A stretch of 64,000 nucleotides of DNA from Chthonomonadaceae bacterium. GTDB lineage: Bacteria > Armatimonadota > Chthonomonadetes > Chthonomonadales > Chthonomonadaceae. The notes under the pieces are model-generated. The model searched no databases. It saw nothing but the letters and a program-made list of their open reading frames with translations, and was not told where the DNA came from. The stretch is from assembly GCA_027450145.1 (NCBI GenBank), contig DAIDKH010000005.1, positions 1 through 64,000 of the forward strand. Reading direction: 5' to 3'. Shown here piece after piece: positions 1-64,000 of the stretch. Numbering within the stretch: the stretch's first letter is position 1; the number at the start of each line of letters is the position of its first letter. A program made the position numbers and the translations under genes.

Positions 1-2
1 GT

Positions 3-89
3 AAAGTAACAAAGCGAACTGACATCATTAGCGCAGGATTGTTACAACTGATTGGTGAATTATGGTCCGAATCGAAAGATTTCAAATAG
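3..89 (+). CDS. Possible 3' end of a gene entering from the left edge
   Basis: Frame 3 is open from the window edge for 28 codons and ends in TAG at 87-89, giving a tail that finishes ...LWSESKDFK. The other two forward frames hit stops within a few codons. The position, about 30 bases before the aldo/keto reductase, would suit an upstream operon member. The fragment is too short to assign a family, and an open frame of this length can occur by chance. Confidence 0.3.
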   Translation, partial: KVTKRTDIISAGLLQLIGELWSESKDFK

Positions 90-118
90 TAAACGGTTAG
101 AGGGAATGAGGTAATGCG

Positions 119-1153
119 GTGTCAGATAATCATGTAAAGCAGTCTGGGGTAAATCCCGAAGATGTGCCGAGTGTTACCCTTGCAAGTGGGGCGAAAATAC
201 CTGCACTAGGTTTAGGTACCTTCGGCTCTGATCGTTACAGTGGGGCGCAAATTGCCGATGCTGTTAAGGATGCAGCGTCACTAGGTTACCGGCACTTTGA
301 CTGCGCCAGCGTGTACCGAAACGAGGCGGAGATTGGCAATGCGCTGAGGAGCGTTACCGGTGACCTTGGAGTACCCCGGCACGAGCTGTGGATCACTTCA
401 AAGGTATGGAATGACTGCCATGATAGAGTGGAACAGGCATGCCGCCAGTCGATGCGCGATCTGCAAGTCGACTACCTTGATCTCTACCTGGTGCATTGGC
501 CATTCCCCAACTATCACGCTCCAGGTGTTGGCGTAGATGCACGCGACCCGCATGCTGTACCCTACATTCATGAGCAGTACATGCGAACATGGCGGCAGAT
601 GGAGCACCTGCAGAAAAGCGGCATGGTGCGTCATATTGGCACATCTAATATGACGATCGCCAAACTGCAACTACTTCTACGTGACGCTGAAATCCCGCCA
701 GCCGTGAACGAAATGGAGCTGCATCCTCATTTTCAGCAGCCAGATCTCTACCAGTTTGTGACATCTCACAACATTGTGCCAGTGGGCTACAGTCCCATTG
801 GCTCTCCCAGCCGACCGGCCCGCGACCGCACTCCTGAAGACACCGTAGACATGGAAGATCCAGTAATTGTAGCCATCGCAGATCGCCTGGGTGTGCATCC
901 CGCGGTGGTCTGTGTAAAGTGGGCCGTGCAGCGAGGGCATGTAGCCATTCCTTTTTCTGTGAAGAGATCGCAATATCTCGCTACCTTACAGGGAGTAACT
1001 GGTGAGCCGCTTACACAGCAGGAAATGGAAGCGATAGCAGGCTTAGATAAGAATAACAGGCTTATAAAGGGGCAGGTATTTTTGTGGCCGGGCAGTACCT
1101 CGTGGGAGGACCTTTGGGATATCGACGGGCATATAAAATCAGTCTCCGCATAG
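119..1153 (+). CDS. Aldo/keto reductase
   Basis: NAD(P)H-dependent reductase of the AKR superfamily, acting on sugar aldehydes, ketones or similar carbonyls in the cytoplasm. The catalytic tetrad is visible: Asp61 and Tyr66 in FDCASVY, Lys95 in ITSKVW and His126 in YLVHWP. The N-terminal [16 protein letters not shown] segment and the 344-residue length are usual for the family. The GTG start at 119 has GAGG at 108-111. The zinc alcohol dehydrogenase follows after 16 bases, so the two are probably cotranscribed with the fucosidase further on. The substrate cannot be read from the sequence; fucose or a related sugar is an inference from context. Confidence 0.9.
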
Positions 1154-1169
1154 AAAAAGGATCAGCTTT

Positions 1170-2228
1170 ATGACTAACCAATCCACCATGCAGGGTGTGA
1201 TACTTCCCGGAAACAGTACTGTAGAGTTTCGTACGTTTGACGTACCAACCCCTGGACATGGCCAGGTTCTAATCCAGATGAAGGCCAGTTCCATATGCGG
1301 AAGCGACATTCGCGCGATCTATCGGGCACACCTGGGCAAAGGTCCCGAAGGATACCAGCCTGGAACAGTGGCGGGGCACGAACCGTGCGGTGTTGTTGTG
1401 GAAACTGGTCCGGGTGTTAAGCGGTTTAAGGCCGGCGATCGCGTGGTGTTGTACCACATAAGCGGGTGCGGAATTTGTGAGGACTGCAAAGCGGGCTACA
1501 TGATATCGTGTCACGACCAGTTTCGAGCAGCCTACGGATGGCAGCGCAACGGGGGCCACGCTCCTTACCTTCTCGCGGAGGAGAATACCTGCGTTGCTTT
1601 GCCAGACAATCTTTCGTACGAGGATGGCGCGCTTGTAGCCTGTGGGTTTGGTACCGCTTGGGAGGCTCTCACACGTATGCAGGTTGGTGGCAGAGACCAG
1701 CTTCTCATCACTGGTTTGGGACCCGTTGGACTGGCGGCTGCCATGCTGGGTAAAGCCCTTGGAGCACGAACGATTATCGGCATTGATACCAGCAGCGCCC
1801 GGCGCGAACTGGCAATGTCCCTGGGTTTGGTGGAGCATGCCGTTGCCAGTGACGAAAATGCGCTGGAGCGAATCCTTACGCTAACAAATGGCAAAGGATG
1901 CGAGGCCTCTATAGACTGTTCTGGCGCGGCTCCCGCACGTCTTTTGGCACTAAAGGGGACACGTCAGTGGGGAAGGTGCGCCTTTGTGGGTGAAGGAAAT
2001 GATGTACATTTTGATGTGAGCCCTCTCCTAATTCATCCGCAAATCACGCTTTATGGATCGTGGGTTACTAGCCTGGGCCACATGGCGGATCTTGTTGAAC
2101 ACCTATCGCGCTGGAACCTCCACCCCGATATTACCGTGACACACAGGTATTCGCTCGATAGGGCCGCAGAAGCATATGACACCGCAGACAAGGGCCAATC
2201 GGGAAAGGTCGTCATTACCTGGAACTAG
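1170..2228 (+). CDS. Zinc-dependent alcohol/sugar dehydrogenase (MDR family)
   Basis: Medium-chain dehydrogenase that oxidises a secondary alcohol or polyol with a nicotinamide cofactor. Catalytic zinc ligands are seen as Cys43 (SICGSD) and His70-Glu71 (GHEP). The structural zinc set is Cys100, Cys103, Cys106 and Cys114. The Rossmann motif GLGPVG is followed by an acidic residue in GIDTS, which favours NAD over NADP. The 352-residue length is typical. AAAAGG precedes the ATG. It lies between an aldo/keto reductase and an alpha-L-fucosidase, so an L-fucose dehydrogenase-like role is plausible but unproven; threonine or sorbitol dehydrogenase-like specificities cannot be excluded. Confidence 0.9.
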
Positions 2229-2270
2229 CCTGTTGGGGACACAGGTGCAACTGTTGCACAAAATTTCAAG

Positions 2271-3725
2271 ATGGAGACGGAGACTGTGGACGATACACTG
2301 GATTTGACGATTGCAGAGGGACCCTTTGAAGCTTCAATGGAGTCATTGCGCGCCTTTGAGTGCCCGCAATGGTTTCGCGATGCAAAACTGGCATTCTGGT
2401 CGCACTGGGGACCGCAATCTGTACCCATGTACGGTGACTGGTATGCACGGAACATGTACGTTGAGGGCAACGACCAATACAGGCATCACTGGCGCGTTTA
2501 CGGGCACCCATCGCTGCACGGATACAAGGACATCATTCCTCACTGGAAGGCAGAGGCATTCGACCCAGATGGGTTAATGAGCCTTTTTGTAGCCGCTGGC
2601 GCCAAATACTTCTTGGGGCAGGCGATGCACCATGACAACTTCGATAATTTTGATAGTAAATATAACCGATGGAATTCCGTGAACATTGGTCCGCGCAAGG
2701 ATATCGTAAAACTTTGGCAGCAGGCAGCACACAAACATGGCCTTAAATTCGGCCTTACAGAGCATCTGGGCGCGTCATTTAATTGGTTTGGGCACAATAA
2801 AATGGCAGACAAGGCAGGCCCTTTTGCAGGTGTGCGCTATGATGGAAGCGACCCCAATTACGCCGACCTCTATTACGAGAACGACGGTTACACGCTCGAT
2901 AGTGGATGGTACACAGACAATCCATCTTTCCAACTCCACTGGTTTCGCCGCATCAAGGATGTCATCGATAAATACCAGCCAGACCTGCTGTATTCTGACG
3001 GAGGACTGCCATTTGGCGACTATGGGGTGAGAATAGTTGCACACCTCTACAATACCAGCGCGGCACTGCATGGTGGCGTTAACCAGGCGGTTTACAACCA
3101 GAAGGATACTAATCCTGAAATCTACACGATAGGCGTTTTAGACATTGAACGCGGGCAGCTGGATGAGATCGCCGAATATCCATGGCAGACGGATACAAGC
3201 GTGGGTGACTGGTTCTATAACGTGCGTGATGTGTATAAATCTGCAGAACAGGTACTCACCACCCTGGTAGACATAACAAGCAAGAACGGGTGTTTGGCGC
3301 TCAATATACCGCAAAAGCCAGATGGAACCCTGGACGATGAATGTACCTACCTGTTGAAACAGATGGCGCGGTGGATGCCCGTAAATGGCGAGGGGTTGTT
3401 TGGGTCGCGACCATGGAGAATTGCAGCAGAAGGTGGTGCCTCGGCTGAACCAGGAGCATTCAAAGAAAACGCAGTAGAATGGTCTGCTCGAGATTTCCGC
3501 TTCACCCAGAAGGAAGGGGTGGTGTACGCCTACCAAATGAACCCCTCCGACGAACCAAGTGTCAATATACGTTCACTGGGCGCAACTGCGGAGCGTGTAA
3601 TGCGCGTTAGTGTGCACGATAATGACAACCTGTCGTTCGCGCAGACCGCAGATGGGCTTGTGATTCAAGTTCCACCGACTACAGTCGCTGGCCCCAGGGC
3701 AATAGCTGTAACGGTTGAACGGTAA
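2271..3725 (+). CDS. Alpha-L-fucosidase, GH29 family
   Basis: Glycoside hydrolase predicted to release alpha-linked L-fucose from oligosaccharides with retention of configuration. The N-terminal catalytic barrel shows the family pattern: AFWSHWGPQSVP near residue 41, YFLGQAMHHDNFD near 113, KFGLTEHLG near 159, and YQPDLLYSDGGLP near 235, where Asp243 is the expected nucleophile. The C-terminal part is a beta-sandwich. No signal peptide is evident, so it probably acts on imported oligosaccharides. An alternative GTG start at 2286 follows GGAG at a better distance than the ATG at 2271. The gene is 42 bases behind the dehydrogenase and is probably part of the same transcript. Confidence 0.9.
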   Translation: METETVDDTLDLTIAEGPFEASMESLRAFECPQWFRDAKLAFWSHWGPQSVPMYGDWYARNMYVEGNDQYRHHWRVYGHPSLHGYKDIIPHWKAEAFDPDGLMSLFVAAGAKYFLGQAMHHDNFDNFDSKYNRWNSVNIGPRKDIVKLWQQAAHKHGLKFGLTEHLGASFNWFGHNKMADKAGPFAGVRYDGSDPNYADLYYENDGYTLDSGWYTDNPSFQLHWFRRIKDVIDKYQPDLLYSDGGLPFGDYGVRIVAHLYNTSAALHGGVNQAVYNQKDTNPEIYTIGVLDIERGQLDEIAEYPWQTDTSVGDWFYNVRDVYKSAEQVLTTLVDITSKNGCLALNIPQKPDGTLDDECTYLLKQMARWMPVNGEGLFGSRPWRIAAEGGASAEPGAFKENAVEWSARDFRFTQKEGVVYAYQMNPSDEPSVNIRSLGATAERVMRVSVHDNDNLSFAQTADGLVIQVPPTTVAGPRAIAVTVER

Positions 3726-3805
3726 AATGGGTTTTGTGTGGTCTACCCTGGTGTAGTTTCAACCAACCAACTACCGGCATTTACAACTCTGAGAGGATTA
3801 AGTAC

Positions 3806-4999
3806 GTGGACATCCTGGTGCTAAATGCCGGCAGTTCCAGTCTGAAATTTGCGCTCTACGCAATGGAGCAACACCGTGAGCAGCTACTGGTCTCTGGTAT
3901 TGCCGAGCCATTCGGAAGCAGCGAGGCGTACCTGCACGTTAAGGATGACACTGGAAATGACTTCAAGGAGAGGTTGTCGCAGGCTACGCACGCTGTAGCA
4001 GTGGATCGACTACTGCAGTATCTTCGCGAGGGGGGCTTGCACGCATCGGCCTCGGCGCATCGTGTGGTTCATGGCGGTCGTGGCTTTACACGGCCGGTAC
4101 TCGCCGATGATCAGGTTGTTGCGGCGTTGGGCGCTCTTAATGAACTAGCTCCGCTTCATAATCCACCAGCTGTTACATGCCTGCGGGCAGTGTTGCGGGC
4201 TCAGCCTTCCCTTCCTGCCGTTTTGCATTTCGATACCGCATTTCATGCAGAAATGCCTCCCGTTGCCTTTCGTTACGCACTTCCCAGCACGCTTTGCCAG
4301 GACGGTGCCGTGCGCCGCTATGGGTTCCACGGTATCTCGTACCAGTGGGCGCTAGGTCGCCTTACAGAGATGGTAGGTCGCAGCCCAGCCTATTCTCGTT
4401 TGGTGATGTGCCATTTAGGAGCTGGCGCAAGCATGTGCGCAGTCCTTGACGGCAGTAGCATTGATACAACCATGGGGTTCACGCCGCAGGAAGGATTGGT
4501 GATGGCTACCAGAAGCGGTGATGTAGATCCGGGACTGCTGCTATACCTCGTAAACAGCAAGGGGTACAGCGCCGCTGAACTTGAGCATCTGCTAACGCGG
4601 CAATCGGGGATGCTTGCGATATCTGGCCTTAGTGGTGACGTTCGCCGGCTAGACGAGGCGGCAGCCGCCGGTAGTGAGCCGGCTCAATTGGCACTGGATA
4701 TATTCGCCTATAGGGTGCGGAAGACAATTGGAGCTTATGCTGCGGCTTTAGGTGGTTTGGATGCGTTGCTGTTTACCGGCGGCATTGGTCAGAATAGTGC
4801 AGCAATGCGCCTTAATATATCCTCAGGACTACAGTTCCTGGGCGTCGATCTCGACGAAAACCTTAATTCGGTTAAGCCCGCGGCGGATATCTACCAGATT
4901 GGGCGTACAGGGGCACCCGTCGATTGCTGGGTAGCCGCTGCAAATGAAGAACTCCAAATGGCACGCGATACTGTCAACATTCTCTCTACCCGCGATTGA
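3806..4999 (+). CDS. ackA: Acetate kinase
   Basis: Reversible phosphoryl transfer between ATP/acetate and ADP/acetyl phosphate. The ASKHA-fold motifs are all present: DILVLNAGSSSLKF at the N-terminus, HRVVHGG, RYGFHG, HLGAGAS, TRSGDVDPG and FTGGIGQNS. The GTG start at 3806 is preferred because GAGAGGA sits at 3791-3797 and translation then begins exactly at the family's conserved N-terminus; an upstream in-frame start adds 24 unrelated residues. The product is 397 residues, normal for AckA. No phosphotransacetylase gene is adjacent. The 3' end overlaps the convergent acyl-CoA ligase gene by 14 bases, so no terminator separates them. Confidence 0.93.
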   Translation: MDILVLNAGSSSLKFALYAMEQHREQLLVSGIAEPFGSSEAYLHVKDDTGNDFKERLSQATHAVAVDRLLQYLREGGLHASASAHRVVHGGRGFTRPVLADDQVVAALGALNELAPLHNPPAVTCLRAVLRAQPSLPAVLHFDTAFHAEMPPVAFRYALPSTLCQDGAVRRYGFHGISYQWALGRLTEMVGRSPAYSRLVMCHLGAGASMCAVLDGSSIDTTMGFTPQEGLVMATRSGDVDPGLLLYLVNSKGYSAAELEHLLTRQSGMLAISGLSGDVRRLDEAAAAGSEPAQLALDIFAYRVRKTIGAYAAALGGLDALLFTGGIGQNSAAMRLNISSGLQFLGVDLDENLNSVKPAADIYQIGRTGAPVDCWVAAANEELQMARDTVNILSTRD

Positions 5000-6512
5000 G
5001 TTCCATCTCCTTTCTCAACAGCCGTTTCACCACTTTGCCAGTGGCGCCTCGCGGCAGTGTCTCTACGAACTGAACGCTGCGCGGTGCCTTGTAGTCCGCT
5101 AGCTTCTCTCTGCAGTGACGAATTATTTCCCGCTCGGTCACCTGCGCGTCTTGCCGAAGTACGACGAATGCATGCCCAACTTCACCACGAAGCGGATCCG
5201 GAACACCTATCACTGCGGCATCTACAACGTCGCAATGCTGAAGAAGTGTTTCCTCGACTTCTCTTGGGTACACGTTGAGTCCCGCAGTAATAATCATGTC
5301 CTTTTTGCGATCGAGTATAAAGACGTACCCATCCTCATCTATCATTCCTATGTCACCGGTGTGATACCAGCCTGTCTGCATAGCCTCCGCAGTGGCCTGT
5401 GGCTGATTAAGGTATCCCAGCATCACATTGTCTCCACGAACGACAATCTCTCCTGACTCTCCTGCGCCCAACGGCTCGTTCGTATCGGTGAATATCTGAA
5501 TCTCCACACCAGGCAAAGCAGGACCCACTGAACCAACTTTACGGGGACCTTGAAGAGGATTTACCGAGGTTACCGGGCTGCATTCTGTCGGTCCATCGCC
5601 CTCCAATACAGGCACTCTAAAGCACGTCTCCAGAGCCTCAAGTACTGTTGCCGGCAGCGGTGCCCCGCCAGAGACCAGCATGCGGAGCGATGAAAAATCA
5701 TTTGTTCGGTCCTTCGCTACCATCAAGAGGCCCTGAAACATGGCTGGTACTGCGGGCAATACTGTCACACGCTGAGTTTCAATCGATTCCAGAATGCGCA
5801 GTGGCACAAAGTTCTCATGCAGAACGTTTTTCATCCCGCATCTGCACGCCAGGTTCAAGCATACCGTTGCGGCGAACGCGTGGAAGCAGGGTAATACCGT
5901 GAGGATACAGTCATGGTGATCAAGAGGCAGCGCTAACGTCATCTGCTCCACGTTGCTGGTAAGATTACGGTGGCTCAACATAGCACCTTTAGGCCTTCCT
6001 GTGGTGCCAGACGTATAGATGACGACGGCGCAATCATCGGGGCGCGCGAGGTTCTCACCAATGGCTGGTGCGTTTGATACGGCAAGAGATTCCAGTGGGA
6101 TAACACCATCTGCGGTGGGATCCTGGGCACCCACGGAGAAAATCACTGCCTTGATACCGGAACTTTCAATTGCTTCCTCCGCAACGGACAACAGAGGAGC
6201 GGCTGCAATGACCGCTGAAATTTCCGCGTCCTTCCACATGTATGCCAGTTCCGCCGGTTTGAGGAGCGGATTTGCAGGAACGACTGTTATACCCGCACGC
6301 GAGAGAGCGTAGTAGCTTGTTACAAAGGGAACACCGTTTGGCAACAACAAGGCGGCACGGGAACCAGGTGCCATGTAAACTGCCAGTCCTGCCGCCAGTT
6401 GCCCAATCTTAGCCGCGAGCTCCTCATATGTTAACGTGACTTCCTTATGTACAATGGCTGTACTCGTCGGCCATTGCGCAGCAGCATTTAAAGGCAGTTG
6501 ATGTAAAAGCAT
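4986..6512 (-). CDS. AMP-binding acyl-CoA ligase (long-chain fatty acid type)
   Basis: Adenylate-forming enzyme that activates a carboxylic acid with ATP and transfers it to CoA. Visible motifs, in order: the phosphate-binding loop YTSGTTGRPKG, then a GDGPTE motif in the place of the usual YGxTE, then GWYHTGDIG with DRKKDMIITAG, and the C-terminal PRGATGKVVKR carrying the catalytic lysine. The 508-residue length fits medium- or long-chain fatty acyl-CoA synthetases. GGAG lies just upstream of the ATG. The gene is transcribed divergently from the GNAT gene and converges on ackA. Substrate chain length is not readable from the sequence. Confidence 0.9.
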   Translation of the reverse strand: MLLHQLPLNAAAQWPTSTAIVHKEVTLTYEELAAKIGQLAAGLAVYMAPGSRAALLLPNGVPFVTSYYALSRAGITVVPANPLLKPAELAYMWKDAEISAVIAAAPLLSVAEEAIESSGIKAVIFSVGAQDPTADGVIPLESLAVSNAPAIGENLARPDDCAVVIYTSGTTGRPKGAMLSHRNLTSNVEQMTLALPLDHHDCILTVLPCFHAFAATVCLNLACRCGMKNVLHENFVPLRILESIETQRVTVLPAVPAMFQGLLMVAKDRTNDFSSLRMLVSGGAPLPATVLEALETCFRVPVLEGDGPTECSPVTSVNPLQGPRKVGSVGPALPGVEIQIFTDTNEPLGAGESGEIVVRGDNVMLGYLNQPQATAEAMQTGWYHTGDIGMIDEDGYVFILDRKKDMIITAGLNVYPREVEETLLQHCDVVDAAVIGVPDPLRGEVGHAFVVLRQDAQVTEREIIRHCREKLADYKAPRSVQFVETLPRGATGKVVKRLLRKEMELNRG

Positions 6513-6626
6513 TACCGGAGACTCCGACAGGTAGTTGCCGAATAATCAGCACATTGCAGGATACCATTAATCTCCAGGTTTCTATGCCCTGGATCCTACC
6601 TAACGTGCATAGCGAAGGTATGGGGA

Positions 6627-6632
6627 TATAAT
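6627..6632 (+). promoter_or_regulatory. Probable -10 element for the GNAT gene
   Basis: TATAAT lies 31 bases before the ATG at 6664. No good -35 hexamer is seen 17 bases upstream. Its position argues against the TTG at 6634 as a start codon. Confidence 0.4.
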
Positions 6633-6663
6633 ATTGGCAGCACGCGAGGGGAAAGGAGTTGGC

Positions 6664-7725
6664 ATGACCCAACCAGGGGATACCGTTGCTGGTGTTTCTA
6701 CTCACCTGCCGCGATCGGTCACGATCAGGCGAGGTGACCAGAACGACGAGCAGGCGACCTTCGAGGTCATGCGGCGGGCGATGGGTTTTGAAATGAGCTG
6801 GCCGCAGCATGTTTCCGCGCGACGCCACATGAGAACCTCGCATCATTCTAGTTACTGGGTTGCAGAGGACAACCCACGAGTGGGTAGGCATAGAATAGTA
6901 GGCTATGCACATAGTATGGTGCGAGATGCGGTATGGCAGCTAACCGAGTTTTTCGTGCTGCCGTCGCATCACCGTATGGGCATAGGCGGTGCATTGTTAA
7001 ATCTATGTATAAAGGACGGCGATGAAGCAGGCGCCCAGCGCAGGTTTGTACTTGCATCGCATCACCCATCTGCAGATGCGCTGTACATTCGAAGAGCGCA
7101 GTGTCTACCTCGCGTTCCAATGCTGTTGGTAGCTGGACAGGCTAGCCTCCTGCGGCTCCCTTCGGGTTCGGCGCCGATTATTGATTCAATTGCTCCACCA
7201 GATCTTCGCAACCTACAGCCTGCCCACGCGGTTACCAGTGGTGAGCTTCTTGTAGCACAGCCCATATTACCGGAAGAACATATCATAAATGAAATCAACC
7301 GGCTAGACGCACAGGTATTGGGATATACAAGGACGGCGGAGCATCGACACTGGATAAATGAAACAGGGGGCGCGGAAGGTGGCGCACGGGTATTTCGCTA
7401 TACCGAAGGCACTCGCGCGGGCCAATTGGCAGGGTACTGCTATTATGGACGCTACAGCAGTGGACCAGCGCTCTGCTATGACTCTGCAGATTTACCGCGG
7501 ATAATTACGCATATTCTTAGCCTGCGTCGCCGGCCAATAACGGGAATCACCGGATTAATTGACAATGCCGAGCCATACTGGGCAATGGCGGGCACGAATG
7601 AAACCGTATTGAAATGGATGATAAACTGTGGCTGGAATATCGTTTACCACTATCTTTATATGAGCAGCGAGGCGCCGCAAGGCATCGACCAGTATGTGTG
7701 TCACAACCCGCTTCACTTTTTCTAA
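6664..7725 (+). CDS. GNAT-family N-acetyltransferase, probably tandem
   Basis: Probable acetyl-CoA-dependent acyltransferase. The GNAT motif A is visible around residues 90-115 (LTEFFVLPSHHRMGIGGALL, with the acetyl-CoA loop). At 353 residues it is about twice a single GNAT domain, and the C-terminal half (GYCYYGRY and following) looks like a second, degenerate copy. The ATG at 6664 is chosen because GGGGAAAGGAG stands directly before it; the upstream in-frame TTG at 6634 abuts a -10 box. A secreted unknown protein follows after 27 bases. The substrate is unknown. Confidence 0.75.
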   Translation: MTQPGDTVAGVSTHLPRSVTIRRGDQNDEQATFEVMRRAMGFEMSWPQHVSARRHMRTSHHSSYWVAEDNPRVGRHRIVGYAHSMVRDAVWQLTEFFVLPSHHRMGIGGALLNLCIKDGDEAGAQRRFVLASHHPSADALYIRRAQCLPRVPMLLVAGQASLLRLPSGSAPIIDSIAPPDLRNLQPAHAVTSGELLVAQPILPEEHIINEINRLDAQVLGYTRTAEHRHWINETGGAEGGARVFRYTEGTRAGQLAGYCYYGRYSSGPALCYDSADLPRIITHILSLRRRPITGITGLIDNAEPYWAMAGTNETVLKWMINCGWNIVYHYLYMSSEAPQGIDQYVCHNPLHFF

Positions 7726-7752
7726 TGGCAAGACTACAGGAGACATTTTTAC

Positions 7753-8826
7753 ATGTTTAGAGGGCTCAAGAGCCTCCCAACTTTTGCTGCGGTCACCGCT
7801 TGTGTATTAATCGGTGGTAGTTGCCGTGCAAGTGTAATCAGCCTGAATGACAATGCGTTTAATCCTCGTGCCACGTGCCAGTATATGCCAGCGGGACTGA
7901 AAGTAAATCGCAAGTTTTTGTTGGTGAACAATAGCAGCCAACGGCGGTTATTGCGCGTTACTATTGATCCCAGGCTCTCTACAGCACAGGGTACCGTTAA
8001 AAAGTTAACCACCATTGAACTCGCCCGAGTGCTTGAGCCGCACAAAGCAGAACAAGTGAGCGTCCTTCTTGATACACCGGCGGTACCGCATAACAGTTAC
8101 TACTCGCTTATCTTGAGTGTGCACCAGGGCAAAACACTCTGCTGGCTCCATACGGAGTCCTTCATCCTCGTCCCACAGGGCGTAGAAGGCACCGAGGCTC
8201 ATTTCGCAGGCATCGACCCAAGCACCAGTGGAAACTGGCTGCATCACTACGGCACTCAAGCATTCTATTTGTCGGTGCAAAACGGCACTGCATCCATGAA
8301 TCAGGCGATGGTCACTCTGGGCCGTGGAAGCGGGCGTGAGCAGTACAATGACACGCCATTGGGAAATCTTCAGGAAGTACAGATTGCGCAGAAATTCTGG
8401 GCGGATAAGCCTGTGCAGGACACAAGGGTTCCGTATTCTGCGGCAGGGTTCACAAAGCGAATCGCTGTTGCCTTTAGTACACAGAAGCTGCCTGAGTACA
8501 ATAACCTAACCCATAAATCGTTTACATTCAACGTTCCTTTGGTTTTGCGGGCTTTTACCACAGATAACGCCGTCCATATGTTCAGCCTCTATTTCCTGGA
8601 CTTCAAACGTGAAAACCTTAAGCAGCGATTAGATTTGTATGATAAGCAGGGCCAGCTCCTCGACTCACGGCAAATACCTCCGTTTGGAGATGGGCTTTAC
8701 ATGCGCTACCGTATAAAGGGCAGTGTCGTGGCTGTTATTACGCCAGAGACAAAGCACTCTCCAGTATGTTCGGGAATGTTTCTCGATCCTGCTCCTAGCC
8801 ACGGCTTCCTCTGGTCGAAGGAGTAA
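7753..8826 (+). CDS. Secreted protein of unknown function
   Basis: I do not recognise this family. The N-terminus has a basic stretch and a hydrophobic core (about residues 8-22) ending near a cysteine, consistent with a Sec signal peptide; the residues around Cys24 do not make a good lipobox. The rest is rich in short beta-like segments (FLLVNNSSQRRLLRV, AEQVSVLLDTP), somewhat like Ig-like or pilus-chaperone folds, but no motif settles it. AGGAG precedes the ATG. It is probably cotranscribed with the GNAT gene. It is 357 residues long and ends about 110 bases before the IS3 element. Confidence 0.6.
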   Translation: MFRGLKSLPTFAAVTACVLIGGSCRASVISLNDNAFNPRATCQYMPAGLKVNRKFLLVNNSSQRRLLRVTIDPRLSTAQGTVKKLTTIELARVLEPHKAEQVSVLLDTPAVPHNSYYSLILSVHQGKTLCWLHTESFILVPQGVEGTEAHFAGIDPSTSGNWLHHYGTQAFYLSVQNGTASMNQAMVTLGRGSGREQYNDTPLGNLQEVQIAQKFWADKPVQDTRVPYSAAGFTKRIAVAFSTQKLPEYNNLTHKSFTFNVPLVLRAFTTDNAVHMFSLYFLDFKRENLKQRLDLYDKQGQLLDSRQIPPFGDGLYMRYRIKGSVVAVITPETKHSPVCSGMFLDPAPSHGFLWSKE

Positions 8827-9014
8827 CCCCCGCTTTCGTTGCGATTTATTTCTCATCGTGCCCGTTTTGCAGTCACGACGTGAACTAACAATCCATGTCG
8901 TGCGTCATTGTTGGTGAGAGTTCCGACTTCCCTATGTGTCTATAATTAATGGGACAGTGAAAATGTCATTCCATTTGCAAATTACTTGTAGGGCGAATAA
9001 GGACAGTTTACACT

Positions 9015-9530
9015 ATGTTGGAACCGACTGAAAGGGTCTCTGTTTCTCCAGATACTGTTGCGGATGCGTCCAGCCTTAAGGCATTTGACGCTGTTTCGGG
9101 CGATGACGAGGCACCGAAGGTGCCGAGGAGGGGACCGAAAAAAATCGCGCCGCCCGTGGCGCCCTCAGATACTTCTAAGGCCAAACGACGTAAGTTCTCG
9201 TTGGCCGAGAAGCAGCGTATCTTACGTCTGGCCGATGAGTGTCAAAGCGACCAGGAATTGGCGGCTCTTCTTCGTCGTGAGGGCATCTACCGTGTAACTC
9301 TTCAACGGTTTGTTGCGGAAAGAAGCCAGGCTAAGCTTACGTCCGATACCGCTCGCCTTGGCACTTCTCATGGGCAAGCTTTAGCAGCAGCTAACAGGCG
9401 AAATACTGCCCTCGAGCGCGAGATCGAACGGCTTAAGCGCAAGCTTGAAAAAGCTGAGATAGTCATAGATTTCCAAAAAAAACTGTCGCACGTTCTTGGT
9501 TTAGACGAGGAAGAAATACCACCAGGTTAA
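9015..9530 (+). CDS. IS3-family transposase OrfA (DNA-binding subunit)
   Basis: Transposase OrfA. After about 50 low-complexity, charged N-terminal residues comes a helix-turn-helix region (KFSLAEKQRILRLADEC...LLRREGIYRVTLQRF). A leucine-zipper-like coiled coil follows (ALEREIERLKRKLEKAEIV), a usual OrfA feature for multimerisation. At 171 residues it is longer than the typical OrfA of about 100, because of the N-terminal extension. Its end overlaps the -1 frame of OrfB at a run of eight adenines, so the active product is probably the OrfAB fusion. Confidence 0.85.
   Translation: MLEPTERVSVSPDTVADASSLKAFDAVSGDDEAPKVPRRGPKKIAPPVAPSDTSKAKRRKFSLAEKQRILRLADECQSDQELAALLRREGIYRVTLQRFVAERSQAKLTSDTARLGTSHGQALAAANRRNTALEREIERLKRKLEKAEIVIDFQKKLSHVLGLDEEEIPPG
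9476..9482 (+). other. Programmed -1 frameshift slippery site
   Basis: The heptamer A AAA AAA lies at 9476-9482 in the phase required for tandem slippage by OrfA-decoding tRNAs. The -1 frame is open from there through the whole of OrfB. This is the classical way IS3 elements make the OrfAB transposase. I see no clear stimulatory hairpin immediately downstream. Confidence 0.75.
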
Positions 9531-10600
9531 AACGAGTTTTTATAGAGGATGCACGAAACGCACTCAAGCAACAGGTAGGTGTCTATCACGCATGTAAGGC
9601 ATTACCCGGCAGTCGGTCGGGGTACTATCGCTCACAACATCAATCACAACCTGCGACCATTGCGGTCGTGAAGCAACCAAAGCCTAGGGGGCCGCACGGT
9701 CGGGCCCTTGCCCCGGAGGAAAGGGCAGCAGTTCTGGAAGTGCTTCACTCCAAGGAATATTCCGACCAATCTCCCAGAGAGATCGTTTCAGATCTACTGA
9801 GCAAGAGAATCTACCTGTGCTCCGTCTCGACAATGTATAGACTGCTTCGTGAGCACAACGAGGTTCGCGAGCGAAGAAATCAACTGCGAACCAGGCAGTA
9901 TGCGGTGCCAGAGCTCATTGCAATGGAGCCCAAGCAAGTGTGGAGCTGGGATATTACCAAGCTTAAGGCTGAGCAAAAATGGACCTACTACTACCTCTAC
10001 GTTATCATGGACATTTACAGCAGGTATGTCGTGGGCTGGTGCCTTACGACTAAGGAGGATACACAAATCGCCAAGCATCTCATTCTGAGCACCTGCCTTA
10101 ACAACGACATCCAACCTGGTCAGTTGACCATTCATGCAGATCGCGGTAGCGCAATGACCAGCAAGGGGGTAAGCCAACTACTGGCAGACCTCGGAATAAC
10201 GCAAACGCATTCAAGACCACATGTCAGCAACGATAATTGCTACTCCGAGGCTCAATTCAAGACACTCAAATATCGGCCAGACTTTCCGCAACGCTTTCAT
10301 AGCCAAGCCCAGGCTGACGAGTTTTGTGTGCGGTTCTTTGAGTGGTATAACAAGCGACATTGCCACTCAGGGATAGGCTACCTTACCCCGGAGGTTGTCC
10401 ATAACCGCAACACGCAGGCTGAGCTACATAAGCGCCAGCAAACAATGAATACCTTTGCGAAGCTACATCCGCTAAGGTTTGTAGCCAAAGTAGCAGCACA
10501 GTTACCCAGCCCTGGCCCGGCATACATTAATCCACCCACGCAAGAACAACAGAACACTGCATCAAGGGAGGTAAATCAAACCAAAGACGCAACACCGTAA
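9482..10600 (+). CDS. IS3-family transposase OrfB (DDE integrase core), made by -1 frameshift
   Basis: Catalytic half of the IS3 transposase, an rve-type integrase core. The -1 frame is open from the slippery site; a GTG at 9668 is the first possible independent start, but the upstream part (LKRVFIEDARNALKQQVGVY, then SRSGYYR) matches the normal IS3 OrfB beginning and lacks an ATG. The DDE triad is visible: Asp in WSWDITK, Asp in HADRGS, Glu in CYSEAQF, with exactly 35 residues between the second Asp and Glu. The C-terminal YNKRHCHSGIGYLTPE block is also characteristic. The frame appears intact, so the element may still be active. Confidence 0.85.
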   Translation, partial: TVARSWFRRGRNTTRLKRVFIEDARNALKQQVGVYHACKALPGSRSGYYRSQHQSQPATIAVVKQPKPRGPHGRALAPEERAAVLEVLHSKEYSDQSPREIVSDLLSKRIYLCSVSTMYRLLREHNEVRERRNQLRTRQYAVPELIAMEPKQVWSWDITKLKAEQKWTYYYLYVIMDIYSRYVVGWCLTTKEDTQIAKHLILSTCLNNDIQPGQLTIHADRGSAMTSKGVSQLLADLGITQTHSRPHVSNDNCYSEAQFKTLKYRPDFPQRFHSQAQADEFCVRFFEWYNKRHCHSGIGYLTPEVVHNRNTQAELHKRQQTMNTFAKLHPLRFVAKVAAQLPSPGPAYINPPTQEQQNTASREVNQTKDATP

Positions 10601-10601
10601 C

Positions 10602-10871
10602 TCACATTTCTGTCCCATTTTTGTTGACACATTCCGCCAACGCCCACGCAGTAAGAAATGTAACATTTCTTGATTGTCGTCCCATCGACAATGCGTCAAC
10701 GAACGGTTTAACGTCATCACATATTACTAGTTCGCCCGCCAGCAGCCGCGTAAATGGTTCGTAGAAAGGGTGTGATTTAGGCAGCTTCCGCATCCGCTTT
10801 TTTATTTGCCGCCAAGGTGCACGTCCCGACCCCGCTGAACCCATATCTGCACCCATGTTGAGGTTTGCCAC
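10602..10871 (-). pseudogene. Small hypothetical ORF whose 3' end is the IS3 right terminus
   Basis: An 89-codon frame opening with GTG at 10871, with AGGAG eight bases before it. Its last nine codons lie inside the right inverted repeat of the IS (from 10631 leftwards), so the native C-terminus has probably been replaced by IS sequence. The remaining 80 residues (PFYEPFTRLLAGELVICDDVKPFVDAL and others) match no family I recognise. It could be a truncated gene or a chance frame; the good ribosome binding site favours the former. Confidence 0.4.
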
Positions 10872-10903
10872 GTGTGTTGCTCCTAGTATATGTGCGCCTC
10901 AAA

Positions 10904-11914
10904 TCAAATGTGCGAAAAGTCTAGCTGAACAACCGTATGCGTCATTGCGGCCTCTGTCGCCGCAAGGCCAGCATACAGAGCGTACAGTCCCTCTTCGATG
11001 GGGATTGGCACTGGTGAGCCGTTAAGTTTCGCTTCCACAAATGCTTGAATGTGCCGGTCGGTAGTCTTGGCGAATTGTCGGCTTTCGTCGTCGAAAAATG
11101 GACTGTCCCAAACATGGGCAAGTGGCCGTGGTTCTGCTGCTGTTGGTCTGGCAAAATATTCGTAGCGCCTAATTGCGTCGTAGACAACCGCCCGGCCGCT
11201 TGAGCCTGTGACCTCAAAGGAGTAGTTGTTGGGGTGGTGGTAGTCCTCATCAACCGAGGCAATAAAAGTACCGACGGCCCCGCTTTCGAATTGGAAGCTG
11301 AATGAAGCGGTCGTAAACTGACCCGTATTCCGCGGATCGTGCGCGTGGCCGGCGATGCTGACTATCGGCCCACCAAATGTCTGCATCATGTTGAAACCGT
11401 GAGACTGCATATACAGCAGATGGGCAAGCGGTAATGGATGCCCCTCAGGATAGTGGCCACCTGTAAACCGCCAAATCAGTTGATTTACCTGGCCGATTTG
11501 ACCTTGTTGGACGGCATCGGCGAGCAGCGAAAATGGTTCCGAGTATCGATGATTGAAGTTAATCCCGCATCGGATACCTTTTGCTTTTGCAGACTGCACG
11601 AGTGTACGTGCTTCATCTGCATCCATGGTGAGCGGTTTCTCCAGAACGCAGTCTACTCCAGCGTCAATCACAGACTTGTAAGCTTTGAAGTGGTGGGCAT
11701 CAGGCGTTATGACACTCACGATGTCTGGCTTTTCTTTTTCCAACATCGCCTCTATGTCAAGGTACGCGCGCGTGTTGTATTGCCGGGATACTTCCTCTAC
11801 TCGCGCTCTGTTGGTATGTCCGCAGATTGCTACCAGTTCTGTGTGAGGATTACGCCAATACGCTTCTATATGCGTGTGTCCCCACCCACCTGTGCCTATG
11901 ACAGCTGCGCGCAT
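10904..11914 (-). CDS. Gfo/Idh/MocA-family oxidoreductase
   Basis: NAD(P)-dependent sugar or polyol oxidoreductase. The N-terminal Rossmann fold shows AVIGTGGWGHTH. The EKP motif (CVLEKPLTMDADEA, near residue 90) carries the conserved catalytic lysine. The C-terminal alpha/beta substrate domain follows; total length is 336 residues, as usual. AAAGGA precedes the ATG. It stands between the IS element and the GH172 gene on the same strand, suggesting use of a sugar released by glycosidases here, but the substrate is not predictable. Confidence 0.9.
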   Translation of the reverse strand: MRAAVIGTGGWGHTHIEAYWRNPHTELVAICGHTNRARVEEVSRQYNTRAYLDIEAMLEKEKPDIVSVITPDAHHFKAYKSVIDAGVDCVLEKPLTMDADEARTLVQSAKAKGIRCGINFNHRYSEPFSLLADAVQQGQIGQVNQLIWRFTGGHYPEGHPLPLAHLLYMQSHGFNMMQTFGGPIVSIAGHAHDPRNTGQFTTASFSFQFESGAVGTFIASVDEDYHHPNNYSFEVTGSSGRAVVYDAIRRYEYFARPTAAEPRPLAHVWDSPFFDDESRQFAKTTDRHIQAFVEAKLNGSPVPIPIEEGLYALYAGLAATEAAMTHTVVQLDFSHI

Positions 11915-12217
11915 TTCGTTCTTGTCCTTTGGGCCAAAGGCTCGCTAACCTAACTTGGATTGATTGTTGCTACATTTTGCAAATAGCGGTTAGGAACTGC
12001 CGCCAGCTGCTTCATTTAGGGGTACGATCGTATTCCACCGTGCCTTCTGTTGTGGAGTATTAACCAATTATTTTCATGTATACCTGACTTATGCAGTTCA
12101 TCCAACCACGGAACTTGCTGCGGCCTAAGCACATTCTAGATATCCTATGGCTGCCGCCACCTTAGCGTGTCGTGCAGCCGTTGAACATTTCTAAAAGTAT
12201 GCGTACGTACACGCCTT
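11915..12217. other. Intergenic stretch between Gfo oxidoreductase and GH172
   Basis: About 300 bases without a convincing gene. I see no strong promoter pair or rho-independent terminator. The ribosome binding site of the Gfo/Idh/MocA gene is at its left end. Confidence 0.4.
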
Positions 12218-13273
12218 TTAAAGATGATAGACCCAGGCGTACGTAGTGAACCGCGTCGGTTGTGGATTAAGATAGGGCTGACCCTCTAGTGATGCGTGTT
12301 CAGTATCGCCGCAACGACAGGTGAGCCGGAGCCCATTTTGGAAGAACACGGGATCCTCGTCATGAAATCTGTAAGCTGAAACCTGCGCCGCAGCTTCCTC
12401 CTTGTGTGTTAGACCGGCGATATCGGTAGCATACCGTCCTTTGTTGAAATAGTAGGTTCCTAAAAAGTAATCCTCGAACCCGGATGAGAGAAGTTCCGGA
12501 GTTGTTCTCCCATTTAGATAGGCGCGCAAGCAGCCTTCCATAAACGTTTCGGATGGTGACACGCCGGCAGTGGGCTGCGCCACTGCCTGAATTGTCGCCT
12601 GATATAGAGCGCCGGCGCCAGGAACATTGCACATAGTGACTTCTTCTAGAGGTGACGCCTGGTGGTCAATTACGCGATGAAGTTTTAACCGAGCATGCTC
12701 CGGAAGTAGCACACCTCCAACGCGAGGAAGCAGGTTATCGGTACATCTCGCTATCCACCAGAACAGTGTGTCGGCTGGTGCGTCTTCGCTGCGCTGAGCG
12801 GTGATACGTATCTCTTTGCCGTACGGGATGCGATAGGTGTTGTATAGACCGCTTTGGGATCCTGTTTTACCCAGTTTCACCTCGCCCCACGGGGCCGCGT
12901 CATCACCGAAGCCTATCCCGTGCCCTAGACCAAGTTCCATCTGAATCGACGCCTCAGATTCGTCATCGACATAGACGCGTATCATTGTCTTAAAATAGTT
13001 TGGGAACGCGCCCCCAAACCACATATGCGTAAGGCATCCTTTACCATGATGTCGAAATATCTCTGCCTCTGTTCCCGGGTTTAAAACTCGTTCGCCTTTG
13101 CCGGCGTGGCTATAGGTTGTAAGAGACCGATCCCAGTGTTGATGATCGTTCGATTCCGTGGATGTTGAAAGTGTATTCGACATGGCGCCTTTCTCTGCAG
13201 CAAGATCCGCTGCTAAAATGGACGAACTTAATGCAAGGCCCTTCTGCAGGAACCGAAGTCTAGTGGTAGCCAT
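12218..13273 (-). CDS. GH172-family glycosidase (DUF2961)
   Basis: DUF2961 is now glycoside hydrolase family 172; characterised members act on alpha-D-fructofuranosides or related furanosides and assemble as oligomers of jelly-roll folds. The family's core is present: GCLTHMWFG near residue 79, MEGCLRAYLNG near 245 and SSGFEDYFLGTYYF near 264. Glu246 and Glu267 are 21 residues apart, the spacing of the two catalytic glutamates of the described alpha-fructofuranosidase. The N-terminus (RLRFLQKGLALSSSIL) is a weak export signal at best. GAGGTG precedes the ATG. The length of 351 residues is normal. The exact sugar is unknown. Confidence 0.85.
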   Translation of the reverse strand: MATTRLRFLQKGLALSSSILAADLAAEKGAMSNTLSTSTESNDHQHWDRSLTTYSHAGKGERVLNPGTEAEIFRHHGKGCLTHMWFGGAFPNYFKTMIRVYVDDESEASIQMELGLGHGIGFGDDAAPWGEVKLGKTGSQSGLYNTYRIPYGKEIRITAQRSEDAPADTLFWWIARCTDNLLPRVGGVLLPEHARLKLHRVIDHQASPLEEVTMCNVPGAGALYQATIQAVAQPTAGVSPSETFMEGCLRAYLNGRTTPELLSSGFEDYFLGTYYFNKGRYATDIAGLTHKEEAAAQVSAYRFHDEDPVFFQNGLRLTCRCGDTEHASLEGQPYLNPQPTRFTTYAWVYHL

Positions 13274-13336
13274 TTTTCACCTCACGTGGCATCCTACTAC
13301 GAGGACGGGATTGTTGTAGATACTTGTTTCACTACC

Positions 13337-13378
13337 TGTCGGGTTGGAACACAATGTGGTTCCAGCCGCAACCCGACA
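13337..13378 (-). terminator. Inverted repeat, probable terminator of the SGNH/LtrA/Gfo group
   Basis: TGTCGGGTTG at 13337-13346 pairs with CAACCCGACA at 13369-13378, with an inner GGAAC/GTTCC pair. It lies just past the stop of the minus-strand SGNH gene and upstream of the GH172 start. There is no clear T tract on either side, so termination is inferred from position and stem strength. Confidence 0.5.
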
Positions 13379-13405
13379 ATGAATACCCAGCCCACCCGTG
13401 CCTAG

Positions 13406-14107
13406 TCATCCAAGTTTGTCCCCAGTGTTTACGGTACGGAGCCATGCATCAGCCATCAGCTGATGGCCGGCATAGGTCGGGTGGATGCCATCCCAGACCC
13501 AATAGTCTGCTGGCGCTAATTCCAGGGCTGCATTAAACGTGTTCTGAAAACGGACATATGGAACCCGGAATTGGTACGCTAGTGACTCCACGGCCGACGC
13601 ACGCTCTTTTACTGCGGCATCCATCTCACTGGCAAATTCCCGTGCGGAGTTCACCAAAAAGAACGGCTCGCACAGCACTAGCCGAACGTGCGGCAGCTGT
13701 TGAACTACCTCATTTAACAAGCGTTCGTACTGGGTTCTAAAAGTGTTGGCGGAACATGCCTCAGGCAGGTTTTTTATGGCTGAGGCAGCATCGTTCACGC
13801 CAATAAGTATAGAAAGAAGGTTCGGCTTGATCTCAACAATATCCTCCTGCCGACGATCATATAGCCGATTAATTCGATCGCCGCTTACACCTCGGTTAAA
13901 AAATTGCAGGTTCATCCAGGGAAACACTGCAGCGCACCTTGCTGCCACGATGAAGGCGTAGCTGTGGCCCAGCACATGATTAGGATCAGCCGATCTTCCG
14001 CGCCCGCCATCGGTAATTGAATCGCCCTGGAAAAGTATCGTTCCCTCTGCCGGAAGGTTAGGAGGATCATTCACTGTCACCGACGGCGGAAGGTAAGATG
14101 AGTTCAT
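13406..14107 (-). CDS. SGNH/GDSL-family hydrolase (lipase/esterase type)
   Basis: Serine hydrolase likely to remove acyl (often acetyl) groups from carbohydrates. Block I FQGDSITDGG carries the nucleophilic serine, block II is NRGVSGDRI, block III is IGVNDA, and block V is WDGIHPTYAGH with the Asp-His pair. The ATG at 14107 is preferred over a GTG nine bases upstream because GAGGTGG sits 5 bases before it. The resulting 233 residues match single-domain carbohydrate esterase-like SGNH proteins. No signal peptide is seen. It directly follows ltrA and is probably cotranscribed. Confidence 0.88.
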   Translation of the reverse strand: MNSSYLPPSVTVNDPPNLPAEGTILFQGDSITDGGRGRSADPNHVLGHSYAFIVAARCAAVFPWMNLQFFNRGVSGDRINRLYDRRQEDIVEIKPNLLSILIGVNDAASAIKNLPEACSANTFRTQYERLLNEVVQQLPHVRLVLCEPFFLVNSAREFASEMDAAVKERASAVESLAYQFRVPYVRFQNTFNAALELAPADYWVWDGIHPTYAGHQLMADAWLRTVNTGDKLG

Positions 14108-14120
14108 AACAACCACCTCG

Positions 14121-15374
14121 CTAAAGACTGGGATTCTGTGAGATAAGCATGACTACAATTTGAGCCGTGGTTGCAGTTGCAGGTATTAGGGGCAGCAGTG
14201 GAACATCAAGATTACCCGCGAACGGTACGGCAGCGAGGCTTACCAGTGGTGCAAGCCACATAAAGAGAGTTTGTCGCCAAATCACGACTATTTTTGGCCG
14301 GTTTAGGCGTGTTAGAAACAGGGCATTCAGGCTGATATTTACGGCAAGCGCCGTAAGTAGGATCATTTTTGCGCCAGCCGCATCTGTCGGGTGGATGGTT
14401 GGACGCAGTAAGAGGCTGCGAATGCCCGCGGCAAGCGCCGTAAGATAGAACATAACAGGAAGATGAAGGTACATCCAAAGGCGAAACTTCACAGCATCCT
14501 GGTGACTGCGCACGTGTCGTTCGTTCTGGGCCTGAACGCCCTCAAAGTAGATCCATGCAGTAGTAAATAGTAGAAGTAGAGCCGGCATTCCCACAAGTAT
14601 TGCGACAGGGGTTACCATCGTACTGCCATTTGCAACGATCGAGCTAGCAACTGCCTCACCAATTACAACCACGGTAAACTGGCTCATTCGCTCGGGTATG
14701 TGCCCGAAATGGGGCGGCAGTTTCCAACTTAGCTTGGGCATTGACGACGGCGTGCTGAACTCTACGATTACTGCAGCAATGCGTATCATTGCGTGCAGCG
14801 GGGCTGGCGCCACAACGGAATACAGCCACAGGCCGATTGCGAGGCTGAATCCCAGAGCCATACCACGTCCGAATGTTCTTGCTTCTGGAATGCATTGAGC
14901 GACTCGCAGGTACTCCAGGACAAGTAGAAATCGGATAAGTGAATAGCAGAGAAAGAACCCCTTGGCGGACCCTTCCAGAGCCGGCTGCACCTCCAGCGCC
15001 ATCGCAGCGATACAGCCGATCTGTAGAAAAGTGAGGATGGTGTGCCCCACATCCTCCGAGTCGAACCGGGTGAGGTAAAACGTCTGTCCAATCCACGACC
15101 ACCACACCGGTACAAATACCAATGTGAAACGGGCAAAGGTCGCAAGGTCAAAGTGCATGCTAAACTGTTGAGTGAGTTGAGCAAGAACCGCTGCAAAAGC
15201 CAGGTCGTAAAACAGTTCCAGCCAGCGGGCATGCCTGTGCTCACCATCGTTGTTACTACGCAGAACGGGGTTCTGGAAGAGATCTCTTTGCCAGGGCCTC
15301 AGGTGCTTGTCCTTTCTGCGCAGCAGCAAGCTGCAATTTAGCCGTTGTGATCTGCTGGGTAAATCACGCCCCAT
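14121..15374 (-). CDS. LtrA-family membrane protein (low temperature requirement protein A)
   Basis: Integral membrane protein of unknown function, named after a Listeria locus needed for growth in the cold. The family opening is present: HRHARWLELFYDLAFAAVLAQL after about 45 residues, followed by roughly ten or more hydrophobic helices to the C-terminus. The internal ERMSQFTVVVIGEAVASS motif is also typical. The start is uncertain: the ATG at 15374 overlaps the upstream oxidoreductase gene by 37 bases and lacks a clear ribosome binding site, so a later start before the conserved opening is possible. Confidence 0.8.
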   Translation of the reverse strand: MGRDLPSRSQRLNCSLLLRRKDKHLRPWQRDLFQNPVLRSNNDGEHRHARWLELFYDLAFAAVLAQLTQQFSMHFDLATFARFTLVFVPVWWSWIGQTFYLTRFDSEDVGHTILTFLQIGCIAAMALEVQPALEGSAKGFFLCYSLIRFLLVLEYLRVAQCIPEARTFGRGMALGFSLAIGLWLYSVVAPAPLHAMIRIAAVIVEFSTPSSMPKLSWKLPPHFGHIPERMSQFTVVVIGEAVASSIVANGSTMVTPVAILVGMPALLLLFTTAWIYFEGVQAQNERHVRSHQDAVKFRLWMYLHLPVMFYLTALAAGIRSLLLRPTIHPTDAAGAKMILLTALAVNISLNALFLTRLNRPKIVVIWRQTLFMWLAPLVSLAAVPFAGNLDVPLLPLIPATATTAQIVVMLISQNPSL

Positions 15375-16342
15375 TGCCGCCGCAACTCATCCATGGTGCC
15401 CATCAACTGAAGCGTCTCGTCTAAGGGAATTACAGGGCTTTCCAGGAGACCTGCTCCTAAACACCGTTGAACTTCCATGGCTTCAAACTGAAAACCGCTT
15501 GAAGTGAACGGCATATCAAAGGTAGCGGGATCCTGACCATTTCTATGAAGTGTCATGGATGAGCACATCCAGAACGGACTATGAAGCTCAATCCTGCCCT
15601 CTTCACCATAGACGGTTGCTCTGTGTGCAGTGTTCGTGCGAATAGCAGTTGAAAGCATAGCCAGCGCGCCGCTCTTGTAGCGCAGGTTCATTACAGCCTG
15701 CTCATCGACGCCTGTTTCGCCAAGAGTGGCAAAGCCAGTAAGCGTATCCGGCGCACCCAGAACCATCGAGGCTAAGGAGAGGCAGTATATTCCTACATCC
15801 ATCAAAGCACCACCGCCCAGGTTCGGATCAAACAACCGGCTTGACGGATTAAAGCCCGCCCGAAAGCCAAAATCTGCCTCTATCATCCGCACGTCGCCAA
15901 TGGAGTTTTCCGCCAGAAGCTCGCGCATCTTAACCATAATGGGGAAGAAACGCGTCCACATTCCCTCCATAAGAAACGTACCATTCTTTCGCGCTGCGGT
16001 TACTACTTCAACTGCCTCACGCCGGTTCATTGTGAATGGCTTTTCGCAAAGAACAGCTTTGCCCGCCTGAAGCGCCAGTAGGCATCCATCCCGATGGCCA
16101 TTATGGGGCACAGCCACGTAAATGACATCTACATTTGGATCGTTTACCAGGGCTTCGTAGCTTCCATGACTGGAATGGTAGCCGTATTCGGATGCGAACG
16201 ACTGAGCGCGCGAGAGGTCTCTGGAACCAACCGCTTGAAGGACAGCTCCCGGTGTCTCCTTGAGCCCTGCTGTAAAACGTCTCGCGATACTGCCCGGCCC
16301 CATGATGCCCCACCTAATCGACCCACCACTGGTTTGAGACAT
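15338..16342 (-). CDS. Gfo/Idh/MocA-family oxidoreductase
   Basis: NAD(P)-dependent sugar oxidoreductase. The nucleotide-binding motif is IMGPGSIARRF near residue 14. The EKP motif is CEKPFTMNRREA near residue 100. GGALMDVGIYCLSLA near 178 is the usual signature of the dimeric dihydrodiol dehydrogenase-like subgroup (inference from similarity of motif order). AAGGAG stands five bases before the ATG. It is the first gene of a minus-strand group with ltrA and the SGNH hydrolase, divergent from the alpha/beta hydrolase. Confidence 0.9.
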   Translation of the reverse strand: MSQTSGGSIRWGIMGPGSIARRFTAGLKETPGAVLQAVGSRDLSRAQSFASEYGYHSSHGSYEALVNDPNVDVIYVAVPHNGHRDGCLLALQAGKAVLCEKPFTMNRREAVEVVTAARKNGTFLMEGMWTRFFPIMVKMRELLAENSIGDVRMIEADFGFRAGFNPSSRLFDPNLGGGALMDVGIYCLSLASMVLGAPDTLTGFATLGETGVDEQAVMNLRYKSGALAMLSTAIRTNTAHRATVYGEEGRIELHSPFWMCSSMTLHRNGQDPATFDMPFTSSGFQFEAMEVQRCLGAGLLESPVIPLDETLQLMGTMDELRRQWGVIYPADHNG

Positions 16343-16366
16343 GATTACTCCTTGTGAAACGACCGA

Positions 16367-16403
16367 TTATTAGTACAAATTCTTCAATAGTTATTGTACA
16401 AAC
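16367..16403. promoter_or_regulatory. Direct repeats with GTACAAA in a divergent promoter region
   Basis: TTATTAGTACAAAT at 16367-16380 and TTATTGTACAAAC at 16391-16403 are near-identical copies, 24 bases apart, between the divergent oxidoreductase and hydrolase genes. The GTACAAA half site resembles operators of AraR-like GntR/LacI chimeras. Which protein binds is not known. Confidence 0.35.
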
Positions 16404-16484
16404 AGTTACAAATTTCCTGCCCTTTGGCGATTTACGGTAACTTGCAGGTAAGATTGCTTACCAATATGTTTGGGAGCTGAGTCA

Positions 16485-17402
16485 GTGGTAGAGGTATTGC
16501 TGTTCGTTCTGGCAGCCGTGGTAGTCGTAGCGCAACTAACGTCAAATAGTGCCGAGCCCACTTGGGAACGGCTGGCGGCGGAATACGATACTTTGGATTA
16601 TCGTTCGCTGGCAATCTCTGTGAAAGTGGCCCAAGAGGAATTACCTAACCAGATTACGGTCAACTTCAAGAGCGAACTGAACGACACGGTAAGCGGACGG
16701 CTGATATTGCCCCCGAATAGTGACGGGCCTGTGGCAGTTGTGTTACTGTTGCACGGCTTAAGTGGCAGCCGCGACGACATTATAGGAGCGTTTGGGTCCG
16801 AAATACTTAATCGCGGCATGGCACTATTTGCCCTGGACCTGCCCCTTCACGGTCAGCGTAGTCGGTCTGGGACCGACATCCATGACAACCTGAATATTCG
16901 CAGGGCGATGTATTTTGGTGTTCGGGACTGGCTCATAGCCACAGAGTGGCTTAGACTGAACGCGATGATCGATGATACCCGTATTACCCTGCTTGGATAC
17001 AGCCTGGGATCCATGATTGGCGTGATTGTGGGGGCATTGCATCCAGCCATTTCAGCACTGGCCCTCTGCGTAGGTGGCGATGCCGTTATGCCGCGCGCTT
17101 CACGCTTGCCTCGGCGGCTTCGTACGCTGGCATGGCCCATTGCACCCAGCCTTTTTGCCTCGCACCTTGCTCCGCGTCCGGTCTTAATGCTGAACGGCCG
17201 CGAGGATGATGTGGTGCTTCCAGCTCATGCGCAGTTACTATGGGACAATCTGGGTGAGCCACGGGAAATACGCTGGTACGATTGTGGGCACCGCCTTCCA
17301 GATGACGCCGGGCAGTTCGCCGTGGAATGGTTGCATCAGCAGGTTACTCCAGGTGCGCAGTCAAACTCCCAACAACCTACCGATTCGTTAAACAGCCTCT
17401 AA
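16485..17402 (+). CDS. Alpha/beta hydrolase (esterase/dienelactone hydrolase type)
   Basis: Hydrolase with the serine triad visible: nucleophile elbow LGYSLGSMIG, acid in LNGREDDVVLP and histidine in YDCGHRLP. The oxyanion segment LLHGLSGSRDD is also present. The N-terminus has one hydrophobic helix (VEVLLFVLAAVVVVAQL), a signal peptide or membrane anchor, so it likely acts outside the cytoplasm. The GTG at 16485 is preferred because GGGAG at 16472-16476 stands eight bases before it, whereas the TTG at 16470 has nothing. It is 305 residues long. It is monocistronic or precedes the corrinoid operon by about 210 bases. The substrate is unknown. Confidence 0.82.
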   Translation: MVEVLLFVLAAVVVVAQLTSNSAEPTWERLAAEYDTLDYRSLAISVKVAQEELPNQITVNFKSELNDTVSGRLILPPNSDGPVAVVLLLHGLSGSRDDIIGAFGSEILNRGMALFALDLPLHGQRSRSGTDIHDNLNIRRAMYFGVRDWLIATEWLRLNAMIDDTRITLLGYSLGSMIGVIVGALHPAISALALCVGGDAVMPRASRLPRRLRTLAWPIAPSLFASHLAPRPVLMLNGREDDVVLPAHAQLLWDNLGEPREIRWYDCGHRLPDDAGQFAVEWLHQQVTPGAQSNSQQPTDSLNSL

Positions 17403-17614
17403 CAACCCTCGGTCTATTGGTTCCAAACAGTCTACGTATGAATACGCCATAGGGCGGATGACTGTATCGGCCAAATTTTATACAATGCACCGTCAAGCAA
17501 AAGTCCGTGTGCAGATGCGCTCAACAATGACTAAATCCGCGGGCAGCCATAGCCGCGGTGCAAATACGTACGGACGGATCATGTTTTGTAAAAATGGGCA
17601 GAAGGATTTATTCA

Positions 17615-18247
17615 ATGATCGATAATCCGTTGTACGTTGCCGTACTGGACGGCGATGCCCGTGGGGCTAGGTCGGCGGTGGAACAGGCACTTGCCGCTGG
17701 GGCAGATCCGCAGGATCTAGTTTCGTCGTTCATGATACCTGCGATGGACGAAGTGGGAAAGCGCTTTGATGAAGGCGAATACTTCGTGCCAGAACTGCTT
17801 ATATCTGCACGGGCCATGAAATCCGGCATGGAACTATTGCGACCATTGCTAGCTGAAACCGGGGCCAAACCAGTTGGTACCGTAGTGGTAGGCACGGTGA
17901 GAGGCGACCTTCACGACATTGGAAAAAACCTCGTGGCATCCATGCTTGAAGGTGGTGGCTTCAAAGTGATTGACCTAGGCGTTGACGTGGGACCAGATAA
18001 ATTCACTGCAGCGATTACCGAACACCATCCTGATATTGTTGCAATGTCGGCGTTGCTCACAACGACCATGCCCGGCATGAAGGCGACTATAGACGAACTA
18101 ACGCGCGCGGGAATTCGCGATACCGTGAAGGTGATGATTGGCGGTGCTCCCGTTACAAAACGATACGCCATGGAGATAGGTGCGGACGCGTTTAGCGAGA
18201 GCGCGAGCGGTGCGGTGCGTGAGGCCAAAAGTCTTCTGAACGCCTAG
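17615..18247 (+). CDS. mtaC: Corrinoid protein of a methyltransferase system (MtaC-like)
   Basis: Carries a cobalamin whose cobalt accepts a methyl group from the substrate-specific methyltransferase and passes it on. The N-terminal four-helix cap (residues 1-80, with FMIPAMDEVGKRFDEGEYFVPELL) is followed by the B12-binding fold. There GDLHDIGKN gives the DxHxxG motif, with His100 as the lower axial cobalt ligand, and AMSALLTTTM and IGGAPVT complete the site. The ATG at 17615 is chosen because GAAGGA lies at 17601-17606 and the protein then begins like other corrinoid proteins. The 210-residue length is standard. The mtaB-like gene follows after 10 bases. Confidence 0.9.
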   Translation: MIDNPLYVAVLDGDARGARSAVEQALAAGADPQDLVSSFMIPAMDEVGKRFDEGEYFVPELLISARAMKSGMELLRPLLAETGAKPVGTVVVGTVRGDLHDIGKNLVASMLEGGGFKVIDLGVDVGPDKFTAAITEHHPDIVAMSALLTTTMPGMKATIDELTRAGIRDTVKVMIGGAPVTKRYAMEIGADAFSESASGAVREAKSLLNA

Positions 18248-18257
18248 GAGGCTCTCA

Positions 18258-19649
18258 ATGAATAACCGCGTTATTAGTATGGCTGGCCTCGCGGTTGCTT
18301 CCGTGGAGGAACTCGTCTTTGGGCACGCTCCTCATCCCGTGAAATGTGGTAATGGTTTAACGATTGGCGCCGGCAGAGTGGTACCCGAAATCAACTTCAC
18401 GCTTCCGCCAGTTGAGATAAGTCCATCCACATGGCCAGAAATCGAATTGCAATACACCGAGATGATGACGGCCGTGTGTGAACGTGCCGTTGATCTGGGT
18501 GCGCCAGAACTACTGGTAGAGTTCGAAACGCTTCCACCGATGACGGTCGATCCGTCGCTGGGTGCCTCCATTACCAGCCTTCTAGCAAGCATTCTTCATA
18601 CAGTGCAGGATAGACATGGTATCAGGTCTGCCCTTCGCCTCACGCCTAATGACACCCGTGATCACCGCCGTCCTCCATTAATGCGCTCTGGGGACTATTG
18701 GGAAAACATGGTTCGCCTATTCTCCTCTGCGGCTGGCGCCGGCGCAGATCTCCTTGCGATTGAATCTACTGGTGGCAAGGAGATACATGACGAGGCGCTT
18801 ATGAATGCCGACCTGGAGGGTATCGTCTATGCTCTTGGTATATTGGCGCCCCGAGACATGGAATTTCTTTGGCGGCATATGGTCCAGATCTGTCACGATA
18901 CGGGAATTGTGGCTTCGGGGGATACCGCGTGTGGCTTCGCCAACACCGCCATGGCGCTTGCCAGTCAGAGAATGATTCCCAAGGTACTCGCAGCCCTCGT
19001 AAGAGTTGCATCGGTACCGCGTGGTTTAATCGCATTTCAGCAGGGAGCCATTGGTCCAAGCAAAGACTGTGCATATGAGGGGCCCTATTTCAAGGCTATA
19101 GCAGGTGTGCCAATCTCAATGGAAGGACGTTCCGCTGCGTGTGCTCATCTTAGCCCGCTGGGAAATATACCGATGGCTACGTGCGATTGCTGGTCCAACG
19201 AGTCGGTACAAAATGTGCGTTTGCTTAGCGCGCAGGCACCCGTAGTCTCTGTAGACCAGCTTGTGTTCGACTGCCGGCTTCTTAACCAGGCCTCGCTCGA
19301 TGGGCGAGATGGGGCACTACTGCTGCGTAAATGGCTGGAAAACAGCGATGCGCTGCTGGATCCACAGGCGTACATCCTGAAAGCGGAAATTGTCCTCAGC
19401 ATAGCAGCCAGAATAGTGGAACAGCCAACCCCTTACCTGCAAACGCGAGCAGCATTGATAGCGGCAATAGATGCGCTCACGAAAGGTGTACATTCAGGGG
19501 AGCTGGTACTTAGCGCGGTAGAACTGCACTGGCTTAACCGGCTTGAGAGCCAGGCTATGCTTCTAACGGAGGACGAAGAGAAGTTTACGGCCCAGATGGT
19601 TGAAAAGTTTAAGGACAGCCCGTACATTGCGTCGGAATATGGCCTGTAG
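18258..19649 (+). CDS. mtaB: Methanol:corrinoid methyltransferase (MtaB-like)
   Basis: Zinc enzyme that, in characterised members, moves the methyl group of methanol to the cobalt of the partner corrinoid protein. The family core is well conserved: LLAIESTGGKE (Glu169), GDTACGFANTAM (Cys225), ASVPRGLIAF, GPSKDCAYEGPY (Cys271) and AACAHLSPLGNI (Cys295). Glu169, Cys225 and one of the two later cysteines are the likely zinc ligands, by analogy with Methanosarcina MtaB. The 463-residue length agrees. A strong AGGAGG precedes the ATG. Adjacent mtaC-like, UroD and RACo genes support the role. Methanol is the expected substrate, but another small methoxyl compound cannot be ruled out. Confidence 0.88.
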   Translation: MNNRVISMAGLAVASVEELVFGHAPHPVKCGNGLTIGAGRVVPEINFTLPPVEISPSTWPEIELQYTEMMTAVCERAVDLGAPELLVEFETLPPMTVDPSLGASITSLLASILHTVQDRHGIRSALRLTPNDTRDHRRPPLMRSGDYWENMVRLFSSAAGAGADLLAIESTGGKEIHDEALMNADLEGIVYALGILAPRDMEFLWRHMVQICHDTGIVASGDTACGFANTAMALASQRMIPKVLAALVRVASVPRGLIAFQQGAIGPSKDCAYEGPYFKAIAGVPISMEGRSAACAHLSPLGNIPMATCDCWSNESVQNVRLLSAQAPVVSVDQLVFDCRLLNQASLDGRDGALLLRKWLENSDALLDPQAYILKAEIVLSIAARIVEQPTPYLQTRAALIAAIDALTKGVHSGELVLSAVELHWLNRLESQAMLLTEDEEKFTAQMVEKFKDSPYIASEYGL

Positions 19650-19682
19650 GTAACCGGGTACTGATGAAACGGGATACAACAG

Positions 19683-20849
19683 ATGAACGCTAGAGAACGG
19701 TTCAATGCAGTTCTGCATTACAAGGAACGAGACAGAAGCCCGATCATGGACTTCGGGTTTTGGGATGAAACCCTGGTGGTTTGGCAGGATCAGGGACTGC
19801 CGGAGGCTATTAACCCTGATAGGTATTTCGGTATGGATCCTCAATGGATTACCGCCCCTGTCAACGTTCAACTCTGTCCGGCTTTTGACTGGAGAGTACT
19901 TGAGGATAGGGGTGAGACCCAGATTGTTGTAGACAACGAGGGGGTAACCAAGGAGCAGGGAAAATTTCTGGGGTCGATTCCAAGACATATTTCTCACACA
20001 CTCGTTGACCGACTTACCTGGGAAAAAGACTTTAAATGGCGTCTCGATGGCGGTAGCAGCGCACGGTTACCCAAGTACTGGGCCGACTACGTTCGCAGCC
20101 AGTCGCGGCCAGACAGGGATTATCCATTAGGAATTAATGCCGGGTCATTGTATGGATGGATCCGTAACTGGATGGGCCTGGAAGCAGTTTCGGTGCTGGT
20201 TTACGATGACCGACGGCTATTTGACGAGATGGTCGAGACAGTTACCGAGTGCATACTCACGACCCTTGATCGCGTGCTTTCGAGCGGCATCCAGTTTGAC
20301 TACGCGCTTATGTGGGAGGACATGTGTTATAGAGCTGGCCCACTGCTCTCGCCCAAGGTCTTCAAAGAGACGTTGGTTCCACAGTACATGCGCATCACCC
20401 AACTTCTAAAACAGTTTGGTGTAGACGTAGTGGTTGTAGACTGCGACGGGGACATAACGAAGCTGCTGCCACTGTGGCTTGAGGCGGGCGTAAACACAAT
20501 GTTCCCTCTTGAAGCTGGAGTTTGGCAGGCAGATCCTGTGGCCTATCGCGAGAGATGGGGAACCGATCTTCTGATGATTGGCGGTGTTGGGAAGCGAATA
20601 CTTGCGGCTAGTACTGATTCAATCACCGCTGAGGTTGAGCGACTTGCTCCCCTTGTAGAGTCTGGCGGATATATACCAACTCCAGATCATCGAGTTCCAC
20701 CCGATGTGCCGCTCGCCAACTACCTCCACTATCTGCAGCAGGCACGGCGCATTTGGGGTCACGACCTGCCAAACCTTGAGCCAATGCAAAGCGACCTGCA
20801 ACCTGGCACCGTGGAGGAGAGCACTAGATACGCTTGGCACCTTGGCTAA
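19683..20849 (+). CDS. UroD-family protein, probable corrinoid:acceptor methyltransferase (first of two)
   Basis: Member of the uroporphyrinogen decarboxylase superfamily. In corrinoid operons such proteins (MtaA, MtbA) take the methyl group from the corrinoid protein and give it to an acceptor. The family barrel is seen from residue 1 (MNARERFNAVLHYKERDRSPI) to the C-terminal VPPDVPLANYLHYL. At the usual metal site it has VDCDGDITKLLP, not the HxCG pattern of the coenzyme M-using MtaA, so the acceptor is probably not coenzyme M. At 388 residues it is longer than its paralogue at 22547. It lies 33 bases after mtaB. It could instead be a substrate-side methyltransferase. Confidence 0.8.
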   Translation: MNARERFNAVLHYKERDRSPIMDFGFWDETLVVWQDQGLPEAINPDRYFGMDPQWITAPVNVQLCPAFDWRVLEDRGETQIVVDNEGVTKEQGKFLGSIPRHISHTLVDRLTWEKDFKWRLDGGSSARLPKYWADYVRSQSRPDRDYPLGINAGSLYGWIRNWMGLEAVSVLVYDDRRLFDEMVETVTECILTTLDRVLSSGIQFDYALMWEDMCYRAGPLLSPKVFKETLVPQYMRITQLLKQFGVDVVVVDCDGDITKLLPLWLEAGVNTMFPLEAGVWQADPVAYRERWGTDLLMIGGVGKRILAASTDSITAEVERLAPLVESGGYIPTPDHRVPPDVPLANYLHYLQQARRIWGHDLPNLEPMQSDLQPGTVEESTRYAWHLG

Positions 20850-20857
20850 CGAATGTG

Positions 20858-20896
20858 CGCAGGCAGTTCGAATGATTAGCCAACTCCGTGCCTGCG
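20858..20896 (+). other. Stem-loop in the gap between UroD and RACo genes
   Basis: CGCAGGCA at 20858-20865 pairs exactly with TGCCTGCG at 20889-20896 across a 23-base loop. No T tract follows. It may be a processing or attenuation element inside the operon; function unknown. Confidence 0.35.
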
Positions 20897-20984
20897 GGCC
20901 GACGAATTGCGACGGGTTAAGCGGCATTGTTGAGACCGGCTCTGGCCGCCACTACCGGCAGCTGCAGGAACGGAGGCCGTCTTC

Positions 20985-22550
20985 ATGATTGAATCCACAA
21001 CTGGTGTCTCTATGGTCACAGTTACGTTATTACCCTCCAAAAAACAAGTTCGAGTACCCGCGGGAGCGAAACTTCACGAAGTTTTAGCTGCACATGGCGC
21101 CGAGGCGCCTTGTGGCGGCACTGGTACGTGCCGGGGTTGCCGAGTAAGGGTGGTAAGTGGATTGGCGCCAATAACGGATCGACAACGCGAGGTGCTGCTC
21201 CCCAGAGAACTGGATGCAGGGTGGCGGCTAGCGTGCCAGTGTACTCCTACCGACGATATGGAGGTCTACCTGCCGTCATCAAATGCCGTGGTATTGGCCG
21301 ATGATGTGGCTGACCACTTCGTGCCTGAAGACGGATACGGCGTAGCTGCGGATATAGGGACTACAACGCTTGCGGTGCAGCTCGTACACCTAAATACCGG
21401 CAAGGTACTGGGTCTTCGCACCGCTCTCAATCCCCAGGCCGCAATGGGTAGTGATGTGATGAGCCGTATAGAGGCAGCAGTGCGCGGATGCGAAGAGGTA
21501 CTTAAACGAACAATTCAGGAATGCATTGGTGGAATGATCTCGAACTTAATGCGGGAGTTCCACGTGCCGGCGCCGGAGCTGAAGCGTGTTTACCTTGTTG
21601 GCAATACGGTGATGCACCACCTGTTTTGCGGCTTTACCGTGGAGCCGCTCAGCCATGTGCCGTTCGAGACACCCTATGGTGATAGCTGCAAACTCCATGC
21701 AGCCTCACTGTGTTCGGACCTTTGCGAGACCACACAGGTGCTCTTTTTGCCCTGCCTGGGCGGGTTTGTGGGCAGTGATATTGTGGCTGGAATAGATGCC
21801 GTTCAGATACTATCATCCCCTGGATTGAACCTACTCGTAGATCTAGGGACCAATGGTGAGATTGTACTTGGGAGCCAGGATATCGCCCTTTGCGCTTCCA
21901 CTGCGGCGGGCCCGGCGTTCGAGGGCGCCCGCATATCGTGCGGTATGCGGGCAGCGGAAGGTGCGATATGGCGCGTTACTGAGGAGTATGGCCACCTAAA
22001 ATGTGATGTCATTGGAGACGATGAACCTCGAGGTGTGTGTGGTAGTGGTCTGGTAGATGCCGTTGCTGTCGCGCTTCGCTGCGGCTTAATCTCGCCGTCA
22101 GGCCGAATAGCAGACGGCAAAGTGTTGCCATTGGCAGGAGACATTTTCCTTACGCAGGCCGATATCAGGCAGCTGCAACTGGCGAAAGCGGCAATTAGTG
22201 CTGGAATTGCCGTGCTGCTTGAACGGTGGCATTCCAGTCTAGATCACGTAGAGACCATCTACCTGGCCGGTGCATTTGGTAACTATGTGAGCGTTCGAAG
22301 TGCCAAACAGATTGGCCTTTTTCCCTGCTCGGCAGATCGGATAGTGCCGGCCGGTAACAGTGCTTTACGTGGTGTGAGAAAGCTATTGGGCGCCGGTGAC
22401 CAACGTGCCGAGCGGATTGCTACGATAGTAGAGAGTGTGACGCACGTACCTCTTGCATCCGATGCTGCCTTTTTTGATCTTTACGTAGAGCAGATTCCGT
22501 TTCCGGACGTCAACTTGGGTCGAACATTTAACGGAGAAGCAGTGCAATGA
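20985..22550 (+). CDS. Reductive activator of corrinoid protein (RACo-like, ferredoxin plus ASKHA domain)
   Basis: ATP-dependent activator that re-reduces the corrinoid cobalt to Co(I) after accidental oxidation. The N-terminal plant-type [2Fe-2S] domain shows Cys43, Cys49, Cys52 (PCGGTGTCRGC) and Cys84 or Cys86 (LACQC). It is followed by a linker and the DUF4445/ASKHA ATPase domain: VAADIGTTTLAVQL near 115, NPQAAMGSDVMSR, LVDLGTNGEIVL near 285, STAAGPAFEGARI and YLAGAFGNYV near 425. The 521-residue length is slightly short for RACo. GGAGG precedes the ATG. Its stop overlaps the next start (ATGA), indicating translational coupling with the second UroD gene. Confidence 0.88.
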   Translation: MIESTTGVSMVTVTLLPSKKQVRVPAGAKLHEVLAAHGAEAPCGGTGTCRGCRVRVVSGLAPITDRQREVLLPRELDAGWRLACQCTPTDDMEVYLPSSNAVVLADDVADHFVPEDGYGVAADIGTTTLAVQLVHLNTGKVLGLRTALNPQAAMGSDVMSRIEAAVRGCEEVLKRTIQECIGGMISNLMREFHVPAPELKRVYLVGNTVMHHLFCGFTVEPLSHVPFETPYGDSCKLHAASLCSDLCETTQVLFLPCLGGFVGSDIVAGIDAVQILSSPGLNLLVDLGTNGEIVLGSQDIALCASTAAGPAFEGARISCGMRAAEGAIWRVTEEYGHLKCDVIGDDEPRGVCGSGLVDAVAVALRCGLISPSGRIADGKVLPLAGDIFLTQADIRQLQLAKAAISAGIAVLLERWHSSLDHVETIYLAGAFGNYVSVRSAKQIGLFPCSADRIVPAGNSALRGVRKLLGAGDQRAERIATIVESVTHVPLASDAAFFDLYVEQIPFPDVNLGRTFNGEAVQ

Positions 22551-23530
22551 CACCACGCGAGCACTTTATCAGTGCACTGATGCGGCAGCCAGTAAGTTTG
22601 AGGCCGCCGCATTTTGAGTTGGTCTTTTTTCTTACAATGGAAGCGTTTGGCAAGGTGCACCCTTCGCACCGAAGTTACTACCAGTGGGATCAAATGCAAG
22701 ACAGCGAACGCCTTCTGCACCTTAATGACATGGCAGACCTATACATTGCGACGGCTGAACGATATCAACATTCTGCCATTTTTCTTCACCCTAACCCTGG
22801 TACAGAATTTGAAACGCAGCGGCTAATTGAACTTGTGAGAGAAAAGACCGGTGACCGCTATTTTCTGATGATGCACGGCGATGCCACATTCTCGATACCA
22901 GACGGCACCCACATGGAACAGTTTGCCTACAGGCTTGCCGACGAACCGGAGTCACTGAAAGCGGAGGCAGAGTCAATGGTAGTCGCTGCATTAAATCGCG
23001 CGGAACGGCAACGCGAGCATGGTGGATTGGATGGATATGCGCTCTGCGCAGATTATTGTTTTAATACGGGGCCATTCCTAAGCCCCAGGCAATTTAGCGA
23101 GTTTATAACTCCCTATCTGGCCAAACTCATTCAGGGCTACCGCCAACTGGGTTTCTTCGTTATAAAGCATACCGATGGAAATGTCAATCCAATACTCGAT
23201 CAACTGGTGCAATGTGGTCCGCATGCGATCCATTCACTAGACCCGCAGGGAGGCGTAGATATCGCCGAGGTGAAAAAGAAGTACGGCGGCGAGGTGTGTT
23301 TAATTGGGAACGTTAATTGCGGTCTATTGGATTCTGGTACAGACCAGGAAGTGGTAGAAAGCACGCTTTATGCTCTTAGGAATGGCTCACCCGGAGGCGG
23401 TTACATTTTTTCAACAAGTAACTGCATTTACACTGGCATGAAACTCGCCAGGTACGATCTGATGCGCACTGTTTGGCAGAAATTTGAGGCTACAGGCCCT
23501 GATAACCTCGCACCGATTAATAACCCGTAA
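22547..23530 (+). CDS. UroD-family protein, probable corrinoid:acceptor methyltransferase (second of two)
   Basis: Second uroporphyrinogen decarboxylase-superfamily gene of the operon, coupled to the RACo gene by a four-base ATGA overlap. The metal-site region reads FVIKHTDGNVNPILD, followed by HSLDPQGGVDIAEVKKKYG and a CLIGNVNC strand, a pattern common in UroD proteins beside corrinoid genes. It differs clearly from its paralogue at 19683 (KHTDGN versus VDCDGD), so the two probably do different steps. The 327-residue length is normal. True haem-pathway HemE is unlikely given the context and the missing N-terminal substrate arginine motif. It is the last gene before a strong terminator. Confidence 0.8.
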   Translation: MTPREHFISALMRQPVSLRPPHFELVFFLTMEAFGKVHPSHRSYYQWDQMQDSERLLHLNDMADLYIATAERYQHSAIFLHPNPGTEFETQRLIELVREKTGDRYFLMMHGDATFSIPDGTHMEQFAYRLADEPESLKAEAESMVVAALNRAERQREHGGLDGYALCADYCFNTGPFLSPRQFSEFITPYLAKLIQGYRQLGFFVIKHTDGNVNPILDQLVQCGPHAIHSLDPQGGVDIAEVKKKYGGEVCLIGNVNCGLLDSGTDQEVVESTLYALRNGSPGGGYIFSTSNCIYTGMKLARYDLMRTVWQKFEATGPDNLAPINNP

Positions 23531-23616
23531 TTCGCTGCCGCACCGAAGCAATCCGGTGATCCCTCGCTGCGCCTATTTCGTGTCGTTCGTACTCAAGGTA
23601 CTATTATAGCGGTTTG

Positions 23617-23650
23617 GTGCCCAGGTTTGCGCCTGGGCACTTGTTGTCGA
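23617..23650 (+). terminator. Rho-independent terminator of the corrinoid operon
   Basis: A perfect nine-base stem, GTGCCCAGG at 23617-23625 and CCTGGGCAC at 23632-23640, encloses a six-base loop and is followed by TTGTTGTC. It stands 87 bases after the last UroD gene. Confidence 0.8.
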
Positions 23651-23791
23651 ATCGCATTCCACTGTGTCGCCTGGTCGCTTTACGATGAACGAAGTTGCGA
23701 ATGTGCTGGCAGTTTCAACGCCATGGCCACTATCTCCCGCAGACCATACAGACTGCTCTAAGCTTAAAGCTTGCACCAAAAGACTTATGGC

Positions 23792-23820
23792 TTGACAGTT
23801 ATGGGCAAGTGCGATACAAT
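23792..23820 (+). promoter_or_regulatory. Sigma70-type promoter of the GntR/LacI regulator
   Basis: TTGACA at 23792-23797 and TACAAT at 23815-23820 are separated by 17 bases. The start codon at 23857 is 36 bases downstream. Confidence 0.8.
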
Positions 23821-23841
23821 AGATGCACCCAAAATTTGTTC

Positions 23842-23858
23842 CAAAATGGTACCAAAAT
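23842..23858. promoter_or_regulatory. Operator-like palindrome at the regulator start
   Basis: CAAAATGGTACCAAAAT contains the palindrome TGGTACCA, preceded by a related TTTGTTCCAAAAT half. The same TGGTACCAAA core recurs directly after the regulator gene at 25016-25026, and half sites occur at 23774 and 25054. This suggests autoregulation. Confidence 0.6.
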
Positions 23859-25014
23859 GATCGAGACAGAAAGTGATCTTGGATTACTCGAGCCCGCCTC
23901 TCAGCGCGTTGAAACAATTCTGCGCGGCCGGATCGAGACCGGTGTCTACTCGCCGAGGTCGTGGCTGCCGGCCGAAAGATCCCTGGCCGAGGAATTGGGT
24001 GTACACCGCAGATCGGTTCGTAGCGCGATAAACCGGCTGGCAGAGGCGGGCCTCATTGAGCAAAAGGCACGGTGCCGACCTATTGTTCTGGGTCGCGAGG
24101 CATCCGCTCCTTCCACGAGAACCCCGTTGGGCGTGGCTCCGGGACTGGTTGCATTGATCATGTGGCATGGTGGGTTTGAGCAGGGAACAACCATTCAACA
24201 GCGCATTTTCTGGACGGTGAATGAGGCGCTGTCGGCACGAGGTTATCACGCATTGTTTCTAGACCCCGGGGGCAGTGACGATGTAGGCGGTGAGGACGAA
24301 AACGCGTTGAGGGAGGGACCGCTGCTTCAGTACGCACTCGATCATGGCGTTGCTGGTGTCATCTTCTATCCCTATGCTTACTCTAGTAACATCGCGCTCA
24401 TGCGGCGCGTCAGGTCTATTATGCCGCTGGTGCTAATCGATCGAATGGTGCCAGGTCTCGAGACCGATTTTGTAGGTGTGCAGAACCGCGATGCGATGAT
24501 TTCGGCTGTTAACCACCTACTAGCATTGGGGCATACGCGCATTGCATGCGTTTGCATGCCAGAGCCGATTAACAGTGTGCAGGATAGGGTAGCAGGCTAC
24601 AGATCTGCCATTCAAGCTGATGGTGTAAGTAAGGGTATTACGCGTCCCGAGATTATCATAAACACGGATGGTTCACGCCATTGGGACGTTTTTGATGCTG
24701 TGGTAAATATGAGTGCTGCAACGCGCCCCACTGCAATTGTTTGCGTTAATGACTACCTGGCATTTAACGTATGCACACGCCTGCTTAGTATGGGATTTCG
24801 CGTTCCCGATGATTTCTCGCTAGTGGGGTTCGACAACATTATTAAGGTTCTCCCAAACGGGATTGGATTAACAACTATCTCACAGCCTTACGAGGAGATC
24901 GGCCGGGAAGCAGCCAGGTTAATGCTTCAGCGACAGACCGATCGAAGCACACCGTGCATCCACCGGGAGTTGAGTGGTCAGTTGGTCGTGCGAGAAAGCG
25001 CGCGACGGATCTAA
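23857..25014 (+). CDS. GntR/LacI-type transcriptional regulator (AraR-like architecture)
   Basis: Chimeric sugar-responsive regulator. An N-terminal GntR winged helix-turn-helix spans roughly residues 10-75 (RVETILRGRIETGVYSPRSWLPAERSLAEELGVHRRSVRSAINRLAEAGLIEQ in pieces). A LacI/PurR-type periplasmic-binding-protein fold spans about 95-385 (LALGHTRIACV, RPTAIVCVNDYLAFNV, VGFDNI, TTISQPYEEIGREAA). The ATG at 23857 is preferred: it is just downstream of a consensus promoter and begins right before the HTH. It is 385 residues long. Palindromic TGGTACCA sites at its start and immediately after its stop suggest it controls itself and the prepilin-like gene. The effector is probably a sugar. Confidence 0.88.
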   Translation: MIETESDLGLLEPASQRVETILRGRIETGVYSPRSWLPAERSLAEELGVHRRSVRSAINRLAEAGLIEQKARCRPIVLGREASAPSTRTPLGVAPGLVALIMWHGGFEQGTTIQQRIFWTVNEALSARGYHALFLDPGGSDDVGGEDENALREGPLLQYALDHGVAGVIFYPYAYSSNIALMRRVRSIMPLVLIDRMVPGLETDFVGVQNRDAMISAVNHLLALGHTRIACVCMPEPINSVQDRVAGYRSAIQADGVSKGITRPEIIINTDGSRHWDVFDAVVNMSAATRPTAIVCVNDYLAFNVCTRLLSMGFRVPDDFSLVGFDNIIKVLPNGIGLTTISQPYEEIGREAARLMLQRQTDRSTPCIHRELSGQLVVRESARRI

Positions 25015-25067
25015 AATGGTACCAAAGTTTTTGCCACAGATTTCTTGACACTGTGCCAAAGTGGTGC
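25012..25067. promoter_or_regulatory. Operator-like sites overlapping the prepilin-like gene promoter
   Basis: AAAATGGTACCAAAG (25013-25027) begins on the regulator's stop codon, and GTGCCAAAG lies between -35 and -10 at about 25053-25061. They match the site at 23842, so the same regulator probably represses this promoter. Confidence 0.55.
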
Positions 25068-25073
25068 TATAAT
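25045..25073 (+). promoter_or_regulatory. Consensus sigma70 promoter of the prepilin-like gene
   Basis: TTGACA at 25045-25050 and TATAAT at 25068-25073 are separated by exactly 17 bases, a perfect match to the consensus. The start codon is 55 bases downstream, leaving a leader with another GTACCAAAT at 25108. Confidence 0.85.
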
Positions 25074-25128
25074 GCACCAGTAGATTCGCTTTTGTAACTT
25101 TCGGCATGTACCAAATAGGGAGCTAAGT

Positions 25129-25983
25129 ATGAACTGTCAACGACGAGCATTCACGCTCATTGAGCTTCTAGTTGTAATTGCTATCATTGCAATTCTTGCT
25201 GCCATTCTCTTTCCCGTGTTTGCTCAGGCACGTGAGCGCGCCCGCGCAATCGTCTGCATTTCCAATGAAAACCAACTCGGCCTTGCCATGATGATGTACA
25301 CGCAGGACTATGATGAGACCTATCCTCCAAAGCGTGTTGCCTATATTGATGGTGTGGGGTACGTGTGGTGGACCGCTAAGATGACCTCATGGAAGGACGC
25401 TATCTATCCATACATCAAGAACTCGGGGCGGCCATATAACAATGGGCAGCCATACAAAGATCACGGCGATACCGGTGTCTTTTCATGCCCAGACAACGCC
25501 GCCCAGTGGTCTTCCATTGTTGACTGGGGATTTGCCGGAACCGGTTATCCTGGTGACGAAACAACGCGATTCCCTCGTGGTTATGCTGTTAACAACTGGA
25601 TAGGGGAGAATGAGCTGGGAGTAAACAGCGTGTTCTGGCCCGCACCTGGCGATAACTCAGGCAGCGGCAAAATGGCAATCCTCTCCACACCGGCCAACGA
25701 CATCCTCATCGCTGAGACCCGAGGAGCCTTGGTTGACATGGAACCCGAGTACCTTGGATATCACAGCACGGCAGATGGAGCATTCATTGGGAACGCCTCG
25801 GATTCTGCCGTGGTGGGTCACAGCCATATGGCAAATGTGTTGTTTGCTGACGGGCATGCCAAAGCTGAACCGCCCGCCGCTACCATTACGGGCGACATGT
25901 GGGACTGCATGCAGGCAAGAGGACAGGCTGAGCAGAACTACATTCTGCAGTCAATCGCCGGAGTTCCGGAGTGGCAGAACTGA
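25129..25983 (+). CDS. Prepilin-like protein with H-X9-DG motif (DUF1559-type pseudopilin)
   Basis: Secreted protein processed by a prepilin peptidase: a short basic leader is cut before [13 protein letters not shown], and the hydrophobic N-terminal helix then anchors or assembles it in a type IV pilus or type II secretion-like structure. Length is 284 residues. QDYDETYPP near residue 60 and [13 protein letters not shown] near the C-terminus (the H-X9-DG motif) mark the DUF1559-like group expanded in Planctomycetes and Armatimonadota. It follows a perfect promoter with operator sites. AGGGAG stands before the ATG. The stop overlaps the next gene's start (TGATG). The cargo or ligand is unknown. 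Confidence 0.88.
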
Positions 25984-26213
25984 TGCGCCGTCTCGTCATT
26001 CTTGCCGGCATCGCAGTATGCGCTCTCACTGGCTGTTCGCACAACAGCACTTCTAATCAGCCCGGTGCAGCGCCGCCCGCTGTGCCAGGACAGCGGCCAA
26101 CCGCTGCACAGCAGCAGCAGGGCTATAATAGTGCCCCGGCGGCAGTGCAGCAAGAGTTTGGGAATGCACCGCATGGCCAAGCACCCGCTCCACCAGCTGG
26201 TGGCCAAAGGTAG
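25983..26213 (+). CDS. Small lipoprotein, proline/glutamine-rich
   Basis: The 76-residue product begins [18 protein letters not shown], a lipoprotein signal peptide with lipobox LTGC, so the mature protein would start at the cysteine and be membrane-anchored. The remainder is low-complexity, rich in Pro, Ala, Gln and Gly. The ATG at 25983 overlaps the prepilin-like gene's stop (TGATG); a GTG four codons earlier is less likely. Coupling suggests it serves with the prepilin-like protein. I recognise no family. Confidence 0.7.
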   Translation: MRRLVILAGIAVCALTGCSHNSTSNQPGAAPPAVPGQRPTAAQQQQGYNSAPAAVQQEFGNAPHGQAPAPPAGGQR

Positions 26214-26240
26214 GCGAGTACCTGCCTGATCCATCTCAAA

Positions 26241-26290
26241 GTAGGCTGGCTGAAGATATTGTTGCATCTCAGCCGGCCTACTTGTGTTTT
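26241..26290. terminator. Bidirectional terminator between the lipoprotein and GH38 genes
   Basis: GTAGGCTGGCTGA at 26241-26253 pairs with TCAGCCGGCCTAC at 26269-26281 (one G-U pair), with TTGTGTTTT following on the plus strand and TTTGAG on the minus strand. It lies between two convergent genes. Confidence 0.8.
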
Positions 26291-26353
26291 GCAAGGTCCT
26301 ACTGACGAATGAGGTGTAATGCTACGCATGTCTCGCGCTGCAGTCTAAGTTGG

Positions 26354-28825
26354 TTATACTGCTTCTGGAATAGACTCTATGCTCCATTGTGCGGCCGTCC
26401 CCGATATCCGGTACGTTTTAATCGTGAACGGTTCTACCTCGCCGCCGTCTAGCCTCTGATCGAGCCATGTAATTACCATATGCGGCTTCTCACCGCGTTT
26501 CTCTTGCACACGTACAAGCCACCCACTCCCATCTTCTTCATGTTTAAGCGCCAAAAGCTCCAGTCCTTGCGATTCCACGCAGGCTATGCTTCCTTCTCGG
26601 GGCAGGTAACCTGGCGAGGGAGTAGTGAGCAATGCGACTGTGGGTGTCGCAAGTTCATTTGCCATTTCAGGAAGGTTACCAATGTCACCAGTGATGACAA
26701 ATCGGAGTGCATGCTCGCCAAGGTCGGTAGCTGGCTGCCAGGGTTGTTCATCCGGCCCCAAAGCTGCATCGCTCGCGTACCTGCTGCCTCGAATGAGAGT
26801 TGGTCGCAGTTGTTGATCCCGAAGGTCAAAGGCGTAAATTGAATCGCTTGCGAAGCCGTAATCACAATGGGTGCCCTGTACTTTTACCCATTTTCCGCCA
26901 GGTACTTCACGGTAATCAGTTCTAGTAAGACTGCCGCCAGGTACGTCGTAATGGGCGCTCTTGGCGCCTGGTAAAACAAGTTTGAGGCGTGCTGAACGCT
27001 CGGACCAAAATAGTCTGGCGTCGCAGTCAATTGCATCCCGCCCTGTGGTTAGCCGAAGTGTGAAATCAATCCAAGAAGTACCTGAAGTCATTCTTACCCA
27101 TAATGCGGCACGAATTGGACCTTTTTCCAACACTCGCACATGAGTAATGGACCATTGCCCGCGAGTTACATTGGCATCCAGTTTGGCTGGATCCTCGTCC
27201 ATCGCGCCCCAGGATCCCTCGTGGTCTTCGATTGTCACCACCCCAAGCCCGGGGTCCGTAAATAGATCCCGGCCATCGCGCGTGATCCTTATGCCGTTGG
27301 CTCCTAAAGGCGCGTTGACAGTACAGATGCCATTATCAATGGTGTTGTCATCTACTGCCCGCGCGTTGCCGTTTGATGCAGGGATCGCCTGTGACTTTTC
27401 ATCCCAAGCCATTTCGAAGACGGACCACCCATATGCGGGAATATTCGCCATGGTTACAAGCCGCGCACGCCATGCGTCATTGCTTCCGAAAGTGCCCTCG
27501 GTAGAAATTCGTTGGTAATCTACCGATTTACCGTCTGCACCTCTCAATGCGATGGGTAGTTGTTCAGGGCGACCGGTGTAAGCCTCTATGGGTCGGTAGT
27601 CCAGGCAACCTTCCAATTCCAGCGGACCATGGTATGGTGCCGGTCTCGGGTTCCAAACCAGGAACACGATGCCGGATGGATGATTGTCCTCTGGTTTCCT
27701 AACAGTAGTATCTACCGCGGCGGCAAGTTGGTTTAGTGCGCGGAACGATGTTGAGCGAACTTGATGCTGCACGCCACCTAGCCATTCGACCTGCTCGCGC
27801 ATGGCACGTTCAATGCTGCTGCCCGGTAGAATGTCATGAAAGGCATTAAATAGGAGACCGTCCCACGCATCTGCGAGATTGACTGGGTTGGTGTTAATCC
27901 GCGCCGAGATGGCTGCCGCAGTCTGTTCAGCCGCAACCAGCGCCGCTTCGGTTTTGCGATAGAGGTACTTAAACCGCGCAGCCGATGAGTAACAACCGCG
28001 CATTACAAAGTTCATCTCACCGGTGTGTACGGGGAGAGTATCCGGCGGCAGTTGTTCAAGCTCCTCTTCAATAGACCTGAAAAACCTGCCAAATCCGGAG
28101 TACAGCACCGTAACTTCAGGGTGTTTATTGCTCCATTCTTCGATCTGCTGTATCTGCTGCCTTACTGGTCCACCGCCGTGATTTCCGAGGCCAAACGGAA
28201 CGCCAATATTCTGAATTGTTCCGCCTTTGTACAGGCGAAGCATTTCGTCTAGCCTGCCGGGCATCTCTAATTGGGATGAGCCGTACCAGCCGACTTGGGG
28301 CCGAAATGCCATGACCCGGCACCCCGAACGGCCTTGCCACCAGAATACCGGTGCAGCAATGGGTAGGATGCTTTGTGGCGGACGGGTAAACGCAAAGTAC
28401 CGCATTCCGCAGTGATGGAGTATCTCGGGTAAGCCATCGGCATGACCAAACGAGTCCGCTGCCCAGCCCACGTTAATCGATACCCGTAACTGTTTGCGGA
28501 ACCAGGATTTACCAATAACAAACTGTCGAATGAGAGCCTCAGTCGCAGGCATGTTGGTGTCTGGCTGTATCACCGTCCCGCCCACTACCTCCCATCGGCT
28601 AGATTCAATGTAGGCTTCTATGCGGGCAAAGACGTCAGGATCCGTCGCTTGTATGTGCTTGTAGATTGCGCATTCGCCTCTCGAAAAGGTTAGTTGCGGA
28701 AACTGATCCATCAAATCAAGAACAGTTCGGCAGGTGGTGATCCCTTCGTTAAGCCCCTCTCTCCAGTCCCATAGCCATACCGGGTCCAAGTGCGCATTAG
28801 GAATTAGATGAAATGTGAGTGCCAT
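26354..28825 (-). CDS. Alpha-mannosidase, GH38 family
   Basis: Large zinc-dependent glycosidase cleaving alpha-mannosides. The N-terminal catalytic domain shows His12 and Asp14 of the metal site (PNAHLDPVWLW) and VGWAADSFGHADGLPE near residue 119, where Asp124 is the expected nucleophile. A central helical domain and C-terminal beta-sandwich domains follow, totalling 823 residues, close to bacterial GH38 enzymes. No signal peptide is seen, suggesting a cytoplasmic role on imported oligosaccharides. AGGGGT precedes the ATG, and a perfect promoter lies about 66 bases upstream. A convergent terminator is shared with the prepilin-like unit. Confidence 0.92.
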   Translation of the reverse strand: MALTFHLIPNAHLDPVWLWDWREGLNEGITTCRTVLDLMDQFPQLTFSRGECAIYKHIQATDPDVFARIEAYIESSRWEVVGGTVIQPDTNMPATEALIRQFVIGKSWFRKQLRVSINVGWAADSFGHADGLPEILHHCGMRYFAFTRPPQSILPIAAPVFWWQGRSGCRVMAFRPQVGWYGSSQLEMPGRLDEMLRLYKGGTIQNIGVPFGLGNHGGGPVRQQIQQIEEWSNKHPEVTVLYSGFGRFFRSIEEELEQLPPDTLPVHTGEMNFVMRGCYSSAARFKYLYRKTEAALVAAEQTAAAISARINTNPVNLADAWDGLLFNAFHDILPGSSIERAMREQVEWLGGVQHQVRSTSFRALNQLAAAVDTTVRKPEDNHPSGIVFLVWNPRPAPYHGPLELEGCLDYRPIEAYTGRPEQLPIALRGADGKSVDYQRISTEGTFGSNDAWRARLVTMANIPAYGWSVFEMAWDEKSQAIPASNGNARAVDDNTIDNGICTVNAPLGANGIRITRDGRDLFTDPGLGVVTIEDHEGSWGAMDEDPAKLDANVTRGQWSITHVRVLEKGPIRAALWVRMTSGTSWIDFTLRLTTGRDAIDCDARLFWSERSARLKLVLPGAKSAHYDVPGGSLTRTDYREVPGGKWVKVQGTHCDYGFASDSIYAFDLRDQQLRPTLIRGSRYASDAALGPDEQPWQPATDLGEHALRFVITGDIGNLPEMANELATPTVALLTTPSPGYLPREGSIACVESQGLELLALKHEEDGSGWLVRVQEKRGEKPHMVITWLDQRLDGGEVEPFTIKTYRISGTAAQWSIESIPEAV

Positions 28826-28890
28826 AGTCGGTACCCCTGTCCTATTAGGTCAGCTTCGACCTTTGTATTGGGTTCAATGTGGTGTAAATC

Positions 28891-28919
28891 ATTATAGTGA
28901 AGCCGCTGGGCAATGTCAA
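28891..28919 (-). promoter_or_regulatory. Consensus sigma70 promoter of the GH38 gene
   Basis: On the minus strand TTGACA (28914-28919) and TATAAT (28891-28896) are separated by exactly 17 bases, upstream of the start at 28825. Confidence 0.85.
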
Positions 28920-29252
28920 TGAATCCTCGTGGACATACTCTACCTGGCTTAACTGGCTGGTACGACCAGAGGGCACGTGACCTATGGCGTTACACAGTGA
29001 GTCACCCAACTGCCCCAACAAAAGCCCCCTATCAGCACCTCGGCGCACAGAATTGCATTACATCCTCGCTAACGCACATGGCTCGGCAGATATTTGACTA
29101 ACGGCCATACACGCAGACGGTGGAACTGAGTGAGGGTGGTTAAGCGCTCAAAGTCGATACTCGGCCACCAGCGGCAGCGGTTTTTGCGACGCGACGCTGT
29201 GGCAGGGTTCAATAGACTAAGTTGGTGCAGGGTCTGCAGCATAAACAACAAG

Positions 29253-29328
29253 GCTGCCGCGCACGGTCATGAGGCCTACTTACTGTAGTAGTACCTACTG
29301 AGGGATACACGTGCTTTTGCGCGGCAGC
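29253..29328. repeat. Long-loop inverted repeat
   Basis: GCTGCCGCGCA at 29253-29263 is the exact complement of TGCGCGGCAGC at 29318-29328, across 54 bases that hold a smaller CTAC...GTAG pair. It sits about 75 bases past the 3' end of the minus-strand PHP-like gene. There is no T tract. It could be a folded RNA, an old mobile-element remnant or a processing site. Confidence 0.4.
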
Positions 29329-29402
29329 GATCCTCAAATCGAATTGACAATCTGTACTGTCCAACTTATCTCAACGGTCGGGAGTCGGTCGCCACATCTT
29401 TT

Positions 29403-30698
29403 CTACAACTTTTTAGTGTCCTGGCAGGTTCTCGCAAATCTCTGGTATGCCAACAGCACCCTATAGCCTAAGTTTCGATACCAAAGTATCCGCTCATCGA
29501 AGTTCGTGAATGTGCCAGGCAACGTCCCGTCGTTCAGTACATAGCCCTGCTGACCATTTGCCTTAAGATACTGATGAGCGGCGACCACCAAGGCGCCTTC
29601 CAAAAAGACCGCTTGCGTTGCTGGTGGTATGGGTGTATTACGCACGCAAGCAGGTGCCATGGGCAGCAGGTCCGGCGTGTTATGTTCGGTCCCGGCCGTC
29701 ACAATGAGTCCCTTTGAACGAAGTCTCTGAACGTACGTTGTCAAAACATCGGGTGTGTTCCGGATTGGTATCAATTCTACGGCGTAAATGGAGCGGCGTG
29801 CGAGGTCCGCAGCAAGCGCATCAACATCCTGCTCGTATTCGCAGATAGGTGATGCTCCGTCAGCAAGGATGGGGTACGCGGGTATTCCACCGACGGCAAG
29901 CGTGAGTTTGTAAGCATCTGAAAAATCGATAAACGTGTCCGCAATGAACGCCGGCCGTCCTGCCTTCATAAGTCGTGAGCGGATTTCGTTCTGCACCGCG
30001 GCAGCATCGCTACAATCAACGGAGGAGTGATGACCAAATAGTTGGTTGATGAGGCTCGTCCGCTCTTCGTGTAGCGGCGAGGTGGCGAATAGTGCCTCCT
30101 GAAAAGCCTGTGCCAGATGTCTCTCTTGCAGTGTGACGGTACTGAGAGGCTGATTAGTACGACTGGCCACGCCGGCCCTAATGGCCTCACCATTGAGACT
30201 GTTCACAACTCCTGCCGCAGTAAACAGTTGGCTCATTATTTCCGCCATGGCATTCATCCGATAAGTATCGCGCGCCTTTATCTGCTCGATTATCTGTAGT
30301 GCATCGTGCGGCAGCGGCTCCAGGTACATGGCGCCTTTACTGCACAAGTACGTTTTGCCTGGGTTACCGGGATCGTTAAGCCGCACACCCGACGCTACGT
30401 ATTCGTTGATGAGGCCGATAGTTTCTATACCGTAGAGCGGAAAAACTCCTCTGTGCAGCGCATTGCTGGTAAAATCGCTGTAGACAGTATAGTCATAGTA
30501 GTTGCTTACCCCCAATATGGTAAGCCCCTGCGAGTAGGCGAGTTCCACTGCTTCACTAACGCTACCGAATGCAGAAAAGTTGGGTGGCAGGTGAATGTGG
30601 GCGTTCACCTTGAGCTCTGGTTGATCCACCGCATTCTGGTTGCCTTCTAATTCCAGCGACTGAAAGAGTTCGAGCGGCATAAGGTTTGTTACGGGCAT
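29403..30698 (-). CDS. PHP-domain-like metal-dependent hydrolase
   Basis: Resembles PHP (polymerase and histidinol phosphatase) domain proteins, which bind a metal cluster through histidines and hydrolyse phosphoesters or sugars. Visible candidates are His34 and His36 (VNAHIHLP), Glu92 in LYGIETI and Glu338-His339 in AGTEHNTPD. The second motif (GVSNYYDY) is degenerate compared with the usual TDH, and the 431-residue length includes a large insertion around residues 100-250. The last residues (FEDG-free tail ending CQDTKKL) carry no known domain. An operator-like palindrome lies about 50 bases upstream. Substrate unknown. Confidence 0.65.
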   Translation of the reverse strand: MPVTNLMPLELFQSLELEGNQNAVDQPELKVNAHIHLPPNFSAFGSVSEAVELAYSQGLTILGVSNYYDYTVYSDFTSNALHRGVFPLYGIETIGLINEYVASGVRLNDPGNPGKTYLCSKGAMYLEPLPHDALQIIEQIKARDTYRMNAMAEIMSQLFTAAGVVNSLNGEAIRAGVASRTNQPLSTVTLQERHLAQAFQEALFATSPLHEERTSLINQLFGHHSSVDCSDAAAVQNEIRSRLMKAGRPAFIADTFIDFSDAYKLTLAVGGIPAYPILADGASPICEYEQDVDALAADLARRSIYAVELIPIRNTPDVLTTYVQRLRSKGLIVTAGTEHNTPDLLPMAPACVRNTPIPPATQAVFLEGALVVAAHQYLKANGQQGYVLNDGTLPGTFTNFDERILWYRNLGYRVLLAYQRFARTCQDTKKL

Positions 30699-30748
30699 GG
30701 GGTATCCAATGACAATCGTATTTACCTAATTTTACCTTGATGGTCCAT

Positions 30749-30772
30749 GATTTGTACGGCAAAGTACTAATC
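30749..30772. promoter_or_regulatory. AraR/GntR-type operator palindrome upstream of the PHP-like gene
   Basis: GATTTGTAC, a six-base spacer and GTACTAATC form an inverted repeat with one mismatch in nine, about 50 bases before the start at 30698. The TTTGTAC/GTACAAA half sites resemble those of AraR-like regulators. The regulator is unidentified. Confidence 0.45.
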
Positions 30773-30952
30773 GTACAGTACCCACCATTGCGACCATCGG
30801 CTACTGAGTACCCTTTTAAAATCACATTACGGTAAACGAATTTATGCTCCGTAGGAATCCTAATTGGGGGCTACCAATAGAATCAGCCACCTCATTGCGC
30901 ACAATTGTAATTAAAAATAATGTGAGGGATTGTGGAATTTTGCACACACCAT

Positions 30953-30970
30953 GTGTGAAATATTTCACAC
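30953..30970. promoter_or_regulatory. Perfect 18-base palindrome of CRP/FNR type
   Basis: GTGTGAAATATTTCACAC is a perfect palindrome containing TGTGA-N6-TCACA, the consensus target of CRP-family regulators. It lies about 255 bases before the PHP-like gene and about 500 bases before efp, so the regulated gene is uncertain. Confidence 0.6.
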
Positions 30971-31424
30971 TAACAATTCTTAAATCACGTGATATTATTG
31001 TTATGCAAATCCGCCTGTTGGATGTTCGGTTTGTTACATATATCACTGAAGGCCCCGTCCATCTGGCCCCAATTTGATTTCGTCGTTAACAAGAGGATAT
31101 TGCCGAATTGCGTGAAGAGAATGCGATCGCAAGCTTTATCTTTTGCCGTAGGCTGAATGCTGTAATGCTCTATTAGGCGTGAAACGAAGTGTTTCCAAAA
31201 TCATCCGGTGTGGACCGCGTGATGGCATAGCCGAAGCGGGACAGCGGCTGATAAAACTGTCGTCTACGCATGAACCTTTGCCGTGAAGCATTGTTGTAAA
31301 ACATGTAACCTGTAACACTAGGAATGACCGCAGCGTCCAACAGCGTAAGTCATGCAATTGCTCGATTGTGGCGTGCAGGTGGGACTTCCGGCCAGTGCAC
31401 AGCAAAATCTGCGGATTCTCGCTA

Positions 31425-31433
31425 TGCTATAAT
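31425..31433 (+). promoter_or_regulatory. Extended -10 promoter for efp
   Basis: TGCTATAAT gives a TGn extension plus a perfect -10 hexamer, 34 bases before the GTG start. No good -35 is present, as expected for extended -10 promoters. Confidence 0.6.
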
Positions 31434-31467
31434 GAACTTTAGTTCAACTGTGTCAGGAGGATTGACC

Positions 31468-32034
31468 GTGCCTAAAATCGATACTGCCGACTTTAAGAAT
31501 GGCGTATCCATCATTCTCGACGGTGAGATTTACACCATCGTATGGTTCCAGCATCACAAGCCTGGCAAGGGCGGAGCGGTGATGCGCAGCAAATTGAAGA
31601 GCTTAAAATCCGGCGGCGTCATAGATAAGACTTTTAATGCTGGTGAGAAACTTGAGCAAGCGATTCTTGCCAGGCACCCAATGCAGTATCTATATGAGCA
31701 GGACGATGAGTTTGTGCTTATGCATCCAGAGACCTATGATCAGGTTTCTGTTAATCGTGCAACATTTGGTGACTCGATCAAATACCTGAAACCTGGTATG
31801 GAGGTACAGGTAGTTGAGTTTGACGAAAAGATCCTCGGTGCGGAGGTTCCATTCTTCGTGGAGCTAGAGGTTTCTGAAACGGATCCGGGTGTCCGTGGTG
31901 ATACTGCACAGGGTGGCTCAAAGCCAGCGACACTCGAGACGGGAGCCGTCATCAACGTTCCGTTCTTTATCAACGTAGGGGATAAAGTAAAGGTTGACAC
32001 GCGAATAGACGCCTACCTGGAACGAGTCAAATAG
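31468..32034 (+). CDS. efp: Translation elongation factor P
   Basis: Relieves ribosome stalling at polyproline stretches by binding between the P and E sites. The 188-residue product has the three usual domains: the KOW-like N-terminal domain with the loop HHKPGKGGAV, in which Lys34 is the position modified in many bacteria, a middle OB domain, and the C-terminal OB domain with GDTAQGGSKPATLETG and the INVGDKVKVDTR signature. The GTG at 31468 is preferred because AGGAGG lies at 31455-31460 and the protein then starts MPKIDTADFK; the 48 codons upstream in frame run through the promoter. No Lys34-modifying enzyme gene is in the window. Confidence 0.95.
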   Translation: MPKIDTADFKNGVSIILDGEIYTIVWFQHHKPGKGGAVMRSKLKSLKSGGVIDKTFNAGEKLEQAILARHPMQYLYEQDDEFVLMHPETYDQVSVNRATFGDSIKYLKPGMEVQVVEFDEKILGAEVPFFVELEVSETDPGVRGDTAQGGSKPATLETGAVINVPFFINVGDKVKVDTRIDAYLERVK

Positions 32035-32118
32035 ATTCCGAATAACCGCACATCGCTTTCGTTCGTTTGGCTCACGGTTGACCGCAGCAATTTTTAAAAG
32101 GTGAGGCCCCTGCCAAAT

Positions 32119-33333
32119 ATGAAAATCTCGACGAGAGTGCGCGATCGCGAGACGCCGCTCAATCTGCCTGTCTCTACAATTAGCACATTGCAGAGGTTCT
32201 TTGCAGTTATAGCGGGCGCAAATGCAGTGATGTGCGGTTACATAATATATGGTCTCTTTAGTGGTCAGCTCGCGACCGCCGCCAGTACCTCTACCCTGGC
32301 AGCGCAACATGCCCTAAATGTTGTACTGCAGCTATCCTCCTATATTAACGTCTCTCTACCTATAGCGCTTATCCTTGCTGTGATTCTTTTTTGGGACAAT
32401 ACCGCAGTAGGCGGGATCCTGCTGGTAGTAGCTGCGGCACTCTCCTACGGGGTCAATCTGTCCCTGGATTACCTTAGTTCAAACGGCACGCAGCTTAAGG
32501 CCGGCATGGTAGCCCACGCCACCCTTAGTGAAATGGGTGATGTTGCGCTGATGTTGGCCGTTGCTGGCGGAATTCTTATTTTGCGCGGTATTTGGGATAG
32601 AATAAGAAACTCCTCAAGCGGTCCTGACCTTACCGCCATGAAATATGGTGCAAATGCTAAAGAAGAGGACAACCCGAGGGCACTGCTGGGGGCTGCGGCA
32701 AAATGCTGGCAGCTGCCGTACTGCAAGGAGGCTGTCCGCAAAACGTGTCCTATATTCCATGCACGGTCCAAGTGCTGGAAACATCGAGTGGGGTGTATGT
32801 GTGAAGAGCACATAATGCGGCTTTCCATGGCGAATTCGGGCACCGCATCACCTGCGAACCAGGGCATTGGCAGCGGTTTCGTTGCCATTGGTGACCTCAT
32901 TGCGAAGAGTGAGTCCAACTCCGCACCACCACTTCCTACCAAAGTCGGCCCACGAGGCGTCCGAATACCACAAAATCCCAACCTGTCAGCAGCAAGAAAG
33001 AGGGAACGGTGCAATAACTGCGTGATCTATAACGAGCATCAGCGCCAGAAATACAATCTGTTCTCACCTATAGTTACCCTTGCCGTACCTCTGTTCTTCG
33101 TTCTCAATTATTCTGCCATTCAAACATGGCTTGCGAATATGCTGCATAATGTAGATACTATCGTGGCGCATCTGCAGTTTACAGGTACGGCCTCTACCGG
33201 CCCCTCTGTGATAACGCAGGATCTCACTGGTTCCATCTTTATTGAGGGAATACTGATATTCTGTATAGGCATGATAGTACTGTCTTTTGCGCTGAGACTG
33301 GTAGAATATGTAGTCTTTACGCTGAAAATATGA
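32119..33333 (+). CDS. Membrane protein with cysteine-rich 'two-CW'-like motif, unknown function
   Basis: About four hydrophobic helices in the N-terminal half (near residues 22-50, 68-90, 96-115 and 135-155). A soluble loop then contains CWQLPYCKEAVRKTCP and KCWKHRVGCMCEEH, resembling the two-CW domain of unknown function. A later CNNC pair and two more C-terminal helices follow. The spacing of cysteines suggests metal or Fe-S binding. The start is uncertain: ATG at 32119 is used, with GTG at 32101 as alternative. It lies between efp and accB, probably in the same transcript. No function can be assigned. Confidence 0.7.
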   Translation: MKISTRVRDRETPLNLPVSTISTLQRFFAVIAGANAVMCGYIIYGLFSGQLATAASTSTLAAQHALNVVLQLSSYINVSLPIALILAVILFWDNTAVGGILLVVAAALSYGVNLSLDYLSSNGTQLKAGMVAHATLSEMGDVALMLAVAGGILILRGIWDRIRNSSSGPDLTAMKYGANAKEEDNPRALLGAAAKCWQLPYCKEAVRKTCPIFHARSKCWKHRVGCMCEEHIMRLSMANSGTASPANQGIGSGFVAIGDLIAKSESNSAPPLPTKVGPRGVRIPQNPNLSAARKRERCNNCVIYNEHQRQKYNLFSPIVTLAVPLFFVLNYSAIQTWLANMLHNVDTIVAHLQFTGTASTGPSVITQDLTGSIFIEGILIFCIGMIVLSFALRLVEYVVFTLKI

Positions 33334-33348
33334 CCGTTTGGAGTAGCA

Positions 33349-33804
33349 ATGAATCTGGACGAACTTCAGAGCCTCGTGGATATGGTTCAAAATTCCCAAT
33401 TGCGCGAGATTACCCTGAAGCAGGGGGATCGCCGGCTTACGATAAGGCGTGATCCGCAGCTTGGTGCCACGCAGACATTAAGTGACCTTGAGATGATGTC
33501 TGAGGCTTCACTTTTAGGGTCCCAGGAACTGACGACTACCGTGCATGCCCCGGAAGCGGTTTCCTATCAGGATGTATCCGCGCCGTACGTGGGTGTGTTC
33601 TGCCACTTACGCCCGATGGTTGGAATGGGTAGCCGCATCACCAATGGCCAAACTCTCTGCACGATTCAGTCAATGGATATTCATAACGAAGTCGTGGTAG
33701 AAGTGGATGGTCAGGTTATTGACATTCACGTTGAAGACAACCAACCTGTAGAGTTTGGGCAGATTCTTTACACCATAGAGGTAAACAGTTCCCCCAATGT
33801 TTGA
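33349..33804 (+). CDS. accB: Biotin carboxyl carrier protein-like, lacking the biotinyl lysine
   Basis: Homologue of the carrier subunit of acetyl-CoA carboxylase. The N-terminal AccB segment is normal (LDELQSLVDMVQNSQLREITLKQGDRRLTIRR), followed by a linker and the biotinyl domain (VGVFCHLRPMVGMGSRITNGQTLCTIQ). The site that should read AMKM or EAMKL reads QSMDIHNEV: Asp110 (codon GAT at 33676-33678) stands where the biotinylated lysine belongs. The 151-residue length and downstream part (VDGQVIDIHVEDNQPVEFGQ) are otherwise typical. It overlaps accC by eight bases. It cannot be biotinylated at that site, so it may regulate or scaffold the enzyme, like plant BADC proteins, or be decayed. Confidence 0.88.
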   Translation: MNLDELQSLVDMVQNSQLREITLKQGDRRLTIRRDPQLGATQTLSDLEMMSEASLLGSQELTTTVHAPEAVSYQDVSAPYVGVFCHLRPMVGMGSRITNGQTLCTIQSMDIHNEVVVEVDGQVIDIHVEDNQPVEFGQILYTIEVNSSPNV

Positions 33805-35155
33805 AAAAATCCTAATCGCGAACCGCGGTGAAATTGCTGTTCGCATAATACGCGCCTGCCGCGAAATGCGGATAAGAACGGTAGCGGTACACTCAACCGC
33901 CGACGCCAACTCGTTGCACGTTCGATTGGCGGATGAATCGGTCTGCATAGGTTCCCCTGCTCCCAAGGACAGCTACCTGCACATGCCCAACATTATAAGC
34001 GCCGCGCGCATAACAGGGGCTGAGGCTATCCATCCAGGTATCGGCTTTCTCTCCGAGCGTGCGAATTTCGCAGAGGCGTGTGAAATGTGCGGGCTGAAAT
34101 TCATCGGTCCATCCGCTGCAGTAATGGATAGGATGAACAACAAGTCTTCGGCTCGCGAGACCATGCGTGCCGCTGGTGTGCCTGTGGTTCCTGGGACTGA
34201 GGGCATGATAACCGACGACCAGGAAGCGCTTAAATTTGCTCGTAAGACGGGTTTTCCGTTGCTCATCAAAGCAGCACACGGTGGGGGTGGTAGAGGTATT
34301 AGGCTCGTTCAGAATGAGGATGAACTGTCGCGGCAGCTCGATATGGCCCGTACAGAAGCAGCCTCTGCATTTGGCAGCGCAGAAGTGTATATGGAGCGCT
34401 TTGTTGAGGAGCCACGGCACGTTGAAGTGCAGGTCTTGGCGGATGAACATGGTCACGTAGTACACCTTGGTGAACGTGAATGCTCGGTTCAAAATCTGCG
34501 CCATCAAAAGCTACTCGAAGAAGCGCCAGCTGTCCAACTCACTCCTCAGCAGCGCAGTCGACTTGGCGATGCAGCGGTTAAAGCGGCCAAAGCTATAGGC
34601 TATGTGAACGCAGGTACCATTGAATTCCTGGTCGACGGCCATGGCGATTTCTATTTTATGGAGATGAACAAGCGCCTGCAAGTAGAACATTGCGTCACCG
34701 AAATGGTCACCGGAATTGACCTTGTTAAGGAACAGATCCGCATTTCCGCTGGTGATCGCCTCAGTTTTACTCAGAAGGAAATTCGTACGAACGGCCACGC
34801 TATTGAGTGCCGTATCAATGCGGAAGATCCCGCCAAAGGATTCATACCTAGTGCTGGTTGTATAACCCGAGTGGTGCTGCCCGGCGGATATGGCGTGCGT
34901 GTGGACACTCACATCTATGCTGGGTATGAGGTACCGCCATTTTATGATCCTCTGCTTGCTAAGGTGATCGCTTGGGACAAGGACCGCCAGGGCGCCATAC
35001 TACGTATGCAGCGTTGTCTTGCTGAAATGGAGATCGATGGCGTGAAGACCAATATAGGTTTTCAGAAGCGCATTTTGAGTAATGCGTTTTACCGACGGGG
35101 TGAAGTATCAACCGACTTCATTCAGCGCCGCATTTTGTCTGACACGAAGTCGTAA
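33797..35155 (+). CDS. accC: Biotin carboxylase subunit of acetyl-CoA carboxylase
   Basis: Carboxylates biotin on the carrier protein with ATP and bicarbonate, first step of malonyl-CoA synthesis. The ATP-grasp glycine loop GGGGRGIRLV, the N-terminal FEKILIANRGEIAVRIIRACRE and the C-terminal AGYEVPPFYDPLLAKVI are all present; length 452 is standard. In the catalytic strand FMEMNKRLQVEHCVTEM the glutamates, asparagine and arginine are kept, but the usual NTR and HPV read NKR and HCV. Its start overlaps accB by eight bases, so the two are coupled. BioY follows after about 50 bases, linking biotin supply to the enzyme. Confidence 0.93.
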   Translation: MFEKILIANRGEIAVRIIRACREMRIRTVAVHSTADANSLHVRLADESVCIGSPAPKDSYLHMPNIISAARITGAEAIHPGIGFLSERANFAEACEMCGLKFIGPSAAVMDRMNNKSSARETMRAAGVPVVPGTEGMITDDQEALKFARKTGFPLLIKAAHGGGGRGIRLVQNEDELSRQLDMARTEAASAFGSAEVYMERFVEEPRHVEVQVLADEHGHVVHLGERECSVQNLRHQKLLEEAPAVQLTPQQRSRLGDAAVKAAKAIGYVNAGTIEFLVDGHGDFYFMEMNKRLQVEHCVTEMVTGIDLVKEQIRISAGDRLSFTQKEIRTNGHAIECRINAEDPAKGFIPSAGCITRVVLPGGYGVRVDTHIYAGYEVPPFYDPLLAKVIAWDKDRQGAILRMQRCLAEMEIDGVKTNIGFQKRILSNAFYRRGEVSTDFIQRRILSDTKS

Positions 35156-35209
35156 GGCATAGCAAATAACCGGAGTGTTCTTATTTTGACGCAATACAAA
35201 AGGCTTCCA

Positions 35210-35746
35210 ATGACTGCAACCGGTGCCTCCTCGCTGCCGGCGTGGATGCAGGGGTGGCGGGGTGCGACTATCTTCACGGGCATAATGGCGCTAAGTGCGC
35301 ATTGCGCCTTCCCACTTCCAGGTACTCCTGTGCCTGCAACAATGCAGGTGTTTACTGTCTTGCTGGCTGGGTTGATGTTGGGACCGACCTGGGGCGCCGT
35401 TTCCGCTGTGCAATATCTGGCTATCGGCTTATTGGGCCTACCAGTTTTTGCGCCCGGACCGCTGGGTGCGGCTGCCATTGCAGGAGCCACAGGGGGCTAT
35501 ATACTAGCGTTCCCAGTGGCTGCGCTAATTGCGGGTCTGGCACGGGGTCATAGCGAGAAGGCGATGGCAGCTTCTTCGGCAGCGGCCATTACGGTGATCT
35601 ATGCAATGGGCTGTGGATGGCTCGCTTTTACCTTCCATCCGCATCTCAACGCGCTGCAGGCTTTTGGCGCTGGGGCTGGCTGGTTCCTGGTATGGGATGC
35701 CGTTAAGGCCTGTGCTGCGATTGCTGTTGCGAAGTTTGTGCGCTGA
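35210..35746 (+). CDS. bioY: Biotin transporter BioY (S component)
   Basis: Membrane substrate-binding component of an ECF-type biotin importer, able to work with BioMN or a shared module. Six hydrophobic segments are seen. The BioY signatures are FPLPGTPVPATMQVFTVLLAG and GPTWGAVSAVQYLAIGLLGLPVFA with GATGGYILAF. ATG at 35210 with AAAAGG at 35198-35203 is preferred; a TTG at 35186 is possible. It is about 180 residues, normal for BioY. It sits between accC and mutS. No BioM or BioN gene is in the window. Biotin need suggests that at least one true biotin carrier exists elsewhere in the genome. Confidence 0.88.
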   Translation: MTATGASSLPAWMQGWRGATIFTGIMALSAHCAFPLPGTPVPATMQVFTVLLAGLMLGPTWGAVSAVQYLAIGLLGLPVFAPGPLGAAAIAGATGGYILAFPVAALIAGLARGHSEKAMAASSAAAITVIYAMGCGWLAFTFHPHLNALQAFGAGAGWFLVWDAVKACAAIAVAKFVR

Positions 35747-35758
35747 GAAGGACCGCCC

Positions 35759-38416
35759 GTGGCTGATTCTACCCAGGCTTCCACAACGATGCCGGTATCG
35801 GTGGATGACAACTATCCGGGCGGCACACCACTCCTAAAGCAGTATTTTGCTACGCGCCGCGAACATCCGGGAGTCATCCTGTTGATGCGGGTGGGGGATT
35901 TTTTTGAGGCATATGGGCCCGATGCTGAGACCATTGCCAGGCTGCTTCAAATTACGCTCACTGGCCGCGAGGACGGTGGCACGCGTATCCCAATGGCAGG
36001 TGTCCCTCATCACGCTGCCGAGCGGTACATCAGCCGGCTAATTGCGCGGGGCTGCCGCGTGGCACTCATGGATCAGGTGGAAGATCCCAAACTAGCAAAA
36101 GGACTCGTTAAGCGGCGAGTTACGCGCATCGTTACTCCGGGAACTGTGCTGGAAGACGCGATGCTCGATTCACGCAGCAATAACTATCTAGTAGCGGCAG
36201 TTATTGGTGATCCCGTTGCCGGTGTGAGCGTGGTTGATGTATCAACGGGCGAGTTTCTCACGACCGAAATTGATGGCGACCAGCGCCTCGAAAAGCTCCT
36301 CGAAGAGATCCTTCGCTTAAGCCCTGCTGAAGTAATTACTCCTGCGGACTGCGATGAAGGCTGGTTGGAGGCGCTACAAAGCGCCTTTCCTGCCACACTC
36401 GCACTAATTCCTGCTGAGCCTAAAGAGTTGGCAGGTGGCAGTAGAAATCTGCTCCTCAGCCACTTCGAGACGCAGTCGCTCCGGGGGTTCGGTTGCGATG
36501 AATACACCACTGGCATTGACGCCTGTGCACTTGTATTGCGTTACTTGAAGAAAAATCAGGCACAAGCCCTCAATCATATCAAAACGCTGTCCACTTACTC
36601 GACACGCGAGTTCATGACGCTCGACACTGCTGCACGGCGGCATTTGGAGATAACCACCCCCTTAGGCGACGGCGGACGCCAGCGGACACTGCTGGGCACG
36701 ATGGATGAGACCCTAACTTCCATGGGCGGCCGCATGCTGCGGCGCTGGCTGGAGGAGCCTCTGCTAGATTTGCAGCAAATCACCAATCGGCAGGATGTTG
36801 TAGAGGAACTGTATCGAAGTGTCATCACCCGAGGCGACATTCGTGAACTATTGCGTGGTATGGGTGATATTGAGCGCCTGGTTACACGATGCGCGGCCGG
36901 AATGGCAAATGCACGGGACCTTGTGGGTCTTAAGCTTGCGCTACAACGATTACCTGAGCTTGCAAGGGCGTTAGCGGACGTAAAATCGTTACAGCTAGCG
37001 ACATTGCAGCGTCAACTCGCGGTACAACCCGAGGTTTTGGACCGTATTGAACGCGCAATTGCCGAGGATCCCCCTGCTGGCCTACGTGAAGGTGGCCTGA
37101 TTCGCGCAGGGTACAGTGAGGAACTGGACCGGTTGAGGCAAATGGCGGCCGAGGGCCGCACATATATCGCAACACTAGAGACAGAGGAACGGACACGTAC
37201 TGGTATCCCCTCACTTAAGGTTGGCTATAACGCTGTGTTTGGCTATTACATAGAGGTTACCAGGGCTCACCTCTCGAAGGTACCGGAGCATTATATACGC
37301 AAACAGACTACTGCTGGAGCAGAGCGTTACATTACCCCTGATCTTAAAGAGTACGAAGCTAGAGTGCTTAATGCCGATGAAAAAGCCGTTGAGCTTGAGT
37401 ACGAGCTCTTTAACAACGTTCGTGAAAGAGTTGCAGCGGCTTCTGCAGAAGTACTTGCAAGTGCTCGCGCTGTGGCGGCGCTAGATGTGTTTGCTTCGCT
37501 GGCTGAATTAGCGGCGAGGTATCATTTCGTTCGCCCCGTTGTGAATGACAGCGACATTCTCCAGATTACTGCGGGCAGGCATCCCGTAATTGAGCGAATA
37601 AGCACTTTTGGTCCCTACATTCCTAACGACTGTAATATGAGCGATGACAGTCGACTGATCATCATAACAGGGCCAAACATGAGTGGAAAATCATCGTACC
37701 TAAGACAAACTGCGCTTATAGTGCTTCTCGCGCAGGTTGGTAGTTTTGTACCCGCTGACCAGGCAGTGGTGGGGGTGGTTGATCGCATTTTTACTCGCGT
37801 TGGTGCGCACGATGAGTTGGCAAGCGGACAGAGTACTTTTATGGTGGAGATGAACGAAACTGCCGCCATCCTTAACAATGCCGGACCCCGCAGCCTTGTG
37901 GTTTTAGACGAAATCGGGCGTGGAACCAGTACCTACGACGGTCTATCAATTGCGTGGGCAGTGGCAGAATACCTTGCGGAGGTGGGATGCAAGACGTTGT
38001 TTGCTACTCATTACCACCACCTTAATGAACTGGCGAATCATTTTGGCATGGTGAAAAATTACCGTGTCGCAGTTAAAGAACACGGTGACCGCATCGTTTG
38101 GCTACGTAAGCTTGTTCCGGGTGGCACAGATAAGAGCTACGGGATACAGGTGGCTAGAATGGCAGGTGTGCCATCCGAGGTGCTGGACCGTGCGGGGCAG
38201 GTTTTGCGCAGCCTGGAAAAAAATACCGCAGGGACCGCGCGTGGGGTACTGGCCGTAGAACCAACAACGGTAAAGAAGCAGCGGCTGCAGCTTACGCTGT
38301 TTGAACAGGAAAAGCACCCAATAATTGAAGAGCTGGAACAACTTGATATAAGCACGCTGTCGCCTATGGAAGCTCTCATGTTGTTAGACACCTGGAAACG
38401 GCGAACAGCCCTATGA
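35759..38416 (+). CDS. mutS: DNA mismatch repair protein MutS
   Basis: Recognises mispaired and looped-out bases and recruits the repair machinery. The N-terminal mismatch-binding domain has VGDFFEAYGPDA, the Phe-x-Glu motif of the MutS1 type. Connector, lever and clamp domains follow. The C-terminal ATPase carries GPNMSGKSSYLRQTA (Walker A, near residue 638), VVLDEIGRGTSTYDG (Walker B and signature) and ATHYHHLNEL. Length of 885 residues fits MutS1. The GTG start at 35759 follows AGAAGGA. Its end overlaps the convergent HD-GYP gene by six bases. No mutL gene is in the window. Confidence 0.95.
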   Translation: MADSTQASTTMPVSVDDNYPGGTPLLKQYFATRREHPGVILLMRVGDFFEAYGPDAETIARLLQITLTGREDGGTRIPMAGVPHHAAERYISRLIARGCRVALMDQVEDPKLAKGLVKRRVTRIVTPGTVLEDAMLDSRSNNYLVAAVIGDPVAGVSVVDVSTGEFLTTEIDGDQRLEKLLEEILRLSPAEVITPADCDEGWLEALQSAFPATLALIPAEPKELAGGSRNLLLSHFETQSLRGFGCDEYTTGIDACALVLRYLKKNQAQALNHIKTLSTYSTREFMTLDTAARRHLEITTPLGDGGRQRTLLGTMDETLTSMGGRMLRRWLEEPLLDLQQITNRQDVVEELYRSVITRGDIRELLRGMGDIERLVTRCAAGMANARDLVGLKLALQRLPELARALADVKSLQLATLQRQLAVQPEVLDRIERAIAEDPPAGLREGGLIRAGYSEELDRLRQMAAEGRTYIATLETEERTRTGIPSLKVGYNAVFGYYIEVTRAHLSKVPEHYIRKQTTAGAERYITPDLKEYEARVLNADEKAVELEYELFNNVRERVAAASAEVLASARAVAALDVFASLAELAARYHFVRPVVNDSDILQITAGRHPVIERISTFGPYIPNDCNMSDDSRLIIITGPNMSGKSSYLRQTALIVLLAQVGSFVPADQAVVGVVDRIFTRVGAHDELASGQSTFMVEMNETAAILNNAGPRSLVVLDEIGRGTSTYDGLSIAWAVAEYLAEVGCKTLFATHYHHLNELANHFGMVKNYRVAVKEHGDRIVWLRKLVPGGTDKSYGIQVARMAGVPSEVLDRAGQVLRSLEKNTAGTARGVLAVEPTTVKKQRLQLTLFEQEKHPIIEELEQLDISTLSPMEALMLLDTWKRRTAL

Positions 38417-40762
38417 ATTTGTTGGGGCCAGGTCACTGATATCCAGGCTTAAAAACAGGTCCACCAGGTTCGGATCGAAGTGAGAGCCCTTTTCGCTTGC
38501 CACAAACTGGCGTACTTGCTCTACACCCCAACTTTTGCGGTACGGCCTATCACTTCGCAATGCATCCCAAACGTCGGCCAGAGCGAATATACGTGCAGCA
38601 AGAGGAATTTGCTCACCCTGCAGTCGGCGAGGATAACCGGTACCATCCCAACGTTCGTGATGGCAATAGGGGATATCCAGTGCAGGCCTAAGGAAGGCGA
38701 TAGGCGATAGCATTTCGAATGCGTATTGGGCGTGGCGCCTCATAATCTCCCACTCTGCTGTATTGAGCGGACCGTCCTTTAGCAGTATGTTGTCTGGCAC
38801 GCCCAGTTTGCCAATATCATGAAGCAGCGCCCCTCGGCGTATGTGCACCAGGTCATGCTCTGGAACTCCATACCTTCGTGCCATTCTCAGGGTAATCTCG
38901 GTCACGCGATGGCTGTGCCCTTCTGTCTCTTTATCTCTAAGGTCGAGCGCACGTGACCACCCTTCAATGGTTTCATCATACGCCATGAGGAGTTCGAGAT
39001 TTGTGCGTTGCAGGTCATCGAATAGTGTTGCATTATCGATCGCAATAGCGGCTTGGCCGGTAAGCATTTCTAGAAATTTCAGCCACTCTGGCGCCACAGG
39101 TCGGGCGGTTGTATGATAGACCTCCAGCACGCCCTTTAGATGGCCCTTAGCTAGGAGCGGCGCAACATAGTAGCTTGCACCGTCGAAATCTACCACATCA
39201 TCGTCACCACGCGTAAGCATTCGGCGCTCATGTGCGGCGCGTCCAATTAGGCCGTCACCCAGTCGCCACGAGGTTTTGCCGTGATAAGGTAAGGCTCCTC
39301 GTTTACAAGCGTAGTCGATGGAATGGGTAATGGGGTTGTATAGGAGGATGTTCGCGCCATCCACGTCTAGTTGCGTCATTACCTGGTCTAGCACGACACT
39401 TAGCGTTAGGCGCAGATCCATCGACGAGTTAATAGCGATGTCGATGTTACGCAGTGCGCTCATCATCTGCAAATGGCGCTCCAGACCCTGTTGGGCCGCC
39501 TTGCGGTCCGTAATGTCGCGAATAACGATGACGATTTGTCGCGGGTTAAGAGGCATGATACGGGCCTCGCGCGACCGTACATTGTCACCGGAACCCGCAG
39601 AATATTCAAGCTCGCGCGGTTGTTTTGTTTGAAGTACCTCGTGAGCCATCTGCACAAGTTGAGCGCAGCCTAGGTCACCATCTAACGCCTGAAGGGAATC
39701 ACCCACGTGCAATTGGGCCGTGGATTGCGAACAGAGCGGGAAGCTTGCGGGTATTTGAATATCCAGTACTCGGAGGCTACTGTTGAGGCGAACGTAAACA
39801 TCGGGAAGCGATCCCAAAACCGCCTGCAATTCGGCAGTTTTGTCCTTTATTAACTTGTTGGCCTCGGCCTGTTCGGTTACGTCACGAGCGATGCCTACCA
39901 CACCAAGGACCTGTCCGTTGTCGCCGTAACATACGCTTTTGGTAGTCTGGAGGATTCGCTGGTCGCCGGCGATATTGGCTCGTTCCATGACTGTTTGTGA
40001 TAGGCCCGTCTCCAAGACCTCACGATCACTACGCATTATCGCCATTCCCGCTTCGGGACCCATAAGCGTGCAGTCGTCTTTACCCAAAATCCAGGACTCG
40101 CTGTGGCCAATTAGCTGAGCAGCAGCAGGGTTCACTGAGATATAGCGCCCATCAATATTCTTCACGAAGATTGCGTCTTTACTCGCCTGCACGAGCGCAT
40201 TGAGAATACCGTGTTCCAGTCGTAACGCATCCTCCATCCACTCGCGTTCCACCACTTCCCGCTCTAAGCGGAGGGTGCGGTTACGAAGCTCCAAGAGCGA
40301 TACGACCTGACTTGCCAAGGTGGTAAGAATTCGACGTTGGTTTTCGTTTAGTGTACGGGGAACGGTGTCTATAACACATAGCGCGCCGAGTTTGTGGCCG
40401 TTTGGTGTGATGAGGGGAGCGCCTGCGTAGAAGCGAACTCGTGGATCGCCGGTTACTAGAGGATTATCGATAAACCGACTGTCTAGCGCGGCATTAGTTA
40501 CTTCGAGGATGTCGTCGCCCAATATGGAATGAGCGCAGAAGGAAATTTCTCGCGGCGTTTCCGATAGCTTGAGACCATAAGCCGCTTTAAACCACTGACG
40601 ATCATGATCTACAAAGCTGACAAGCGAGATTGGCGTGTCACACAGAGAGGCTACCAGTTCTACAATCTGGTCATACCCGTCTTCAGGTAGTGTGTCTAAA
40701 ATGCCTAGATCTCGGAGTTCTCGTACGCGCTCGTTCTCATCATCTGGAACAGGATAGTTCAT
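38411..40762 (-). CDS. HD-GYP domain protein with GAF and PAS sensors (cyclic di-GMP phosphodiesterase)
   Basis: Soluble signalling protein of about 783 residues. Domain order: GAF (residues about 20-170, with ERVRELRDLGILDTLPE), PAS (190-310), a second PAS-like region (325-420), GAF (430-580) and HD-GYP (about 600-770). The HD site is LLHDIGKLGVPDNILLK, and HHERWDGTGYPRRLQGEQIP gives the GYP motif with its histidines, so c-di-GMP hydrolysis is expected. No membrane helix is seen. The ATG at 40762 is preferred over one 14 codons upstream because GGAGGCAGG stands before it. It is convergent with mutS. Ligands of the sensors are unknown. Confidence 0.9.
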   Translation of the reverse strand: MNYPVPDDENERVRELRDLGILDTLPEDGYDQIVELVASLCDTPISLVSFVDHDRQWFKAAYGLKLSETPREISFCAHSILGDDILEVTNAALDSRFIDNPLVTGDPRVRFYAGAPLITPNGHKLGALCVIDTVPRTLNENQRRILTTLASQVVSLLELRNRTLRLEREVVEREWMEDALRLEHGILNALVQASKDAIFVKNIDGRYISVNPAAAQLIGHSESWILGKDDCTLMGPEAGMAIMRSDREVLETGLSQTVMERANIAGDQRILQTTKSVCYGDNGQVLGVVGIARDVTEQAEANKLIKDKTAELQAVLGSLPDVYVRLNSSLRVLDIQIPASFPLCSQSTAQLHVGDSLQALDGDLGCAQLVQMAHEVLQTKQPRELEYSAGSGDNVRSREARIMPLNPRQIVIVIRDITDRKAAQQGLERHLQMMSALRNIDIAINSSMDLRLTLSVVLDQVMTQLDVDGANILLYNPITHSIDYACKRGALPYHGKTSWRLGDGLIGRAAHERRMLTRGDDDVVDFDGASYYVAPLLAKGHLKGVLEVYHTTARPVAPEWLKFLEMLTGQAAIAIDNATLFDDLQRTNLELLMAYDETIEGWSRALDLRDKETEGHSHRVTEITLRMARRYGVPEHDLVHIRRGALLHDIGKLGVPDNILLKDGPLNTAEWEIMRRHAQYAFEMLSPIAFLRPALDIPYCHHERWDGTGYPRRLQGEQIPLAARIFALADVWDALRSDRPYRKSWGVEQVRQFVASEKGSHFDPNLVDLFLSLDISDLAPTNS

Positions 40763-40893
40763 TATGTACCTGCCTCCAAGCCTGCACGTTAAACGATGGT
40801 GCAATCATGGTGCAAAGTGCATCAAGCCCGTAGGCTGGCATTTGCGTAACTAGACGATAGGTAATATCCTTTCATGAGGGGCTGAGGTCACGA

Positions 40894-40966
40894 TCGGGGT
40901 GACAGGACTCGAACCTGCGACATCTTGGTCCCAAACCAAGCACTCTACCAACTGAGCTACACCCCG
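40894..40966 (-). tRNA. tRNA-Pro, anticodon TGG
   Basis: The minus strand folds as a complete cloverleaf. Acceptor CGGGGTG pairs with CACCCCG, discriminator A. The D arm is GCTCAGTTGGTAGAGT. The anticodon arm CTTGG-TTTGGGA-CCAAG has anticodon TGG at 34-36, which reads CCA. The T arm contains GTTCGAGTC. CCA is not encoded. Confidence 0.93.
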
Positions 40967-40997
40967 TGGCAGGTCGCAGTAAAACGACCCGCAAGGT

Positions 40998-41026
40998 ATT
41001 ATGCAACTGAGACCCGAAAATGTCAA
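40998..41026 (-). promoter_or_regulatory. Promoter of the tRNA-Pro gene
   Basis: On the minus strand TTGACA (41021-41026) and CATAAT (40998-41003) are separated by 17 bases, 31 bases upstream of the mature tRNA 5' end. Confidence 0.7.
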
Positions 41027-41089
41027 GGATGTATTGAACGCAGTTTCCTCATCTTTCGCAAAAATGCGTATATCCTGAGGTTTATCACA

Positions 41090-42133
41090 GTGAATTCATC
41101 ATTCCGCTCAGACAGATGTGCATACTACCTGTTTAATCCAGGCACTACATTGGACGCTGCTAGCACCGAGCATGAGTATGTCATTCCTTTTAACCTAAAC
41201 CGCAAATACTCTGCTGCCGAAGTCATTCCTTCGTTCAACTTTGCTGGTGCTAAGGGAGTATCCGTGACCGCTTACTTGCAGGCGGTGGGTACAACTGCCA
41301 AATCACCATGGTTCAACATGGGAACTTGGATTTCGGACGGGGGTATTACGGTAAGCTCCTCGGCTGAATGCGACAATGGCAAATGGGGACACGTTGAAAC
41401 AGATACCGCTGTACTAACCGAGGATTTTTCTACGCTTACGCTGAAATTAGTTGCTAAAAGTTTGGCGAGGGAACCGCATCCTGTACTAAAGCAGGCAGGG
41501 TTATCCGTATATTGTACCGGTGCAATGGTTTGCCAAAGCGTGCACGTGCAGCCTGACAGCGTAGCGCGCATTCAGGTGCCCCTGCGTTCGCAACTAGAGT
41601 GGAAAGGTGGTCACGGCTGGTGCAGTCCCACCTCGTGCGGAATGGTTCTGGATTATTGGGCTACAATACTGGGCAATGACGGCCTTTCGGTTCCCACGCC
41701 GGTGATTGCGTCTCGCGTTTACGATGCTCTCTGGGGTGGAACGGGCAACTGGACGTTTAACATGGCATATATTGGCAGCCTGCCGCAAATGTCGGCCGTG
41801 GCACTACGCATTCAATCCGTCAGGTCATTGCAGTCTCTTCTCGCAAAACAGGTACCACCCATTGTTTCCTTATCGTACGCGACTTTGAAGCGCGAACAGC
41901 GCGCCAGTGACCCGGGACACTTAATGGTGGTCACCGGTATTACGGAGAACGGTGAGGTCATGCTCAACGATCCATATTTTAGCCCCGGCGATGAGGACGG
42001 AGGTAAGGTTGTCGCGCCGCTTTCCGTTTTCGACGAGGCCTGGAAACGGAGCAAGCGGCTGATATATCTTATTGTGCCGCAAGATTCGTTGTTATCCGCT
42101 CTTGACGACTGCTTAGGGGCCGATAATGCCTGA
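41090..42133 (+). CDS. C39-like cysteine protease
   Basis: Papain-fold peptidase of the C39_2 type. The N-terminal half (residues 1-155) looks like a beta-rich accessory domain. The protease half has the nucleophile in GHGWCSPTSCGMVLDYW (Cys178), His277 in PGHLMVVTGI and Asp294 in MLNDPYF, a full catalytic set. It has no signal peptide or membrane helix, unlike bacteriocin-processing C39 peptidases, so it probably acts inside the cell. The GTG at 41090 is chosen with CTGAGG at 41075-41080; an upstream open frame would run into the tRNA. It overlaps the STAND ATPase gene by eight bases. Its substrate is unknown. Confidence 0.75.
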   Translation: MNSSFRSDRCAYYLFNPGTTLDAASTEHEYVIPFNLNRKYSAAEVIPSFNFAGAKGVSVTAYLQAVGTTAKSPWFNMGTWISDGGITVSSSAECDNGKWGHVETDTAVLTEDFSTLTLKLVAKSLAREPHPVLKQAGLSVYCTGAMVCQSVHVQPDSVARIQVPLRSQLEWKGGHGWCSPTSCGMVLDYWATILGNDGLSVPTPVIASRVYDALWGGTGNWTFNMAYIGSLPQMSAVALRIQSVRSLQSLLAKQVPPIVSLSYATLKREQRASDPGHLMVVTGITENGEVMLNDPYFSPGDEDGGKVVAPLSVFDEAWKRSKRLIYLIVPQDSLLSALDDCLGADNA

Positions 42134-45038
42134 GCTTATCACCGTGGTGATGGCAGACGTGCCAAATAGTGCACTATTATGGGAACACAATTTTCAGAAT
42201 ATGGTGCATGCTGTCAATTGCTACGAGTCTATGGCACTACGAAGCACCGCTGACCACGGCGGGCGTGTTTTAAAGTCACACGGTGAGAACGACGGGCTGT
42301 TCTTGGTTTTTACCAGCGCTTTACAGGCAGCTCGGTGTGCTGTGGAATTGCAAAATGCGCTAACATCGCAACCGTGGGCACAAGAGCTTCCCTTTGAAGT
42401 GCGAATGGCAATTCATTGCGGTGAGGCCCAGTTTCGTGATGGTGACTATTTTGGCCCGACTGTAAACCGATGTGCCCGGTTGCGGGGAGCGGCACAGGGT
42501 GGTCAGATTTTGGTTTCTGGGGCAGTGGCGGCACTCATTAGTGAGCAACTGCCTTCCGACCAAGCACTCATCAGCTTGGGGTACGTAAGCCTGAAGGATT
42601 TGCGCACCGAGGAGGTGTGGCAGCTATGGGCGCCGGGCCTGCCAACCCATTTTGCAGGTAAGCCTGTAGGCGGTACCGAAGACCGCACAAATCTCCCCCG
42701 GTCGGCCACCTCGTTCATTGGCCGAAATAGCGAGGCAGCGAAGGTTCGTGAGCTTATACAGCGGTCGAGAATGGTGACACTGGTGGGTACTGGTGGAACT
42801 GGAAAAACCCGCTTAGCGCTTCACGTTGCCACAGAGATTACCGGCTGGTTTCCAGATGGCGTGTGGCTTTCTGAATTCGCTTCGGTTACTGACGCCTCGA
42901 TATTGATACAGTCAATCATGACATCGATTGGGCTGAAAGCCTCGGGTAGTGGAGCACTGGAGCAATCGCTCATTTCCAGCATTGGCAACCGCAGTTTGCT
43001 CATGGTTTGGGACAATTGCGAGCATATCATTGATACCTGCGCAAAGTTGACCGAGCGCCTGTTGGGGGCATGTCCGAACCTTAAGATACTTTGCACCAGC
43101 CGCGAACCACTCAAGGTTCCGGGAGAGATGACCATTAGAGTTTCTGGCCTTAAGCTGCCGGACAAATCTAGTGACTACAATCCAATCGAGCGTTTAAGCG
43201 AGGCCCTCGTGTTGTTCGAGGAGAGGGCTCAGGCCGTGCGGCCGGGATTTTGTATCACCTCGGAGAACTATAGTACCATTTCAGAAATATGCCGGCGGCT
43301 CGATGGGATTCCCCTGGCGATTGAGCTCGCTGCGGCACGAATTCGTGCAATGGGACCGGAGCAAATTGCTACGCGGCTTGGAGATAGGTTTCGATTGCTA
43401 AAAGGAAACAGCAGGACCTCTCTTCCTCATCACCAAACACTTCGGGCGCTTATAGATTGGAGCTACAACCTGCTCTCGAGCAGTGAGCGAACCATGTTGT
43501 TGCGTCTGTGCGTGTTCGCGGGTAGTTGGCATATTTCTGCAGCTGAGTCTATTTGCAGTTCCGCGGACTCACCGGAAATCGACGTCCTGGATCTCGTACT
43601 CTCGCTAACCGAGAAAAGTTTGGTGGTCTGCACAGAAGACTCAGGACGCTACCAGTTGCTCGAGACTATTAGGCAGTACGCCGTAGATCGTCTATCTGAG
43701 GAATGCAGCGCTCAAGACGTTCATCAACTGCGCATACGGCATGCAAAATGGTACGGCACCCAGGTTCAGGAGGCGCAGGGCGTGGCCATTCGCGCACATG
43801 ACGCAAACGCCTGGCTCTCTCTCGACAGCGACTATGACAACATTCGGGCAGCCTTGGAATTTTCCACCGGCTCGACGGCGTCAGAAGATTTTTCGGGTGC
43901 GGTCAACATTGCGGTTGCGTTGGTTCCATATTGGCAAAGCCGTTACCTTGTAAATGAAGGACGTAATTATTGTGAGCGCCTGCTCACTAGTGCTCAGAAA
44001 CTTGGAGTGAGAGCCCTGCTTAGCGGGCTTCTGGTAGCGTATAGCACGCTCTGCTGGAGCCAAAGTGACTACAATCACGCTAAGCAACTCGCAACGGAAG
44101 CGAGGGATATCGCACTAGAGCAGAATTCTGCACATGATGAAGCTACAGCGCTCTACACTCTAGGTCTCGTGACTTCAGATCTGAGCGACTTCGACGAAGC
44201 ACGAAGACTGTTTGCAAGTTGCCTAGCAATATATCAGCGATTGGGAGACCGTGAGGGAATTGCAAGATCCGTTTGCTGCCTTGGTTACTGTGCATTTGAA
44301 ACCGGCGATTACGAGGAGGCACGCCGACTGACCGAACAGGGTATTGACCTGCAGACGGAATTGGGCATGGTACCGGCTTACACGCGCAATACTCTTGGCA
44401 CTATACTTGAAACTCTAGGTGATTTTAATGGGGCCATAGAACAGTACAACCTAAGTTACGACTGGTTTAAGGCGACCCACCATGAGCGCGGAACCGCTCA
44501 CAGTCTACACTCCATTGGAAGCCTGCTAATCAAGACAGGTGATTTACATGAGGGACTCAGCCATCTAAGGCGCAGTGCCGCCATATTCAGGGCACTTGGC
44601 GACGTACATTCTGAGGTAGTAGTTAGAATGGATACTGCCGGTGCATTGGTGGGTAACGATTTACCTCAGGAAGCCTTAAGCGTATCGAGGGAGTGTATTG
44701 CACTCTGCTGCCAACTTGGTAGCGTGCTCACGTCTCTGCGCGCTATCCGTCAGCATGCCAGTGCATTGCAGGCTAACGGCCGGCTCGTTGAGGCAGCATT
44801 CCTTGCATTGTATGCTAATGAAAAACTCGTTGCGTTGAATGTATTGAACACGGACCGCGAGGAATTTGAGCTCGACGAGACTTTCCGTGCGGCGATGTCA
44901 ACAATCTCCGGCACTCAGTTGTCCAGTTTACGCCGCCGCATCACTGATCTTGACATCGAGTCAATGCTAATAATAATCCGTGACCATGACATCGAACGCA
45001 ATTTAGGTATTCACACGGCGCCAGGACGAGACGAATAG
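42126..45038 (+). CDS. Cyclase-like/STAND ATPase/TPR signalling protein
   Basis: Three-part protein of 970 residues. Residues about 1-165 form a class III nucleotide cyclase-like domain: Asp11 in VMADVPNSA, Asp56 in HGENDGLFLVF (metal-type positions) and FGPTVNRCARLRGAAQGGQIL, so activity is possible. Residues about 195-520 are a STAND (NB-ARC) ATPase with Walker A GTGGTGKT at 221-228, MVWDNCEH as Walker B and GIPLAIELAAAR. Residues from about 600 on are TPR-like helical repeats, for example ALYTLGLVTSDLSDFDEARRLF. There is no LuxR helix-turn-helix. It overlaps the C39-like protease gene by eight bases, so the two are coupled. Confidence 0.85.
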   Translation: MPELITVVMADVPNSALLWEHNFQNMVHAVNCYESMALRSTADHGGRVLKSHGENDGLFLVFTSALQAARCAVELQNALTSQPWAQELPFEVRMAIHCGEAQFRDGDYFGPTVNRCARLRGAAQGGQILVSGAVAALISEQLPSDQALISLGYVSLKDLRTEEVWQLWAPGLPTHFAGKPVGGTEDRTNLPRSATSFIGRNSEAAKVRELIQRSRMVTLVGTGGTGKTRLALHVATEITGWFPDGVWLSEFASVTDASILIQSIMTSIGLKASGSGALEQSLISSIGNRSLLMVWDNCEHIIDTCAKLTERLLGACPNLKILCTSREPLKVPGEMTIRVSGLKLPDKSSDYNPIERLSEALVLFEERAQAVRPGFCITSENYSTISEICRRLDGIPLAIELAAARIRAMGPEQIATRLGDRFRLLKGNSRTSLPHHQTLRALIDWSYNLLSSSERTMLLRLCVFAGSWHISAAESICSSADSPEIDVLDLVLSLTEKSLVVCTEDSGRYQLLETIRQYAVDRLSEECSAQDVHQLRIRHAKWYGTQVQEAQGVAIRAHDANAWLSLDSDYDNIRAALEFSTGSTASEDFSGAVNIAVALVPYWQSRYLVNEGRNYCERLLTSAQKLGVRALLSGLLVAYSTLCWSQSDYNHAKQLATEARDIALEQNSAHDEATALYTLGLVTSDLSDFDEARRLFASCLAIYQRLGDREGIARSVCCLGYCAFETGDYEEARRLTEQGIDLQTELGMVPAYTRNTLGTILETLGDFNGAIEQYNLSYDWFKATHHERGTAHSLHSIGSLLIKTGDLHEGLSHLRRSAAIFRALGDVHSEVVVRMDTAGALVGNDLPQEALSVSRECIALCCQLGSVLTSLRAIRQHASALQANGRLVEAAFLALYANEKLVALNVLNTDREEFELDETFRAAMSTISGTQLSSLRRRITDLDIESMLIIIRDHDIERNLGIHTAPGRDE

Positions 45039-45197
45039 ACGAATGGACGGCTGCTGAACCTGTTCACACACCGCTGTTGCTTAGCTATGTGCAGCTCTTG
45101 TTTCTGCCAACAAGCGCGGCCTTGCGCATAACCCGCTCCTTACGTCATAATGACGCCGAACTAAATCTGTGGTGAATGGGTGTTTTGGAGACAATCA

Positions 45198-46550
45198 ATG
45201 GCTGAGCTCTGGCGGGATATACAGGCGAGTGACTTCGAGATTGAGATAATACAGGCTGAACAGGAGGGGAAAGACGCAGCTGCAGTGCGCGATCTTCTAG
45301 CCAAGCAGCCCGCAGTTCTGGATACCCCAGAGGGCCAAAAGGCGGCAGTAGAGTTGCTCAGCCAAGTACGGAATCTGCCTATTGCAGAAACCTACCAGTA
45401 TGTGGAACCTGACGATCTAGAGTCCATCAAAGCGAGCCGTACTAGCTCGGGCGAATCGCTTCCTCATTGCGCATACTCTGACGCCGAAATGCTGGATCGC
45501 CTGCAAGGCGGCTGGCTGGGGAGAACCTGTGGCTGCCTGTTAGGTAAGCCTGTTGAAGGGTGGCATCGCCCTCGGCTTTACGGCCTGTTAAAAGAGTCGC
45601 AAAAGTTTCCGTTGCGTGATTACATTAGATTTGCAGATATTCCCACAGCAGTCGCGGAGAAGTACCACGTACAACAGAACGAATTTTCAGCCTGGTCTTT
45701 TTTCGCTGACAACCTTGCGGATGGTGCGCCAGCAGACGACGACATCAACTACATGGTTACCGCCCTGGAACTATGGGCGCGGCACGGTTCGGCAATAAGG
45801 CCTGTCGACGTTACAAACTTCTGGCAGGAGGCTATTCCGATAGAGAAAACGTACACTGCCGAGAGAGCCACTTATAGAAATCTGCAAAATGGGCTGTTAC
45901 CTCCTGCAACTGCGATTACCGCAAACCCTTACCGAGAGTGGATTGGCGCCCAAATTCGCGGTGACGTATGGGGCTATCTTCACCCTGGTAACCCGGAGCG
46001 CGCTGCCGAGTTCGCATGGTGTGACGCCTGCGTTAGTCACGTTAAAAATGGGATATATGGCGAGATGTGGAGCGCAGCAATGAATTCTGCTGCATTTGCC
46101 ACCAACAATATTCAGCAGATTATAATGGCTGGGTTGGCGCAGATTCCGCTAAAATCTCGGCTGCATGATGCAATAGAAGATGTTCTGGAGTGGTATGAGC
46201 TGGATGTGGACGTCGACACCGCAGTGTATCGTGTGCACGAACTATGGAATGAGGAGCGCGCACATGATTGGTGCCACACGATTTCTAATGCCATGATTGT
46301 AGCAATAGGGCTGCTGTGGGGCGGCGGAGATTACGAGAGGTCCATCTGCATCGCGGTGCAGGCATGTTTTGATACTGACTGCAACGGAGCGACGGTGGGC
46401 TCAATCTGTGGAATTCTCGCCGGCGCATCACGCTTGCCAAAGAAGTGGACAGAGGTGGTAAACGACACGCTGCACACCGAAGTGAAGGGATATGAACGGG
46501 TGTCCATCACCGATATGGCCCGCAAGACCATGGCGCTACAGGAGCGCTAG
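45198..46550 (+). CDS. ADP-ribosylglycohydrolase-family protein
   Basis: Family whose members remove ADP-ribose from modified substrates, using a binuclear metal site. The metal-binding motifs are visible: ADDDINYM near residue 180 and DTDCNGATVGSICG near 393. GGWLGRTCGCLLGKPVEGW near 105 is the family opening. It has a 100-residue N-terminal extension. Metal-site chemistry suggests it is active, but many such homologues act on other substrates. ATG at 45198 is used, with GGAG at 45186-45189; the in-frame GTG at 45180 is less likely. It starts about 160 bases after the STAND gene and is perhaps not in the same operon. Confidence 0.85.
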   Translation: MAELWRDIQASDFEIEIIQAEQEGKDAAAVRDLLAKQPAVLDTPEGQKAAVELLSQVRNLPIAETYQYVEPDDLESIKASRTSSGESLPHCAYSDAEMLDRLQGGWLGRTCGCLLGKPVEGWHRPRLYGLLKESQKFPLRDYIRFADIPTAVAEKYHVQQNEFSAWSFFADNLADGAPADDDINYMVTALELWARHGSAIRPVDVTNFWQEAIPIEKTYTAERATYRNLQNGLLPPATAITANPYREWIGAQIRGDVWGYLHPGNPERAAEFAWCDACVSHVKNGIYGEMWSAAMNSAAFATNNIQQIIMAGLAQIPLKSRLHDAIEDVLEWYELDVDVDTAVYRVHELWNEERAHDWCHTISNAMIVAIGLLWGGGDYERSICIAVQACFDTDCNGATVGSICGILAGASRLPKKWTEVVNDTLHTEVKGYERVSITDMARKTMALQER

Positions 46551-46981
46551 CCGACGATGTCTTTTGGTGATAGGTGATTCGTTTCTATGTGAGTAATGCG
46601 GGGTATCACTATCAATGTGGTACCCTCAATTTTTTATAATGCGTACTAGTGAGTTTTTGGTCACGGACTATTCAAAAACGCGCTCGAGTGAATAGTCCGA
46701 TAATGTCCACTCCTCTTGTCCCAATGCTGCGCACCTCTAATTGATCCCCTGATATCGAACGTTTGAAACCAATTAAGTTTGTGAAATAATTACGTGCATA
46801 ATCGATATATTATGGTGAAATATTCAAATACTAATTTGTAATTATATTTTGAACCGTAGCCGACAATGCCTTCTACAAGTTTTTGTACTGGTTATTATCC
46901 CTCGCGTTGTCCGGTCACTACTACCGTTTCGGTGCTGATGGGAAACGCGCTTTCAGCGGTATCGCACGAAAGGCACGATTA
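46551..46981. other. AT-rich intergenic region upstream of the chemotaxis receptor
   Basis: No gene seen over 430 bases. It holds a TATAAT at 46635-46640 without a clear -35, and a strong hairpin at 46664-46699. The receptor's promoter is probably within the AT-rich stretch around 46780-46860, but no clear hexamer pair can be chosen. Confidence 0.5.
46664..46699. repeat. Perfect 11-base inverted repeat (hairpin)
   Basis: CGGACTATTCA at 46664-46674 and TGAATAGTCCG at 46689-46699 enclose 14 bases. There is no T tract, so it may be a structured RNA or binding site rather than a terminator. It lies 115 bases after the ADP-ribosylglycohydrolase-family gene and about 280 bases before the receptor start. 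Confidence 0.55.
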
Positions 46982-49117
46982 ATGAAGAGTTTTGTCAACT
47001 TGAGAACCGGTCTAAAGTTGGGTATAGGCTTCGGGGTCACGATTTTAGCCTTGCTCGCAACTGGTATTCTGGGGCTCATTAGAATAAATATGTTGTCGTC
47101 CATGATACACAACATGTACGAACGAACAGTTATACAGAGCAAGCTCGGAGACCTTAGCGACGACATGGCTCATTTTGAGGTTGCTCAGAAGGATCTTATC
47201 ATTTCTTCAACAAATTCGGACATGCTACAACGAAAAGCTCAGATGGACGCTGCCGCGCAGCATTATGACAAAGATTCCACTGATTTCAAATCGCTCCCCA
47301 TTGCGCAGGACGTGAAACAAAAGTTCAATAGTCTTGCACAGTCATGGATCACGTACAAGAACATTTGTACACAGGTGACATCCCTGGCACTTCAAAATCG
47401 AGACCACGCAGCACAACAGCTCTACAACAGCCAAGCCGAGCCACAGCTTACAAAGGTAAGGAGTGGCTCAGCGAACTTGAAGCAGATGGTCACCCAGGTG
47501 AGCCAAGCAGACGAAAGGTCTGCGAAGCTACTGGAGGCCGATGCGCGCAAGCAGATACTCGCGATTACGCTTTTTGCGATCATCGCTGCTATCACCATAG
47601 GCGTAGTAACTACCATGTTAATTGTGCGGCCGCTCAAGGCAGTTGGTGATTGCATGGTGAAAATGCGGGACAACTGTGCGACTAATTTGCAAAATGGCAT
47701 GAGAGCCATGGAACATGGTAACCTCACCGTAAGTGTTGTTCCTACCACCGAAGTACTTGTAATGGATCGTAAGGATGAGTTCGGTACTCTGGCGGCGACA
47801 TTTAACTCAGTACTTGGCATGATTCAGAGCGCCATCTATTCATACGAGGACGCCAGAAGATCTCTCTCAAGCCTAATATCATCGGTTTCAGCTAAGGCGG
47901 ACGTAGTTGCGGCCACGAGTGTGCAGTTGGCGTCATCGGCACAACAGAGCGGTCGGGCGTCTGAGGAGATAGCCCGTTCTATACAAGAGGTAGCTACCGC
48001 GGCTAGTCAGTCTGCCCAGACGAGCCAGCAGATGGCGCAAGGCAGTGAGCAGCAGGCGAAATATGCGACCGATGCCGCGACCGAGATGGAACAGCTTCAT
48101 GGAAGAGTGAAGCAGGTGCTAGCTGGCAGTCGGCAGCAATTGGACGCAGCCATGCAGGCAGCTTCTGCAATGCGTGAGGCAGCGCGGGCTGTTGAGGAGG
48201 TTGCAAAATCCTCAGAGCAGATGGCAAATGGAGCTAGGCGCGCGAGTACGGTTGCGCAGACCGGCAGCGACTCGGTGGATCAGACCATTGCGAGTATGGG
48301 TCGCATAAAGCAGAATGTCGGTATAGCTGCGGAGCGGATAGCGGCCCTTGGCCAGATGGGGGATGCGATAGGTACCATTGTCGAGACAATCGATCAGATT
48401 GCAGAGCAGACGAACCTTCTAGCGTTGAATGCTGCCATCGAGGCGGCGCGAGCAGGCGAACACGGTCGAGGTTTTGCCGTTGTTGCGGATGAGGTTCGCA
48501 AGCTTGCCGAGCGGTCAACCGTAGCGACGAGTGAGGTAAGTTCGTTGATTTACAAGGTTCGCCAGGGTGTTGAGGAGTCGGTGGAGGCAATGACGGCTAG
48601 CAGCCGTGAAATGGCTGATGGAGCGGCTCGAAGTACAGAGGCTGGTACCGCTTTGCAGCAGATCCTTGCCGCGGCTAAATCAGTAGCTGCTGAAGTGGAG
48701 AACGTTTCGGCGATATCTGAACAGATGGCTGCCTCGGTTGAGGAGGTAGATGCGATCATCGAGACAGTTCGTCAGCTGAGTGATGCAAACACCAGAGTGG
48801 TTGAGGGTATGGTATCTGGTGCGGACCGTGTGTCGTCCGCGATAGCCTCTGTAGCGTCTGTGAGCGAAGAGTCTGCGGCAGGCGCGCAGGAGATGAGTGC
48901 ATCAGCTGAAGAGGTAGCGGCATCCACTCAGAACGTCTCTGCAGCGGTTGAAGAGCAGACAGCGAGTATCCAGGAGGTGAATGCATCCTCTGCGGAGCTA
49001 AGCACCATGGCAAGCAAACTGAAGGAGCTGGTAGCGTTGTTCACCCTAAATCGCGAGGAGAGTGCACAAGCACCGAACCTTCGCATGGAGCGATACGTGG
49101 ACCGACGCGCGGCATAG
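46982..49117 (+). CDS. Methyl-accepting chemotaxis protein
   Basis: Transmembrane chemoreceptor. TM1 is near residues 12-32 ([19 protein letters not shown]), a periplasmic four-helix-bundle-like sensor spans about 35-190, TM2 is near 198-218 ([18 protein letters not shown]), and HAMP follows. The cytoplasmic signalling domain contains the tip sequence [20 protein letters not shown] followed by [18 protein letters not shown]. The ATG at 46982 is preferred to an upstream start at 46883, which adds 33 unrelated residues before TM1; GAAAGG stands nearby. The product is 711 residues. No che genes are in the window. Ligand unknown. Confidence 0.92.
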
Positions 49118-49224
49118 AGTGAATCGCCTCCGATTTCGTTCGAGTAATCGGATATCAGCTGATGACGGTTCCTAGGAATAAGTTAAATCCGCAGGTCTAG
49201 AATAACTGTAGTCACGCAAACATG

Positions 49225-49266
49225 ACCAAGCCCTCCTTTTAGCCAAATAGGGGGCTTGGTTTCTAT
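49225..49266 (+). terminator. Rho-independent terminator after the chemotaxis receptor gene
   Basis: CCAAGCCCTCC at 49225-49235 pairs with GGGGGCTTGG at 49250-49259 and is followed by TTTCTATT. It ends about 285 bases before nuoG. Confidence 0.8.
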
Positions 49267-49477
49267 TATATGGGCCGAAGTATTGCTACCATCTCACATT
49301 AAACCGTTGGCGGTTCACCGTCCGTTCAGACCAGTGTGTAATCGTAACTGCTAATCGCTGCTAGGTTACGTAATAGGTGAACGGATTGTGGAAGTAAACA
49401 CTCTCTAGATATTTCAACGGCGGGCGCACCCACCCCTTCGGAATTTGAAGACACTTGGCTGTATGCGGGTTTAGAGG

Positions 49478-49507
49478 TTGTGAAATCCCGCACAGATACG
49501 GTACACT
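49478..49507 (+). promoter_or_regulatory. Candidate promoter of the nuo operon
   Basis: TTGTGA at 49478-49483 and TACACT at 49502-49507 are separated by 18 bases, 45 bases before nuoG. Moderate match. Confidence 0.4.
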
Positions 49508-49552
49508 CTCATGGCATAACCGAATTAATCGGTCGTAAGGAAGGGACGTGTA

Positions 49553-51787
49553 ATGGCAGACAGAAGCCTTACTCAGACTGAAGTCTCATTGAACCCGGCT
49601 TCTAGTGATATGGTGGAGATCACCATTGACGGCATCGAGCTTTCTGTGCCTAAAGGGGAGAATATCATTGAATCCGCCAGGCGGGCGGGAATCGATATCC
49701 CCTATTTTTGTTACCATCCTCGACTGTCTAAAGGCGACGCTGCCAACTGCCGGATGTGTCTTGTAGAGACTGCCTCCAAAATGCCGGACGGCACGGTGCG
49801 CAAGATGCCGAAGCCGCAGACTGCGTGTACCCTGCCGGCGTCCCCTGGCCTTATAGTCTCTACAAATACAGAACAGGTGTTTAAGGATCGCCGGGGCATA
49901 CTGGAATTTCTACTAATAAACCATCCCCTTGATTGCCCAGTATGTGATCGCGGAGGAGAATGTCCCCTACAAAATAACACGATATTCTATGGCGCATCTG
50001 CGACTCGTTACACCGAAGAGAAAAGGCATTATCCGAAGGCGTATCCTCTTTCGACGCATGTGGTGTTCGATAGCGAACGGTGTATCCAGTGTGCCCGGTG
50101 TACCCGGTTTAGTGAAGACATAAGCGGCGACGCGCAGCTTGCATTGCTAAAGCGCGGTGCAGACGCTCATATTGGAACCTTCGCTCATACTGAGTACAAC
50201 AGTAAGTTTAGCGGAAACGTTATCGAGTTGTGCCCGGTAGGCGCACTCACCTCGCGCAGTTACAGGTTTAAAGCACGTCCGTGGGATCTTCAAACCCAGA
50301 GCTCCGTCTGTTCGCGGTGTTCGAATGGATGCAATATCAAACTCGACTACCGAATGGATAGCGTTGTTCGGGTCAATGCGCGGCTTAACGAGGATGTGAA
50401 TGAGGAGTGGACGTGTGATAAGGGCAAGTTCGGCCATGACTACATCTCCTCGTCAGATCGACTAACAACGCCGATGGTGCGTGCAGGCTCTACATTTGAG
50501 CCGATTTCGTGGGGCCAAGCGTATCAGCTGCTCGTTGCCCAGCTTAAAAAGGCAGGCGGGCATTCCGGTGCGATTGGCGGTGGACGTTGCACCAATGAAG
50601 ACAACTATATGCTTCAGAAGCTGTTTCGCGAGCAACTGAAAAGCACCCATTTAGACAGCCGGTGCCTCCCTGCTTCGGCCGCTGCCGGAGATGCGCTATA
50701 TGACCGTATGGGCTTTCGTAGTATGGGCTCTTCTATTGCTGAGCTGGAAGACAAGAGATCTGTTTTCGTGATTGGCACAGCGCTGGAGGATGAGCAGCCA
50801 ATCATTTTCCTCAGGATACGCAAAGCCTGGAGGTTTAAAAACGCCAAAATTGTTTATGCCAACAGCCAGATTGCGCAAGATTCGGTAAGCGTTGCTGACT
50901 TTGCCTCGCCGGTGATCAAGTATAATGCGGGGTGTGAACTGCACGTTCTGCGCGGATTACTGCTTGCCTTGCTCGCTGGTAATCCTGATCTCGCATCGAA
51001 GCTTCCGGCCTCCATCGCTACCTCCGCTTCAAGCTGGTCGCTCGAGGAATCAGCATCCGCTGCGGGCATTGATGCGGGCTGTCTTAAGGACGCCGCAGCT
51101 GCTTTAGGTTCCGGTCCAGCGGCAATCATAGCCGGTACGGCAGTGCAGTTGAGCCCGAATTATGGGGAAGCAATCGATGTGATGACTGGGATTTTGGCTG
51201 TTCTTGGTTCACCTGATGACCTCAACATACCGGTTGCGGAGTGCAACTCACTTGGAGCTGTGCACATGGGTGTTCATCCAGATTACATGCCAGGTAATGT
51301 GAAGGCTGCCCATCGAGGCCTGAACACAGAGGCGATGCTTCGCGGTGCTGTAAACGGCGATATCGCAGCTCTATGGTTAGTCGGATGTGACATCGCTGCC
51401 CATTGGGTAGACAAAGATTTGGTTAGCAGGGCCCTTGATGCTTGCCCATTCGTGGTTGTAAGCGAGCTCACGATGACTGAGACGGCAAAACGAGCGCATC
51501 TTGTTCTACCTGCTGCATCCATGGCAGAAAAGGATGGATGCTACACCAACTGCGAAGGACGTGTTCAAAGACTTCATCGTGCGTTTGCGCCGGTAGGCAG
51601 CAGTAAGCCAGACTGGCTTATTTTCGCTGAGGTTGCTGCGTTGCTTGGTGCAGAAGGTGGGCCGGTGTCGGCTCGCGAGATCACATGCACAATTGCTAGC
51701 GATGTGCCAAACTACTCCGGTATGCTTCCTGCCGCCTTAGGGAATGCGGGGCTCTTGCGACCAGAGAAATATGCCGTTAGCGAATAG
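49553..51787 (+). CDS. nuoG: NADH-quinone oxidoreductase subunit G
   Basis: Peripheral-arm Fe-S subunit of complex I. In order: a [2Fe-2S] domain (CYHPRLSKGDAANCRMC), the HPLDCPVCDRGGECPLQ motif with His/Cys ligands, a [4Fe-4S] set CIQCARCTRF with CPVGAL, and a C-x2-C-x3-C-x27-C set (CSRCSNGC to WTCDKG), which is exactly the pattern of the extra N7 cluster found in E. coli and Thermus. The molybdopterin oxidoreductase-like domain occupies the C-terminal half. Length is 744 residues, shorter than E. coli's 908. GGAAGGGACG precedes the ATG. First gene of the nuo cluster here; the nuoA-F genes are not in the window. Confidence 0.92.
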   Translation: MADRSLTQTEVSLNPASSDMVEITIDGIELSVPKGENIIESARRAGIDIPYFCYHPRLSKGDAANCRMCLVETASKMPDGTVRKMPKPQTACTLPASPGLIVSTNTEQVFKDRRGILEFLLINHPLDCPVCDRGGECPLQNNTIFYGASATRYTEEKRHYPKAYPLSTHVVFDSERCIQCARCTRFSEDISGDAQLALLKRGADAHIGTFAHTEYNSKFSGNVIELCPVGALTSRSYRFKARPWDLQTQSSVCSRCSNGCNIKLDYRMDSVVRVNARLNEDVNEEWTCDKGKFGHDYISSSDRLTTPMVRAGSTFEPISWGQAYQLLVAQLKKAGGHSGAIGGGRCTNEDNYMLQKLFREQLKSTHLDSRCLPASAAAGDALYDRMGFRSMGSSIAELEDKRSVFVIGTALEDEQPIIFLRIRKAWRFKNAKIVYANSQIAQDSVSVADFASPVIKYNAGCELHVLRGLLLALLAGNPDLASKLPASIATSASSWSLEESASAAGIDAGCLKDAAAALGSGPAAIIAGTAVQLSPNYGEAIDVMTGILAVLGSPDDLNIPVAECNSLGAVHMGVHPDYMPGNVKAAHRGLNTEAMLRGAVNGDIAALWLVGCDIAAHWVDKDLVSRALDACPFVVVSELTMTETAKRAHLVLPAASMAEKDGCYTNCEGRVQRLHRAFAPVGSSKPDWLIFAEVAALLGAEGGPVSAREITCTIASDVPNYSGMLPAALGNAGLLRPEKYAVSE

Positions 51788-51853
51788 GCAGTGTTATACT
51801 TTTCCTTGGCGGCACATTTAGTCTGCCAGTAATTACCTCGATCAGGAGACGAG

Positions 51854-53071
51854 ATGCTAACCGGTCTTGTAGCGCATTGGGATAAACTGCGCGATGGCAT
51901 CTATCACTTATTTATATTTCCGGAATATTGGCATGGTATCCGTCTGCCTGCGTTAGTTCCTTACGTGGCGCTCGCCGGAATCTTTGCGTTTACCCTGGGC
52001 ATCCTTCCGATGCTCATCTGGATTGAGCGTGTCGTCATTGGTTTGATGCAAGACAGAACGGGACCCAACCGTTTGGGACCCCGAGGCTTGCTGCAACCAC
52101 CAGCTGATGTCCTTAAACTCTTCTTCAAAGAGGACATTCAACCGGGCAGTATAGATGTGCGTCTGTACTACCTTGCACCGTTCATCTCAATGTTGGTAGC
52201 GCTCTCTGCCGGTGCCGTAATCCCCTTGCAGGCTGTAACTTTCCGCAACCCACATGGTGGCCTGTTTACCGTTCCTGTAACACCCGGCAACGTGAATATA
52301 GGCTTGCTGTTTATGCTGGCGGCATCGTCACTGGGTGTCTACGGTATCATTCTTGCCGGCTGGTCCTCGAACAACAAATATTCGTTGTTGGGTGGATTAA
52401 GGGCCTCTGCACAGATAATCAGCTATGAACTGGCAATGGGCCTTTCGCTTCTTTGCGTTGTTCTGTTGGCCGGTTCTGTTCAACTGGACCACATCGTGAA
52501 CGCCCAGAATACCTTGCCATTTGGTATTCACGGCTTGCCAGCATTTCTAAAAGGCAGCATATTTTCATGGTACTGGCTGCAGTCACTATTAGTGCCAGTC
52601 GTGATTTATACAATTGCGATGATTGCGGAAACCAACCGCGCACCTTTTGACTTGCCAGAAGCCGAGTCCGAACTCGTTGCGGGCTTTCACACTGAATACA
52701 CGTCCATGAAGTTCGCGACGTTCTTTGCGGGCGAGTACGTGAATATGCTGATGATCTGCGGACTCAATGCATCGGTCTTCTGGGGTGGCTGGTTACCGCC
52801 CTTCAACTGCTTCCCATTCACCTTTATTCCCGGATTTGTGTGGTACATCCTTAAGGTGATGATGGGCATATTCTTTTACACGTGGCTTCGGGCAACGCTT
52901 CCAAGGTTACGGTACGATGCACTCATGAACCTTGGCTGGAAGCGGATGCTTCCGCTTGCGCTCGTCTGGCTATTTCTGCTTGCAGGTTACAGTTTGGCCC
53001 GCACTGCAGTTACGCAACACGCCGCGCCCGCTACAGTAATGACCGCTGCCCACGTGGCACCAGGCCGCTGA
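51854..53071 (+). CDS. nuoH: NADH-quinone oxidoreductase subunit H
   Basis: Membrane subunit at the junction of the complex I arms, forming part of the quinone-binding chamber. Hallmarks seen: GLMQDRTGPNRLGPRG, LLQPPADVLKLFFKEDI and IAETNRAPFDLPEAESELVAGFHTEY. About eight or more membrane helices follow the family layout. With 405 residues it is longer than the usual 320-340, owing to an N-terminal segment and an internal loop around residues 110-145 plus a C-terminal tail. AGGAGA precedes the ATG. It is followed after nine bases by nuoJ, where nuoI would usually be. Confidence 0.92.
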   Translation: MLTGLVAHWDKLRDGIYHLFIFPEYWHGIRLPALVPYVALAGIFAFTLGILPMLIWIERVVIGLMQDRTGPNRLGPRGLLQPPADVLKLFFKEDIQPGSIDVRLYYLAPFISMLVALSAGAVIPLQAVTFRNPHGGLFTVPVTPGNVNIGLLFMLAASSLGVYGIILAGWSSNNKYSLLGGLRASAQIISYELAMGLSLLCVVLLAGSVQLDHIVNAQNTLPFGIHGLPAFLKGSIFSWYWLQSLLVPVVIYTIAMIAETNRAPFDLPEAESELVAGFHTEYTSMKFATFFAGEYVNMLMICGLNASVFWGGWLPPFNCFPFTFIPGFVWYILKVMMGIFFYTWLRATLPRLRYDALMNLGWKRMLPLALVWLFLLAGYSLARTAVTQHAAPATVMTAAHVAPGR

Positions 53072-53080
53072 GGAGTATAA

Positions 53081-53596
53081 ATGCCTGCTATCATCCTCTT
53101 CTGGATACTCGCCATAGTGTGTGTAGGCGCTGCACTAACCATGGTGACCACCGCGAATCCCGTACGTAGCGCTCTCGCTCTGGTGGTATGCTTTCTTACC
53201 TTGGCAGTTTATTACGTAACTCTATCGGCGCAGTTTATCGGCGCCGTGCAGGTGGTAGTATACGCTGGCGCGGTCATGGTTCTGTTTCTTTTCGTCATAA
53301 TGCTGCTCAATCTAGGGGCGCCTGCTGCTCGAACGAGTGAAGGATCTGGCCAGAGAACGGCCGCCGTAGCACTGGGGGCGGTGCTCTTATTGGTACTATT
53401 CGTAAGCGGTATGTTCTTCGAGGTGCCAGGCAGAGCGGTATCGGCAGCATCCGCACAGGCGCAGGGCACGGTTAAGGCTGTGGGGCTAACGCTCTACAAC
53501 CCTCACCTGCCGTGGCTGTTTCCTTTTGAAGCTACATCCTTGCTGCTCTTGGTAGCAGTAGTTGGCGCGATCGTTATGACGCGTCGTCAAGTTTGA
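53081..53596 (+). CDS. nuoJ: NADH-quinone oxidoreductase subunit J
   Basis: Membrane subunit with five helices that helps form the proton path. Typical stretches: NPVRSALALVVCFLTLAVYYVTLSAQF (in pieces) and VVVYAGAVMVLFLFVIMLLNL. The C-terminal half ends at MTRRQV. Length is 171 residues, normal. GAGGAG stands before the ATG. The gene sits directly after nuoH with only nine bases between, so nuoI is absent from its usual position. NuoK follows after 23 bases. Confidence 0.9.
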   Translation: MPAIILFWILAIVCVGAALTMVTTANPVRSALALVVCFLTLAVYYVTLSAQFIGAVQVVVYAGAVMVLFLFVIMLLNLGAPAARTSEGSGQRTAAVALGAVLLLVLFVSGMFFEVPGRAVSAASAQAQGTVKAVGLTLYNPHLPWLFPFEATSLLLLVAVVGAIVMTRRQV

Positions 53597-53619
53597 TCAT
53601 TTAGGTGAGGTGAGTATTC

Positions 53620-53922
53620 ATGGTACCGGTTTCCTACTATCTTTCGCTCTCTGCGGTTCTATTTACCATAGGAGTGGTGGGCGTCTTAGTTAAGCGCAAT
53701 CCTATTCAGGTATTTATGTGCATTGAGCTGATGTTGAACGCGGCTAATCTCACCTTTATCGCACTGGGCCGCTTCTATGGAACAGCCACAGGCGAAATGT
53801 ACGTTATCTTCGCCCTTGCAGTCGCCGCCGCAGAGGTTTCTGTAGGATTGGGGATTATTGTCACCATCTTCCGCAGCAGGCAGTCTATCGACCTCGATGA
53901 AGCTGCTCTGTTGAAATCTTAA
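53620..53922 (+). CDS. nuoK: NADH-quinone oxidoreductase subunit K
   Basis: Small three-helix membrane subunit of complex I. The 100 residues show NPIQVFMCIELMLNAANLTF with the conserved glutamate, and FALAVAAAEVSVGLGIIVTIFR with a second conserved glutamate; both are used in proton translocation. GAGGTGAG precedes the ATG. It lies between nuoJ and nuoL in the standard order. Confidence 0.93.
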   Translation: MVPVSYYLSLSAVLFTIGVVGVLVKRNPIQVFMCIELMLNAANLTFIALGRFYGTATGEMYVIFALAVAAAEVSVGLGIIVTIFRSRQSIDLDEAALLKS

Positions 53923-53939
53923 ACCAGACAGACGAACTG

Positions 53940-56015
53940 ATGAACCTTCAATTTGCTCAACTAATATTGTGGCTGCCGCTCCTTGGCTTTCTGTTTTGCA
54001 GCACTTCCGGTCTATACATAAAAGACCGGGCGCTGCAGAAGAGGCTCACCACTGTTATTGCTCCAGGCGTTGTGCTGGCATCTTTTGTCATTGCGCTGCT
54101 TGTGACCCTGCAATTCGGAAGCACATCGCGAGAGATCATTGCACTGATACCTGGTGCGTCGATTTATGATCCGTGGATCAGATTTGGTGGCTTTCGAGTT
54201 AACTTTAACGAAGTTATCGATCCGTTGTCTCTGGTAATGTCGCTAGTAGTTACCGGTGTCGGTGGACTTATACACGTCTATTCCGTTGGGTACATGAAGG
54301 ACGATCGGGATTACACCCGATTTTTTACCTACTTTAACCTGTTCATCTTCATGATGCTACTATTGGTATTGGGCGACAACTTTCTGCTCATGTTTGTGGG
54401 ATGGGAAGGTGTTGGCGTCTGCTCGTACCTACTTATTAGTTTTTGGTTCACGGATGAGGCGAATGCTCGCGCGGGCAACAAGGCCTTCATCGTCAATAGG
54501 GTGGGCGACCTGGGATTCTCGCTAGGAATTATGTCGATTTGGTCGTATTTTGGAACAGTTTCGTTTTATACGCCGCAGCACCGAGGCGTACTCGAACTTG
54601 CTAATCACGTCGGCCGCGTCCTGGATGTCACGGGAGCAGTTGTACCTACGACCGCGATAACAATGATCTGTCTATTGCTATTTGTGGGCGCAGTGGGCAA
54701 GAGTGCGCAAATTCCACTATTCGTATGGCTGCCAGACGCAATGGCAGGACCGACACCGGTTTCCGCACTAATTCATGCTGCTACAATGGTCACCGCCGGC
54801 GTCGTTATGTTGTCCCGCTGCTCTTTCCTGTTTGTTCACTCAGCGGTGGCACTGCAGGTAGTTGCGTGGGTGGGACTTGCGACCGCATTTGTAGCGGCAA
54901 CCATGGCGATGGTGCAAACCGACATCAAGAAGGTCCTTGCCTACTCCACGATTTCTCAACTCGGTTATATGTTTATGGCCTGCGGTGTGGGCGACTTTTC
55001 AGACGGTATATTCCACGTGGTGACGCACGCGTTCTTTAAGGCACTCCTATTCCTTGGCGCCGGAGCTGTAATTCACTCTATGCTGGGTGAACAGGATATG
55101 CGCAACATGGGGGGGCTGAAAAAGAAGCTGCCCGCCACGTGGGCCGTGATGATCATTGCAACCTACTCTATCGCTGGTTTCCCTCTACTCTCTGGTTTCT
55201 GGTCCAAGGACGCTATTCTCGATAGTGCCTCGCGCTCATTTGCCGGGGACGGCATGCTGCTGTACGCGGGCGGTGTGGTAACCGCATTTCTTACGGCATT
55301 TTACATGAACCGGTTGATGTGGAAAACATTCTACACCAAGGAACGATTTGCCGACGGTCATCTGCACGCTCATCAGCACGGTGATAGCGATGAAAGCGGA
55401 AGCCATGGCGATTCTCACGGGAACGGCAGTGTTCATCCGTCGCCATCAACAATGATGTGGCCGCTGTATATTCTGGCGGTGCTGGCGGCAGGGTTCGGCT
55501 GGTACGCGGGGCCCTATGGTCCAAACGGCGGCGACCTCCTCAGCAAGTTCCTTGCACCCAGTATTGCACCGTTATCGCTCGGTGGACTTCAGCCACAGCC
55601 TGGACTGTTGTCACCTATGGCGGGGTACCTGCTCTCTAGCATCGTTGCGATTGCGGGCCTTGTACTGGCCGCAGTTTTGTACGGCCGACGCATGGAGAGT
55701 GGCGCGATTCTTGAGCCGGCAGCAGCCGAAGCAAGCCCCCTGGTCTGGTTCCTGAAGAACAACTGGGGATTTGACGCGCTATATTCTGCGGTGTTCATAA
55801 GGGGTGGAGGTTTGCTCGCTGAGCGTGGGCTTATGCGGGGCGTGGAAACTGATACCATAAATGCCGCAGGAGATGGGCTCGCTAAATCGGTAGGTGGTAT
55901 TAGTCGCCTGCTTAGAAGAATTCAGACAGGATACGTTAGAAATTATGCGCTAGTTATGCTGATCGGCGCTGTCACCCTTATGGTTGGCATGCTGGTTGGT
56001 GTAATGCAGCACTGA
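53940..56015 (+). CDS. nuoL: NADH-quinone oxidoreductase subunit L
   Basis: Largest antiporter-like membrane subunit of complex I, with the lateral helix at the distal end. The conserved core includes DPLSLVMSLVVTGVGGLIHVYSVGYM, FLLMFVGWEGVGVCSYLLISFWF and LPDAMAGPTPVSALIHAATMVTAGV. Length is 691 residues, within range. A histidine-rich loop (residues about 465-505, including HLHAHQHGDSDESGSHGDSH) interrupts the hydrophobic C-terminal part and is unusual in size. The ATG at 53940 lies 18 bases after nuoK. Confidence 0.92.
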   Translation: MNLQFAQLILWLPLLGFLFCSTSGLYIKDRALQKRLTTVIAPGVVLASFVIALLVTLQFGSTSREIIALIPGASIYDPWIRFGGFRVNFNEVIDPLSLVMSLVVTGVGGLIHVYSVGYMKDDRDYTRFFTYFNLFIFMMLLLVLGDNFLLMFVGWEGVGVCSYLLISFWFTDEANARAGNKAFIVNRVGDLGFSLGIMSIWSYFGTVSFYTPQHRGVLELANHVGRVLDVTGAVVPTTAITMICLLLFVGAVGKSAQIPLFVWLPDAMAGPTPVSALIHAATMVTAGVVMLSRCSFLFVHSAVALQVVAWVGLATAFVAATMAMVQTDIKKVLAYSTISQLGYMFMACGVGDFSDGIFHVVTHAFFKALLFLGAGAVIHSMLGEQDMRNMGGLKKKLPATWAVMIIATYSIAGFPLLSGFWSKDAILDSASRSFAGDGMLLYAGGVVTAFLTAFYMNRLMWKTFYTKERFADGHLHAHQHGDSDESGSHGDSHGNGSVHPSPSTMMWPLYILAVLAAGFGWYAGPYGPNGGDLLSKFLAPSIAPLSLGGLQPQPGLLSPMAGYLLSSIVAIAGLVLAAVLYGRRMESGAILEPAAAEASPLVWFLKNNWGFDALYSAVFIRGGGLLAERGLMRGVETDTINAAGDGLAKSVGGISRLLRRIQTGYVRNYALVMLIGAVTLMVGMLVGVMQH

Positions 56016-56023
56016 GGCCTTTC

Positions 56024-58168
56024 ATGCAGATGCAAATTACCGGCATACTTAGTTTGTTGCTCTTTACGCCTATTGTAGGAGCAATTATACTAATGCTTCT
56101 GCCCAAACCTGGACAAAATGTAGAAAACGACAGCGTCGATTTTGGCGCCATGGCTGTTAACAGCGTCGGCATTGGGTTTGCTGCGTTAACTCTCGTTCTC
56201 GCCTGCCTTCTTTTCGTAGGTTACCATGGCAGCATCTTTGGTAACATGATGAGCGGCGTGGGTGGTGGAATACAGTTTGCTGAGAAGTACAATTGGATCC
56301 CTATGGGGGCCCATCACTGGCTCCACTGGCATTTAGGTGCAGATGGTTTTAGCGTTCTGTTAGTGTTGCTTACTACTTTTGTTATTCTCCTAAGCATAAT
56401 CTATACTACACGCACGAGCACCAATTCCCGGGAGATTATTGCGCTTCTGTTGTTGTTGGAAGCAGCCATTACGGGTGTTTACCTTGCCTTAAATCTGGTA
56501 CTGTTTTATGTCTTCTTCGAGGCAACTCTCATACCTACGTACCTGCTCATTGGTATGTTCGGCGGGCCCCGCAGAGCCTACGCTGCAATTAAGTTCTTCA
56601 TCTACACATTTGTTGGCAGCATCCTTATGCTTTTGGCGATCGCCTCGGTCTACCACTATGCTGGATCCCTTAGCATAATTGACCTGTCAAACCCGATGTC
56701 AGCGCCTTACCATGCGCTGCATGCGTTGCCGTCTTCTACCCTGATGTTGATGGCGGGTGCGTTCCTGTTAGCTTTCACGATTAAAACCGCAGTATTCCCG
56801 TTTCACGCATGGTTGCCTGATGCATATACCCAGGCGCCAGTTGTAGGGAGCGCGGCCCTGGTATTGCTAAAGATGGGTATCTTTGGCTATGTGCGCATCG
56901 CCATCCCCATTTTTCCACAGCAATGCATCACGTTCGCTCCACTGATGATTGTATTGGCAGTTGCTTCCATCCTCTACGGATCTCTTCTCGCAGCAGCCCA
57001 AAAGGACGCCCGATTTGTAATCGCATATTCCAGCGTCGCGCACTTGGGATTTGTTGTACTAGGAATCTTCACGTTCACCAGGGTGGGTATGATGGGCGCG
57101 ATGATTCAGAACTTTAACCACGGTATTTTTACGCCGATGCTGTTCCTTGGGTTAGGTATGCTTGCTGAGCGTACGGGGACAATGGATTTAAAGGAGCTTG
57201 GCGGCTTAAAGCGCGTGTTACCGGTATTCGCTACCATGATGCTCCTTGCAACTTTGGCTAGCGTAGCTGCGCCACTCTTCAGCGGCTTCGTTGGAGAATT
57301 TCCCATTTTGCTCGGCAGCTGGACTAGCGGTATTACGCACTCTGTTGGTGGTTACTGGCCCACAGCCCTTGCGGCATGCGGCACGATCCTTTCAGCAGTC
57401 TACATGCTTTGGTGGTTCCAGCGTATCATGCTTGGCCCTGTGGGGTCACCGAAGTTTCGGGAAATCTCAGATCTCAACACGCGGGAATGGCTGGTGCTTA
57501 CGCCGATGGCGGTCATGATCTTTTGGGTGGGTATTGGCAGCCCATTCTGGACGAGCCGCATGCAGAGCGCTGTCAGCAACGTATTGCCAGTGAGTACCGA
57601 GAACGTTGAGCAGTCCTTACCTGTTTCGGTTATGTTGACAGACATGCGCGAGCGCACCGCTGGTGGAGTATTGAGTCATCCAATTAACGGGTTTCTCGTG
57701 ACCGCACCGGATTACCACTCCAGCACAGTCGTAAATCAATTCATGCCGCACCAACCTCTTCATATGCCGGTACCCGTACTACAGCGCCCTGCCACTAGGA
57801 GGCAGATGAGGGCTCCTAATGCTTACTCCGGTGTGTTGAGAGGCCCTGGAACAGGCACCTTGCGTGGTCCAACCGGAGCTGCGGCTAATCCACTGCCGAA
57901 TCCTGGGCAACAGGCACGACAGGCGCGAAAACCAATTGGTGCAGGAATGCAGGTTGGACCGGCTCCTTGGCTCATGGGTGGTAAAGCTACCGGGGCTAAT
58001 TCTATGCCAACAGGAGAGGCTGCAAAGCCTACGCTAGGTTTCGGCCAAGCTAACAGCGGAACCAGAAAAATAAATTCGGTTCGCGATCACAGCGTTCCTG
58101 CTCCCGCGGTTCCCGCAAATCCAAATGCGCCGACAACAGACAACAAATCGGGAGGCTTATCCAGGTGA
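56024..58168 (+). CDS. nuoM: NADH-quinone oxidoreductase subunit M with long C-terminal tail
   Basis: Antiporter-like membrane subunit. The core of about 510 residues has ADGFSVLLVLLTTFVILLS, VFFEATLIPTYLLIGMFGGPRRAYAAIKFF and TAVFPFHAWLPDAYTQAPVVGSA, normal for NuoM. After the last helix (near residue 510) comes a tail of about 200 residues, rich in Pro, Gly, Ala, Asn and Gln and without hydrophobic helices. This makes 714 residues against the usual 500 or so. The tail might be exposed beside the membrane or serve assembly. The stop overlaps the nuoN start by four bases. Confidence 0.9.
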   Translation: MQMQITGILSLLLFTPIVGAIILMLLPKPGQNVENDSVDFGAMAVNSVGIGFAALTLVLACLLFVGYHGSIFGNMMSGVGGGIQFAEKYNWIPMGAHHWLHWHLGADGFSVLLVLLTTFVILLSIIYTTRTSTNSREIIALLLLLEAAITGVYLALNLVLFYVFFEATLIPTYLLIGMFGGPRRAYAAIKFFIYTFVGSILMLLAIASVYHYAGSLSIIDLSNPMSAPYHALHALPSSTLMLMAGAFLLAFTIKTAVFPFHAWLPDAYTQAPVVGSAALVLLKMGIFGYVRIAIPIFPQQCITFAPLMIVLAVASILYGSLLAAAQKDARFVIAYSSVAHLGFVVLGIFTFTRVGMMGAMIQNFNHGIFTPMLFLGLGMLAERTGTMDLKELGGLKRVLPVFATMMLLATLASVAAPLFSGFVGEFPILLGSWTSGITHSVGGYWPTALAACGTILSAVYMLWWFQRIMLGPVGSPKFREISDLNTREWLVLTPMAVMIFWVGIGSPFWTSRMQSAVSNVLPVSTENVEQSLPVSVMLTDMRERTAGGVLSHPINGFLVTAPDYHSSTVVNQFMPHQPLHMPVPVLQRPATRRQMRAPNAYSGVLRGPGTGTLRGPTGAAANPLPNPGQQARQARKPIGAGMQVGPAPWLMGGKATGANSMPTGEAAKPTLGFGQANSGTRKINSVRDHSVPAPAVPANPNAPTTDNKSGGLSR

Positions 58169-59658
58169 CCAATCTTCAGAGCCTGAATGCAATTCTGCCT
58201 GTGGTTATCATTGCTATTACAGGTATGGTGGTACTACTTGGCGAGTCGTGTCTCGCGTTTTGGCGACGATCTACCTCAGCCAGCGGCATTGTGAGCTTTG
58301 TTGGCATTCTTATTGCAGGCATGGTGGCGCTCTTTCGTTTGGACCAGCCGATGCTTCATTTTAAAGCGTTCAATGGAGCGCTTGCCGTAGGTCCTTTCAC
58401 ACAGGCGTGTACGCTGATCCTTCTTCTAGTTTCAGGCTTATCCGTTCTGGTAGCACTTACCTACCTGGATAATCGCGGATTGAATCAGGGCGAGTACTAT
58501 GCGCTGTTGTTGTTTGCCACTTGCGGCGCCATACTCATGTGTGCTGCGAATGACCTGATAGTGCTGTTTGTTTCAGTCGAGTTGTTGTCGGTGGCATTGT
58601 ACATTCTTACTGGATTCGCGAAAACTGACAAGAAGGGACAGGAAGCTGCGCTTAAGTACTTCCTGCTCGGGTCATTTGCTGCGGGCTTCCTGCTTTACGG
58701 TATCGCATTGGTATTTGGTGGCACGTCGATTAGCGGTCTAATTGGCACTACCAATCTTACTCTTATGACGGCACGCATCCCCGATACCCCTTCGTTTATG
58801 TTTATGGCTGGGTTAGCGTTAGTGTTAGTTGGTATTGGGTTTAAGGCCGCTCTGGCACCCTTCCACATGTGGGCTCCTGATGTGTATCAGGGGGCGCCAA
58901 CTTCCGTCACTGGATTTATGGCAACTGCGGTGAAAATCGGTGCTTTTGCTGCCTTGCTGCGCCTCATTTCGCATCTTACGGGAATTGCGCACTTTTGGCT
59001 GCCTGCACTGGAAGTAATTGCTGTTTTGACAATGGTGGTTGGCAATCTAATGGCTGTCACACAGACGAACGTTAAGCGTATGCTAGCGTATTCCTCTGTA
59101 GCGCACGCGGGTTACCTGCTGATAGCTGTCTGCGCCTGTGCTAGTACCAGCGCAAGGCCCGAGGCACTGCAAGCTGGGCTGTTTTACCTACTTGCCTATG
59201 GATTGATGACGATGGGCGCTTTCTCGGTTCTCGTATACTTAAGTAGTAGAAACCACGATTGTGAAACTGTGCAAGACATTGCAGGTCTGGTGAAGAAGGA
59301 ACCGCTGGCCGCGTACCTGATGGCAGTGTTCATGCTATCGCTGGGAGGTATTCCGCCAACTATGGGGTTTGTTGGAAAGTGGCTACTGTTTTCCGCGGCT
59401 ATGCAAGCCCATCTGGTTGCCCTGGCGGTCACTCTGGCGGTCGTGAGTATGGTAGCAGTATTTTATTATCTGCGAATTATATGGACTATGTGCTTTCAGG
59501 ATGCGGGATCCGATACACTGGTGTCGACCTCTGTGGCGCCTACAGGTGCACAGGTTACCATCGTAGTTGCAGCCGCCATGTCGCTGATACTAGGAGTGCT
59601 ACCTGCTATTGTGCACCCTATGCTTTCTGCTGCGCAAACACTCGTACAACATTTGTGA
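58165..59658 (+). CDS. nuoN: NADH-quinone oxidoreductase subunit N
   Basis: Third antiporter-like subunit of complex I. Conserved blocks: LLSVALYILTGFAKTDKKGQEAALKYFLLGSFAAGFLLYG (in pieces), HMWAPDVYQGAPTSVTGFM, and RMLAYSSVAHAGYLLI. It has about fourteen membrane helices and 497 residues, as expected. The start is GTG at 58165, overlapping the nuoM stop (GTGA) with GGAGG upstream, which indicates translational coupling. It ends the nuo series in the order G-H-J-K-L-M-N. Confidence 0.92.
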   Translation: MTNLQSLNAILPVVIIAITGMVVLLGESCLAFWRRSTSASGIVSFVGILIAGMVALFRLDQPMLHFKAFNGALAVGPFTQACTLILLLVSGLSVLVALTYLDNRGLNQGEYYALLLFATCGAILMCAANDLIVLFVSVELLSVALYILTGFAKTDKKGQEAALKYFLLGSFAAGFLLYGIALVFGGTSISGLIGTTNLTLMTARIPDTPSFMFMAGLALVLVGIGFKAALAPFHMWAPDVYQGAPTSVTGFMATAVKIGAFAALLRLISHLTGIAHFWLPALEVIAVLTMVVGNLMAVTQTNVKRMLAYSSVAHAGYLLIAVCACASTSARPEALQAGLFYLLAYGLMTMGAFSVLVYLSSRNHDCETVQDIAGLVKKEPLAAYLMAVFMLSLGGIPPTMGFVGKWLLFSAAMQAHLVALAVTLAVVSMVAVFYYLRIIWTMCFQDAGSDTLVSTSVAPTGAQVTIVVAAAMSLILGVLPAIVHPMLSAAQTLVQHL

Positions 59659-59667
59659 GGCCCTTGT

Positions 59668-60054
59668 ATGCAACGCATTCACTGCACGGATATTATCTGC
59701 AGGGTGATTGGCTTGGTGGTATTCTGCGTGGGTGTCGGGTTGCTTGTAACGGTCTTTACAATTGCTTACAGGCTGTTTAATTCGTCACCTGCCCAAGTGC
59801 TGGGGATCACATTTACTGGCAATCCTCACAAAGATCCTGGCGCCGCCACTATAGGCTCTCAATTTGGGTGGCTGCTATTTCGAATAGGGTTTTTGTTGTT
59901 AATGTCGCTTGCAGGATCATTGGTTGCTCAAAAAGGTGTTAATCTCTATCTAAGTGTTTCGCAGAGTTTTCCACTTTTGGGTGGTACCGGTGGTCGGAAG
60001 GGCACGAAGTCTCCACCCCAGGATAATGAACTGGACGACCACGCATCGGCGTAA
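59668..60054 (+). CDS. Small two-helix membrane protein of unknown function
   Basis: A 128-residue product with two hydrophobic helices (near residues 10-32 and 68-88). The C-terminus (GGRKGTKSPPQDNELDDHASA) is hydrophilic. It starts nine bases after nuoN, so it is probably cotranscribed with complex I genes. I recognise no family. It may be an accessory or assembly factor for complex I, but nothing in the sequence shows this. Confidence 0.65.
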   Translation: MQRIHCTDIICRVIGLVVFCVGVGLLVTVFTIAYRLFNSSPAQVLGITFTGNPHKDPGAATIGSQFGWLLFRIGFLLLMSLAGSLVAQKGVNLYLSVSQSFPLLGGTGGRKGTKSPPQDNELDDHASA

Positions 60055-60529
60055 GGTCCAACAAGGTGTTCAGCCGCAAGTGGAGCCGCTGTAATATAAC
60101 CCTATGGGACCCGAGTGCCTGCGCTGTGACGATATTTCACCACGCGTCCAGACGGTATCGCCTCATGTACTGCCCGATGCCGGTAGTCTCTACTTCCTCC
60201 GCAATTACATGCTCACCGCGGCTAATATCAGTACATGCAGCGGTTATTAGGTCCTTATAACAGCCAAGGCTCGAAGCGTCTGTAGTGGTCGCCCCATCTA
60301 AAGACTTCTCCTTGACGGCAGTTGGCTGCTGCCGCAAACTAGACAGTCTGGTAATCAGCAAGCGAAATTAATAGGGATGGCCCTGCGCGCAGGTACCAGA
60401 TAGGTGTGGGAATTGACCAACAGGGTGTATGCCAAGTATGCACGGCGACAAAAGTGTGGTTGGTTTGCTGCCCGCGTGATGAATGTGAATGGTTGCGGGC
60501 AGCAGGATGTTAAGATGTGCGCAAAAGCG
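60055..60529. other. Intergenic region between the nuo cluster and the propeller lipoprotein
   Basis: About 475 bases with short frames on both strands (for example 60137-60361 minus, 74 codons) that show no family resemblance, no good ribosome binding site and no coupling. No clear terminator seen. I cannot support a gene here. Confidence 0.45.
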
Positions 60530-61675
60530 CTACTTGGAGAGAACCTTTACGGTGTTGTCATTCCTATCGGTGAAGTAGACCTTTAGGTTGCCTGCGCCGT
60601 CATTTGTAACGGCTATGCCGAACAATGCGGAATTTGCGCCGGTACTGGTGTCCACTATTGCCGGGTCTACAGTCTTGACGCCTACAATCCCTTTAGTAGC
60701 GGGATCTAGTTCCACAATGGTGTTTCGTTTCTGGTTTGCGATTATTAGGTCATTATTAAAGGGATTGATAGCCAGACCCGCAGGTTGATCTAGGTAGGTG
60801 GCATTAGTGTCAGTGTATACCAGGATCACGTTGCTCAGTGTATTACTGGCGGTTGCCGTCGTGCTGTTGGGTATAGCAAATATCGTGTTGTTGTAGCCGT
60901 TGGCGATATACAGCGTGTCATCCGTACCGTGTGCAAGACCTATCGGCCCTACTGCTGTTCCGCCGTACCCACTCAATGTACTTCCAATAGAGCCGCTAAT
61001 AACGTCGTACGTGTATGTAGCTGGCCCACCGTTGGTGCCCGGGATTACGTTAATTCGCACCACTTGGCCCGTGGAGGCGTTGGTAGTAAAAAAGCAGTTA
61101 CGTCCACCGTAGTCTCCGTTGTAAACTTCACCCCAGCCGTATTGCACTGTGGGGTCGGTAAGTAGATCCGCCTGGGTACTGGTCGGCGTTACTATCTGGG
61201 TGCCTCCATTGGATGTTGGGGTTCCTAATCCCAGGTTAGATGCCCACAGGTAACCATTTGCGGTGTTGAATGCGAAGGCCGATGGACCGCTTAGCCCGCC
61301 GGTATCGTTAAAGACATTTACAGGCTTACCTGTCGTTACATCCTCAATCGTTGTCCCTGCACCCATTGTTCCTGCACTGTTACTGAAATTTCCGACAACG
61401 ACGTCATCTGGTTGGATGTGGCCCGAAACGTGATCGGCAACGAACGTAGAAGAAGCTGGCGGGGCAATAGCAATCGCTCGGGGGTCTTTATCGCCATTGG
61501 CCACATCAATTGTGCTTGATAGGGTGGTGATCGTATTGAGGCCGCCAATGGTTTGTGGGCTGGTCGAGAGCGAGGAACCGCCGCCGCAGCCGGCAACCAA
61601 CAGACTTAGCGATAAGCTCGCGGTAACAACGGTCAATCGAGTGATGAATGAAGCATCAGGCTTCGAAACGGTCAT
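60530..61675 (-). CDS. Beta-propeller-like lipoprotein
   Basis: Exported lipoprotein: the signal peptide ends with lipobox LVAGC near residue 29, then a Gly/Ser linker. The rest (about 345 residues) shows NHL/SMP-30-type repeats such as IGLAHGTDDTLYIANGYNNTIFAIP, PAGLAINPFNNDLIIANQKRNTIVEL and DGAGNLKVYFTDRNDNTVKVL, predicting a beta-propeller with strand pairs. Such proteins often bind sugars or serve in adhesion. AAGGAG stands seven bases before the ATG. It is transcribed divergently from dtd. Function is unknown. Confidence 0.75.
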   Translation of the reverse strand: MTVSKPDASFITRLTVVTASLSLSLLVAGCGGGSSLSTSPQTIGGLNTITTLSSTIDVANGDKDPRAIAIAPPASSTFVADHVSGHIQPDDVVVGNFSNSAGTMGAGTTIEDVTTGKPVNVFNDTGGLSGPSAFAFNTANGYLWASNLGLGTPTSNGGTQIVTPTSTQADLLTDPTVQYGWGEVYNGDYGGRNCFFTTNASTGQVVRINVIPGTNGGPATYTYDVISGSIGSTLSGYGGTAVGPIGLAHGTDDTLYIANGYNNTIFAIPNSTTATASNTLSNVILVYTDTNATYLDQPAGLAINPFNNDLIIANQKRNTIVELDPATKGIVGVKTVDPAIVDTSTGANSALFGIAVTNDGAGNLKVYFTDRNDNTVKVLSK

Positions 61676-61885
61676 CTATATCTCCTTATTAATGAACGGC
61701 GCGACGGTGACCCCGGGTTGACCGGGCCAGCTAAGAAGTGGAGCACCGGAACCTGGTGGCAGCAAATTAGCCGCAATGGGGGGACCAGGATTAAAGCGGA
61801 TTCGTTTGCCGTTAGGTTTCGCTCATAATAACATTGTAGCAATGAATTGGTACAATATGTACGATCATCAGGAGTATTACACCAA

Positions 61886-62347
61886 ATGAGAGCCGTGGTA
61901 CAGCGCGTAAAATCCGCATCCGTGGTGGTACACGACGAGGTAGGACACGAGGAGATCGCCTGCATTGGTCCCGGATACGTTGTCTTGTTGGGTGTATCTA
62001 CAGACGATAGCCAGGAAGACGCCGCATGGATGGCAGATAAGCTCGCGGGTCTTCGTGTCATGAGTGATGAGGATGGCAGAATGAACTGCTCCCTTGCCGA
62101 TTGCAACGGTGAAATGCTATTGGTTTCCAATTTCACGCTGATGGGTGATTGCCGTAAAGGGCGTCGACCCGCATTTACCGCCGCGGCTGCCAGTGAATAT
62201 GCTGAGAAACTGTTTAATATGACGGCTGAGGGAGTAGTGAACACTGGTATTCCTGTAAGTACGGGTCGGTTTGGAGCCGATATGCAGGTTCAAATTGCAA
62301 ATGACGGCCCGGTCACACTGCTATTAGACAGCAAAAAGATGTTTTAG
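61886..62347 (+). CDS. dtd: D-aminoacyl-tRNA deacylase
   Basis: Removes D-amino acids mischarged on tRNA. The 153-residue product shows MRAVVQRVKSASVVV at the N-terminus, the catalytic-site segment VSNFTLMGDCRKGRRPAF (SQFTL in most members, here SNFTL) and IANDGPVTLLLDS with the GlyPro motif that excludes L-aminoacyl tRNAs. The ATG at 61886 is used, with AGGAG at 61869-61873; 13 codons of upstream frame are not conserved. It is divergent from the propeller lipoprotein gene and is followed by the antiporter gene. Confidence 0.92.
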   Translation: MRAVVQRVKSASVVVHDEVGHEEIACIGPGYVVLLGVSTDDSQEDAAWMADKLAGLRVMSDEDGRMNCSLADCNGEMLLVSNFTLMGDCRKGRRPAFTAAAASEYAEKLFNMTAEGVVNTGIPVSTGRFGADMQVQIANDGPVTLLLDSKKMF

Positions 62348-62461
62348 TTTGCACCTTTAGAAGGGTGAATTGTTACATTTTTGCAGGAACAATGTCGTTT
62401 CATCTCTGCCCCGTCACAGTATAACATTTACTACGAAGACGAAGCCTCTGGGAGGTTCACC

Positions 62462-63667
62462 GTGGGGGAATTGACGATATCGACATTTATGTGGCTGCTG
62501 CTACTCGCCTTTGCAGTGTCCCTCTTTGCGGAAAAGCTACGCATTCCATATGCCCCTGCGCTTGCTATCACGGGCCTGGCGGCAGGCATGTTTCCTGTAC
62601 TTACCAAAGTGTCGCTGTCGCCTCACCTGCTTCTAGGTATTCTTCTGCCCCCGCTCCTCTTTGAGGGCGCCCTGCATTTAAAGGCAGCCTCATTGAAACG
62701 CGACATCGTTGCGGTTGCAATTTTGGCAACCCTTGGCACCATCGCGGCTGCATTTGTTACCGCTCTTGCGGAGCGACGCTTGTTGCACCTCCAATGGTCT
62801 GCCTGTCTTACCTTTGGATGCCTCATTGCAGCGACGGACCCTATTTCGGTAATTGCACTATTTCGAAGGATAGGTGCTCCGGATAGATTAACGCTTATTA
62901 TCGAGGCAGAGAGCCTGTTTAACGATGGAATGGCTGCTGCCCTGTACATGGCCGCGGTGGAGAGCTTCAGCCACGGAGCCAGCTTTAGCATAGTATCCAT
63001 TGGAGTGCCACTTCTTACCGGTGCCTTAGGCGGAGGTGTAATTGGGGCAGGCCTAGGCTGGGTATCTAGCAGAATTCATTCACATCTCGACGATCATCTT
63101 ATGGATCTTACCCTCACCGCGTTGCTCGTGTATGGCTCCTACGAGATCGCAAACACGCTTGGCGTTTCAGGTGTCATCGCCGTCATCTCGGCCGGAGTTG
63201 TGGCGGGAAATGCGGGTCTCTTTGGAACCATGACTGAAAAAGCCCGCGAATCCGTTCTCGCCTTTTGGGAGTTCGCTGCCTTTGTCGCCAATTCTCTGGT
63301 ATTTCTCCTCGTAGGGTTTACAGCCGCTCACTATCATTGGCTAAGCATGCCCTCGGTAGTTGTAGGCGCAATTTTAGGTGTCCTGTGCGGGCGGCTTACA
63401 ATCTATCCGCTGCTGTGGGTGAGCCACAGAGTGGGCAGTTCAATTCCCATATCCTGGCGGCACGTACTTTGGTGGGGTGGCTTGCGCGGCGCACTGTCGA
63501 TGGCGCTCGCTTTGGCGCTTCCGTCTGCATTCCCAGATCGCAGCGTAATTGTTTCAGCAACCTTTGGCGTGGTGGTATTCTCACTAATTGCACAGGGCCT
63601 TACTGTAAGCGTCCTGGTTGCCAAGCTGAAAATTGTTGCGACGCCGGGAGAAGAAGTCGAAGCTTAG
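62462..63667 (+). CDS. Na+/H+ antiporter, CPA1 family
   Basis: Membrane exchanger of sodium (or potassium) for protons. About twelve hydrophobic helices are seen. Family segments: LGILLPPLLFEGALHL, AATDPISVIALFRRIGAPDRL and IIEAESLFNDGMAAALYM (the conserved ion-site Asp and the ND pair), and WGGLRGALSMALALALP near the end. The GTG at 62462 is chosen because GGGAGG lies at 62450-62455 and the frame upstream of it is not membrane-like. The product is 401 residues, without a C-terminal cytoplasmic domain. It follows dtd on the same strand, with 114 bases between. Confidence 0.9.
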   Translation: MGELTISTFMWLLLLAFAVSLFAEKLRIPYAPALAITGLAAGMFPVLTKVSLSPHLLLGILLPPLLFEGALHLKAASLKRDIVAVAILATLGTIAAAFVTALAERRLLHLQWSACLTFGCLIAATDPISVIALFRRIGAPDRLTLIIEAESLFNDGMAAALYMAAVESFSHGASFSIVSIGVPLLTGALGGGVIGAGLGWVSSRIHSHLDDHLMDLTLTALLVYGSYEIANTLGVSGVIAVISAGVVAGNAGLFGTMTEKARESVLAFWEFAAFVANSLVFLLVGFTAAHYHWLSMPSVVVGAILGVLCGRLTIYPLLWVSHRVGSSIPISWRHVLWWGGLRGALSMALALALPSAFPDRSVIVSATFGVVVFSLIAQGLTVSVLVAKLKIVATPGEEVEA

Positions 63668-63725
63668 TTGGCAGCGGCTTCCATCGGTAGACACAAGGCG
63701 AACACATTGAAGCCGTTACAAATAA

Positions 63726-63761
63726 CCAGCCCCCTCGCTTAATCTTAAGTAAGGGGGCTGG
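63726..63761. terminator. Bidirectional terminator hairpin
   Basis: CCAGCCCCCT at 63726-63735 pairs with AGGGGGCTGG at 63752-63761, with an inner CTTA/TAAG pair. On the minus strand TTATTTGT follows, which suits the deacetylase-like gene ending at 63782; it may also stop the antiporter transcript. Confidence 0.75.
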
Positions 63762-63781
63762 AAGGTTCGCAGCGGGCTAGT

Positions 63782-64000
63782 CTAGAGTTCACATACGAGC
63801 TGCGTGAGCGTGACAAACCTGGCATTCCTTTGTCGCAAATAACTCACCACGTGCTTTAGGTTATCGGCATTGTGCTGGGAATCATGCATACCCAGGACCA
63901 GGTAGGGCGTCTGCTCGAGGTGCGCATCAATGAGCGGTTTTAGTCGGTCAAAGCCTTCATCAAGGTAACCGCGTGCTCCATTGATATTTGCCACAGGGGC
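63782..64000 (-). CDS. C-terminal part of a polysaccharide deacetylase-like protein, cut by the window edge
   Basis: The frame is open to the right edge; the true start lies outside the window. The visible 72 residues include VLGMHDSQHNADNLKHVVSYLRQRNARFVTLTQLV. In polysaccharide deacetylases (carbohydrate esterase family 4) the C-terminus has the same layout: a histidine-bearing strand, a helix, then FVTLxEL. Catalytic residues would lie upstream. The assignment rests on this C-terminal pattern only. Its terminator hairpin lies just beyond the stop at 63726-63761. Confidence 0.5.
   Translation of the reverse strand, partial: APVANINGARGYLDEGFDRLKPLIDAHLEQTPYLVLGMHDSQHNADNLKHVVSYLRQRNARFVTLTQLVCEL

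What the first reader, a model, noticed from the sequence alone, without database searches (positions are those of the whole stretch)
41090..45038. Intracellular C39-like protease coupled to a cyclase-like/STAND/TPR protein
An eight-base overlap couples a soluble papain-fold protease with a full Cys-His-Asp set to a 970-residue protein with cyclase-like, NB-ARC-type ATPase and TPR parts. STAND NTPases act as switches in which ligand sensing by the repeat domain triggers an effector; a protease partner is a common effector in defence and regulated cell-death systems. This could be an undescribed two-gene signalling or immunity module.
Basis: inference. Interest (0 to 1): 0.7.

Follow-up and report, generated by a model that had tools for sequence, protein, structure and literature searches.

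The report
Genus-specific coupled protease and STAND pair
Two overlapping genes, one for a probably active papain-like protease that seems to have moved inside the cell and one for a common type of sensor switch, have stayed locked together in one bacterial genus; this looks like a lineage-specific signalling operon, and nothing found here shows that it is an immune system.

Summary
Gene A (41090-42133) encodes a C39-like papain-fold peptidase whose Gln/Cys/His/Asp residues are invariant in all 67 aligned homologues. Gene B (42126-45038) encodes a class III cyclase domain with all canonical residues, a STAND/AP-ATPase and a TPR superhelix. They overlap by exactly 8 nt (ATGCCTGA). All three held genomes of the genus keep the same pair, overlap and flanks, although synonymous sites are near or beyond saturation. 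This supports translational coupling.

The defence reading finds no support. A is the usually single-copy, vertically inherited member of a peptidase family found in 87 of 291 genomes of the phylum, mostly with export-signal-like N-termini. Outside the genus, none of 64 tested loci has a co-directional STAND neighbour. B is one of five cyclase-STAND paralogues in its genome. The flanks are housekeeping genes, A has no PADLOC hit, and no viral copy was found.

Best reading: after the enzyme lost its export signal (apparently shared with one sister genus), it became coupled in this genus to a duplicated cyclase-STAND-TPR regulator. Control of proteolysis by B, or sensing of A's products by B, is inferred. 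A genus-restricted variant of known parts; function untested.

The parts
41077..41080 (+). GAGG, Shine-Dalgarno-like site of gene A
   Evidence: read directly; 9 nt before the GTG
41090..42133 (+). gene A: C39-like papain-fold cysteine peptidase, 347 aa, no recognisable signal peptide
41090..41563 (+). A N-terminal beta-sandwich (jelly-roll-like) domain, residues about 1-158
   Evidence: AlphaFold model; VIA-align Z 7-9 to jelly-roll domains such as birnavirus VP2 and the Kex2 P-domain, fold-level only
41564..42085 (+). A peptidase domain, residues 159-332
   Evidence: PF13529; C39 fold
41591..41593 (+). Gln168, probable oxyanion-hole residue
   Evidence: invariant in 67 homologues
41621..41623 (+). 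Cys178, probable nucleophile (GWCSPTS)
   Evidence: invariant
41918..41920 (+). His277 (DPGHLMV)
   Evidence: invariant
41969..41971 (+). Asp294 (LNDPY)
   Evidence: invariant
42126..42133 (+). 8-nt overlap ATGCCTGA: start of B inside the end of A
   Evidence: identical in the three genus members
42126..45038 (+). gene B: cyclase-STAND-TPR protein, 970 aa
42126..42641 (+). class III cyclase homology domain; D11, K50, D56, D107, N114, R118 present
42693..43115 (+). STAND/AP-ATPase NTPase core with Walker A (GTGGTGKT) and Walker B (LLMVWDNCEH)
43116..43877 (+). STAND C-terminal part, AfsR/MalT-like region between NTPase and TPR
   Evidence: AfsR-type NCBIfam match spans residues 188-784; boundary inferred
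43878..44840 (+). TPR superhelix, residues about 585-905
   Evidence: Pfam TPR_12; model with high pLDDT over this part; fold matches LGN, Rap, NprR TPR domains

Best explanation
This is a genus-specific, translationally coupled two-gene regulatory operon. A formerly exported C39-like peptidase became cytosolic and was then joined to a duplicated cyclase-STAND-TPR regulator. Shown: both active-site sets are intact, the pair and its 8-nt overlap are conserved in all three held species of the genus, and descent of A is vertical. Inferred: A and B are made in a fixed ratio and act in one pathway. In that pathway the TPR superhelix binds a protein or peptide, ATP binding at the STAND core switches B's assembly state, and B's output is control of, or response to, A's proteolysis, possibly together with cAMP from the cyclase domain.
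For: Same 8-nt overlap ATGCCTGA, tRNA-Pro upstream and ADP-ribosylglycohydrolase downstream in G000, G049 and G050. Purifying constraint on A: dN 0.38, dS 1.6 between G000 and G049. Q168/C178/H277/D294 invariant. Cyclase residues complete in all three orthologues, and the cyclase is B's best-kept domain, 78% against about 70%. A tree: genus clade 1.0, sister G046 0.98, inside the family. B's clade is sister to the own-genome paralogue on C29, support 0.998. Distances of -8 to +10 nt encode subunits of one complex in 30.4% of E. coli pairs against 6.8% for distances over 20 nt (PMC10666635). The same window holds accB-accC, subunits of one enzyme, with the same 8-nt overlap.
Against: No experiment and no predicted complex. 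The genus sample is three genomes, so 'always paired' rests on one evolutionary event. Coupling does not prove physical contact: most short-overlap pairs in E. coli are not known complexes. The N-terminus of A in G050 is ambiguous and could carry a hydrophobic stretch. B's ligand and A's substrate are unknown.
Confidence: 0.42

Rival explanations
1. Ordinary co-expression: A is a cytosolic peptidase with a general role and B a regulator with its own targets (cAMP-type signalling). They share an operon through gene order and compact spacing, with no shared pathway.
For: B belongs to a large paralogous family (5 cyclase-STAND copies here, matches in 167 of 291 genomes), members of which mostly stand alone. 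A's relatives have unrelated neighbours. The genome has one CRP-type cNMP-binding protein.
Against: The exact 8-nt overlap is held across three diverged species, and A's last two residues N346-A347 are kept although its C-terminal tail diverges. A stable overlap is not needed for mere neighbours.
Confidence: 0.33
2. Defence or regulated cell death: the STAND protein senses an invader and unleashes the protease, as in AVAST or caspase-type systems.
For: Mechanistic analogy with STAND-protease-nuclease systems (PMC12799240) and with conflict systems that carry peptidase and cNMP-cyclase parts (PMC7159879). A evolves faster (54% between G000 and G049) than its neighbours (77-91%).
Against: No PADLOC defence model for A, only generic TPR and cyclase hits for B. 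Housekeeping neighbourhood. No phage or viral relatives. Fixed locus in the genus and vertical descent. Normal base composition. Faster change of A can equally follow from its relocation.
Confidence: 0.12
3. Peptide circuit: cytosolic A trims or destroys a peptide that B's TPR superhelix reads, in the manner of C39 leader peptidases and of Rap/NprR peptide sensors.
For: A's fold is closest to double-glycine leader peptidases (6mpz, Z 13.1), which cut leader peptides. B's TPR part matches Rap and NprR peptide-binding TPRs at Z 17-19, though LGN scores higher. Sub-threshold similarity to RiPP-associated TPR proteins HaaT and FxSxx_TPR.
Against: No precursor-peptide gene was identified at the locus (not searched systematically). 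TPR fold matches are generic. The family-level matches are far below cut-offs.
Confidence: 0.1

Closest known systems
Peptidase_C39_2 (PF13529) 'peptidase C39 family protein' of this phylum, Deinococcus, Haladaptatus and others
   Same: A is a member: same two-domain layout, same active-site residues, best-scoring Pfam family
   Different: most relatives carry a signal-like N-terminus and unrelated neighbours; A lacks a visible signal and its gene overlaps B
Mclx-type proteins of Mycobacterium (cyclase - AAA/NB-ARC - LuxR HTH; PMC4452763)
   Same: N-terminal class III cyclase followed by a STAND-type ATPase
   Different: B ends in a TPR superhelix and has no HTH hit; it keeps all cyclase residues, whereas two of the three Mclx proteins do not (PMC4452763)
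AfsR/SARP-type and other STAND-TPR regulators
   Same: NTPase plus TPR half aligns to the AfsR model, residues 188-784
   Different: cyclase instead of the BTAD/HTH DNA-binding part; score far below the AfsR cut-off
AVAST type 1 (STAND with trypsin-like protease and MBL nuclease; PMC12799240)
   Same: a STAND switch encoded with a protease
   Different: C39-like rather than trypsin-like protease, separate gene, no nuclease gene, no Avs model hit
NTP-dependent conflict systems of multicellular bacteria (PMC7159879)
   Same: peptidase and cNMP-cyclase modules recur there as effector or signal parts
   Different: no MoxR/vWA, EAD or related core component next to the pair

Membership tests
C39-like peptidases (PF13529) | profile match above curated cut-off | tested here: met
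   51.3 bits against 24
C39-like peptidases (PF13529) | Cys-His-Asp active site with preceding Gln | tested here: met
   Q168, C178, H277, D294 invariant in 67 homologues
C39-like peptidases (PF13529) | papain-like fold of the C39 type | tested here: met
   Z 13.1 to 6mpz (129 residues, rmsd 2.5) and 3erv (160 residues, rmsd 3.4)
C39-like peptidases (PF13529) | proteolytic activity | not testable with these tools
   needs an assay
Class III nucleotidyl cyclases | two metal Asp, substrate-specifying residues, transition-state Asn and Arg | tested here: met
   D11, D56, K50, D107, N114, R118 in all three orthologues; a 2-residue insertion precedes D56, also seen in about a third of the family members aligned
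Class III nucleotidyl cyclases | cNMP synthesis | not testable with these tools
   needs an assay
STAND (AP-ATPase/AfsR-MalT type) proteins | Walker A and B, NTPase core, C-terminal superstructure repeats | tested here: met
   GTGGTGKT, LLMVWDNCEH, TPR superhelix
STAND (AP-ATPase/AfsR-MalT type) proteins | NB-ARC/AAA_16 Pfam hit above cut-off | tested here: not met
   16.9 of 23.5 and 25.1 of 32.6 bits; this is a detection threshold and not a structural feature, so the motif evidence carries the assignment
Mclx proteins | C-terminal LuxR HTH | tested here: not met
   no HTH family in Pfam or NCBIfam
AVAST / known defence systems | match to PADLOC defence models and partner genes | tested here: not met
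   no Avs model; only TPR, PDC-S39 and PycC weak hits for B, none for A
AVAST / known defence systems | protection against phage | not testable with these tools
   needs an experiment

The most novel reading that the evidence does not exclude
A previously undescribed signalling module in which a cyclase-STAND-TPR switch directly gates a cytosolic C39-like protease, created when an exported peptidase lost its signal and was captured by a duplicated STAND gene.
Probability: 0.2. Interest if true: 0.65.

Novelty: new variant of a known kind. Interest (0 to 1): 0.4.

Why it matters
Cyclase-STAND-TPR proteins are abundant in this phylum, up to dozens of candidate matches per genome, and their outputs are largely unknown. 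A member locked by overlap to a single enzyme gives one of the few testable guesses about what such a switch controls. It is also a small example of an exported enzyme apparently being internalised and recruited into a regulatory operon.

Tried and rejected
Defence-island reading: PADLOC and Pfam on the neighbours found housekeeping genes only. Horizontal or mobile origin: no phage or viral-contig relative, distant plasmid relatives only, normal GC, vertical tree. Phylum-wide pairing: 64 loci outside the genus, none co-directional; the single nearby STAND gene (G103, L117) is a convergent SARP-type gene. Longer A starting inside the tRNA-Pro gene: rejected, because the conserved upstream stretch is the tRNA-Pro promoter on the other strand and a good GAGG-GTG start lies downstream. 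Empty-site test in sister genera: inconclusive, because the flanking genes are rearranged there. Structure of B's NTPase: model too poor (pLDDT mostly below 50). Solved relatives of A by sequence: none. Search in L045's phylum: not possible with the tool.

Full report
What is there. Gene A starts at a GTG at 41090, with GAGG 9 nt upstream, and ends at 42133; gene B starts at ATG 42126 and ends at 45038. The overlap is ATGCCTGA, 8 nt, B being in the +1 frame relative to A. A is 347 aa: an N-terminal beta-sandwich followed by a papain-fold C39-like peptidase domain. B is 970 aa: class III cyclase homology domain, STAND NTPase of the AfsR/AP-ATPase type, TPR superhelix.

Are the parts intact? In an alignment of A with homologues from the phylum, Gln168, Cys178, His277 and Asp294 are invariant in all 67 sequences that cover them. 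In B the metal aspartates D11 and D56, K50, D107, N114 and R118 are all present in the three orthologues. A two-residue insertion before D56 (GENDG, usually GEGDS) occurs in about a third of the other family members aligned. Walker A and B are intact. The cyclase is the best-kept part of B between species (78% against about 70% elsewhere), so a pure relic is unlikely. Cyclase and protease activity were not tested.

Coupling. In the two other held members of the genus, G049 and G050, the pair is present with the same overlap sequence, the same tRNA-Pro upstream and the same ADP-ribosylglycohydrolase downstream; in G050 gene B is split over two contigs. A is only 47-55% identical between these species, with dN 0.38 and dS 1.6 for the closest pair and dS out of range for B. 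The C-terminal tail of A diverges, but its last two residues, which lie in the overlap, are invariant. Published work shows that -8 nt overlaps are the third most common class and that -8 to +10 nt pairs encode subunits of one complex in 30.4% of E. coli cases against 6.8% for wider spacing (PMC10666635). The same window has accB-accC, a known complex, with the same 8-nt overlap. Translational coupling is therefore well supported; a physical complex is only a fair guess.

History of A. A relatives occur in 87 of 291 genomes of the phylum, mostly one per genome, and A is the only PF13529 protein of its own genome. The tree places A inside its own family's clade (0.996), with G046 as sister (0.98), and the genus on a long branch. 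Most relatives have a strongly hydrophobic N-terminal stretch behind a start codon, consistent with export; G000, G049, G046 and G045 do not, and G050 is ambiguous. The simplest reading is loss of export first, pairing with B later; this rests on a simple hydropathy test and not on a trained signal-peptide predictor.

History of B. B has four cyclase-STAND paralogues in its genome (plus SARP-type STAND proteins), and homologues in 167 of 291 genomes. Its clade is the genus trio, with the own-genome paralogue on contig C29 as sister (0.998). Most homologues examined have no overlapping upstream gene.

Is the pair older than the genus? Outside the genus 64 A loci in 63 genomes were examined with flanks of mostly 1.5-6 kb (a few cut by contig ends). 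None has a co-directional STAND neighbour; one has a convergent SARP-type gene. Two relatives on Deinococcus and Haladaptatus plasmids whose neighbours could be read also have other genes next to them. So the pair is restricted to the genus, as far as the held genomes tell.

Defence? The neighbours are mutS, acetyl-CoA carboxylase subunits, bioY, a GAF/PAS/HD-GYP regulator, tRNA-Pro, an ADP-ribosylglycohydrolase, an MCP and nuo genes (mutS and nuoG by recognition of the sequence). PADLOC finds nothing in A and only generic hits in B. No phage or viral relative was found. The analogy with AVAST type 1, where a STAND system carries a trypsin-like protease that activates a nuclease (PMC12799240), is a likeness of layout and not membership. 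The faster change of A (54%, neighbours 77-91%) is compatible with conflict but also with relocation to a new compartment.

Mechanism. Most likely B is a switch whose TPR superhelix binds a protein or peptide, whose NTPase sets the assembly state, and whose partner is the cytosolic peptidase A made from the same message; the cyclase may add a cAMP signal, for which the genome has one CRP-type receptor candidate. Shown: parts, coupling, descent. Inferred: everything about the interaction and the direction of control. A peptide circuit, in which A makes or removes the TPR ligand, is an attractive sub-model because A's nearest folds include a double-glycine leader peptidase (6mpz).

Verdict. Real, conserved in the genus, ordinary parts in an unusual combination: a new variant of a known kind, with interest 0.4.

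Noticed in passing
L169 (G046 C91) and L170 (G043 C100); window 45180-46550: A STAND/TPR gene lies directly upstream of the ADP-ribosylglycohydrolase orthologue in two other genera too (SARP-type in G043, contig-truncated in G046), so STAND next to ADP-ribosylglycohydrolase may be older than the A-B pair.
   Followed up: partly
window 40998-41026, minus strand: A near-perfect sigma-70 promoter (TTGACA-17-CATAAT) for tRNA-Pro lies between the tRNA and gene A; it explains the conserved stretch upstream of A in the three species.
   Followed up: yes
window 33797-33804: accB and accC overlap by the same 8 nt as A and B.
   Followed up: yes
L094 (G053), L132 (G054): A's relatives are fused to what looks like a glycerophosphodiester phosphodiesterase domain in two genera of the family.
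   Followed up: no
L078 (G000 C40:25500-38000): Another cyclase-STAND paralogue of this genome sits about 4 nt behind a SpoVR-like gene, another tight but different pairing.
   Followed up: no
L179 (Deinococcus wulumuqiensis plasmid): An A relative overlaps a TlpA-type disulfide reductase gene by 4 nt next to copper genes, which hints at an exported role for the family there.
   Followed up: no
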